NCBI GenBank assembly: GCA_025351875.1
Contig: JANXVA010000408.1
Coordinates: 1-37,243 of the forward strand
Length of the DNA stretch: 37,243 nucleotides
DNA from: Myxococcales bacterium
GTDB taxonomy: Bacteria > Myxococcota_A > Polyangia > Polyangiales > Polyangiaceae
Direction: 5' to 3'
Positions within the stretch are counted from its first letter, which is position 1; each line of letters opens with the position of its first letter. The notes beneath the pieces are model-generated. The model saw only the letters and a list, made by a program, of their open reading frames with translations, ran no database searches and was not told where the DNA came from. The position numbers and the translations under genes are program-made. Shown here piece after piece: positions 1 through 37,243 of the stretch.

Positions 1-500
1 GCGACGGCGCGCGCCGTCACCACGTCGAAGGCGTCGCGGAGCTCACCCTTGCCGAGCTGCTCGGCGCGCTCGGCCAGCACCTCGACGTTCGAGAGGCCCA
101 TCGCCTCGGTCACGGCGGAGAGGAAGGCCGCCTTCTTCTGCGTCGCTTCCACCAGCGTGACGTGGAGGTCGGGGCGCGCGATCGCGAGCACGATACCCGG
201 GACGCCTCCGCCCGAGCCAATGTCGACGAGCCGCGCGCTCGCCGGAACGCCTGCGAGGAGCGGCAACAGCGTGAGCGCGTCGAGGATGTGCCGCTCCCAC
301 GCGCCCTCCGGATCCTTGATCGCGGTGAGGTTCATCTGCTCGTTCATCGCGAGCATCCGTGCGAGGAAATCTCCGAGCCGCGCGAGCGTGGTCGCGTCGA
401 CGGGAGCGCCGATCGCGTCGAGACGTGCGCCGAAGCCCTCCGGGGCGATCAACGGGACGGACGGCGGCAAGGCGATGGGCGGGCGTTCTTCTCGGCTCAC
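1..500 (-). CDS. rsmG: 16S rRNA (guanine-527-N7)-methyltransferase RsmG, C-terminus outside window
   Basis: RsmG (GidB) methylates N7 of G527 in 16S rRNA using S-adenosylmethionine, in the cytoplasm. The reverse strand reads a GTG start at 500-498 in a frame closed upstream by a TAG. The visible part of about 166 residues contains the family landmarks: MNEQMNLTAIKD followed by WERHILDALTLLPLL, the SAM-binding loop VDIGSGGGVPGIVLAIARPD, then LVEATQKKAAFLSAV and the VVTARAVA segment at the window edge. The protein is cut by the left end of the window, so its last third is not seen. No ATG lies between the in-frame stop and the GTG, which supports the start. RsmG often sits beside mnmG and parAB, but those would lie outside the window. 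Confidence 0.93.
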   Translation of the reverse strand, partial: MSREERPPIALPPSVPLIAPEGFGARLDAIGAPVDATTLARLGDFLARMLAMNEQMNLTAIKDPEGAWERHILDALTLLPLLAGVPASARLVDIGSGGGVPGIVLAIARPDLHVTLVEATQKKAAFLSAVTEAMGLSNVEVLAERAEQLGKGELRDAFDVVTARAV

Positions 501-543
501 GTGGTCGCCACTCTAGATCACGGAGCCTGGCGTCGTCGCGCGG

Positions 544-1020
544 TCACGGACACGGCATCGCGAACGCTGTCGGGCCCTCGTACACGTCGTGGCCGATCGC
601 GACGGTCACCACCGCGCTCTCCGCGCCCTTCGGGACGAGGACGTCGAGCGCGCACCAGCCCTCGTTCATCTTGCCGAGCTTGGTGATGCGCGCGGGCGTC
701 GAGCCGAAGCGAACCTCGAACTGTTCGGCGAGGAGGCAGTCGGGGACGCGCTTGTCCGCCGACCACCCGAGACGCAGCATGACGCGGTCGCCCGCCGCGC
801 CGCACGCGGGCGCCATGGCGAGCGTCGCGTGGACCACGTCTGCGCTGATGGGCGTGGCGTCCGCGTTCCCCGAGGCGGCTGGGTCGGCCGGCGTCGTCGG
901 GCTCGTCGTGGTCGCCGGCACGACGGGCGCGCCGGGCTCGCTCGAGCAACCGAGCGACAGCGTCAGGGATGCAATCGCAGCCGGCGCCGCCAGGACGAGG
1001 AGCAAGGGACGAAGGACCAT
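544..1020 (-). CDS. Predicted lipoprotein with an IPT/TIG-like domain
   Basis: A 158-residue protein starting at ATG 1020-1018 (MVLRPLLLVLAAP...). It has a lipoprotein signal with the lipobox LSLGC, so it is probably anchored in a membrane. A Ser/Thr/Pro/Ala-rich linker follows, then one globular domain of about 95 residues. That domain resembles an IPT/TIG immunoglobulin-like fold by eye: PACGAAGDRVMLRLGW, then VRFGSTPARITKLG, then VLVPKGAESAVVTVAIG. The domain also has three or four cysteines. The longer open frame up to 1161 is Arg-rich and does not look translated. It lies downstream of and parallel to nothing obvious; the divergent gene begins at 1167. The function is unknown. Confidence 0.75.
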   Translation of the reverse strand: MVLRPLLLVLAAPAAIASLTLSLGCSSEPGAPVVPATTTSPTTPADPAASGNADATPISADVVHATLAMAPACGAAGDRVMLRLGWSADKRVPDCLLAEQFEVRFGSTPARITKLGKMNEGWCALDVLVPKGAESAVVTVAIGHDVYEGPTAFAMPCP

Positions 1021-1166
1021 CGCGCGGCGCACCGTAGCTCCGCGCGAGCGCCGTGCCTTCGTCGAATGTGTCGTGAGACGCAACCTGGATGTGGACACCC
1101 GCCTGACCACGACCCTGCGCGGTGTGTCTTGTGCGCCGCAGATAGTTCGCGGATCCTCCACTTTAC

Positions 1167-2387
1167 ATGGCGATCACCTCGTTGACCTATGAACCTCCGG
1201 TTCGTCGTTCCTCCACGCGGCCGAGCCTCGATTACGAGCTCCTCGAAGCTGCTGTCACCCTGGCCGATGAAGGGCGGCCGCTCGAGTCGCTCCTCAAGGT
1301 CTTCGAGCATCTTCTCCCCGGCGAGAAGGTGCCGGACCTCGCGACGAGCACGTTCTCCTTCACGCAAGGCTCGTCGAAGGTGACGACGCGGATCGAGAAC
1401 GACGACCTCATCATCACCGTTCCGCTCGTGAAGGTGCCGGCCGATGGCCGAGGCATCGCGGCGCTCCGCCACGTCCTCACGCAGATCAGCGCCACCGGCC
1501 AGCTCTATCAACCGCGCTTGAACGGCGACGACATCCGCCTCGAGTTCCGCGATCGCCTCGCGCGCCTGCATCCCGCGAAGGTGCTCGAGGTCCTGAGGGC
1601 GATGCCGGCCGAGGCGGACGAGAACGACGATTTCTTGATCGGGCAGTTCGGCGCGATGCCTCTCGAGCGCGGCGCCGTCGCACCCCTCGACGACGCCGAG
1701 TTCGCACGGGCCGAGGCGATGTGGCGAAGCCACTGGAACGACGTCGAGGAGCTCCTCAAGGAGTGCCAGCGCAAGCGGTCGATGTTCTTCCTCAACGAGA
1801 TGACGGCGTACGCGCTCCATCGCGTGTCCTTCGCGCTGCCGCTCTGTGGGTTCGTCGGGTCGAAGCTCTCGGAGCTCGCGTCGACGTTCAACGACGGCGA
1901 CAACGATCCGACCAAGCGCGAGACCACGCTCGCGAAGTGCGCGAAGGAGATGAAGGCGATCTCCAGCGCAGACCTCCGCAAAAGCATGGGCCACACGACC
2001 TACGCGATCAGCCCGCACGCCGAGGGCACGGCCAACGTTCTCGACGGGTACATCGGCGAGGGCAACTACACCGAGACCATCGAGCGGCTGCGCACCACCG
2101 GCAAGCCGTTCGAGGCCGCGCTCGCGCTCATCAGCACCTACAACTTCCTTCTCAGCCGGTACTCCTGGCCCGAGGAGATCGAGGTCAAGCTCATGGCGGC
2201 TCTCGAGCAGGCGTCCGGAAAGCCGTGGAAGGAGGCCGCGACGATCCTCACCGACCACGCGAAGGCCATCGTGGAGGAGTTCGTCGACGTCGACGACGAA
2301 GACGAAGACGAAGACGAAGACGAAGACGAAGACGAAGACGGCGAAGAAGACGGCGAAGAAGACGAAGAGGACGGTGAGGACGAATGA
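1167..2387 (+). CDS. Uncharacterised protein with YbjN-like N-terminal domain and poly-Asp/Glu tail
   Basis: A 406-residue protein with no signal peptide or membrane segment. Residues of about 20-165 show alternating beta strands and helices (FSFTQG, LIITVPLVKVP, DIRLEFRDRL, LLIGQFGA-like end) that recall the YbjN / type III secretion chaperone-like fold. This is a by-eye resemblance only. The middle (about 170-365) is helical and unrecognised. The last ~30 residues are almost only Asp and Glu, encoded by a perfect hexanucleotide repeat. Its stop overlaps the ATG of the next gene (ATGA at 2384-2387), so it is translationally coupled to a cytosolic trypsin-like protease whose C-terminal part has the same YbjN-like look. 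The pair may therefore bind each other, or this protein may be the substrate or adaptor of the protease. Confidence 0.75.
   Translation: MAITSLTYEPPVRRSSTRPSLDYELLEAAVTLADEGRPLESLLKVFEHLLPGEKVPDLATSTFSFTQGSSKVTTRIENDDLIITVPLVKVPADGRGIAALRHVLTQISATGQLYQPRLNGDDIRLEFRDRLARLHPAKVLEVLRAMPAEADENDDFLIGQFGAMPLERGAVAPLDDAEFARAEAMWRSHWNDVEELLKECQRKRSMFFLNEMTAYALHRVSFALPLCGFVGSKLSELASTFNDGDNDPTKRETTLAKCAKEMKAISSADLRKSMGHTTYAISPHAEGTANVLDGYIGEGNYTETIERLRTTGKPFEAALALISTYNFLLSRYSWPEEIEVKLMAALEQASGKPWKEAATILTDHAKAIVEEFVDVDDEDEDEDEDEDEDEDGEEDGEEDEEDGEDE
2295..2336 (+). repeat. Hexanucleotide tandem repeat GACGAA x7 (in frame)
   Basis: Seven perfect copies of GACGAA, followed by imperfect GAAGAC/GGCGAAGAA units, encode the (Asp-Glu)n tail of the preceding protein. 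The unit is six bases, so slippage would change tail length by two residues without breaking the frame. Confidence 0.9.
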
Positions 2388-3502
2388 GCACCACGCTGGA
2401 CATCGAGTCGCTCGGAGTTTTTCAGGTCTTCACCGGTGGCGGGACCGGCTCGGGGTTCCTGATCGACAACCGCCTCCTCGTGACGAACTGCCACGTCGTC
2501 GCGCCCTTCCAGAAGGTCGCCGTCGAGCGGCGTGACAAGCAGCGCATCGCCGGGACCGTTCGGCGCATCTCCCCCAAGCGCGACCTCGCGATCGTCGAGC
2601 TCTCCGTTCCGCTCGAGGGCGAGCTCCTCGTCCTCGCGCAAGGCGAGGGCCTCGGCGCGAAGCAGACCGTGCACATCGTCGGGTTCCCCGTCGGGCTGCC
2701 GCTCTCGGTGACCGAGGGCGTCATCTCCAACCCGAAGCAGCAGCTCGACGGGCAGCAGTTCGTCCAGACCGACGCCGCGATCAACCCTGGCAACTCGGGA
2801 GGCCCGATCCTCGACGAGCGGAAGCAGGTGGTCGCCGTCACGACCTGCAAGCTCTCCTCGGCCGACATGGTCGGCTTCGGGATCCCCGCCTCCGACGTGC
2901 TCCAGTTCGTCGAGGCCTTCCGCGGCCAGACGGCGCCGTTTGGTGTCGTTTGCCCCTCGTGCGACGATCTGCTCGTCTCCGCGGAGCGCTACTGCAACGG
3001 GTGCGGCTCCGATCTCGAGAGCCTCGAGCTCGAGACGCTCTTCGATCCTCAGCCCGATCATCCCATCGTCAGCTTCGTCGAGAACGGGCTCGCGAAGGCG
3101 AACATCGACCCCTTGCTCGCGCGTCACGGTGAGCACAACTGGTCGTTCCACAGCGGGAGCGCGCCGATCAAGATCTGGTGCTGTTGCTCGGAGCACCTCT
3201 GCTTTTCGTCCCCGCTCGCGGAGGTCGGGAAGCAGAAGCTCGGCGATCTCTTCCGCTTCCTCCTCTCGGACGAGCACGCGCCGTTCTCGTTCGATCTCGC
3301 CGAGAGCACCATCCGCATGAACCTCACGTTTCACATGTCCGACGTGTTCGCGCATGCCGGTACCGACGAGGTCGCCGGGTGGATCGCGAAGTTCATCGCC
3401 TCGGCCGACAAGTTCGACAACGTGCTCGTCGACACCTACGGCTGCGCGCCCGCGCAGGAGACGCAGGTGACGTTCCTGAAGGAACAGAGCGGTCGCCAGT
3501 AG
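2384..3502 (+). CDS. Cytosolic trypsin-like (S1C/HtrA-type) protease with zinc ribbon and YbjN-like C-terminal domain
   Basis: A 372-residue protein. Residues of about 10-180 form a chymotrypsin-fold protease of the DegP/HtrA type with the complete triad: His37 in TNCHVV, Asp67 in RDLAIVEL, and Ser138 in NPGNSGGPI. There is no PDZ domain. There is also no signal peptide or membrane helix, unlike most bacterial HtrA proteins, so it should act in the cytoplasm. A zinc ribbon follows, with two CxxC pairs (Cys190/193 and Cys204/207). Residues of about 226-365 look like a YbjN/type III chaperone-type domain (WSFHSGSAPIKIW, FSFDLAESTIRMNLTFHM). The ATG overlaps the upstream stop (ATGA). A Ser/Thr kinase gene follows 81 nt downstream on the same strand, suggesting one functional unit. 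The substrate is unknown. Confidence 0.85.
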   Translation: MSTTLDIESLGVFQVFTGGGTGSGFLIDNRLLVTNCHVVAPFQKVAVERRDKQRIAGTVRRISPKRDLAIVELSVPLEGELLVLAQGEGLGAKQTVHIVGFPVGLPLSVTEGVISNPKQQLDGQQFVQTDAAINPGNSGGPILDERKQVVAVTTCKLSSADMVGFGIPASDVLQFVEAFRGQTAPFGVVCPSCDDLLVSAERYCNGCGSDLESLELETLFDPQPDHPIVSFVENGLAKANIDPLLARHGEHNWSFHSGSAPIKIWCCCSEHLCFSSPLAEVGKQKLGDLFRFLLSDEHAPFSFDLAESTIRMNLTFHMSDVFAHAGTDEVAGWIAKFIASADKFDNVLVDTYGCAPAQETQVTFLKEQSGRQ

Positions 3503-3573
3503 AGCTCGCTCGACGGCGACACGGAGGGGGGTGAGCCGGCGCGCCCTCCTCCGCCGCCTTCGCAAGTGCGCTA

Positions 3574-3579
3574 TAGAAT
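3574..3579 (+). promoter_or_regulatory. Candidate -10 element TAGAAT just before a GTG start
   Basis: CTATAGAATC lies 4 nt upstream of the chosen kinase start. The same arrangement, a TAGGAT-like hexamer a few bases before the start codon, recurs at several other genes in the window. If it is a promoter, the transcript would be leaderless and the GTG at 3566 would lie upstream of it. No matching -35 box is evident. Confidence 0.4.
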
Positions 3580-3583
3580 CGGC

Positions 3584-5014
3584 GTGAGCACGCCTCCCGA
3601 CCCGAACGCGTCGAAGGCGCTCCGCGGCGGTCGGTACACGCTGGTTCGCAAGCTCGGAGAGGGCTCGCAGGGCGAGACCCACGAGGCGATCGACGAGGGC
3701 GTCGGCCCCGAGGCTCGGCAGCGCGCCGCGCGTGCCGCGCCCCTCGCCGACAAGTGGGCGCGCTACGTTCGCGACCAGCAGAGCGGCGGTGACGTCCCCC
3801 AGGACGCGAGGCTCGTGGCCATCAAGTGTTTTCGCGTGGGCACCGCGAAGGCGTGGAAGGACGTCGAGCTCGCCGAGCGCGAGGCGCGCACGCTCGCGGC
3901 GCTCGATCACCCGCACCTGCCGAAGTACTTCGAGCACTTCGAGGAGGACGGCGCGCTCTACCTGGTGATGGAGAAGATCGAAGGAGAGAGCCTCGCGTCG
4001 CTCCGCAAGAGCTCACGCGCCATGAGCGTCGCGGAGATCACGCGGATGCTCGAGGACATCGGAGGCGCCCTTCGCTACCTCCACGGGCGCGCGCCGCCTG
4101 TCGTGCATCGAGACATCAAGCCGGGCAACATCATCCGCCGTCCCGACGGCTCCTTCGCCCTCGTCGACTTCGGCGCCGTCCGCGATCGCCTGCGGCCCGC
4201 GGGCGGCAGTACGGTCGTCGGGACGTTCGGCTTCATGGCGCCCGAGCAGTTCCAGGGCCGCGCGTCTTCCGCGTCCGACGTGTACGGGCTAGGAGCGACC
4301 GCGCTGACCATGCTCACGGGGACGGAGCCCGAGGACCTTCCCCACGAGGGTCTCGGCATCGACGTAGCTCGCGCGCTGCCGAGAGGAATTCCGGCGCGGC
4401 TCGGTCGGGCGCTCGAGGCGATGCTCGTCGCCGACCCCGATCGCCGGCTCGGGTCCGTCGACGAAGCGCTCGCGATCCTCCACGGTGAGGCGGCGAAGCA
4501 GAAGGAGAAGCAGCGCTCGCCGTCGAAACGCCAACAGCGGAAGCAGCGTCGCGATTCGGCGCGTCGCCGCCGTCCACCGCTCCTCCCGCGGATGCTCGGG
4601 CGCGTCGGGCTCTTCGTCGCGATGCTCGTGGTCTGGGTCACGGTCGGCTTCGCCGTCCCCGTCGTGCTGATCCTCCTCTCGCTGCTCTTCGGCGCCACGC
4701 TGCGCCGCGCGGCGGCGTCGTGCGTCGACGCGGCGAAGCGGAGCCAGGCCGCGCTGGGCCGCGCCTCGATGTGGCTGTCAGGTCATCGCGAGGAGGCGAT
4801 CGCCCTGCGCAAGGAGGACGAGGCCGCGAGGATCCGCGTCGCTCCGGCCCCGGAGCGCGTACGCACAGCGATCGAGGAGAACGTCGAGGCCCCCGCGGAG
4901 GATGCCGACGCGTGGATGGAGGCGCGGCTGGAGAAGGAGGCGCAGCGAGAGCGCATGCGTACACATGCGAGAGCCCCGACGCAGCGCGACACCTTCGGCC
5001 GCAGGAGGAAGTGA
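3584..5014 (+). CDS. Membrane-anchored serine/threonine protein kinase
   Basis: A 476-residue Hanks-type kinase, counted from GTG 3584. The kinase domain covers about residues 18-285, with the glycine loop LGEGSQGETHEA, ATP-binding Lys81 (VAIKCF), catalytic HRDIKPGN at 175-182, DFG at 195-197 and APEQ at 219-222. A long insertion of about 40 residues separates the glycine loop from the Lys strand, which is unusual. A basic stretch (KEKQRSPSKRQQRKQRR) precedes one or two hydrophobic segments at about 340-372 (FVAMLVVWVTVGFAVPVVLILL). An acidic and basic helical tail of about 105 residues follows, so the kinase faces the cytoplasm. GTG 3566 is an alternative start, six codons longer, but it overlaps a likely -10 element. 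It follows the acidic-tail protein and protease genes, and may phosphorylate or be cleaved by them; this is inference from gene order only. Confidence 0.9.
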   Translation: MSTPPDPNASKALRGGRYTLVRKLGEGSQGETHEAIDEGVGPEARQRAARAAPLADKWARYVRDQQSGGDVPQDARLVAIKCFRVGTAKAWKDVELAEREARTLAALDHPHLPKYFEHFEEDGALYLVMEKIEGESLASLRKSSRAMSVAEITRMLEDIGGALRYLHGRAPPVVHRDIKPGNIIRRPDGSFALVDFGAVRDRLRPAGGSTVVGTFGFMAPEQFQGRASSASDVYGLGATALTMLTGTEPEDLPHEGLGIDVARALPRGIPARLGRALEAMLVADPDRRLGSVDEALAILHGEAAKQKEKQRSPSKRQQRKQRRDSARRRRPPLLPRMLGRVGLFVAMLVVWVTVGFAVPVVLILLSLLFGATLRRAAASCVDAAKRSQAALGRASMWLSGHREEAIALRKEDEAARIRVAPAPERVRTAIEENVEAPAEDADAWMEARLEKEAQRERMRTHARAPTQRDTFGRRRK

Positions 5015-5064
5015 GCCGCTCAGCTCAGGACGTTCGCTTCGGCTCTTCGATGAACGCGCAGCCG

Positions 5065-5742
5065 TCACGCCTTGACGACGAAGCGGTAGCTCGCGTGGCG
5101 CTTCGGCTCTCCGCCCGCGTCCTCCCACTGGTACGCGTAGCGCCCGATGTGCCGGAGCCGAATGCGGGTGTCGGCGTGGATTGCGAAGCCTGCCTGACGC
5201 GCTCGCTCGCTGAACGCAAAGTCCTCCGCGAGGTACCACGCGCCGACCTCGGTCTCCTTCACGAGCGGCAAGTAGAACGGAACGAACGGCGTCCCGAACT
5301 GCGCGTTGCACGTGGGCAGGGCGAGCTTTTGCTCGACCGTCTCGTAGACCGAGCTGCGCACGAGCGTGAACCCGCCGGCCGCGTAGAGGATCTCGGATAG
5401 CCCGCCCCCCTCGCCGAAGATCTGCTCACGCGTGCCCGGCAGGACGTGGGACGACAGCGCGCGTGCGCCCTTCTTCGGGTAGATGCCGCAGACGAAGGGC
5501 AAGTCGTGCTCGAGGAGCATGTCGACGTCGGACGCTTCGAACGCGACGTCGGCATCGACCCAGAGCAGCTCGGTGAAGCCCTCCTTCAGCGCGTCGTGGG
5601 CCATGATGCAGCGCGCCTGGTCGATCGCCGAGGCCCCGCGGAAGACGCGGACCTTGATGCCGCGCGCGCGCAGCTTCTGGAGAGAAGCCTCGCACTCGGG
5701 CTCCATCACGTTCGCCACGGGGACGAGCGCGACGAGATTCAC
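5065..5742 (-). CDS. Glycosyltransferase-like (GT-A fold) protein
   Basis: A 225-residue protein starting at GTG 5742-5740, which overlaps the stop of the upstream lipoprotein gene in a GTGA arrangement. It begins directly with a strand (VNLVALVPVANVME) and has the outline of a GT-A nucleotide-diphospho-sugar transferase: GIKVRVFRGASAIDQARCIM, then the DxD-like WVDADVAF at about residues 60-67. The segment DLPFVCGIYPKKG and an Arg/His-rich C-terminal part (AEDFAFSERARQAGFAI) follow, resembling family-2-like transferases that scan a hit by residue DF(A/S). There is no signal or membrane helix. Sugar donor and acceptor cannot be told. A longer open frame up to 5934 is a shadow of the lipoprotein gene. 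Coupling to a lipoprotein gene suggests cell-envelope work, but that is inference. Confidence 0.7.
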   Translation of the reverse strand: MNLVALVPVANVMEPECEASLQKLRARGIKVRVFRGASAIDQARCIMAHDALKEGFTELLWVDADVAFEASDVDMLLEHDLPFVCGIYPKKGARALSSHVLPGTREQIFGEGGGLSEILYAAGGFTLVRSSVYETVEQKLALPTCNAQFGTPFVPFYLPLVKETEVGAWYLAEDFAFSERARQAGFAIHADTRIRLRHIGRYAYQWEDAGGEPKRHASYRFVVKA

Positions 5743-6644
5743 GGGCACTGCAACGGGCAGGGCGTCGCGGCCGGCGCCCCCGCAGAGGTCTCGCACGAGG
5801 CGGTGCCGCCGCCAGACGGGCACGAGCAGCGACAGCACCTCTTGCTGCTGTCGAGAGAGTTCGCGCACGCGCCGAGCGTGCTCGTGCCCGCGACGTCGCC
5901 GGCGCAATAGCTGCCGGCTGCGTTGAGCCCACACTTCGGGTAGGTACCCGCCTCCGTGCCGCTCTCGATCTTCGCGTCCGTGTGGGTCATGGAATCGTCA
6001 GCCGCGTCGACTTGCGAAACGTCGTCGAAGGACGACCCGTCGAGGTCGGCGTCGTAGGCGCCGTCCGACGAGCCGGCCTCACCTCCGCTGCCGCTGCCCT
6101 CACCCGGATGCTCCTGAACGAGGCCGCAGTCGCTCCCGTTGCAGGTGACGCTGGCGTCGACGCACGTTCCCTTGAAGCAGGTGCTCGACGGCTCGCACGC
6201 CTGGCCGATGCACTGTGGGTCGAGGACGACGGGGAGCGTGAGCGACGTGTGATCGATGAACGCGAAGCTGCGCCGCGCGATGATGCAGCGCTGCGCGGCC
6301 GTGCCGTCAGCACATGCCGAGGGCTCGGGGGCCGGAGCTCCTCCGACCTTCACGCCGACCGCCACCACGATCGTCGCGGTCTTACCGCCTGGCGCGACGA
6401 CGAGGGTTCCGATCAATCCGCTCGCGTCACAGTCGCGGGTCACTGCCGTGCTGAACTGCTTCTCGAAACGCTGCTGGGTCTCCTTCTGATCGGGACCAAC
6501 GACGAGCTCCACGCTGGAGAGGTCGCTGCACTTCGCGCCCGTGCTCACGCGAACGGTCAGCTGCGTAGGCTCACGGCACGAGACGGCGACGGCGAACGAC
6601 GCCAGCACGCAGAACGAGAGCGACGTCTTTCGTGCGCGTGTCAT
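5739..6644 (-). CDS. Cys-rich predicted lipoprotein of unknown function
   Basis: A 301-residue protein starting at ATG 6644-6642 (MTRARKTSLSFCVLASF...), with a lipoprotein signal ending at Cys23 (VAVSC). The mature part starts with a domain of about 130 residues (LTVRVSTGAKCSDLSSVELVVG). A Cys-rich segment with an EGF-like look follows (CIGQACEPSSTCFKGTCV and similar), then an acidic Gly/Ser/Asp linker, then a second Cys-rich tail ending CPLQCP. Similar multi-domain lipoproteins are common in Polyangia and have no known role. The upstream frame to 7043 runs through the divergent PilZ gene and is not used. Its stop overlaps the start of the glycosyltransferase-like gene. Confidence 0.78.
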   Translation of the reverse strand: MTRARKTSLSFCVLASFAVAVSCREPTQLTVRVSTGAKCSDLSSVELVVGPDQKETQQRFEKQFSTAVTRDCDASGLIGTLVVAPGGKTATIVVAVGVKVGGAPAPEPSACADGTAAQRCIIARRSFAFIDHTSLTLPVVLDPQCIGQACEPSSTCFKGTCVDASVTCNGSDCGLVQEHPGEGSGSGGEAGSSDGAYDADLDGSSFDDVSQVDAADDSMTHTDAKIESGTEAGTYPKCGLNAAGSYCAGDVAGTSTLGACANSLDSSKRCCRCSCPSGGGTASCETSAGAPAATPCPLQCP

Positions 6645-6720
6645 CAGCTCATGGAACGCTAGCACTGATCGCGACGCCACGACCCTCGACGCCGCGCCGA
6701 GCGTCGGCGACAATGGCGCC

Positions 6721-7833
6721 GTGGACACGGAAACCTCAGGAGTCGAATCGCGGCGGAGCGCCCGGACCGCAGGCCGCTTCTGGGTAGCGGTCGAGGGCGT
6801 CGACACGGAGCTCGTACCTCGCCGTGGGGACATCAGCGCGACCGGCATTTTCTTCGAGACCGAGTTCGAGATCGGGGATGCCGGCACCGTCCAGTGGCTC
6901 CACATCGCGAGCTGGGATCGCACCTGCGCGGTGACGGTCATGGCGCACGTCGTTCGCGCGGTCACCCTCGCGGATGTGCATCGCGAGGTCCGAGGCATCG
7001 CTCTCGAGTTCATGCCCGAGAGCGACGTCGCCGCCGCGAGCATCTGCCAGCTCGCTCGCTACATCCTCGAGAGCCCGCCCGGCTCGGAGTCCAATCCCGA
7101 GATGTCGCCGCGCGTCACGGCGCGGGCCGGTCCGGGCGCCGCCGAGGCGACCGCCGTCAGGCTCAACAAGCTCAGCGTGCAGACGCTCCTCCTCGAGACC
7201 GACTGGACCGTGCCAGTCGGTGAGCCGGTACGCGTGGAGATCATCGCGCGGGGCGTGCGTCGTCCCATCCGCGTGGAGGGCACGGCGGTGAGTGTGCTCC
7301 CGGCGATGCAGAGCAGCGGGAAGCGTTTTCGAATCGCCGTGCACGTGAACTCGGAGGTCGAAGGACCGCTGCGTCGTTTCTCCTCGATCGCGATGGCGGC
7401 GGTGAGGCCCGAGGAGATGGGCCGACTGCCGCAAGGGAGCCAGAGCGGTCCTCTCGACCACCTGCTCTCGGCCCTCATCCAGCCGCCGGAGACGCCGCCG
7501 GAGCGCCGGCACCTCTCCGGGCTGCTCTCCCGGATTCCGTTCACCACGCTGTGCTCGCTCATCGAGCTGGAGCGTCTCAGCGGAGACCTGACGATCCGTC
7601 GCGCCACGGTGACGTCGCGGCTCTTCCTCCGTGAAGGGCGCTTCGTCGACGTCGAGCCCTACACCAGCGATCCGCGGGGCGAGCTCGCGAAGCTGCTCGA
7701 GTGCCGTGACGGCTCCTTCGAACTCGACATCGCCCCGGTCGAGCGCGCCGACCGGATCGGAACGACGATGACCCAGCTCCTGCTCGATCTCGCCTGCGCC
7801 GCGGACGAGGCGAAGGCCGAGCGCGGCGCGTAA
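6721..7833 (+). CDS. PilZ-DUF4388 protein (probable c-di-GMP effector)
   Basis: A 370-residue soluble protein starting at GTG 6721. Residues 8-120 look like a PilZ domain: an Arg-rich switch (ESRRSARTAGRF) followed by the D/NxSxxG-type motif DISATGIFFE, as needed for cyclic di-GMP binding. Residues of about 140-230 resemble a second, degenerate PilZ-like barrel (LNKLSVQTLLLETDW) without the Arg switch. The last 115 residues (IPFTTLCSLIELERLSGDLTIRRATVTSRLF, GRFVDVEP, GELAKLLECRDGSFEL) match the pattern of DUF4388/PATAN, often found in myxobacterial motility and signalling proteins. It is divergent from the lipoprotein gene at 6644, with 76 nt between. The in-frame extension to 6541 overlaps the lipoprotein start and is less likely. 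Confidence 0.82.
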   Translation: MDTETSGVESRRSARTAGRFWVAVEGVDTELVPRRGDISATGIFFETEFEIGDAGTVQWLHIASWDRTCAVTVMAHVVRAVTLADVHREVRGIALEFMPESDVAAASICQLARYILESPPGSESNPEMSPRVTARAGPGAAEATAVRLNKLSVQTLLLETDWTVPVGEPVRVEIIARGVRRPIRVEGTAVSVLPAMQSSGKRFRIAVHVNSEVEGPLRRFSSIAMAAVRPEEMGRLPQGSQSGPLDHLLSALIQPPETPPERRHLSGLLSRIPFTTLCSLIELERLSGDLTIRRATVTSRLFLREGRFVDVEPYTSDPRGELAKLLECRDGSFELDIAPVERADRIGTTMTQLLLDLACAADEAKAERGA

Positions 7834-7850
7834 CGGCACCGCAGCGGTTC

Positions 7851-7882
7851 GCGCCTGATGCGCGGCGCAGTGATTCAGGCGC
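7851..7882. terminator. Candidate bidirectional stem-loop between convergent genes
   Basis: GCGCCTGA (7851-7858) pairs with TCAGGCGC (7875-7882) across a GC-rich loop, between the convergent PilZ and carF genes. The right arm includes the carF stop codon. There is no T-run, so it is at best a weak or Rho-assisted terminator. Confidence 0.35.
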
Positions 7883-8672
7883 CGATGGGCAGCGACGATT
7901 CGGGTTTGTCGCGCGTCTCGTCGGGCTCGGCCGCGACTTCCACGGCGGCCAGCTCGCCGAGGTCGTCGGCGCGGGGAATCGCGCCCGTCACGGCGGTGAT
8001 GATGCGCTCGAGCGTCTCGAAGAAGTGGATCGCGCGGAGCGGCGCGTTCAGCCAGCCGAGGGTGATGCAGTAGTTGCGACGATGCGGCGTCTTGTGATGC
8101 ACCGCATGGTGCCCGGGATGGAGGATGATGCGTGCGTCCTGGAGGAGCCGCACGATGCGCGGCCGCTCCTCGGTGTGGGCCCACTTGTGGATCTGGCTGG
8201 TCCAGGTGTTGACGACGGCGAGCCCGAGCAGTGCCATCCCGAAGAACACATCGAAGCTCGTTGCCGTATCCGGTCTCACCCAGAGCACACCGACCGTGCC
8301 GGGGAGCAGGGAGAGCGCGAAGTTGTGCCCGTTGGTCTCGACGAAATCGTGGTGCGTGATCGCCTTCTCATCGACGTGATGGTGACGGAACGTGCGTATG
8401 GCGAGACGACCGACGATCGGCGTGTCGACGGAGCCCCACGTATCGAACATCCAGTGCACGAAGCCGGACGTGAAGTCGGCCGCGAGGATGCCGATCAACG
8501 CCGCGAGCGTCATCCACCAGAGGGAGACCGGCGCCGACTGGACGATGCGCAGCAGGAGCCAGCAAGCCATGATGACCGCGCCGAAGATCCCACTGAGCTC
8601 ATACGCCCGGTGCGTCTTTTCGTAGCCCGCTTCGAGCGCGGCTGCGTCTCGGTCGTCCCTCTCCAGAGCCAT
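7875..8672 (-). CDS. carF: CarF/TMEM189 family plasmanylethanolamine desaturase
   Basis: A 265-residue membrane protein of the CarF/TMEM189 (PEDS1) family. The family makes the vinyl-ether bond of plasmalogens by desaturating alkyl ether phospholipids; in Myxococcus xanthus CarF is needed for the singlet-oxygen/blue-light carotenoid response. The hallmark histidines are present: FVHW (His73), FRHHHVD (97-99), the ITHHDFVETNGHN block (107-116), IHKWAH (162, 166), HPGHHAVHH (185-193) and a late His216. These are expected to hold a di-iron centre. Hydrophobic segments lie at about 27-45 and 50-70, with more around 118-158. Start ATG 8672 is preceded by AAGGGA at good spacing; the ATG at 8732 is not. 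It is divergent from a CDP-alcohol phosphotransferase gene, which fits a shared ether-lipid pathway. Confidence 0.93.
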   Translation of the reverse strand: MALERDDRDAAALEAGYEKTHRAYELSGIFGAVIMACWLLLRIVQSAPVSLWWMTLAALIGILAADFTSGFVHWMFDTWGSVDTPIVGRLAIRTFRHHHVDEKAITHHDFVETNGHNFALSLLPGTVGVLWVRPDTATSFDVFFGMALLGLAVVNTWTSQIHKWAHTEERPRIVRLLQDARIILHPGHHAVHHKTPHRRNYCITLGWLNAPLRAIHFFETLERIITAVTGAIPRADDLGELAAVEVAAEPDETRDKPESSLPIGA

Positions 8673-8685
8673 CGTTCCCTTTCCG

Positions 8686-8705
8686 TCTCTCGAATAATAG
8701 AGAGA
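8686..8705. promoter_or_regulatory. Inverted repeat upstream of carF
   Basis: TCTCTC (8686-8691) and GAGAGA (8700-8705) are perfect arms around the AT-rich centre GAATAATA. It lies 14-33 nt before the carF ATG and overlaps where a -10 box (TATTAT on the minus strand) could be. It could be an operator, or a hairpin in the carF leader. Confidence 0.4.
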
Positions 8706-8813
8706 ATCGGGCGGCAAGTGACCGCAGATCAAGCACGTTCTGACTTACCTACGCCCGCAGCGTGACATTGGTTCCATCGGGAAAAGGCGTGGAGGTGGGA
8801 CGTTGCGCCACGC

Positions 8814-8819
8814 TAGGAT
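8814..8819 (+). promoter_or_regulatory. Candidate -10 element TAGGAT
   Basis: TAGGAT ends 18 nt before the ATG of the CDP-alcohol phosphotransferase gene and matches the recurrent pre-start hexamer of this window. No clear -35 was seen. Confidence 0.4.
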
Positions 8820-8837
8820 GCGCTTCGTGGACGCAGG

Positions 8838-9869
8838 ATGAGCACGCCGGCCCTCGCCTACTCGGTCCGGGACCGCTCGATCCTGCTGCCGTACTACAAG
8901 CGGTTCCTCGTAGAGCCGCTGATTCCCCTCATTCCGGCGCGGATCAGCCCCAACGCCATCACCCATGGCGGCCACCTGATCAACCTCGCGGCCCTCGTCC
9001 TGCTCGTGGCGTTCGCCCACATGGACAAAGGCTGGCCGTTCTTCCTCGTGCCGGTCCTCGTCCACGTCTGGCTCTGGTGTGACCACGCCGACGGTGGACA
9101 CGCGCGCCGGACGGGTCAGTGCTCGGCCCTCGGGGAGTTCCTCGATCACGGCCTCGACCTCCTGAACGCCACGTACGTGATCTGCATGACGGTCGTGGCC
9201 CTCGGCACGCCTCCGTTCTGGAGCGTCACGGCGGCCGTGGTCGTCCCGGCCGCGGCCGCCATCACCTACTGGGAGCAGGCCGAGACGGGCGTCTTCCAGC
9301 TTGGACTGCTCAACCAGATCGAGTCGGTGTGCTCGCTCTCCGTCGCCCTCCTCGCGCGGGGGCTCTTCGGCGTCGCCGCCATGGCCGGCATTCATGTCGG
9401 GTCGTGGCCGCTGCCCGATCTCATCCTCGCCGTCGTTTCGGTCGTCGCCCTCTTCGGGATCCTCCGTTGCGCGATGCGCGTGAAGCAGAAGGGCGGGCGG
9501 CTCGCGCCGTTCCTCGCGCCGCTCCTCTTCGGGGCCGCAGTGACGCTCGCCGCTGCGACCGGTGCGCTCGGCACGCTCTCGGCGATCCTCGTCGGCGCGA
9601 GCGTCTACGTCTTCATCGGCGTGTGTCAGCTGAACTTCCGCATTCGCGGGGAGCGTCCGCAGCCACAGGCGGGAGTTCTCGTCGCGGCGGTCGTCGTCTT
9701 CTGCGTCGCCGGGTACCGGATGCTCGTCGGCGTGGTGCCGGCCTCCGTCGAGTGGGGCGCTGCCGGCGTCCTCACTGGCGTGTTCGGCGGGCTCGCGCTC
9801 GTGCGCGGCATCGAGGGCCATCGTGCGGTCCAGGAGCTCGATCGCGCCAAGGCTCTCCACGTGACATGA
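8838..9869 (+). CDS. CDP-alcohol phosphotransferase (ethanolamine/choline phosphotransferase-like)
   Basis: A 343-residue polytopic membrane enzyme that transfers a phospho-alcohol from CDP-alcohol to a lipid acceptor. The full CDP-alcohol signature is present: Asp82, Asp85-Gly86, Ala89-Arg90, Gly99, Asp103 and Asp107, with the family's exact spacing. The N-terminal part (YYKRFLVEPLIPLIP followed by SPNAITHGGHLINL) resembles eukaryotic ethanolamine/choline phosphotransferases (EPT/CPT) more than the short bacterial PgsA or PssA, as does the length. About eight to ten hydrophobic helices are visible. It is divergent from carF and coupled by ATGA overlap (9866-9869) to a metallophosphoesterase. 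A role in forming the ethanolamine ether lipid that CarF desaturates is an attractive inference. The substrate could instead be inositol phosphate or another polar head. Confidence 0.88.
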   Translation: MSTPALAYSVRDRSILLPYYKRFLVEPLIPLIPARISPNAITHGGHLINLAALVLLVAFAHMDKGWPFFLVPVLVHVWLWCDHADGGHARRTGQCSALGEFLDHGLDLLNATYVICMTVVALGTPPFWSVTAAVVVPAAAAITYWEQAETGVFQLGLLNQIESVCSLSVALLARGLFGVAAMAGIHVGSWPLPDLILAVVSVVALFGILRCAMRVKQKGGRLAPFLAPLLFGAAVTLAAATGALGTLSAILVGASVYVFIGVCQLNFRIRGERPQPQAGVLVAAVVVFCVAGYRMLVGVVPASVEWGAAGVLTGVFGGLALVRGIEGHRAVQELDRAKALHVT

Positions 9870-11277
9870 GCAGGCGGCGGAGGCATACGATCGTTCTGTC
9901 GGACGTGCACCTCAGCCAGGCGCACCCGCATGACGACGACGATCCGTACTGGATGCGGTATCGCCGGCGCGACTACCACCCCGACGCCGAGTTCGAGGAC
10001 CTCGTCGGCAAGCTCCTCGAGGCCTGCGCAGGCGAGCCGATCGAGGTCGTCTTCAACGGCGACGTCCTCGACTTCGACGCGCCGCTCGTGAAGGACGGCA
10101 AGAGCACGTTCGACGAGTTCTCGCTCGACGACGCCGGCTGCGCCGACCACTTACGCCGCATCGTCGCCGATCATCCGCGCTTCTTTGGCGCCGCGGCGCG
10201 GCTCCTCGCCGAGGGGCACCGACTGATCTTCGTGTCGGGAAATCACGACCTCGAGCTCTACTGGCCGGGCGTGCGCGCGGCGCTGCGGGAGGAGCTGCGC
10301 AGCATGGCGGCCGCGCTCGCGCCGTCGTGCGATCTCTCCGACCTCGAGGAGCGCGTGCGCTTTCGCACCTGGTTCCACGTGACCGAAGACAAGATCTACC
10401 TCGAGCACGGCAGCCAGTACGACCACCTCAACGGCGTGCCCGACCCGATGCTGCCGGTGATCCCGGACGGCTCGTGGCTGCACCCGGTCGCCGGTAAGCT
10501 CGCGTTCAAGCGAACGGGAGCGCGCATGGGGTACTTCAACCCGTATTACGAGGAGACGTTCTACATGGGCGCCTCCGGATACGCTCGGCACTTCGTTGCA
10601 AACTACATGTTCTCCGACCGCCACATCGCGCGGACGTGGATGTTCGGGGCGCTGGCTACGGCGCGCGAGATCTTCCGGCACCGCCGCAGAGGGGACCACG
10701 AGCTCTCGGCGGCGAGCATCGAGCTCGCGCGGGCGGAGACCGCCGCGTCGACCGAGGCGATCGTGGCGACTCACGCGCTACGAGTGCCGTCGGGCGAGCG
10801 GACGATGATCCCGATTCTTCGGGAGCTCTGGCTCGACCGGATCGGCCTAGGTCTCTTCGTGATCGCGGTGGCACTGGTCTCGTTCGCCGTCGCGAGCACG
10901 ATGGTCGCGGCGATCCTGGTCGGCGCCCTGGTGGCGGCCTTCGGATCTACGAGGTGGTCACGCCGAAGCCGGACATCCGGACGTACGACTCCGCGCCGCC
11001 GACGGTGAAGCAGATCTTCGAGATCCACGGGGTGAAGGCGATGTGCATGGGCCACACGCACCGGCCCAACGGTACCTGGGAGGGCGGGCGCTTCTCGGGC
11101 AACAGCGGCTCGTGGTGCCCCGCCTTCGTCGATCGCGACTGCACGGTCCCGGTGCTCGACGGCCGCCCGTTCCTCTGGCACATCGCGGATGAGGACGGCC
11201 TGTCGGGCGGCCTTCACTGGCTCCGCAAGGGCGCGATCGCGCCCGATCCCTCGGCGCTCACTTCATCTCCGCGTTGA
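9866..11277 (+). pseudogene. Calcineurin-like metallophosphoesterase with internal membrane segment, interrupted by a frameshift
   Basis: The reading frame from ATG 9866 gives SDVHLS (Asp13, His15), NGDVLDF (Asp66) and GNHDLEL (Asn126-His127), the first metal-binding motifs of calcineurin-like phosphoesterases. It then gives a hydrophobic stretch (LGLFVIAVALVSFAVAS and on) and degenerates into Arg-rich sequence. The last motif, GHTHRPN, and a sensible C-terminus (IYEVVTPKPDIRTYDSAPP...) continue in the neighbouring frame to TGA 11275-11277. The shift lies near 10944 (TTCGG/ATCTAC); one added base there, for example another G, restores about 470 residues. It is either a sequencing error, a real 1-nt deletion or, less likely, a -1 recoding site. 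Helices inserted between GNHD and GHTH are unusual for the family. Its start overlaps the upstream CDP-alcohol phosphotransferase stop, and its end overlaps the convergent skp-like gene by 20 nt. Confidence 0.82.
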
Positions 11278-11779
11278 GCTTGGCCGTGAGGTCGTTCGCG
11301 GGGTCGCTCCACACCGTGGCGGACCTGTCGAGGATCACGGTGATCCCTTCGGCCTTGGCGATCGCGGTGACCTTGGGCTCGGCCAGCTTGATGAGGTCCT
11401 GGAGCAGCTTGGTGCGGTCCTGCGCGAGCTCGCGCTCGAGCTTCACGTAGGTCTGCTGGAGCTCGGCGAACTTCACCTCGAGCTCGTGCCTCTTTGCCTC
11501 GAACTGCGGAGCGGGCAGCGTGGACTTCTGCTTCTCCAGCTCGGCGGCCGCCTTCCTCAGGTCCTCCTGCTGCTTGTCGAGCGTGCCCTGCTTCGCCTTG
11601 CGCGTGCTCTCGAAGGACGCGTTCGCGCGCTGACCCGCAGGCGTCGTCGCCAGCGTCGACTGGAAGTCGATGACGCCGATCCTCGGGCTGGCCGGCACGG
11701 CCGCGTGCCCGATCCCCGCGAGCAGCGGGCTCACCATCAGACCGACACCAAAACAACCCAGGGCGAGATAGCGCTTCAT
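11258..11779 (-). CDS. Skp/OmpH-family periplasmic chaperone
   Basis: A 173-residue protein starting at ATG 11779-11777, with GAGGT six bases upstream. It has a Sec signal peptide (MKRYLALGCFGVGLMVSPLLAGIGHA) and then the OmpH/Skp outline: strand RIGVIDFQSTLATTPAGQ, a long charged coiled coil (about residues 55-125, rich in Lys, Glu and Gln) and the closing strand-helix AKAEGITVILDRSATVWSDPANDLT. Skp trimers hold unfolded outer-membrane proteins in the periplasm. It is usually found near bamA and lpxD; here it is alone among lipoproteins, so it may be a second copy with a narrower client. Its 3' end overlaps the convergent metallophosphoesterase by 20 nt. Confidence 0.85.
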   Translation of the reverse strand: MKRYLALGCFGVGLMVSPLLAGIGHAAVPASPRIGVIDFQSTLATTPAGQRANASFESTRKAKQGTLDKQQEDLRKAAAELEKQKSTLPAPQFEAKRHELEVKFAELQQTYVKLERELAQDRTKLLQDLIKLAEPKVTAIAKAEGITVILDRSATVWSDPANDLTAKLNAEMK

Positions 11780-11843
11780 GATGACCTCGATACCTTTCTT
11801 ACGCTGACTCGGCGCGGGCGCAAAAAATCGCGACAATCGACGA

Positions 11844-12318
11844 TCACTCGCGCGCGAGGCGGTCGAGGAGCGCGCGATGGAGCGTGGCCTTCAAGGTGAG
11901 GACGTCGTCGTCGCGGTCGAGATCGACGGAGACCAGCGCGGCGAGGATCACCATCACCAGTGGGTCTGCCTTGCCGACGTTCTGCATCGCGTCCTTCACC
12001 TCGCCCTCGCTCGCCTTGGCGGCGTCGGCATTGGTGTATTTAGCACGTAAAATGAACTCGCCCGTCTGGCCGGGACGCATCACGAAGCTGACGGCCTCGA
12101 CGGACGCGAGCCGAGCACGCTCTTGCTGCGTCTTCGTGCGCGCGATGTTCACGATGCCCGGCCCTGCATAGATCGCGAACAGCGCGTCGGGCTCGAACGT
12201 CGGGAGGGGAGGGCTGGGCCGCGCGCGCCATGTCGGGCGGCCTCGTGCAACCACTCACGAAGAGGGCGAGGAGAACGACAGGCAGCACGAACCAGGAGCG
12301 CGCCGGACGCAGAGGCAT
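11844..12318 (-). pseudogene. Predicted lipoprotein split by a frameshift
   Basis: ATG 12318-12316 opens a good lipoprotein signal (MPLRPARSWFVLPVVLLAL, lipobox VSGC) that runs to AAQPSPP. After that its frame turns into Arg-rich nonsense. The neighbouring frame continues with plausible protein (PTFEPDALFAIYAGPGIV ... TLHRALLDRLARE) to the stop at 11844. The switch falls in a run of Cs on the coding strand, GGGAGGGGAGGG on the + strand at about 12202-12213. One base too many there explains it. Joined, it would be a lipoprotein of about 157 residues of unknown family. A homopolymer error in sequencing is as likely as a real mutation. Confidence 0.65.
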
Positions 12319-12380
12319 CGATGGACAGACGGCCGCGCGGCCCGGGTGATGCAATCGCACCCAGGACGCCATGGACTGGC

Positions 12381-14591
12381 TCAGCGTGCGCCGAGCTTGC
12401 CGAGGATCTCGCGGACGGCGTCGCGCTTTTTCTCGAGCTCCTTCGCCGTCGCTTCCTTGCTTTTGCGTGCAGACTGCAAGAGGTCTTCGGCCTCCAGTAC
12501 GCGCTTCACGAGCGGCGCTGCTGCCGTGCCGCCGCCCGCGCCTGCGCCCTTCTCGCCGCCGCCGAGCGCCTTCATGTGCTCGCGGAGACGCTCGAGATCG
12601 CCCTGCGCCGTGGCCGCGACCTTCTCGGCCTCGGCGGCCTTCGCGTGCTCCGCCTCGAGCGCGCGGACGCGCGGCTCCGCTTGCGCGAGGATCGCCAGCT
12701 CAGCGGCCGGGATGGTCGTCTTCGCGAGGAGCTCGCGCACGTGCTTGCCGGTGAGCGCGTCGATCCCCGTCGCGCGCGACAGCCCTTCGGTGACGACGAA
12801 CGTGCGGAGCGCCTTGCTCTTCGAGGGTGCGTCGAAGACGACGATGGGGTGCGAGGTCGCCTCGTCGAAGTCGACTCGATCGGTGCCCGTGACCGTCGCG
12901 TTCTTCTCCGCGGAGAGCGCGACATAGAACGTGCGCGCCGCGCCGCCTCGGTTCTCGAGCTCCCAGGTCTGCTTCGTCGTCGCGAGGAAGTGCTCCTCGA
13001 GCCGGCTGTTGCGGAACGTCAGTCGCTTGGATTCTTCGCCTCGATCGCTGGTCTTCGTGGTGACCTCGGCATCGAGATCGTTGCCGACCTGGAGAAAGCG
13101 TCGGTCGCCGGGCTTGAGGCGATCGAGCGCAGTTTCCCCGGCAAATCCGCCCGCACCGAAGACCGCGAGCGTGCCCGCGGGGAGCGTCTGTCCGGTGGTG
13201 TTCACGAAACGGACGGCCGCGCGCGCCGTCCCCCCGGCGGACGCGAAGAACGCGATGTTCTCGGTCTTCACGGGCTTGTCGAGGATCGGGACGAGCGCCG
13301 ACGAGTGCGCATCCAGCACGAACGCGCCAGGCATCGTGAATACGAAGAGCGCCCCGTTCTCGACGCCCTGCGCGGGCGCGAGATCCGCGAGGTTGCCGAC
13401 CGAGAGCACCGAGCTCGCTCCCACCTCGTTCAGTTGCGTCGCGCCCATGCGGACGCTCGGTGCGCGTGTCTGATGCGATCCGCCGATCCGGCCTGACCCG
13501 CTCCCGTAGCCCTGACCGCTTCCCGAGCCCGAGGCTGTGGCGTCGAGGTTGTCACCCCAGAGCGCGTCGGCCGTCGTGCCCTGGAGCTGCGCCATCGTCG
13601 AGAGCGGTGTCTCCGGGTGGATGAGCGTGCGACGCGCGTAGCGAGGCGCGGCGAGCGGGAACAAGAACGAGTCCGGTTCGCCGTTCACGAGCTCCAGGCG
13701 GATGCCTTGCCAGGGCTCGTCGGTGTCGTTGTGGACGAGCGCCCAGCCCTGGAGCTGCGCGCCGTCCTTCCCCGAGGGTGCGACCACGAGGCGGTAGGTC
13801 GTGCGCCAGATGGGCGTCTCCGCGATGTAACCGAAGGTCACCTTTCCGTGCGCGTTGCCGAGGAGCTGGAGCGAGCGTGCGTTCTGCGCGCTACGCGTCG
13901 AGAGCGCGTCGATGGCGGCATCGAGGCGGCTCGCGAAGGCGCCGTCCACGGGGCGGATCTTCACGATGTCCTGCGCGTCGACTAGCATGACCTCGCCGCG
14001 ATCGGTGAGGAGGGTGACGGTCAGGCGTTTGAGCTCGAGCGGCTTGCTCGCGCCCTCCTTCTCGCCCTTCGTATCGCGCATCGCGTGTGCGCGTGCCGCG
14101 GCCTCGTCGAGCTCCTCGGTGACCTCGACGATGCGCCCTTGCACGATCTTGCCGTCGCGCCGCATCGAGACGGTGACGACCTCACCCTTCATGCTGACGA
14201 GCAGGTCCTTGAAGCCGATGGGCTGATCGCCGTCAGCAGGCAAGCCGGCGCGCGCGCGGGCGGTCGCGCGCGTGACGCTGCTCGCGAAGGCCACGCCCGT
14301 CACCTGGCCGCCTCCGCCGCCGTTCAGGACGACGAGCGACTTCAGGGCGTCATCGAGGTGACCCGCGGGGACGGGGAGGGACGTGATCGTCTTCTCTCCG
14401 ATGGTGCCCGAGCGCTCGAAGTATCCGACGCCCGTCTCGTAGAGGCGGAGCGTGCGCAGCGGCAGCGGTTGCGTGCGAGCTGCGGCTGCCTTGTGCGCCG
14501 ACTCGGGCTCCGGCGTGCACGCGCAGCCCAACGACGCGAGAAGGAGGAAGGAGACGAGCGAGGAGGAGCCGAACGAGCGCAGGCGAGGCAT
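12381..14591 (-). CDS. DUF4139-domain predicted lipoprotein
   Basis: A 736-residue protein starting at ATG 14591-14589, with a lipoprotein signal ending at the lipobox LASLGC. It begins with a strand pattern (LRTLRLYETGVGYFERSG, TITSLPVPAGHLDDALKSLVVL) and a central region (PIWRTTYRLVV, GWALVHNDTDEPWQGIRLELVNGEP) matching the DUF4139 (mucoidy-inhibitor-A-like) pattern. The C-terminal 330 residues contain the strands typical of the family's second half (NIAFFASAGGTARAAVRFVNTT, TWELENRGGAARTFYVAL). A coiled coil with Ala/Glu/Lys follows at about 640-736. A Gly/Ser-rich linker sits at about 365-378. The biochemical role is unknown. It stands between lipoprotein genes on the same strand, 68 nt downstream of the next one. 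Confidence 0.85.
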   Translation of the reverse strand: MPRLRSFGSSSLVSFLLLASLGCACTPEPESAHKAAAARTQPLPLRTLRLYETGVGYFERSGTIGEKTITSLPVPAGHLDDALKSLVVLNGGGGGQVTGVAFASSVTRATARARAGLPADGDQPIGFKDLLVSMKGEVVTVSMRRDGKIVQGRIVEVTEELDEAAARAHAMRDTKGEKEGASKPLELKRLTVTLLTDRGEVMLVDAQDIVKIRPVDGAFASRLDAAIDALSTRSAQNARSLQLLGNAHGKVTFGYIAETPIWRTTYRLVVAPSGKDGAQLQGWALVHNDTDEPWQGIRLELVNGEPDSFLFPLAAPRYARRTLIHPETPLSTMAQLQGTTADALWGDNLDATASGSGSGQGYGSGSGRIGGSHQTRAPSVRMGATQLNEVGASSVLSVGNLADLAPAQGVENGALFVFTMPGAFVLDAHSSALVPILDKPVKTENIAFFASAGGTARAAVRFVNTTGQTLPAGTLAVFGAGGFAGETALDRLKPGDRRFLQVGNDLDAEVTTKTSDRGEESKRLTFRNSRLEEHFLATTKQTWELENRGGAARTFYVALSAEKNATVTGTDRVDFDEATSHPIVVFDAPSKSKALRTFVVTEGLSRATGIDALTGKHVRELLAKTTIPAAELAILAQAEPRVRALEAEHAKAAEAEKVAATAQGDLERLREHMKALGGGEKGAGAGGGTAAAPLVKRVLEAEDLLQSARKSKEATAKELEKKRDAVREILGKLGAR

Positions 14592-14659
14592 GGTGTCGCC
14601 GACACTATCACCGCGGGAAAGTTCCGCGGCGGCCTATGCCGGAGGGCTCTGGAAGGTGC

Positions 14660-15451
14660 TCAGCGCGTGAACGCGCAGGTCGTTCCGACGTCGAATTGCT
14701 CGCCGCCCTGGGCCCACTGGAGGTGAAGCTTGATCGGGCCTGTGCCGCGCTCGAAGTCGTCCTGGTTCATGTTGACGTAGTAGTCCTGCTCGCCCTTCGA
14801 GCCCTCGAAGTAGACGTACCCGGGCACCTCGCTACCCGCGACCTCGAGGATCGAGACGGTCGCGTTCGGCGGGTCGCTCCGACCGCCCGCGCTCGCCTTG
14901 CGCGTGATGGTCAGCGTGCCGCGCTTGCCCTGCGCCTGGTCGAGCGTGATCCTCGCGTTCACCGCGGGACCCGTGCAGCTGATCACCTTCGCGTTGGTCG
15001 GCGCGGGTTGCCAGCTCGGGTCCTTCTTCACGGTGAAGCTGACGCTGCGCGCGGAGTGATAGAGCTTCAGGCCGCCGTCGGGCAGCTTGTCGAGCTCGAA
15101 GGTGACGTTCCCGGAGTTGCCGCTCAGATACAGCGTGGGCTTGTCGCTGAGGACGGGGCTCTGCGGGTTGTTCGGCCTCGCGGGCAGGAGGTCGTAGGAG
15201 CCGGCGATCAGCGTCGTCTCGCCGTTCGACACCATCTCGGCTTCGAACTTCTTGCCGGCCGAGAGCGTGAGGCGCGACGTGTAGTAGCCACCGAAGAGCG
15301 GAGGCGAATCGACGACGTAGGTGCCAGTGCCGAGGCCGCTCGTGAGGTCGTCCTCACCGACGGCCGAGCCGCCGCTGTCCGAGCCGCTGCACGCGACAGC
15401 GAGCGTGGAGATCCCGAGAGCCACCATCACGATCAGGTTGGGAAGACGCAT
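14660..15451 (-). CDS. Predicted lipoprotein of unknown function
   Basis: A 263-residue protein starting at ATG 15451-15449 (MRLPNLIVMVALGISTLAVAC). The lipobox Cys is followed by Ser/Gly/Asp residues and the acidic EDDLTSG stretch that recurs in lipoproteins of this window (compare the one at 25647). The mature part is beta-rich (GTYVVDSPPLFGGYYTSRLTLSA, TLIAGSYDLLP, GNVTFELDKL) with Cys171-like and C-terminal cysteines (ISCTGP, GTTCAF). No known domain was recognised. The longer frame to 15487 adds a Thr/Pro leader without a ribosome site. The function cannot be inferred. Confidence 0.72.
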   Translation of the reverse strand: MRLPNLIVMVALGISTLAVACSGSDSGGSAVGEDDLTSGLGTGTYVVDSPPLFGGYYTSRLTLSAGKKFEAEMVSNGETTLIAGSYDLLPARPNNPQSPVLSDKPTLYLSGNSGNVTFELDKLPDGGLKLYHSARSVSFTVKKDPSWQPAPTNAKVISCTGPAVNARITLDQAQGKRGTLTITRKASAGGRSDPPNATVSILEVAGSEVPGYVYFEGSKGEQDYYVNMNQDDFERGTGPIKLHLQWAQGGEQFDVGTTCAFTR

Positions 15452-15534
15452 CGTCGGGATAGGTGTGCATGTGGTGGTCCATCTCACATTGGTCGCTTTT
15501 TGAGCGAAAACCCCAATACTTCCCGGATCTCTGT

Positions 15535-16150
15535 TCAGCCGGGAGTGAGCCAGTCGGTGTCCAGGTGATCGGGTCCTCTTCCGCGCTTTCGGTCGTCCTT
15601 TCGCGGCTCACTCGTCAGGAAGCGGAGGCACGCGCGGGTCATCTGCACTCTCAGGTCGGTGTCCCCGAACGGCGGTTTCTCCGACCAGACCGAGGTGTGG
15701 ACGACGCCCATCGCCATGTTCGTCACGACGAAGGCGACCACGTCGAGGTCTTCCTTCCGCACGTCGTCGCGCTGGCGGAGGGCATTCGCCAGCACCGCAG
15801 CGAATGCGTTCTGGCTCTCGGCGAGCGTCGGCATCAGGTTGATCGGTGCGCGACACGGAGCACGCGCTCGCGCCCCTCGGTCCGCGCGCGAGATGCGCAC
15901 GTTGCCGAGGTAGGTGTCGAACATCAGACCGACGATGCCGCGGATCGCGATCGAGAGCGGCTCGCTCCTCGACTTCTCGAGCTGGTCCTCGAACGCGCGC
16001 AGGTTGTCCTCGGTGACCTTGGCGGCGAGCCCCGACAAGACGCTGCCGCGGTCGGCGAAGAGACTGCTTGGGCGGCTTCCGGAGGAAGCGATCGTAGAGC
16101 GCGCCGATGGGACGTCGTCGGTTCATGGTGGCCAGGGAGGAGGTTCGCAT
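15535..16150 (-). pseudogene. Degraded TetR-family regulator
   Basis: The frame 16038-15535 reads like a TetR C-terminal ligand domain (SGLAAKVTEDNLRAFEDQLEKSRSEPLSIAIRGIVGLMFDTYLGNVR ...). Just upstream, in another frame, stands the end of a TetR helix-turn-helix (PIGALYDRF). The sequence SLFADRGSVL joins them only if one base is skipped near 16060. The first two helices of the DNA-binding domain are missing: only about 15 residues precede PIGALYDRF, and an in-frame TAG that ends the upstream kinase gene closes the frame. It is therefore 5'-truncated and frameshifted. If the shift is a sequencing error, the truncation still makes DNA binding doubtful. Confidence 0.65.
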
Positions 16151-16165
16151 GAAAGGCCGGCCCGC

Positions 16166-17587
16166 CTAGAGGTCTGGGGGTACGAACGGACGGTCCGACG
16201 ACGACGACGGTGCGGCCTTCGGCAACGGTCGCTTCTTGTCGACGGGATGCGCACCGCGCGCGGCGCTCGACGGCCGTGGTGCGACGCTCGGCGTCGGAGA
16301 CGCGGGCTCCACCATCGCGGAATCGGCCGCGTCGGCGATGGGCGTCGGGCTCCGCGTGGCCGCGGTGAGCGCGACGACGGACGGGCTCGGCGCCGCCGTG
16401 GCTCGGACCGATGAGGTCGGCTCGGACTCGCTCCCTCGCTCGGGACCACCGCGCGCACCGGCGAAGCGGACACCGAGGCCGCCGACCACGAGCGAGATCC
16501 CCGCGACGAGGACGAGCGCGAGCTTGTTGCCTCGCGGCTTCGGCGGAGCCGGCGCGTGGGCCGTCTCCGGCTCCGCCGCCGGGGGTCGCGAGGGCGTGGC
16601 AGGCGGAGAGCGTGAAGGAGCGCGCGCTGCCTTCGTCCCGCGCTCGAATGCCTGACGACGCTCGAGGAGCGCGGTGCCCTCGAGCTGGAAGACGAGCGCG
16701 GCGACGTCGTCGAGCGCCGCAGGCCGGAGCCCGCTCTCGCGCTCGAGCGCATCGGCGAAGGCGGCGGCCGTCGGGTAGCGCCGCTCCGGATCGCGCTCGA
16801 GCGCACGCAGGCAGATCTCGTCGAGCTCGAAGGGCGCGTCCATCCGCAGCGTGCTCGGCGGCGCGATCGGTGCCTTCAGCGTGTCGGCGATCGTCTCGGC
16901 CTCGGTGCCGCCGTCGAAGAGTCGCTTGCCCGTCACGCACTCCCAGAGCACGAGGCCCGCGGCCCAGACGTCCACGCGGCGATCCGGCGATTTACGCTGG
17001 ATCTGCTCCGGCGCGAGGTACTGGAGCTTGCCGCGGACGCCCGCGCCGGTGCGCGTCTGCGCGAGGCGGCCGACGGAGCTCGCGACGCCGAAGTCGGCGA
17101 CGCGCGCAACGCCGTCGGCGCCGACGAGCACGTTGTGGGGAGAGACGTCGCGATGGACGATGCGCATCGGCTCGCCATGCTCGTCCGCGAGCTCGTGGGC
17201 GGCGTGGAGCCCGCGAAGCGCGTCCACGAGGACGCGGGCGACGACGGGCAAGGGGATCGACGATCCGGCCTCGCGGACGGCGCGGATCATCGAGCTGAGG
17301 GCGATGCCCTCGATGTACTCCATGATGATCACGAGCTCCTCACCGACCATGTCGACGTCACGGACCTCGACCACGTTCGGGTGCCGGATGCGCGTCGCGA
17401 CGCGTGCCTCGTCGAGGAAGAGCGCGACCGCCTCGGGATCCTGCGCGAGATGCGGGTGGAGGATCTTGATCGCGACGGGAGCGGGTGAGTCCTGGGGATC
17501 GGAGCGCATCCGCCCGAGGTAGACGCGCGCCATGCCGCCAGAGGCGATCGTCTCGACGAGCTCGTAGCGAGACGCGTCGCCCCTCAC
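16166..17587 (-). CDS. Membrane-anchored serine/threonine protein kinase (HRDVSPHN type)
   Basis: A 473-residue Hanks-type kinase starting at GTG 17587-17585, which overlaps the stop of the upstream Cys-rich lipoprotein gene (GTGA). ATG 17593, two codons longer, is an alternative. The domain at residues 8-275 has the glycine loop IASGGMARVYLG, Lys41 (VAIKIL), Glu in LDEARV, HRDVSPHN at 145-152, DFG at 165-167 and APEQ at 192-195. Ser replaces the usual Lys of HRDxKPxN, a variant common in myxobacterial kinases. A Pro/Ala-rich linker, one membrane helix (LALVLVAGISLVVGG, about 370-390) and a Ser/Pro/Ala tail of low complexity outside the membrane follow. The coupled lipoprotein could be its sensor partner. 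The divergent FHA activator nearby is a reasonable target for phosphothreonine signalling. Confidence 0.92.
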   Translation of the reverse strand: MRGDASRYELVETIASGGMARVYLGRMRSDPQDSPAPVAIKILHPHLAQDPEAVALFLDEARVATRIRHPNVVEVRDVDMVGEELVIIMEYIEGIALSSMIRAVREAGSSIPLPVVARVLVDALRGLHAAHELADEHGEPMRIVHRDVSPHNVLVGADGVARVADFGVASSVGRLAQTRTGAGVRGKLQYLAPEQIQRKSPDRRVDVWAAGLVLWECVTGKRLFDGGTEAETIADTLKAPIAPPSTLRMDAPFELDEICLRALERDPERRYPTAAAFADALERESGLRPAALDDVAALVFQLEGTALLERRQAFERGTKAARAPSRSPPATPSRPPAAEPETAHAPAPPKPRGNKLALVLVAGISLVVGGLGVRFAGARGGPERGSESEPTSSVRATAAPSPSVVALTAATRSPTPIADAADSAMVEPASPTPSVAPRPSSAARGAHPVDKKRPLPKAAPSSSSDRPFVPPDL

Positions 17588-17904
17588 GGGCATCCGCGAT
17601 TGCACGCCTTGGCGTTGGCGCAACTGATCGTGCTCCCGGTGCAGCTCACACTGCAGCCAGCACCGGTGCAGATGCACGCGACGCCCTCCGCACACTTCAA
17701 CGTGCAGTTCGTGTTGGAGGGGCAGGTGAGGTCGCACGAACGCTGCGCGTCGCAGACGACGACACAGTCACTGCCCTGCGCGCAGGTCGTGTTCGAGGTG
17801 TCCGAGGAAAGCCCGTCGAAGTCGCGGGTGCACGCCGCGGACGCGACGAGCAGCAGCGTTGCGGCCGCGCGAACGGCTCTCGACTTGGCGACCAACGCAG
17901 CCAT
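17584..17904 (-). CDS. Small lipoprotein with a regular cysteine ladder
   Basis: A 106-residue protein. ATG 17904-17902 is preceded by GGGGAG. The lipoprotein signal ends at Cys25 (ASAAC). The mature 80 residues hold 14 cysteines, most at alternating spacings of five and three residues (C-x5-C-x3 repeated about four times). This implies a stack of short turns closed by disulphides outside the cytoplasm. No family was recognised. It is co-transcribed and translationally coupled (GTGA) with the membrane kinase downstream, so it may feed a surface or redox signal to it; this is inference. Confidence 0.75.
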   Translation of the reverse strand: MAALVAKSRAVRAAATLLLVASAACTRDFDGLSSDTSNTTCAQGSDCVVVCDAQRSCDLTCPSNTNCTLKCAEGVACICTGAGCSVSCTGSTISCANAKACNRGCP

Positions 17905-17930
17905 ATCTCCCCTCGCAGTTTAGCACGCGC

Positions 17931-17936
17931 TAGGAT
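17931..17936 (+). promoter_or_regulatory. Candidate -10 element TAGGAT
   Basis: TAGGAT lies 9 nt before ATG 17946 in the 41-nt divergent spacer. The opposite strand carries TGCTAAACT as a possible -10 for the cysteine-ladder gene. Both transcripts would have very short leaders. Confidence 0.45.
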
Positions 17937-17945
17937 GGGTCATCG

Positions 17946-18926
17946 ATGAGGACGGTCACGGTGAAGCGGCGCTCTCCGGCTGCGCTCGTCGTTCTCGCGT
18001 TCGCGTTCGCGTTCGCCTTCGCCTTCGCTCTCGTGCCGGCGACGGCGCACGCCGACACGGAGGAGGCGACGCGCGACGAGGCCAAGCGCCTCTTCCAGCA
18101 GGGGAGCTCCGAGCTCCTCGCCAAGCGCTACCCCGAGGCGCTCGAAGATTTGCGTGCATCCTACAAGCTCGTGCCGAGCCCGAACTCGGGGCTGCTGATC
18201 GCGCGCTGCCTCCGCGAGCTCACTCGCCGCGTCGAGGCCGTCGAGACGTATGGGACCGTCGCTGCCGAGGCTCGCCGCCGCGCCGCCGAAGGCGACGCGA
18301 AGTACGCCCAGACCGCCGACGTCGCTGCGGCCGAAGGCGGCGTCCTCCGCGCGACGCTCGGCCTCGTGCGCGTCCACGTCTCTCGTCCGTCGCCCGGCTC
18401 GACCGTCGAGGTCGACGGCGTCTCCCGTCCCGCGACCGAGAGCGACATCGTCGTGCTCCGCGTTCCGGGTGAGGTGACCGTCAGGTTCAAGCCTGCCGTC
18501 GGCGCCGAGCAGAGCCAGCGAGCGACGGTCGCCGCCGGCGCCGACGTGAAGATGGAGTTCTCGTCGTCGGTGCCCGCTCCGCTCCCGCCGCCACCGCCTC
18601 GCGGCGCGCTCCCCGCGCCGGAGACCAATGGCTCTCCTCCTTCGTGGACCATCCCGGCGGCCATCGTCTCCGGCGGTCTCGCCCTCGCGGGCACCGGCGT
18701 CTTCATCGGCTTCGGTCTGAAATCGGGCTCGATCTACGACGAACTGAATGCGAGGTGCGGCCCGACCAGCTGCCGCGCGGCCGATCGCGCGCAAGCGGAC
18801 GTCGGCAAGCGCGACCAGACCACCGCGAACGTCGGCCTCGCGGTCGGCATCGTCTCTGCCGCGGCGACGTTCGCGTTCCTCCTCGTCCGCGCGTACGGCC
18901 CGCGCAGCACGACCTCGACGCGGTGA
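17946..18926 (+). CDS. TPR/PEGA-like exported protein with C-terminal membrane helices
   Basis: A 326-residue protein with a long signal peptide (MRTVTVKRRSPAALVVLAFAFAF... ATAHA) whose core is a Phe-Ala repeat. Next comes a TPR-like helical region (EATRDEAKRLFQQGSSELLAKRYPEALEDLRASYKLVPSPNSG, about residues 40-120). A PEGA-like barrel strand set follows (VHVSRPSPGSTVEVDGV, VVLRVPGEVTVRFKP, about 140-195). After a Pro-rich linker, two hydrophobic helices (IPAAIVSGGLALAGTGVFIGFGL and GLAVGIVSAAATFAFLLV) flank a Cys pair (CGPTSC). This architecture is widespread in Polyangia, beside kinases. Its role is unknown, probably as an envelope scaffold. The next gene starts 16 nt after its stop. Confidence 0.8.
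   Translation: MRTVTVKRRSPAALVVLAFAFAFAFAFALVPATAHADTEEATRDEAKRLFQQGSSELLAKRYPEALEDLRASYKLVPSPNSGLLIARCLRELTRRVEAVETYGTVAAEARRRAAEGDAKYAQTADVAAAEGGVLRATLGLVRVHVSRPSPGSTVEVDGVSRPATESDIVVLRVPGEVTVRFKPAVGAEQSQRATVAAGADVKMEFSSSVPAPLPPPPPRGALPAPETNGSPPSWTIPAAIVSGGLALAGTGVFIGFGLKSGSIYDELNARCGPTSCRAADRAQADVGKRDQTTANVGLAVGIVSAAATFAFLLVRAYGPRSTTSTR
17997..18026 (+). repeat. Hexanucleotide repeat GC(G/C)TTC x5 in a signal peptide
   Basis: Five in-frame copies of GCGTTC/GCCTTC encode (Ala-Phe)5 in the hydrophobic core of the signal peptide of the TPR/PEGA-like protein. Slippage would lengthen or shorten the core by two residues without a frameshift. Confidence 0.8.
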
Positions 18927-18929
18927 TGG

Positions 18930-18935
18930 TAGGAT
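18930..18935 (+). promoter_or_regulatory. Candidate -10 element TAGGAT
   Basis: TAGGAT lies 6 nt before GTG 18942 and 4 nt after the previous stop codon. If active it gives the activator gene its own nearly leaderless transcript, although the 16-nt spacing also allows read-through from upstream. Confidence 0.4.
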
Positions 18936-18941
18936 CGGCTC

Positions 18942-20309
18942 GTGGCGCAGCCTCCGACTGACGACCTCTCCACCGTCTCGCACGTCCTCGAAGTAGAGCC
19001 CGAGCCCCTCGCGCTCTCGCGGGTCGTCGTCATCGAAGGCCCCGACGCCGGCAAGGTGTTCACGCTCGATCCGTCTTCGCCCTCGCGCGTGCTCCTCGGC
19101 ACGAGCCCCGCGTGCGAGCTCCGCCTCTCGGACGCCACGGTCTCGCGCCGCCACGCGGCCTTCGAGCCTGCCGGCCGTCGCTACAAGCTGACCGACTTCG
19201 ACTCGACCAACGGCACCTTCGTCGACGGCGTCGCGATCCGGGAGGCCTACGTCCGCGGCGGCGAGGTCGTCCGCTGCGGAAGCACCGCGATGCGCCTCGA
19301 GCACGGCCAAGCCGCGCCGGCTCCGCCGCTCCCGAGCGCGATGCGCTTCGGTCGCACGCTCGGCGCGAGCGTCGCGATGCGCCGCCTCTACCCGCTCTGC
19401 GAGCGCCTCGCGAAGGCGAAGGTCCCCGTCATCATCGAGGGCGAGACGGGCACCGGCAAGGAGGTCCTCGCCGAGTCGCTGCACGAGATGAGCGGCAGCA
19501 CCGGGCCGTTCGTCGTATTCGACTGCACCACGGTCTCGCCGTCGCTCGTCGAGGCGGAGCTCTTCGGTCACGAGCGCGGCGCGTTCACGGGCGCGGTCGC
19601 CGCGCGCGCGGGCGTCTTCGAGGAGGCCGACGGCGGCACCCTCTTCATCGACGAGATCGGCGATCTCGAGCTGCCCCTCCAGGCCAAGCTCCTTCGCGCG
19701 ATCGATCGCAGCGAGGTGAAGCGCGTCGGCAGCAACAAGTCGATCAAGGTGCAGGTCCGCATCCTCTCGGCGACCCGGCGCGACCTCGACAAGGAGGTGG
19801 CGGCGGGTCGCTTCCGCGACGATCTCTTCCACCGGCTCGCTGTCGCCCGCATCGAGCTGCCGCCCCTTCGCGAGCGCGAGGGGGACATCGCCCTCCTCGC
19901 GCGTCGCTTCGCGCAGGAGATGGGTGAGCCCGAAGTGCTCTCCGCCGAGGTCCTTGCCCGCTTCGCCGCGAGCGCGTGGCCTGGCAACATTCGCGAGCTC
20001 CGCAATGCCGTCGCGCGCCACATCGCCCTTGGCGACGACGAGATCGCACGTCGCGGCGCTGGCGAGCACAAGGCGCTCGCGAGCGCCGGCACGCGCGCGG
20101 CGGGCGGCGGCACCGCCACGAGCGACTGGCTCGGACCGCTCCTCGCGCTCCCGTTCCCCATCGCGCGTCGCAAGACGCTCGAGGAGTTCGAGCGTCGCTA
20201 CGTCGAGAGCTCCATCGCCGCGCACGGAGGCAACGTCTCCGCGGCAGCTCGAGCGTCGGGCCTCGCTCTCCGCTACTTCCGTCTCGTCAAGGCACGACAG
20301 TCGGGCTGA
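18942..20309 (+). CDS. FHA-domain sigma-54-dependent transcriptional activator
   Basis: A 455-residue bacterial enhancer-binding protein. Residues of about 28-105 form a forkhead-associated domain (VLLGTSPACELRL, VSRRHAAF, DFDSTNGTFVDG) that reads phosphothreonine peptides. The first conserved Arg of GR is replaced by Thr, as in other myxobacterial FHA proteins. The AAA+ domain follows: Walker A GETGTGKE at about 167, the sigma-54-contacting GAFTGA loop at about 213, Walker B GGTLFIDEIGDLE, and RFRDDLFHRL. The C-terminal helix-turn-helix (HGGNVSAAARASGLALRYFRLVK) is of the Fis type. There is no receiver domain, so control probably comes through kinases; two Hanks kinases lie in the window. 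The target sigma-54 promoters are not visible here. Confidence 0.95.
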   Translation: MAQPPTDDLSTVSHVLEVEPEPLALSRVVVIEGPDAGKVFTLDPSSPSRVLLGTSPACELRLSDATVSRRHAAFEPAGRRYKLTDFDSTNGTFVDGVAIREAYVRGGEVVRCGSTAMRLEHGQAAPAPPLPSAMRFGRTLGASVAMRRLYPLCERLAKAKVPVIIEGETGTGKEVLAESLHEMSGSTGPFVVFDCTTVSPSLVEAELFGHERGAFTGAVAARAGVFEEADGGTLFIDEIGDLELPLQAKLLRAIDRSEVKRVGSNKSIKVQVRILSATRRDLDKEVAAGRFRDDLFHRLAVARIELPPLREREGDIALLARRFAQEMGEPEVLSAEVLARFAASAWPGNIRELRNAVARHIALGDDEIARRGAGEHKALASAGTRAAGGGTATSDWLGPLLALPFPIARRKTLEEFERRYVESSIAAHGGNVSAAARASGLALRYFRLVKARQSG

Positions 20310-20344
20310 GCGGCACGGTCACGATCACGCGGCTCCGCGCGGGC

Positions 20345-21925
20345 TCAGTGGCACATCAGCGATTTTCCGTCCGGCGACGGGCCGTCGCAGATCGTGTAGG
20401 GCGATGGACACCAGAGCGTGTCGACCGTCTCGCCGCCCTTGCACGTGTACCCGAGGATCGTCCCGTACGGGCTGCAGTAGGTACCGTCGGCCTTCGTCGA
20501 GCACAGGCTGAAGTCGCCTCCGCCGCTCCCGGGCGCCGGGGTGCTCCTGACGGTTCCCTTCCTGTAGGCGTCGAGCGCCACCCATCCGAAGCGGCCGTTG
20601 ACCGATCCGTACGCGAACACGATGCTCGGCTTCTTGGCGTTTCCGTAGACGCGAACGCGCACGAGCGTCGGCCGCTTGGCAGTCGAGCGCACTCGACGGA
20701 ATCCCAGGGCTTCGTGCGCGACGAAGAACGTATCGGTGCCGATGCCGCCGATGCCTGGCGTGTTGTACGCGAGGTTCCACACGCTCCCGTCCTTGAGGAG
20801 GTAGTCGCCTACCTTGCGGTTCGCGTCGACGCCGGGCGCGACCTTCGACTCGGCGTACGCCGAGGTCGGGAGCGACGAGGCCTTGAAGCTCGCGGCGTCG
20901 CCGCCCCAATCCTTGGCGGACTTGATGACGTAAGCGGTGGGCGCGAACGACGCGTCGCGCTTGATCTTGATGTTGGCGACCGTCGGCATCTGCGTGAGCA
21001 AGGCCTGGTCGGCTCCCTCGATCCCCGCGAGCGAGATCCACCCGCTCGCGTCGAGGCCCGACGGGGACGACGCCGCGACGAGGACGTTGAACGCGTAGAC
21101 GAAGGTGCCCGCCGCACCGCCGTCGGGCGTGAGCCGCTTCTTCGCGCCGAAGTTGATCTTGGCGCACACGCCGGGCGTGTCGACGAGCGCGAGGCCCTCG
21201 GGGCCGGCGAAGTTGCGGCATGTGTTCACCGGTTTCGACTCGCCGGCCGCGGGAGGGGCGAGCACGCCCGGCGTCGCGAGGCGACCGCGAACCTTGCCGG
21301 CGCCGTCGTAGACGATCGTCTCCGCGGTGACGTGCCACTTTCCTGCGTCCACGGGCGGCGCGACCTTGCCGGCGCCAGGCTTTGCCTTCTCCGCGGCGAC
21401 GCGCTTGTTCATTTCGTCAGCGAAGGTCGGCGGCAGGTAGCGGTTGCGCCCAGGCTGCGAGTTGGGGACCTGACAGTTGAGTGGCGAACCCTTGCACTGG
21501 CAGTCCGGCGGCGTCGCGCCGTTGAGCCTGCACTTCCAGGGCCCTTTGACGACGGCGCCGATGGTCTCGCTCGGCGTCGTGAGTGGAGATACGGCGAGCG
21601 TCGTGAGTTGCGCCTCTTCCTCTTCGTCGTCGGCCACTGGGTTGTCGAGGAGGCCGCCAGGAGGCACCGGCAACACGGCCTCGTTGAGCTCGTCGAGCGG
21701 CGACTGCGCCCCCATGTCGGCGGACGCGTCGTCGCTCTCGTCGGCGACGGGCTCCGTCGCGGGGTCGATGTCGAGCTCGGCGAGCGTCGCGTTCTCCCTC
21801 GCGCGTTCGATGCCCGCCGGATCGTTCGCGAACGCCGGAGGCTCGTCGCTCGACGTAGAACAGGCGACCATCGGCAACGTAACGAGACACGCGAGGGCTG
21901 CGATCGAAACGAGGGAGGTTCGCAC
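20345..21925 (-). CDS. Large predicted lipoprotein of unknown function
   Basis: A 526-residue protein from GTG 21925-21923, with GGAGGGA right before it. The signal VRTSLVSIAALACLVTLPMVAC carries a lipobox. An acidic linker (ADDEEEEAQL) and a Cys-containing segment (CQCKGSPLNCQVPNS) follow. A large mature domain with beta-strand character and cysteines closes the protein (VKGPWKCRLNG, GVCAKINFG, YTCKGGETVDTLWCPSPYTICDG). The sequence GRNRYLPPTFADEMNKRV and the repeated WHVTAETIVYDGAGKV hint at a surface structural protein. No family was recognised. The open frame to 22069 has no ribosome site. It ends 36 nt from the convergent activator gene. Confidence 0.78.
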   Translation of the reverse strand: MRTSLVSIAALACLVTLPMVACSTSSDEPPAFANDPAGIERARENATLAELDIDPATEPVADESDDASADMGAQSPLDELNEAVLPVPPGGLLDNPVADDEEEEAQLTTLAVSPLTTPSETIGAVVKGPWKCRLNGATPPDCQCKGSPLNCQVPNSQPGRNRYLPPTFADEMNKRVAAEKAKPGAGKVAPPVDAGKWHVTAETIVYDGAGKVRGRLATPGVLAPPAAGESKPVNTCRNFAGPEGLALVDTPGVCAKINFGAKKRLTPDGGAAGTFVYAFNVLVAASSPSGLDASGWISLAGIEGADQALLTQMPTVANIKIKRDASFAPTAYVIKSAKDWGGDAASFKASSLPTSAYAESKVAPGVDANRKVGDYLLKDGSVWNLAYNTPGIGGIGTDTFFVAHEALGFRRVRSTAKRPTLVRVRVYGNAKKPSIVFAYGSVNGRFGWVALDAYRKGTVRSTPAPGSGGGDFSLCSTKADGTYCSPYGTILGYTCKGGETVDTLWCPSPYTICDGPSPDGKSLMCH

Positions 21926-22004
21926 TCCCTCCAGGCTATCGGCCGCCTCAGCCACACGCCAGGGGACCCGCAAACGAGCGATCGATTGCGCCAATTGCGC
22001 AGGC

Positions 22005-23396
22005 CTAATGAGAGGACGGCGCCGTTCCGCGCGCGATCGCTCTGCCGAATGCATGCATGATCCACTCATGTGCGACGGCCTGCGTGGCCCGGTAGATCCA
22101 CCAGGGAAGGCTCGGCTCGAAGTCGCGCACGATGGTCAGGACCGTGCCGTCGCCCTTGACTCCGCGGACCTCGAACGTCCCTGTCTGATCGCGACGCGCG
22201 AGCGCGCCCCCCGCGACTCGATAGAGAAAGCGGTCGGGCCCGCTCGCCGCCGGCACGGGCAACAGGACGAGGAGGGCGAGCCCGAGCACACGAAGACGGA
22301 AGCTCACCGACCCATCGGCGGGATCGGTCACGACGCGCAGCAGCCAACCGAGCGCGCCCGAGAGCCAGCGCGGGTACTCCGCGGCGGCCCACGATGCGTC
22401 GCGCCCCGGAGGAAGCTTCATGCGCTGCACGCTCGTGACGGTCGAACGCGACGCGGGCGCGCTGGCCCCGGCGACGGCGAAGGCGAACGCCTCGCCGCCG
22501 AGCGATGCCTCCTCGGCCACCGACGCCGCCAGCGCATCCTCGAACGAGGTTGGTGTGAGTCGGGCTGCCCTGGCGAGCGCGTCATCGCGCGCGGTCATCT
22601 CGTGGCGCAGGCTCTCGACCAGCGGTCCGGCGAGAGCGCGCGGCGCTCCCGTGATGAGGGAGAGCCAGAGGCGCGAGAGCCCCGGCGAGAACAAGGGGAC
22701 GCCCACGAACGCGCGTCGCTTTCCTGCGAGCGCGGCAAAGCGCTTCATGATCTCGAGATAGGAGACGACCTCGGGCGCCGCGACGTCGAAGACGCCGCCG
22801 GACGAGGCCTCGTCGCCGACGGCGAAGGCGAGCAGCGAGACGACGTCGCTCAGCGCGACGGCCTGCGTCTTCGTATGCGTCCAGGTCGGGCAGATCATCA
22901 CCGGCAGCCGGCGAACGAGGCGCGAGAGGATCTGGTAGGAGGAACCAGCCGCGCCGAGGACGAGGCCCGCGCGCAGCACCGTCACGGGAACGCCGGTGCT
23001 GCCGAGCACACGCTCGACGTCGAGGCGGCTCTGGAGATGATCCGAGAGCGCGTCGTGCTCGTCGGCCATGAGCCCGCCCAGATACACGATCCGCTCGACC
23101 CCCGCCTTCTTGGCGGCACGCGCGAAGTTGTCGGCGCAGATGAGGTCGAGATCGTCGAAGGAGGCGTGCGTCAGCCGCGAGGCTGGCATCATGCTGTGGA
23201 CGAGGTAGACCGCGTAACGCGCTCCTGCGAGCGCGCGCTCGGTGTCCTCGAGCGAGAGGAGATCGCACTGCACGAAGCGCTCGTAGCCGTTCGACCCTGG
23301 ACGGTCCTTTCGCGACAAACCTACGGGGCGGAATGCGCGGGCCAGCACCGGCCCGAGCGCACGGCCGACGAAGCCCGAAGCTCCCGCGACGAGCAC
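22005..23396 (-). CDS. YbjT-like SDR-family NAD(P)-binding protein with DUF2867-type C-terminus
   Basis: About 463 residues. The N-terminal Rossmann domain begins VLVAGASGFVGRALGPVLARA (GxxGxxG) and continues VDLL-like strands, YAVYLVHSM and IVYLGGLM. This is an atypical short-chain dehydrogenase of the NmrA/YbjT type, which lacks the usual YxxxK pair at the standard place. The C-terminal 150 residues (WLLRVVTDPADGSVSFRLRVLGLAL, FEPSLPWWIYRATQAVAHEWIM) resemble DUF2867 in E. coli YbjT. The GTG at 23396-23394 is the only usual start, but homologous proteins have a few residues more before the first strand. DVVLVAG continues in frame to a stop at about 23438, so a rarer start codon is possible. 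It is paralogous to the SDR at 35482-36462 (both read HLQSRLDV in the same place). Confidence 0.83.
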   Translation of the reverse strand: MLVAGASGFVGRALGPVLARAFRPVGLSRKDRPGSNGYERFVQCDLLSLEDTERALAGARYAVYLVHSMMPASRLTHASFDDLDLICADNFARAAKKAGVERIVYLGGLMADEHDALSDHLQSRLDVERVLGSTGVPVTVLRAGLVLGAAGSSYQILSRLVRRLPVMICPTWTHTKTQAVALSDVVSLLAFAVGDEASSGGVFDVAAPEVVSYLEIMKRFAALAGKRRAFVGVPLFSPGLSRLWLSLITGAPRALAGPLVESLRHEMTARDDALARAARLTPTSFEDALAASVAEEASLGGEAFAFAVAGASAPASRSTVTSVQRMKLPPGRDASWAAAEYPRWLSGALGWLLRVVTDPADGSVSFRLRVLGLALLVLLPVPAASGPDRFLYRVAGGALARRDQTGTFEVRGVKGDGTVLTIVRDFEPSLPWWIYRATQAVAHEWIMHAFGRAIARGTAPSSH

Positions 23397-23526
23397 GACA
23401 TCACGCGTGGAGTTGCTCGTGTCCAGGGCCGAAGACTAGGGCCACGCAAACGCTTGGCAAGCGCCGTCAGCTCATCTGTGAACGAAGGACGACGAATCTC
23501 TCCCGTTGCCTGGTGGGAGCCGCGGG

Positions 23527-24171
23527 TCAGCGTGGGCACACGGTGAACGGGATCGACCCGCTCACCGCGCCGATGCCGACGAGCCGCTGCCGCAGCGCCT
23601 CGTCGCCGCTACGGAGGAAGGGATCGTTGGCGTCGTTCGCCGCGCGAATCGAGAGGACGCCGCCGTTCGGCGTCGACTCGAGCACCTTCACCTCACCCGC
23701 GATGAACGTCCCGGCGTGCGCGCCGTTGGTCCCCTGCGTGACGAACGCGATCTCCCCGACGTTGGTCTCGCTCTTGCTCTGTCCGCCGAGCTTCGAGACC
23801 CAGACGCTTCCCGGGTACACCGGCCAGGACGCGAGAAACTCGATCCTCACCATGTACTCGCCGGGCAACACCACCGGCTCCGCGCGCTCCGTGCCGAGGA
23901 GGTCTCGACAGGTGACCGGCTTCTGGAGAACGAAGACGGTGGTCCTGGACACTCCGTCGCTCCAGCGTTTGGACGGGAGGAGGTAGGCGGCGCGGGCGTA
24001 GAAGGGCTGGTTGCCGATCGTGCCGGTGATCGACGGTGAGGCCGCCGTGGTCGTCGGAATGTAGGGCCCTGGCTGCCGTGCTCCCGTGTCGCTCCCACTT
24101 CCGCATGCCGTGGCGCACAGACCCGCGAGCATGACGAACGAGACGGAAAACGAGGCACGAAGGTGTTTCAG
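23527..24171 (-). CDS. Predicted lipoprotein, probable CTG start
   Basis: A lipoprotein of 214 residues if read from CTG 24171-24169, or 201 from ATG 24132-24130. From the ATG, only MLAGLCATAC precedes the lipobox Cys, with no positive charge. From the CTG the signal is LKHLRASFSVSFVMLAGLCATAC, a proper basic n-region and hydrophobic core. The strong ribosome site GAGGAGGA lies six to seven bases upstream of the CTG, and no ATG, GTG or TTG in that frame is better. The mature part (SITGTIGNQPFYARAAYLLPSK ... YMVRIEFLASWPVYPGSVWV) is beta-rich, of unknown family. A different-frame ATG at 24187 gives an Arg-rich shadow. Confidence 0.7.
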   Translation of the reverse strand: MKHLRASFSVSFVMLAGLCATACGSGSDTGARQPGPYIPTTTAASPSITGTIGNQPFYARAAYLLPSKRWSDGVSRTTVFVLQKPVTCRDLLGTERAEPVVLPGEYMVRIEFLASWPVYPGSVWVSKLGGQSKSETNVGEIAFVTQGTNGAHAGTFIAGEVKVLESTPNGGVLSIRAANDANDPFLRSGDEALRQRLVGIGAVSGSIPFTVCPR

Positions 24172-24215
24172 GACGAGTCCTCCTCATCGTCGGACGATCG
24201 CGACATACGTTTGAT

Positions 24216-24476
24216 TCAGGACGCGCCGTCGACGAGCAAGAGCCGGATCCATCCTCGCGTGAGCCAAACCTCGTACTTCTCCGGCGACCATCCGCGATCG
24301 CCGACGAGGAGCAGGTAGAGCTCCGGGCCGTTGGTGGCCCAGATCCAGTCCGCAGCGTCGTCGACCTCGACGTCCGCGTGCAGCTGGCCGGTGGCTACGA
24401 GCTCCTTGGCGAAGAGGCGCATGTTGGACGCTCGCCTCTCCGCGATCGTCCTCCAGACTCCCAGCACACCGCCCGC
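24216..24476 (-). pseudogene. C-terminal remnant of a TetR-family regulator
   Basis: The frame ending at 24216 reads GVLGVWRTIAERRASNMRLF, then AKELVATGQLHADVEVDDAADWIWATNG, then a WLTRGWIRLLLVDGAS end. This is a typical TetR C-terminal effector domain (WATNGPELYLLL, VWLTRGWIRLLL). The DNA-binding half is absent: upstream sequence runs straight into the aldo/keto reductase gene on the other strand. The intact ancestor was probably the divergent repressor of that reductase. The ATG at 24422 could still give a 68-residue fragment. Confidence 0.65.
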
Positions 24477-24530
24477 TCGGCCTTCTTCTGGTACCCATGA
24501 CGGAGACCGCCGGCATCGAGGACGCAAAGC

Positions 24531-25523
24531 ATGACGACCATCATCCGCCGCAAGCTCGGCCCGCTCGACGTCTCCGCCCTCGGGCTCGGCTGCATGGGCA
24601 TGAGCGATTTCTACGGGCCGCGCGACGATGACGAGTCGATCGCGACCATCCAGCGCGCCCTCGAGCTCGGCATCACGCTGCTCGACACCGCAGACATGTA
24701 CGGGCCGTACACGAACGAGGAGCTGATCGGTCGCGCCGTCCGCGGCAAGAGAGAGAGCGTCGTCCTCGCGACCAAGTGCGGCATCGTCCGCGACCCGAAC
24801 GACCCCGCGCGCCGCGGGTTCGACGGCAGCCCCGGCTACATCCAGCGCTCGTGCGAGGGCAGCCTGAAGCGTCTCGGCGTCGACGTCATCGATCTCTATC
24901 AGCTGCATCGCGTGGATCCCGCGACCCCGATCGAGGACTCGGTCGGCGCGCTCGCCGATCTCGTGAAGGCCGGCAAGGTGCGCGCGATCGGCCTCTCGGA
25001 GGCGAGCTCGGCGACGCTTCGTCGCGCGCACGCCGTGCATCCGCTCGCCTCGGTGCAGACGGAGTACTCGCTCTGGACGCGCGATCCCGAGGACGACATC
25101 CTCGAGACGTGCCGCGAGCTCGGCATCGGCTTCCTCGCGTACAGCCCGCTCGGTCGCGGGTTTCTCTCCGGTCAGATCAAGCGCTACGAGGATCTCGCGC
25201 CGGACGACTTCCGCAGGCAGAACCCGCGCTTTCAGGGAGAGGCGTTCGGCAAGAACCTCGCGCTCGTCGCCGAGGTCGAGCGTATCGCCGAGGCGAAAGG
25301 CTGCACGGCTTCGCAGCTCGCGCTCGCGTGGGTGCTCGCGCGCGCGCCGTTCATCGTGCCGATCCCGGGAACGAAGCGCCGCAGGTACCTCGAGGAGAAC
25401 GTCGGCGCGCTCGACGTCACCCTCACCGCCGACGACCTCGCGAAGATCGAGGCGGTGTTCCCGAAGGGGGCCGCCGTGGGCAGCCGCTACACCGAGCCGA
25501 TGATGAAGTTCGTCAACGTTTGA
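24531..25523 (+). CDS. Aldo/keto reductase (AKR13-like)
   Basis: A 330-residue TIM-barrel NADPH-dependent reductase. The ATG at 24531 has GAGGA eight bases upstream. The catalytic tetrad is visible as Asp52, Tyr57, Lys82 and His126 ([25 protein letters not shown]). [10 protein letters not shown] and the late [18 protein letters not shown] coenzyme loop match the YghZ/AKR13 type of ketone and quinone reductases. The protein is cytoplasmic. It lies next to a truncated TetR gene, so regulation was probably lost. The substrate is unknown; detoxification of carbonyls would suit the oxidative-stress neighbourhood, but that is inference. Confidence 0.92.
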
Positions 25524-25576
25524 CGCGCGCGCACGCCGGCCGCGTATGCGCGAAGAGCAGGGCGACAGGCGCGAGA

Positions 25577-25591
25577 ATCATGAAGCATGAT
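25577..25591. repeat. Inverted repeat ATCATG-AAG-CATGAT
   Basis: A perfect 6+3+6 palindrome in the 123-nt spacer between the aldo/keto reductase stop and the next lipoprotein gene, about 56 nt before its start. It may be an operator. Confidence 0.4.
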
Positions 25592-25607
25592 CGGGACCGT
25601 GGAGAAC

Positions 25608-25636
25608 TTGGTTGCGCCACGGCTGCCTGGTGCTAA
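25608..25636 (+). promoter_or_regulatory. Candidate sigma-70 promoter (TTGGTT-17-TGCTAA)
   Basis: TTGGTT at 25608-25613 and TGCTAA at 25631-25636 are separated by 17 nt. The ATG of the downstream lipoprotein is 10 nt after the -10, so the leader would be about four bases. Confidence 0.4.
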
Positions 25637-25646
25637 CGGTGCCGCG

Positions 25647-26123
25647 ATGAAGGCGAGCTCGTTCCGCGCTGGTGCCGTTCTCCTTGCGCTGAGCGGGGCT
25701 GCTTGTTCTGCACCCGCGGCCGATCCGGCCGACGGCCCTGACGAGGCGGTCGGCGAGGAGAGCGAAGACCTGACCTCGAGCCGCGTCTTTCATTGCCGCT
25801 CAGCGTACAAGAAGAGCGGGCCGGAGGTCGCCAGCATCAAGCTGACCAAGACACGCGCGACGCTCACGGCGGTCGGGCCGGACCTCGCCGGTGTAGCTGC
25901 AGTTTACACGTACAACCCGAGCTATGCGCCGCGCGCCGCGTCTCATCAGGGATACTCGCAGTACGCCAACACGGACGCGTTCAGCCACAAGATGGTCCTC
26001 CTCTTCGACGGGACGATGCGCTCCGGCGGAGCTGCGCTGCCTGATGGTGGCCACGGTGGCGACGTCATCCTCGAGGGACCGCGCATCTCGCACGGCATCT
26101 TGTCGATGCTCTGCAAGCGCTGA
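25647..26123 (+). CDS. Small predicted lipoprotein of unknown function
   Basis: A 158-residue protein starting at ATG 25647 (MKASSFRAGAVLLALSGAAC), with a lipobox. An acidic linker (DGPDEAVGEESEDLTSS) carries a segment close to EDDLTS of the lipoprotein at 14660-15451. The mature domain of about 100 residues has cysteines near both ends (VFHCRSAY, LSMLCKR) and a beta-sandwich-like strand pattern (KLTKTRATLTAVG, HKMVLLFDGTM, GDVILEGPRISHGILSML). No family was recognised. Confidence 0.7.
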   Translation: MKASSFRAGAVLLALSGAACSAPAADPADGPDEAVGEESEDLTSSRVFHCRSAYKKSGPEVASIKLTKTRATLTAVGPDLAGVAAVYTYNPSYAPRAASHQGYSQYANTDAFSHKMVLLFDGTMRSGGAALPDGGHGGDVILEGPRISHGILSMLCKR

Positions 26124-26170
26124 CTGCTTCGACACTCGGCGCGGTCGCGTGCGCTTGCTCGCGCGCGACC

Positions 26171-26186
26171 TAGACCCTAAGGTCTA
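26171..26186. promoter_or_regulatory. Palindrome TAGACC-CTAA-GGTCTA upstream of dps
   Basis: A perfect 6+4+6 inverted repeat 42 nt before the dps ATG, followed by CTTTTC. It is either an operator for dps (its sequence does not match the usual OxyR or PerR boxes) or a weak terminator of the lipoprotein gene. Confidence 0.5.
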
Positions 26187-26228
26187 CTTTTCTGTGTCGA
26201 ACCGCTTCTGAACGAGAGAGAGAACGTC

Positions 26229-26696
26229 ATGAACGTGAACATCGGCATCGAGCCCAAGCAGCGTGAGCAAATTGCGGAGAGCCTCTCGAAGGTTCTCGCG
26301 GACAGCTACACGCTCTACTTGAAGACCCACAATTTCCACTGGAACGTCACGGGTCCGATGTTCCAGACGCTCCACCTCATGTTCGAGCAGCACTACGGCG
26401 AGCTCGCGCTCGCGGTCGACGCCATCGCGGAGCGCATCCGAGCGCTCGGCTTCCCGGCGCCCGGCACCTACCGCCAGTTCGCGGCACTCTCCTCCATCAA
26501 GGAGGAGGATGGCATCCCGAAGGCGACGGACATGATTCGGCTCCTCGTCGAGGGTCACGAGGCGGTCGCGCGCACGGCGCGTACGGCGTTCACGACGGCG
26601 AGCGCGGCAAACGATCAGCCGAGCTGCGATCTCCTCACGCAGCGCTTGCAGATCCACGAAAAGACCGCGTGGATGCTGCGAAGCCTCCTCGAGTAG
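26229..26696 (+). CDS. dps: Dps-family DNA protection / ferritin-like protein
   Basis: A 155-residue protein. Dps dodecamers oxidise and store iron with hydrogen peroxide and shield DNA in stationary phase or stress. The dinuclear ferroxidase residues are complete, with the classic spacings: His37 (HNFHWNVTG), His49, Asp64 and Glu68 ([11 protein letters not shown]). The ATG at 26229 follows a GAGAGAGA-rich ribosome site. The N-terminus is short and barely basic, so direct DNA binding by a Lys/Arg tail is doubtful. It sits between a lipoprotein gene and the convergent DUF2256 gene, at the left edge of the photolyase cluster. Confidence 0.93.
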
Positions 26697-26710
26697 CGCG
26701 AGCGACTCGC

Positions 26711-27088
26711 TCAGCGCAGGCGCAGCCGAATGGGGCCGCGCGCGCCGTCGGGATCGACGACGACCCCTCGCTGGAGGATGTCGATGGTGGCGTCGTGCGC
26801 AAGCCGGCGCGCTGCCGCGCGCACGGAGTCCATGCGCTCCGCGTCCTGCTTCTCCTCGTCTGGTAGCACCTCGGATGGGCAGATCGTCGCGCCTCGGGCT
26901 CGTTGGGCCAGGAGGATGAGGATCCGCGTCTCGAGCTCGGTCTTCTCCTTGCGGTTGCGTCGCGAGCGGCAGCGGTCGCTGCAGTGGGCGACCTCCGCCC
27001 ATTGCCGCGCCCACTTCTTGCGCCACGCGAAGGTCCGGCCACAGGTCGCGCAGACCTTCGTGGGAAGGTTCGGGGGCGCCATCCTCAT
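26711..27088 (-). CDS. DUF2256-DUF3253 fusion protein
   Basis: A 125-residue protein from ATG 27088-27086 (MRMAPPNLPTKVCATCGRTF). Residues 5-42 match the DUF2256 pattern: a small zinc-binding module with Cys13, Cys16, Cys36 and Cys40 and many Trp/Arg (FAWRKKWARQWAEVAHCSDRC). The rest matches DUF3253 (LETRILILLAQRARGATICPSEV, then RRLAHDATIDILQRGVVVDPDGARGPIRLRL), which resembles a small winged helix. DUF2256 genes are repeatedly found beside photolyase/cryptochrome genes in bacteria. Here it is divergent from a photolyase-oxidoreductase fusion, over a spacer rich in inverted repeats. It may be a regulator or RNA-binding partner. The ATG at 27082 is an alternative start. Confidence 0.82.
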   Translation of the reverse strand: MRMAPPNLPTKVCATCGRTFAWRKKWARQWAEVAHCSDRCRSRRNRKEKTELETRILILLAQRARGATICPSEVLPDEEKQDAERMDSVRAAARRLAHDATIDILQRGVVVDPDGARGPIRLRLR

Positions 27089-27102
27089 GGTGATGCCGCG
27101 GG

Positions 27103-27152
27103 GCGGTTGCCCGTTGCAACGAACCGCGTGCATCGCGCAACGAGGACGTTGC
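27103..27152. promoter_or_regulatory. Cluster of GTTGC/GCAAC inverted repeats in the photolyase-DUF2256 divergent spacer
   Basis: Within 50 bp there is a perfect palindrome CGTTGCAACG (27112-27121) flanked by GCGGTT (27103-27108) and AACCGC (27122-27127). A second hairpin, GCAACG-AGGA-CGTTGC, lies at 27137-27152. Half-site GTTGC/GCAAC occurs four times, which looks like adjoining operators for one dimeric regulator. Confidence 0.55.
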
Positions 27153-27299
27153 ATCGGCCATCGGAAGCTCATCCTGTCAGCCTCCTCCTCCAACGGTCCC
27201 GCGGACCCCGGCGAAAGGGCGCTGCGCGAGGCCGTCCCCGAGGCGGTCGCGCATCGCGTTCGCTGCGTGGTCTCGCGGCCGCCTCCCCGCGAGGCTCTC

Positions 27300-29753
27300 A
27301 TGGTCGTCTACTGGATGCGCGTGGCGGTGCGCGACCAGGAGAACCCGGCGCTCGATGCCGCCGTCGCCGCCGCGAACGCGCTCGACCTCCCGGTGCTCGT
27401 TTATCACGCCGTCTCCGAGCGTTACCCCTACGCGTCCGCGCGCCACCACACGTTCATTCTCGAAGGCGCGAGGGACGTCGCTGAAGGGCTCGAGGCACGC
27501 GGCATCCGCTACGCGCTCCACGTCGAGCGCCCGGGCGCTCGCGGACCCATGCTCGCCGAGCTCGCGAAGCTCGCTGCGCTGGTGGTGACCGAAGACGTCC
27601 CCGTACCGCCCCTCGACGCCTGGACGGCGCGCCTCGGAGCACGCCTCGACAGCGCGGGCGTGCCGCTCTGGACGGTCGACGCCTCGTGCGTCGTTCCCAT
27701 GCCGCTCGTCGCGGAGCGCCACGATCGCGCCTACGCCTTTCGCACCGCGTCGCGACGCCTGGCCTCGGCCGCGCTCGCGAGAGCATGGAAGGACGTCGCG
27801 CCGCTTCAGCCGCCCGGGCGACACCCGCTGCCCTTCACGCCGATCGACGCGCGAGCTCTCGACGACCGTTCCCTCGCGAGCCTCGTCGCGGAGTGCGAGA
27901 TCGATCACGGCGTCGCGCCCGTTCGCGAGTGGCGAGGTGGCTCACGCGCCGGCTACGCGCGCTGGGACGCGTTTCGAGCCGACAAGCTCGGAGACTACGC
28001 ACGGCGTCGCAACGATCCGCTCTTCGACGGCACGAGCCGACTCTCGCCCTATCTTCACTACGGCCATGTCTCTGCGCTCCGCATCGCACGCGAGGCCGCG
28101 CTCGTGCCCGGCGCAGGAGCCGACAAGTTTCTCGACGAGCTGCTCGTCTGGCGTGAAGCGGCGTGGCACTTCGCCGCCCACACGCCGCGAGGAGAGCTCG
28201 AGACCCTCGAGCCCCTTCCTGAGTGGGCCCGCGCAACGCTCGCCGAGCACGCCGCAACTCCTCGAGGGCCGCTGACGATGGAGCGCCTCGAGCGCGGCCG
28301 CACCGGCGATGCGCTCTGGGATGCGTGCCAGCGCTCGCTCCTCGCGCACGGCGAGCTGCACAACAACCTGCGCATGACATGGGGCAAGGCGGTGCCAGCG
28401 TGGACCCGTGATCCCGAAGCGGCGCGAAGCGCCCTCGTGGAGCTCAATCACCGCTACGCGCTCGACGGTCGCGATCCCGCGTCGTACGGCGGACTCTACT
28501 GGTGCCTCGGGCTCTTCGATCGTCCCTTCACTCCGCCGTCGGGGGTACTCGGAACGGTGCGGCCGCGTCCCACCTCCGCCCATGCGGCGAGGCTCGACGT
28601 CGCCGCCTACGCGCGTCACGTGGCGCGGCCCACGCGCAGGGGGGTGCGTCGCGTGGCTGTGATCGGAGCGGGCCTCGCGGGGCTCGCGTGCGCGCGCACG
28701 CTCTCCGACCACAACATCGACGTCGCGCTCTTCGACAAGGGCCGGTCGCCCGGCGGGAGGCTCGCCACGCGCCGAAATCCGCCGCACACCTTCGACCTCG
28801 GCGCTCAGTACTTCACCGCACGCGATCCGAGGTTCAGGAGACACGTCCAGTCCTGGCTCGAGGACGGCGTGTGCGCGCCATGGCAAGGTCGCATCGTCGC
28901 GCTGGACGGTGCTGGCGGGCCTGCACGCTCCGTCCCGCCGGTCGAACGTCTCGTAGGCACCCCGGACATGAACGCGCTCGCGCGTCATCTCGCCGCCGAT
29001 CTCCAGGTCAGCACCGGGCAGCGCGTCGACCGCATCGAGCGCGTGGCCGGGATACTCACGCTACGCGGCACGACGGCGCCGGACGGCGTCACGCTCGCGC
29101 CCGCGGGGCCGGGAGAGCTCGGGAGCATGGAGCTCGGCACCTTCGACTGCGTCGTGCTCTGTCTCCCCGCCGACCAGGCGGCGGTCCTCCTCGAGCCGAT
29201 CAGCGCACGGCTCGCGCAAGAGGCTCGCGAGGTGCCTCTCGAACCTTGCTTCGTCGTCGGCCTCGCCGCGGGAACGGGCGACGATGCGCTCCGCGCGCTG
29301 CCCTACGACGGCGCGTTCATCGGTCGCGAAGGCGAGCCGAGCGCGTCACCGCTCTCGTGGGTGGCGCGCGACTCGAGCAAGCCCGGGAGGCCTCCGGGCG
29401 AGCGATGGGTGCTCCACGCCTCGGCGGCGTGGTCTCGCGCGTCGCGCGACGTGCCGCGCGACGAAGTCGAGGCCACCCTGATCGCCGAGCTCTCGCGGCT
29501 CTTCGACCTGGAGCCTCTCGCACCCGAGCTCTCGTTCGTCCATCGGTGGGGCCATGCGCGCGCTCTTCGGCCGCTCGATCGCGGCGCGCTCTTCGACGAG
29601 GAAGCGCGCGTGGGGGCCGCTGGCGACTGGGCTTGTGGTGGCCGCGTGGAGGGGGCGTTCCTCTCGGGCGTCGCGCTCGCGGGGAGGGTGCTTGGACTGC
29701 CCGAGCCGACCGAGGCGTCTCCACCTTCGGGCGCGGCCGGCGGACGCGGCTGA
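27300..29753 (+). CDS. Fusion of class II-type DNA photolyase and renalase-like FAD oxidoreductase
   Basis: An 817-residue two-domain flavoprotein. Residues 1 to about 435 match class II CPD photolyases: VVYWMRVAVRDQENPAL, SRLSPYLHYGHVSALRIA, FLDELLVWREAAWHFA, LHNNLRMTWGKAVPAW, and the FAD/DNA block YALDGRDPASYGGLYWCLGLFDRPF. From residue of about 449 a second protein starts with the Rossmann FAD motif VAVIGAGLAGLACARTL. FDKGRSPGGRLATRR and FDLGAQYFTARDPRFRR follow, typical of renalase-like/NAD(FAD)-dependent amine-oxidase-fold enzymes, to the C-terminal GAFLSGVALAGRVLGL. ATG 27300 has GAGG five bases upstream. Family members often have some 20 residues more, and the frame is open upstream, so GTG 27267 is possible. 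It is divergent from DUF2256 and convergent with the Fe-S photolyase. A light-driven repair enzyme with its own reductase is a reasonable idea. Confidence 0.88.
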   Translation: MVVYWMRVAVRDQENPALDAAVAAANALDLPVLVYHAVSERYPYASARHHTFILEGARDVAEGLEARGIRYALHVERPGARGPMLAELAKLAALVVTEDVPVPPLDAWTARLGARLDSAGVPLWTVDASCVVPMPLVAERHDRAYAFRTASRRLASAALARAWKDVAPLQPPGRHPLPFTPIDARALDDRSLASLVAECEIDHGVAPVREWRGGSRAGYARWDAFRADKLGDYARRRNDPLFDGTSRLSPYLHYGHVSALRIAREAALVPGAGADKFLDELLVWREAAWHFAAHTPRGELETLEPLPEWARATLAEHAATPRGPLTMERLERGRTGDALWDACQRSLLAHGELHNNLRMTWGKAVPAWTRDPEAARSALVELNHRYALDGRDPASYGGLYWCLGLFDRPFTPPSGVLGTVRPRPTSAHAARLDVAAYARHVARPTRRGVRRVAVIGAGLAGLACARTLSDHNIDVALFDKGRSPGGRLATRRNPPHTFDLGAQYFTARDPRFRRHVQSWLEDGVCAPWQGRIVALDGAGGPARSVPPVERLVGTPDMNALARHLAADLQVSTGQRVDRIERVAGILTLRGTTAPDGVTLAPAGPGELGSMELGTFDCVVLCLPADQAAVLLEPISARLAQEAREVPLEPCFVVGLAAGTGDDALRALPYDGAFIGREGEPSASPLSWVARDSSKPGRPPGERWVLHASAAWSRASRDVPRDEVEATLIAELSRLFDLEPLAPELSFVHRWGHARALRPLDRGALFDEEARVGAAGDWACGGRVEGAFLSGVALAGRVLGLPEPTEASPPSGAAGGRG

Positions 29754-29813
29754 CTCGTCTCGCAGGGGTGCGCGCCGGGTCACGCGCGTGGCGATGACGG
29801 TGTGCGTTCGGTA

Positions 29814-31445
29814 TCAGACCGGTGCGAGTCGCTCCCCCTTGGCGAGCGATGCACTGACCCGCGCGAAGACCTCGGCGTCGTGCACTCGCTTCGCGCCGGC
29901 CCGCTTACGGAGCGCGGAGAGCGGCACGATCATGCGCGGATTCTGGGCGAGGGCGTCCTCGTGGCGCGCAAGAAAGGCCCAGTACATGGGCGTGAGCGGG
30001 CACGTGCTCTCCGGGTCGAACGCGCACGCGCCGCAGTAGTCGCTCATGCGGTTCACGTAGGCGGCGCCAGCGATGTACGGCTTCGTGGTCATGAGATCGC
30101 CGGTCGCGTAGGTGCCCATGCCGAGGACGTTCGGCTCCACCACCCAGTCGTACGCGTCGACGTAGGCGGCCCAGAACCAATCGGTCAGCGCGCGCGGCGA
30201 GACGTCGAGAAGCATGGCCACGTTGGAGAGGATCATCAGCCGCGTGATGTGGTGACTGTAGCCCTCGCGCCAGACGTCGGAGGTGACGTGATCGAGGCAC
30301 GCGAGCCCCGACGGCTCACCCCAGTATGCGGCCGGTAGCGGACGGTTCGCGCCGAGCGCGGAAGGGTCGGCGTTTGGCGTCGGTGGGCGGCCCGGAATAC
30401 GACGGAACCCGTCGGTCGCGCGGTGAACGTGGCGCACGAACTCGCGCCATCCGAGGATCTGGCGGACAAACCCTTCCTGGCTGGCGAGCGGGAGCGGCAG
30501 CGCGAGCGTCCGTGCGACGAGGTCGCGCGGCAAGAGCCGATGCAGGTTGAGCAGCGGCGCGACTCGCGTGTGAAAGAGCCCGCTCGACCGCGTGCTCATG
30601 GCGTCCTCGTAAGGACCGAACGTCGGCAGGCACGCGCGCTCCGCCCATTGCCACATCGCGCGCGCGTCGTCCGCGGTCGCAGGGAGCGTTGCGAGGTCGA
30701 GGGTCCCTGGGTGAGCTTTGAGCTGGGAATCGACGAGGGCTCCGACCTCTCGCGTGATCGCGTCGGGAGTGAAGCGAGGCGGGAGCGGCGCGGGCGGACT
30801 GCCGCGCCACGGCTTGCGGTTCTCCGCGTCGTGACTCATGCGACCGCCGCGAGGCTTGCCGCCATCCATGAGCGTGCCGGTACGCCGCCGCACCGCCGCG
30901 TAGAAGCGGTCCATCCGCCAGGGAGGCTCCCCTGTCTTCCCCGCCGCGGCCGCGAAGTCGGCGTCGGTCGTGAGCCATCCCTCGTGGGGCACGACCTCGA
31001 GGGCGCCGCTGCCCACGAGCGCCGCGAGCTCGACGCGGAGCTCGCGTTCGGCTGGCTCCATCATGCGCAGCGGACCGAGCTCGGCGGCGAGAGGCAAGAG
31101 CGCGCTTGCGTAGTCGGACGCGGCCACGACGTGGCGCACGGCCACGCCGCGTGCGGCCTGCTCGAGCGCGAAGTGGCGAAGGTTCGCCAGCACCAGGGCG
31201 AGCTTCTGCTTGTGGTACGGACGGCGCGCGGCCTTCTGCGGGCACTCGACGACGACGATGCCGAGCTCCTCGGCGGGCTCGCGGGAGAGCGGCCCGAGCT
31301 CCGCGGTGAGCTGGTCGTACGGGACGAAGAGCCAGCGACGGGGTCCGGTGCCACGCGGAGGTCTCTCTTCGAGGGCCCGCGCGAAGGCGCTCCTCGGCCC
31401 TCGCTTGGCGCGCGCTTCGGGAGCGGCGGGCGCGCGCCGACTCAC
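29814..31445 (-). CDS. Iron-sulfur photolyase (FeS-BCP / PhrB-type)
   Basis: A 543-residue protein from GTG 31445-31443, which overlaps the stop of the DUF2237 gene (GTGA). It matches the cryptochrome/photolyase-related PhrB/CryB family that binds FAD and a [4Fe-4S] cluster. PhrB-type enzymes repair (6-4) photoproducts; CryB-type ones act as blue-light sensors. Cys383, Cys471, Cys474 and Cys482 are the cluster ligands; the first pair is 88 residues apart, as in Agrobacterium PhrB (from memory). The family segment RMDRFYAAVRRRTGTLMDGG followed by KPRGGRMSHDAENRK, GLFHTRVAPLLNLHRLLP and the FAD-binding RVNRMSDYCGACAF-like region are present. The N-terminal frame extending to 31895 is a shadow of the DUF2237 gene. 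Repair and sensing roles cannot be separated from sequence. Confidence 0.92.
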   Translation of the reverse strand: MSRRAPAAPEARAKRGPRSAFARALEERPPRGTGPRRWLFVPYDQLTAELGPLSREPAEELGIVVVECPQKAARRPYHKQKLALVLANLRHFALEQAARGVAVRHVVAASDYASALLPLAAELGPLRMMEPAERELRVELAALVGSGALEVVPHEGWLTTDADFAAAAGKTGEPPWRMDRFYAAVRRRTGTLMDGGKPRGGRMSHDAENRKPWRGSPPAPLPPRFTPDAITREVGALVDSQLKAHPGTLDLATLPATADDARAMWQWAERACLPTFGPYEDAMSTRSSGLFHTRVAPLLNLHRLLPRDLVARTLALPLPLASQEGFVRQILGWREFVRHVHRATDGFRRIPGRPPTPNADPSALGANRPLPAAYWGEPSGLACLDHVTSDVWREGYSHHITRLMILSNVAMLLDVSPRALTDWFWAAYVDAYDWVVEPNVLGMGTYATGDLMTTKPYIAGAAYVNRMSDYCGACAFDPESTCPLTPMYWAFLARHEDALAQNPRMIVPLSALRKRAGAKRVHDAEVFARVSASLAKGERLAPV

Positions 31446-31957
31446 GGCTTGGTGCCGCGGAGGGCGCGGGCGTCGAGGTCGCGCCGCGAGATCGTGCGGA
31501 GGGCTCTCGCCTCGGTCGCCTCGAGGACGACGGGCGGCGCCACGCCGGCTGCCTCGGCCTCGGCCCAGCGCGCTGCGCAGAGGCACCAGCGGTCGCCGTC
31601 GCGCAGGCCAGGAAAGCCGCGCGCCGGGGTCACGAGATCGTTGCCGCGGGCCACGGTGAAGCGGAGAAACTCCTCGGTGACCTTCGCGCAGACCACGTGA
31701 ACGCCGACGTCGTCGGGCCCCGTCGCGCATCGCCCGTCGCGATAGACGCCGGTCATGGGCGCCGTCGAGCAAGTGGCGAGAGGCGCGCCGTCGACGCTGC
31801 TGGCGGTCGTGCTCTGGGCCGGCTCCTCGGCGGCCGGAGGAATCACGCAGCTCGTGGGTTGTTCCTGGAGGGCGGCGGTGGCCGAAGGAGTGCACGCCGA
31901 GACGAAGCCCGCCAGCATGCCCATGGCGAAGGGGGCTCGAGCGAGAACGGAACGCAT
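31442..31957 (-). CDS. DUF2237 protein carrying a lipoprotein signal
   Basis: A 171-residue protein from ATG 31957-31955 (GTG 31960 is one codon longer). A lipoprotein signal (MRSVLARAPFAMGMLAGFVSAC, Cys22) is followed by a Thr/Ser/Pro linker. The conserved DUF2237 domain covers about residues 60-165: TGVYRDGRC, PDDVGVHVVCAKVTEEFL, RGNDLVTP, FPGLRDGDRWCLCAARWAEA. DUF2237 proteins are usually small and cytosolic and often lie beside photolyase/cryptochrome genes. Export to the envelope would be odd. The gene is translationally coupled (GTGA) to the Fe-S photolyase, which speaks for a joint function. The CLCA and other cysteines could hold a metal or redox centre; this is inference. Confidence 0.82.
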   Translation of the reverse strand: MRSVLARAPFAMGMLAGFVSACTPSATAALQEQPTSCVIPPAAEEPAQSTTASSVDGAPLATCSTAPMTGVYRDGRCATGPDDVGVHVVCAKVTEEFLRFTVARGNDLVTPARGFPGLRDGDRWCLCAARWAEAEAAGVAPPVVLEATEARALRTISRRDLDARALRGTKP

Positions 31958-32089
31958 CACAATGGTGAATCCCTAGGTGCGGTTGGTCCGGCTGTCCAGG
32001 GGTCCACCGCGCTCGCCGCTCCTCCAGCGAGAGTCTGGGCTCCGTCCCGTGTCGCTTCGAGAGCGCAGCGAGCTCGGTCTCCGCGCTGT

Positions 32090-32095
32090 TAGGCT
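32090..32095 (+). promoter_or_regulatory. Candidate -10 element TAGGCT
   Basis: GTTAGGCTC stands 6 nt before ATG 32102, as another member of the short-leader pattern. It lies in the 144-nt divergent spacer between the DUF2237 gene and the next lipoprotein. Confidence 0.35.
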
Positions 32096-32101
32096 CAACG
32101 G

Positions 32102-33025
32102 ATGTTGCGGAGCGCTGCCCTGGTCATGGTCCTTGCGGTCGCCGCCTGCGGTCCGCCGGCGCATCGGACCGCGGCCGTCACGAACACACCGCCTTGCGGG
32201 TCGAGCGCGGCGCTGGGCCCGGTCGTCGGCGCGCCGGGGCCGCCAGCTGACGGAGGCGCCGCGTCGACCGCTCTCGGGGCGCCGCCTTCGGCATCCGCGC
32301 GCGCCGCTCCGGGTGAGGCCGCGACCGCGCCCGATCGCAGGCGCTTCTACCCCGGAGCCGATGACACGAGCGAGCCGCACGCGCGGAAGAAGACGGCCGT
32401 GCTGCTCTTCGCGCCGCCGGACGAGCGGCTGGCCGCTCCCGAGGAAGACCTGGCAGAGGCCGCGCCGGAGACCGTGCGACTCATCGTGTTCGAACCGGTG
32501 CTGTGCGTGCTGAACGGAAAGCTAGCCGCAGGCCTGCGCTGCGCAGAGGCGATGCCGGCGAAGGCCACCGTGCGCCTGACGGGCGGCGGCACCATGGACG
32601 TGCAGCGCAGGACCACCCCATTCAAGGACACGAACGGCTCGCGTACGTTCGCGGCGCCCTACGCCCCGTCCTGTTGCATGTATAATACATGCGTAGGGCG
32701 AACCATCCCTTACGCGCCTGCTGACGATGGCGTGGCGGCTACGCACACCCATCGCACCGTGCTCGCGGTGTGGCCGAAGGACGCCGAGATCGAGCTCATC
32801 CCGGAGAGCGCGGACCGGTTCGATGCGTCGAAGAAGGCGACGTGGCAACGCGCGGGAGGGTCGCCGGGCGCGCGCGAGTACCTGCCGATCGCGACCACCG
32901 ATCTGGACGGCGACGGTAAGCGCGAGGTCGTCGTCTACGAACGCTGGGCGAACGACTACGCGCTCTTCGTGGTGCCGAGGGAAGGCGACCCGCCGCTCCT
33001 GCGCTTCAGTTGCGGAAACATCTGA
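32102..33025 (+). CDS. Predicted lipoprotein with an EF-hand-like DxDxDG loop
   Basis: A 307-residue protein starting at ATG 32102 (MLRSAALVMVLAVAAC), with a lipobox. A long Pro/Ala/Ser-rich linker (to about residue 90) is followed by a domain with two Cys pairs (VLCVLNGKLAAGLRC, SCCMYNTC). A segment TTDLDGDGKREVVVYE at about 278-290 is a Ca-binding DxDxDG loop as in FG-GAP/VCBS-type or dockerin-like repeats. No family was assigned. It is divergent from the DUF2237-photolyase operon. A perfect AT-rich palindrome lies inside its coding region. Confidence 0.75.
   Translation: MLRSAALVMVLAVAACGPPAHRTAAVTNTPPCGSSAALGPVVGAPGPPADGGAASTALGAPPSASARAAPGEAATAPDRRRFYPGADDTSEPHARKKTAVLLFAPPDERLAAPEEDLAEAAPETVRLIVFEPVLCVLNGKLAAGLRCAEAMPAKATVRLTGGGTMDVQRRTTPFKDTNGSRTFAAPYAPSCCMYNTCVGRTIPYAPADDGVAATHTHRTVLAVWPKDAEIELIPESADRFDASKKATWQRAGGSPGAREYLPIATTDLDGDGKREVVVYERWANDYALFVVPREGDPPLLRFSCGNI
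32676..32692. promoter_or_regulatory. Perfect AT-rich palindrome containing TATAAT
   Basis: GCATGTATAATACATGC is an 8+1+8 inverted repeat with a consensus -10 box in its middle. It lies within the coding sequence of the lipoprotein gene. No TTGACA-like box lies 17 nt upstream, so a binding site is more likely than a promoter. Confidence 0.45.
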
Positions 33026-33197
33026 TCGCCGCAGCGCGGTGTCTTCGATGTGCCATCGTGGGGTCGCGCGCGGCCTCGGTCTCGCCGCTGGGATCAGTGG
33101 ATCGGCGTCGACCGGGCAGCTGACGCTCCTCCCTTCCGTCCGCGGCGCGGCTCGCAGATCTCGCGCACGAGACGCGCGTCGTCCCACCAGGACCGCG

Positions 33198-33482
33198 ATG
33201 GCACGGCGTGGCGTCCCCGGCGTCCTCGGCGGCTACGTCGGGATCGATTGGCCGATCGCCATCGAGCCGAAGCCCCCGTGCTCGCCGAACATCACGATGG
33301 GCGTGACCTTCCGCGCGGGGGTCGAGGTGGGACTCCTCGGCATCGGAAACAGCGCGCACCAGAAGGGCCTCGGCTTCGAGGCAGGAACGTCCGTGCTCGG
33401 GCCGTACCACGGTCCAGGCCTCCCGGTGCAAGCCTTGGCGCTGGGCTCCCGGCGAGCGGTGAGCGCGCCACAAAACGCGTAA
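33198..33482 (+). pseudogene. Possible remnant of a beta-barrel-like protein
   Basis: The 543-nt stretch 33026-33568 has no clear intact gene. Frame 33198-33482 has strongly GC3-biased codons and reads like part of a membrane beta-barrel (GGYVGIDWPIAIEPKPP, ITMGVTFRAGVEVGLLGIGN, GLGFEAGTSVLG). It lacks a signal peptide and any clear start. It may be the 3' piece of a decayed gene. The surrounding frames show nothing recognisable. Confidence 0.35.
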
Positions 33483-33568
33483 TCTTGGCGCCGATGCGGG
33501 CTTGCCTTGACGTGGACGGAGCACGCACGCAGAGCAACGGCCATGCTCCGCTCCGTCACGGTCGTGAG

Positions 33569-34528
33569 ATGATGCAGGTCCGCGTTGCGACGCTGCTCCC
33601 TTCCGCGACCGAGATCGTCTGCGCCCTCGGAGCCCGGAGTGAGCTCGTCGGTCGCTCGCACGAGTGCGACCATCCGCAGGATCTCGGTGACGTGCCCGTC
33701 CTCACGCGCGCCCGCGTCGGGCCGCTGCCCTCCAGCAAGGCGATCGATGCCGGTGTACGCGCCATGCTCGCCGACGCGCTCGCGATCTACGAAGTCGATC
33801 TCGATCGGCTGAAGGAAGCCGGGCCCGACGTCATCGTCACGCAGGACCTCTGCGACGTCTGCGCGGTGTCCTTCGACGACGTCCGCGCTGCCGTCGCGCG
33901 GCTCGCGCGTGCGGACGTGCGGATCGTGAATTTGCATCCGACGAAGCTCGAGGAAATCTGGGCGGACATCGCGAGAGTCGCCGAGGCCCTCGGGCGCGCC
34001 GAGGACGGACGAACCTTGGTCGAGCGCCTGCGTGCGCGCGTCGCGAGGATCGAGGAGCGTGCGCTCGATGCGCTCCGCGAGGTCCCGCGACCGACCACTC
34101 TCACCATCGAGTGGATCGACCCCGTGATGGTCGGCGGCCTCTGGATGCCGGAGCTCGTCGCGCTCGCCGGGGGAGAGGCGCTCGTGACGAAGCCAGCGGA
34201 CCACGCGCCGACGCTGACGCGCGCGCAGCTCGCCGAGCTCGATCCCGACGTCGTCATCGTGAAGCCGTGCGGCTTCACCCTGGAGCGTACGCTCCTCGAG
34301 CTCTCGGTCCTCGAGGACGTCCTACCGTGGCGGTCCTGGCGGGCGGTCGTCGACGGCAAGGTGTTCGTCGCGGACGGCAATGCGTTCTTCAACCGCTCAG
34401 GCCCGCGCATCGTCGAGTCGCTGGAGATCATGGCGGCGTGCGTGCATCCCGACGCGTTTCGCGATTTCGCACGCGCGCATCGGGAGAGCTACGTGAGGGT
34501 CGATCGTGACATGGTGATCCATCGCTAG
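33569..34528 (+). CDS. BtuF-like (COG0614) cobalamin-binding-protein homologue without signal peptide
   Basis: A 319-residue periplasmic-binding-protein fold, like the vitamin B12-binding protein BtuF, but starting MMQVRVATLLPSATEIVCALG with no signal peptide or lipobox, so probably cytosolic. Landmarks are LVGRSHECDHP, VTQDLCDVCAVSFDDV (two Cys), VNLHPTKLEEIWADIARV, IEWIDPVMVGGLWMPELVALAGG and PRIVESLEIMA. This is the lone cobalamin-binding-protein-like group, usually without the BtuCD transporter, and none is nearby. Start codons ATG 33569 and 33572 are adjacent. ATG 33494 would add a 25-residue leader without homology. Because B12-dependent CarH/CarA regulators control light responses in Myxococcus, a link to the photolyase cluster is possible but unproven. 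Confidence 0.82.
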   Translation: MMQVRVATLLPSATEIVCALGARSELVGRSHECDHPQDLGDVPVLTRARVGPLPSSKAIDAGVRAMLADALAIYEVDLDRLKEAGPDVIVTQDLCDVCAVSFDDVRAAVARLARADVRIVNLHPTKLEEIWADIARVAEALGRAEDGRTLVERLRARVARIEERALDALREVPRPTTLTIEWIDPVMVGGLWMPELVALAGGEALVTKPADHAPTLTRAQLAELDPDVVIVKPCGFTLERTLLELSVLEDVLPWRSWRAVVDGKVFVADGNAFFNRSGPRIVESLEIMAACVHPDAFRDFARAHRESYVRVDRDMVIHR

Positions 34529-34539
34529 CCGGTAAAAGC

Positions 34540-34989
34540 TCAGGGCAGCGCGCGCGCGACCGCCCCTACGAGGAGGCCACCGCGGAGTGTCCACGCCGCC
34601 GTGCGAAGCCAGTTCGTGGCGACGAGCACGTCGTGCGCGCGCACGTCGAAGCCATGCGCCAGAACGCCGTGCTGCGGGACGGAGGCGAAGAACGTGACGA
34701 GCCACACGGCGACGGCGAGCGCCGCTCCCAGCCACGCTGCGCCGCGCGGCATCGTGGGGTCTACCGTCATCACCCCAGCAAGTGCGCCAGCGAGCTCGAG
34801 GACCATGAGCGGCGCGACGACGAAGGTGATGAGACGGGAGTGCGCCTCGTGGTAGGCGGGAAACGCATCGGCTCCGACCCGAGCGAAGAGCGGATAGGCA
34901 ACGATCTGTACGAACCAGATGAGACCCACGAGGGGCAGCGTGGTGCCGAGCTGGATGAGTAGCGCGGCGCGGGGAAGACCCATGCTCAT
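34540..34989 (-). CDS. DUF1772-like integral membrane protein
   Basis: A 149-residue protein from ATG 34989-34987, which overlaps the stop of the preceding SDR remnant (ATGA). It has four hydrophobic helices: [66 protein letters not shown] and [16 protein letters not shown]. Conserved polar spots ([35 protein letters not shown]) resemble DUF1772-type membrane proteins by eye. The function is unknown. Confidence 0.72.
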
Positions 34990-35282
34990 CGTCGGCGCGC
35001 CCGGAGGGTGCTGAGACCGCCGTCGACGCCGAAGACCTGCCCGGTCACCCAGCTCTGCGCCGGGTCGAGCAGCCAATCGAGGAGGCTCGCAACGTCCTCC
35101 GGCTCTCCGATACGACCGAGCGCGTGCATCGACTCGCGGGCCTTCAGGGCTCGCAAGGTCTCCGCGTTTCGCCCGGCGAGGACGAGCTTCGCGCCGCGCG
35201 CCGCGAGACGACGACAGAGTGCGCTGCCGATACCGCCTGCTGCGCCGACGACGAACACGAGAGAGGGGGACGAGAGATTCAC
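34986..35282 (-). pseudogene. Short-chain dehydrogenase with the catalytic middle deleted in frame
   Basis: From GTG 35282-35280 the frame gives a perfect SDR N-terminus ([28 protein letters not shown], then [16 protein letters not shown]), with the TGxxxGIG-type cofactor loop. It then jumps directly to the SDR C-terminus ([33 protein letters not shown]). The central ~140 residues with NAG and the Ser-Tyr-Lys catalytic residues are missing, leaving 98 residues against about 240. The frame stays open across the join. Its stop overlaps the DUF1772-like start. It cannot be an active dehydrogenase; it may be dead, or a leftover kept by the translational coupling. Confidence 0.8.
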
Positions 35283-35301
35283 GAGCGCGGCTCCGGGATG
35301 T

Positions 35302-35317
35302 TCCAGGGCACCCTGGA
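35302..35317. promoter_or_regulatory. Palindrome TCCAGGG-CA-CCCTGGA
   Basis: A perfect 7+2+7 inverted repeat, 20-35 nt upstream of the SDR remnant's GTG start (minus strand). Its size suits an operator. The 199-nt spacer between 35283 and 35481 holds nothing else recognisable. Confidence 0.45.
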
Positions 35318-35481
35318 CATGGGGTCGGCGAAACCGAACGTCAACCGCGGTCCGGCCGGAGGCGGCGGACGGTCGCGAGATCGTGTCCCGCACCGCGCGC
35401 GGGTCGAGGACGCGCTCCCTCACGGGATCCTGCGGTTTTCGGGAGGCGCGCGGCGGGTGCGCGATCTCGTCGCGCATCGAG

Positions 35482-36462
35482 TCACGGACGTAGCTTTGGA
35501 GAGACGAGGTGGACGACCACCTCTTCGATCTTTCCGGCGACGCCGCGCACGGTGAAGTCGAGCGACTCGTCGGCCAACGCCTTGCGCGCGGCGTCCTCGA
35601 AGCTCCACTTCGGCGCGTAGTCGATCTCCGACCAGTAGCGATCGCTCTCGGGAAGAAGATCTCCCTTGAAGCCGAGCACCAGCTCCCGGGCGAGCGAGAA
35701 GTCCGCTCGCGTGACGAGCTTCAGCCACCACGACGAGAGCGACACGCTGAGAAAAGGCACGGCCACGCCCGGGACGCGCCGGCCGCGGAGCGCCGCGATC
35801 GTCGAGAGGATCTGCCGGCCGCTCACCGTGTCGGGACCGGGAATATCGTACCAGGCGCTGCTCTGTAGCGGGATGTCGAGCGCGCGCACGAGCGCGACCA
35901 CCGCATCCTCGAGCGCGATCGGGCACGTGCGCGACGCCGTCCACGACGGAAGGAGCATCGCGGGGAGCCGCATCGCGAGATCACGCACGATCTGCCACGA
36001 GGCGCTCCCGTTGCCGATGATCATCGACGCTCGGAGCTCGATGGCCGGGACGGAACCGCTGCGCAGCGCCTCACCGACGTCGAGCCGGCTCTGCAGGTGC
36101 TCGGAAGGGGCCGACGCCGGAGCAACGCCGCCGAGATAGACGATGCGCTTCACGCCCGCGCGCGCCGCGACCTCGGCGAGCTCCGCCGCGACTCGGCGCT
36201 CGGTCGCCGCGTAGTTGCGAGCGCCTCCGCCCATCGCGTGGACGAGAAAGAAGATGGCGTCGATGCCCTCGAGCGCGCGCTTCAGGTCGGCGCGCTTGGT
36301 CACGTCGCACGCGATCCATTCCACCCCGCGCGTGGGCGTCGTGCGCGCGAGATCGCGCGTGGTGGCGCGGATCTCGTAGCCGTGCGCGACGAGCGCGGGG
36401 ATCAGCGCCTTGCCGACGAACCCCGTCGCCCCCGTGACGAGCACCTTCCGAAGCTCGCTCAT
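35482..36462 (-). CDS. NmrA/YbjT-like NAD(P)-binding SDR
   Basis: A 326-residue protein from ATG 36462-36460, coupled by ATGA to the upstream gene. The Rossmann start is [80 protein letters not shown] and [17 protein letters not shown] follow. It is an atypical SDR of the NmrA/YbjT group, without the usual Tyr-Lys catalytic pair. It lacks the DUF2867 tail of its paralogue at 22005-23396. YbjT-like SDRs occur in some photolyase-linked stress operons (recalled, not checked), and the photolyases here are 4 kb away. Confidence 0.85.
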
Positions 36463-37199
36463 GAGGCCTGGCTCCCCTGCGCTCGATGAACGCGATCGAA
36501 TGCGGCGTGGACGTCGAGCGGCACGCCGACCGCCTCGAGGTGCTCGTAGAGCGTCGCAAGACCGAGCCCGAGGGTGAGAAACCCCGGATGCAACTTCGAC
36601 CGCGTCTCCTTGCAGCGCTGGAACACCGCGTGGAAGCGCTGCTGGAACTCGCGAAGAGAGAAGGTCACCGCGCGCGTATCGCCGAACTGCGCACGGAGCT
36701 CTGCTTCTGCCTCGCCGAGCCCGAGCGCCCGCGCACCGGCTGTGAAGCGAGCGTCGTCGCCCGTGTAGTACCCGGTGTAGAGGTTGCGGCAGCCGAGGCG
36801 GAAGTCGTCGCCCCACGCGGCGATCGCGGGCTCGGGCTTCCAGAGCCAGCGTCCCTCCGACCGCTCGAATGCGGACGCGCGCATGTCGAGCAGCACCGGG
36901 CCGTCGCCGAGGACCTGGTGGAAGTAGAGCGCGAGCAGATCGTCACCGCGCGAGGCGTCGAACGCGGGCTCGGTGGCCTTCGGCAGCGCAGCGACGATGG
37001 TGAAGGGAAGCTCCGCGCGCTCCAGCCGCGCGGTGCGCTGGTCGCAGGCATCGCGATAGGTCGAGGCGCTGAGGTACCGCGACGTGAGGCCCCGCAGCTC
37101 ACCGAAGAGCATGCGGCCTGGGACCACGTCGAAGAAGGTCGGCGAGAGGAGCCCGAGCAGAGGCTCCCATTCGGTGTTCTTGACGAGGGACCAGAGCAT
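36459..37199 (-). CDS. Uncharacterised protein coupled to the SDR
   Basis: A 246-residue protein from ATG 37199-37197, with no signal peptide and no clear membrane helix. Its stop overlaps the SDR start (ATGA). The N-terminal part (LLGLLSPTFFDVVPGRMLFGELRGLTSRYL) and the C-terminal (REFQQRFHAVFQRCKETRSKLHPGFLTLGLGLATLYEHLEAVGVPLDVHAAF) are helical and rich in aromatic residues. A central FHQVLGDGPVLLDMRASAFE, GRWLWKPEP stretch is beta-rich. No family was recognised. The start has no strong ribosome site. An ATG at 37210 belongs to another frame. Confidence 0.6.
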   Translation of the reverse strand: MLWSLVKNTEWEPLLGLLSPTFFDVVPGRMLFGELRGLTSRYLSASTYRDACDQRTARLERAELPFTIVAALPKATEPAFDASRGDDLLALYFHQVLGDGPVLLDMRASAFERSEGRWLWKPEPAIAAWGDDFRLGCRNLYTGYYTGDDARFTAGARALGLGEAEAELRAQFGDTRAVTFSLREFQQRFHAVFQRCKETRSKLHPGFLTLGLGLATLYEHLEAVGVPLDVHAAFDRVHRAQGSQAS

Positions 37200-37243
37200 C
37201 GCCCGAACATAGGGCCGCGCGCGACCTCTGGCCAGGTCGCCGA

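What the first reader, a model, noticed from the sequence alone, without database searches (positions are those of the whole stretch)
1167..5014. Three-gene module: acidic-tailed YbjN-like protein, cytosolic zinc-ribbon trypsin, membrane Ser/Thr kinase
An HtrA-type protease with an intact triad (His37, Asp67, Ser138) has no signal peptide. It carries a zinc ribbon and a YbjN/chaperone-like domain, and is ATGA-coupled to a protein with a similar N-terminal domain and a poly-Asp/Glu tail. A membrane kinase follows. Cytosolic trypsins in compact operons are known from bacterial conflict and regulated-proteolysis systems. The shared fold suggests that the protease and its partner assemble, with the kinase as sensor. 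I know no described system of this make-up.
Basis: partly seen in the sequence, partly recalled or inferred. Interest (0 to 1): 0.75.

Follow-up and report, generated by a model that had tools for sequence, protein, structure and literature searches.

The report
Paired chaperone-like protein and cytosolic protease
Two overlapping bacterial genes encode a protein-cutting enzyme and a partner that share the same chaperone-like domain, apparently a small team that grips and cuts other proteins inside the cell; the kinase gene beside them does not seem to belong to it.

Summary
A and B are adjacent in 28 pairs from 27 genomes of the class, 23 with the same 4-nt ATGA/GTGA overlap, even between subfamilies at 21-31% identity. 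The gene after B differs between loci; kinase kin occur in 7 of 8 congeners without a detected A/B. Best reading: a two-gene cytosolic chaperone-protease in which a TY domain replaces PDZ and A is the dedicated client-binding partner. Complex, client delivery and proteolysis are inferred. In 8 of 29 B proteins the triad is broken, so binding may matter more than cutting in some lineages. The paper searches made show no description of it.

The parts
1167..2387 (+). Gene A, 406 aa: TY-chaperone (YbjN/CesT fold) domain aa ~34-168, helical domain aa ~170-372, disordered acidic tail aa ~375-406
1266..1670 (+). TY-chaperone domain of A (aa 34-168)
   Evidence: profile-profile match to B C-terminal domain, probability 95.6%, E 1.2e-8
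1677..2282 (+). Helical domain of A (aa 171-372), no known family found
   Evidence: no Pfam match for the window member at E up to 1
2291..2368 (+). CGAAGA hexamer array that codes most of the Asp/Glu tail of A
   Evidence: 13 copies, 81% matches
2384..2387 (+). ATGA overlap of A stop and B start
   Evidence: sequence; 4-nt overlap in 13 of 17 core pairs and in 10 of 11 divergent pairs (coordinates)
2384..3502 (+). Gene B, 372 aa: S1C trypsin-like protease, C4 zinc ribbon, TY-chaperone domain
2384..2950 (+). S1C protease domain of B (aa ~1-189), triad His37/Asp67/Ser138
2951..3004 (+). C4 zinc ribbon of B (C190, C193, C204, C207)
   Evidence: four Cys in 18 of 18 core proteins and in all 12 further proteins aligned, 11 divergent plus Bernardetia
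3062..3451 (+). TY-chaperone domain of B (aa ~227-356)
   Evidence: same helix-strand order as A; profile built with divergent kin hits YbjN structure 2plg at E 5.4e-6

Best explanation
A and B form a two-gene, translationally coupled chaperone-protease unit that works in the cytosol. B is an HtrA-like protease in which the usual PDZ domains are replaced by a zinc ribbon and a TY-chaperone domain. A carries the same TY fold and most likely pairs with B's TY domain (as related T3SS and YbjN domains dimerise, for example the SycN-YscB heterodimer). The TY surface binds unfolded or disordered client segments and hands them to the protease; A's helical domain and acidic tail select clients or keep them soluble. 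Shown here: domain make-up, shared fold, conserved pairing and gene overlap, conserved catalytic residues in most members. Inferred: location, complex, client delivery, proteolysis. The kinase is an unrelated neighbour.
Against: No complex was modelled and no client is known. The triad is broken in 8 of 29 B proteins: seven divergent (L111, L140-L145) and one core (L105, Ser to Ala), so proteolysis is not universal. A full-length B homologue in Bernardetia with intact triad (29% over 366 aa) has no A-type gene beside it and none was matched on its 602-kb plasmid (a search without a positive control), so B can exist without a linked A. B's C-terminal fold was not compared by itself with solved structures: HtrA chains filled the list. 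Window proteins miss the Pfam TY families. The helical domains of core A and zinc ribbon A are not detectably related (probability 1.6%).
Confidence: 0.58

Rival explanations
1. A is B's inhibitor or substrate, and the pair is a conflict (defence or self-killing) module: A holds the protease silent through TY-TY contact until a signal removes it.
For: Patchy distribution (A found in 10 of 183 genomes of the order, own included; 24 of 317 of the class), changing neighbours, one well-supported placing of a family-f1 and a family-f29 copy together (100/99). TY-Chap families occur in ADP-ribose-centred conflict systems (passages of PMC9503650) and trypsins with dedicated partner domains in others (passages of PMC7159879).
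Against: A has no PADLOC match at E up to 0.01; B's best matches there are to the trypsin part of other systems. No match to A by tblastn in 72,556 plasmid or 50,697 phage records; no relative of B's C-terminal part confirmed in viral contigs. Nine neighbour genes from eight loci show no defence family in Pfam. Persistence of the pair after loss of catalysis fits poorly with a toxic protease (inference).
Confidence: 0.17
2. The pair is mainly a peptide-binding scaffold; the protease fold binds rather than cuts, and cutting is optional.
For: Triad lost in seven divergent B proteins and one core B while the pairing persists, in the seven divergent cases with the 4-nt overlap. Inactive trypsins in effector position are reported for other systems (passages of PMC7159879).
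Against: Triad kept in 17 of 18 core proteins and in L106, L108, L109, L146 and Bernardetia, which argues for selection on catalysis in the window's lineage.
Confidence: 0.15
3. The first reader's three-gene module with the membrane kinase as sensor.
For: The kinase is on the same strand, 63 nt after B, so co-transcription is possible in this genome. One relative (L030) has a Pkinase gene 890 nt downstream of B and another (L029) an ABC1-type gene 388 nt downstream.
Against: Not the next called gene in any of 17 core relatives (L031's contig ends about 0.5 kb after B). Kin at E up to 1e-60 in 10 of 12 congeneric genomes, own included, among them 7 of 8 without detected A/B, and none in G119, which has A/B.
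Confidence: 0.05

Closest known systems
HtrA/Deg (S1C) serine proteases (DegP, DegQ, DegS, MarP)
   Different: No PDZ match, zinc ribbon and TY domain instead, no signal-like segment, scores far below NCBIfam HtrA cut-offs (best 105.5 against 416.2 bits), comes with partner A
TY-chaperones: YbjN, DR1245, AmyR, T3SS class I chaperones, TY-Chap1 (PF22551)
   Same: Fold and element order in A and element order in B; distant kin score above the TY-Chap1 cut-off (L109 A-type protein 30.0 against 27 bits)
   Different: Fused to a protease in B and to a helical domain plus acidic tail in A; window proteins do not reach the Pfam cut-off
Trypsin-Trypco pairs of MoxR-vWA conflict systems (Kaur et al. 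2020, PMC7159879, passages seen)
   Same: Trypsin-like peptidase with a dedicated neighbour gene
   Different: Partner here is a TY-chaperone; no vWA or MoxR family among the nine neighbour genes scanned
Solo trypsin-zinc ribbon-TY-like protein of Bernardetia sp. (WP_338791029.1)
   Same: Full-length alignment with B, 29% identity, triad and zinc ribbon kept
   Different: No A-type gene next to it or matched on the plasmid

Membership tests
HtrA/Deg S1C proteases | S1C protease fold | tested here: met
HtrA/Deg S1C proteases | His-Asp-Ser triad | tested here: met
   His37, Asp67, Ser138; one of 18 core proteins has Ala for Ser (L105)
HtrA/Deg S1C proteases | C-terminal PDZ domain(s) | tested here: not met
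   No PDZ family at E up to 1; region is zinc ribbon plus TY domain
HtrA/Deg S1C proteases | Export or membrane anchor (typical of bacterial members; recalled) | tested here: not met
   Hydropathy scan only, no signal-peptide predictor
HtrA/Deg S1C proteases | Trimer or larger oligomer | not testable with these tools
   single-chain models only
[quoted passage not shown]
   A. B: element order plus 2plg sequence match; B's domain not searched alone by fold
TY-chaperone superfamily (YbjN/CesT) | Reaches Pfam TY-Chap1 or YbjN cut-off | tested here: not met
   Window A and B: none at E up to 1, pieces none at E up to 5. L109 A-type protein, L110 and L112 do
TY-chaperone superfamily (YbjN/CesT) | Dimerises and binds unfolded peptides | not testable with these tools
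   no complex prediction offered
T3SS class I secretion chaperones | Encoded beside secretion system or its effectors | tested here: inconclusive
   None among nine neighbour genes scanned; genome not examined for T3SS
Trypsin-Trypco conflict systems | Partner is Trypco1 or Trypco2, with MoxR-vWA genes | tested here: inconclusive
   A has no Trypco match, but presence of those models in the library was not checked; no vWA/MoxR among nine neighbour genes scanned

The most novel reading that the evidence does not exclude
A new class of cytosolic chaperone-coupled proteases: the TY-chaperone fold, known so far for secretion and stress partners, was recruited as the client-binding module of an HtrA protease and, in a second copy, as a dedicated receptor protein. 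In some lineages of the class the protease died and the pair became a pure two-receptor peptide-binding complex.
Probability: 0.35. Interest if true: 0.7.

Novelty: new variant of a known kind. Interest (0 to 1): 0.52.

Why it matters
HtrA proteases are known mainly as envelope enzymes that read clients through PDZ domains (recalled). A cytosolic version that reads clients through a YbjN/T3SS-type chaperone domain, with a coupled partner of the same fold, would give the poorly understood YbjN-type proteins a concrete job and offer a simple two-protein system for testing how a chaperone domain feeds a protease. Natural members with a dead triad make it possible to separate binding from cutting.

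Tried and rejected
Kinase as third member: rejected on neighbourhood and on its spread in genomes without detected A/B. A conserved third gene of any kind: none seen. Of 18 core loci, 11 have the next called gene after B on the opposite strand, L030 has an antisense call first, and 6 (window included) have different same-strand genes. The gene caller was a rough script, and L031 shows only about 0.5 kb beyond B.

Phage or plasmid cargo: no match to A in either record set, no relative of B's C-terminal part confirmed in viral contigs. B matched 698 plasmid records; the 15 rows shown carry general trypsin/HtrA names or no feature, and I opened three. L156 is a PDZ protease and was dropped; L157 has no annotation and was not pursued. 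Two further plasmid searches with divergent B proteins brought out no second full-length match like Bernardetia's among the 10 rows shown of each.

Rows dropped: G033 (E 4.6e-4 over about 100 residues, strand opposite to a long called ORF) was not followed. G008 and G053 are single TY proteins without the helical part. G279 and G280 and most of the 71 of 377 matching genomes match little beyond the zinc ribbon; 14 places cover ribbon and TY domain. Counts of presence are lower bounds: G108, G109, G148-G152 and G177, which hold pairs, have no match. L105's A is cut by the contig edge and was left out of the A alignment and tail counts.

Full report
What is there. Genes A (1167-2387) and B (2384-3502) overlap by ATGA, and a kinase gene follows 63 nt later at 3566-5014. 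B matches Trypsin_2 at E 1.5e-26 and HtrA models well below their cut-offs. It has His37, Asp67 and Ser138, four zinc ribbon cysteines and no signal-like segment. A has no trusted Pfam and no NCBIfam match. The window lies in a fragmented 8.9-Mb genome (805 contigs, 94.75% complete). The contig of its congener G127 has the same length and match identity as a record titled Labilithrix sp..

Pairing. A search of 183 genomes of the order found A in 10 and B's C-terminal part in the same 10 plus one weak match. In the class (317 genomes) the A profile matched 24 and the B profile 22, 19 of them shared. Reading the loci gave 18 core loci: 17 with both genes in sight (A cut by the contig edge in L105) and one (L043) where B starts 47 nt from a contig edge. 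It also gave 11 divergent pairs (L106, L108, L109, L111, L140-L146). Together these are 28 pairs in 27 genomes, since G069 has two. L107 (G211) holds an A at a contig edge. The 4-nt overlap occurs in 13 of 17 core pairs (others -8, -1, +2, +23 nt with automatic start choice) and in 10 of 11 divergent pairs (not L108). In the phylum search (377 genomes) 14 places cover zinc ribbon and TY domain, and all 14 have an A-type gene upstream. A scan of 84,980 species genomes with conserved B peptides gave 12 loci, all from Myxococcota by record title or by identity of contig with genomes of the class.

Selection and descent. Against G127, dN/dS is 0.18 for both genes; L031-L032 give 0.20 and 0.25. More distant pairs give higher values: 0.51 and 0.35 for L100-L102, 0.71 and 0.52 for L100-L104; the counting method takes no account of codon bias. 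A and B distances correlate at 0.84 over 16 loci, without correction for shared descent. The B tree places a copy from family f1 with one from f29 at 100/99 support; f1 needs three changes on it and was one group in none of 200 bootstrap trees. This hints at transfer between families; the formal test was not run.

Catalysis. The triad is intact in 17 of 18 core B proteins (L105 has Ala for Ser) and in L106, L108, L109, L146 and the Bernardetia protein. It is broken in L111 and L140-L145. The zinc ribbon is kept in all of these. So the frame ribbon-TY plus partner A outlives catalysis.

Kinase. It is not the next called gene after B in any of 17 core relatives. The same-strand followers there are a DUF6184 gene, an ABC1-type gene, an AraC-type regulator, a peptidoglycan-binding protein and an AIR carboxylase; L030 has a Pkinase 890 nt away. 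Kin of the kinase at E up to 1e-60 are in 10 of 12 congeneric genomes, own included, among them 7 of 8 without detected A/B, and none in G119, which has A/B.

Mechanism. YbjN proteins and T3SS chaperones form dimers, and T3SS clients wrap as unstructured chains around the dimer (passages of PMC3575483 and PMC5398634). Two TY domains encoded by overlapping genes, one tied to a protease, most simply make a heteromeric client receptor on a protease. That step, the cytosolic location and the proteolysis are inference. The inhibitor/conflict and scaffold rivals are not excluded.

Literature. TY-Chap1 was described in ADP-ribose-centred systems (passages of PMC9503650, where 'trypsin' does not occur) and trypsin-Trypco pairs in Kaur et al. 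(passages of PMC7159879, where 'YbjN' does not occur). No paper in the held library has both 'trypsin-like peptidase' and 'YbjN'. Further searches listed none whose title or shown abstract start describes this make-up; apart from the four papers of which I saw passages (PMC9503650, PMC7159879, PMC3575483, PMC5398634) only the listings were seen. Most subscription papers are not held.

Noticed in passing
window 3182-3202 (B residues 267-273), also Cys155 and Cys354: A second set of invariant Cys/His (C267, C268, H271, C273) inside B's TY domain in 18 of 18 core proteins, absent as a set in the divergent B proteins; perhaps a metal or redox site.
   Followed up: partly
window 3458-3484 (C-terminus of B): Core B proteins end in a nearly invariant ETQ(L/V)TFLKE segment after the folded part, partly under pLDDT 50 in the model; could be a docking peptide for A or for another B.
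   Followed up: no
window 2291-2368: A hexamer array codes A's Asp/Glu tail; tails of 15 relatives are acidic but less regular (from 8 of 34 to 15 of 18 residues D/E, window 28 of 32), so the window's tail probably grew by slippage.
   Followed up: partly
L145 (G069:C419): G069 carries a second, divergent pair of the zinc ribbon A type with a broken triad, beside its core pair.
   Followed up: partly
L105 (G246:C113): Core-family B with Ala in place of the catalytic Ser (GHAGG for GNSGG), next to a contig edge.
   Followed up: partly
window 3566-5014: The kinase has about 50 residues between its glycine loop (GEGSQG, 31) and VAIK (84), and strong PADLOC PD-T4-6 kinase matches (E 1.3e-51), which may only reflect general kinase similarity.
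   Followed up: no
window 7875-8732: Lipid_desat protein (PF10520, E 6.7e-56); from memory the family of plasmanylethanolamine desaturase CarF/TMEM189.
   Followed up: no
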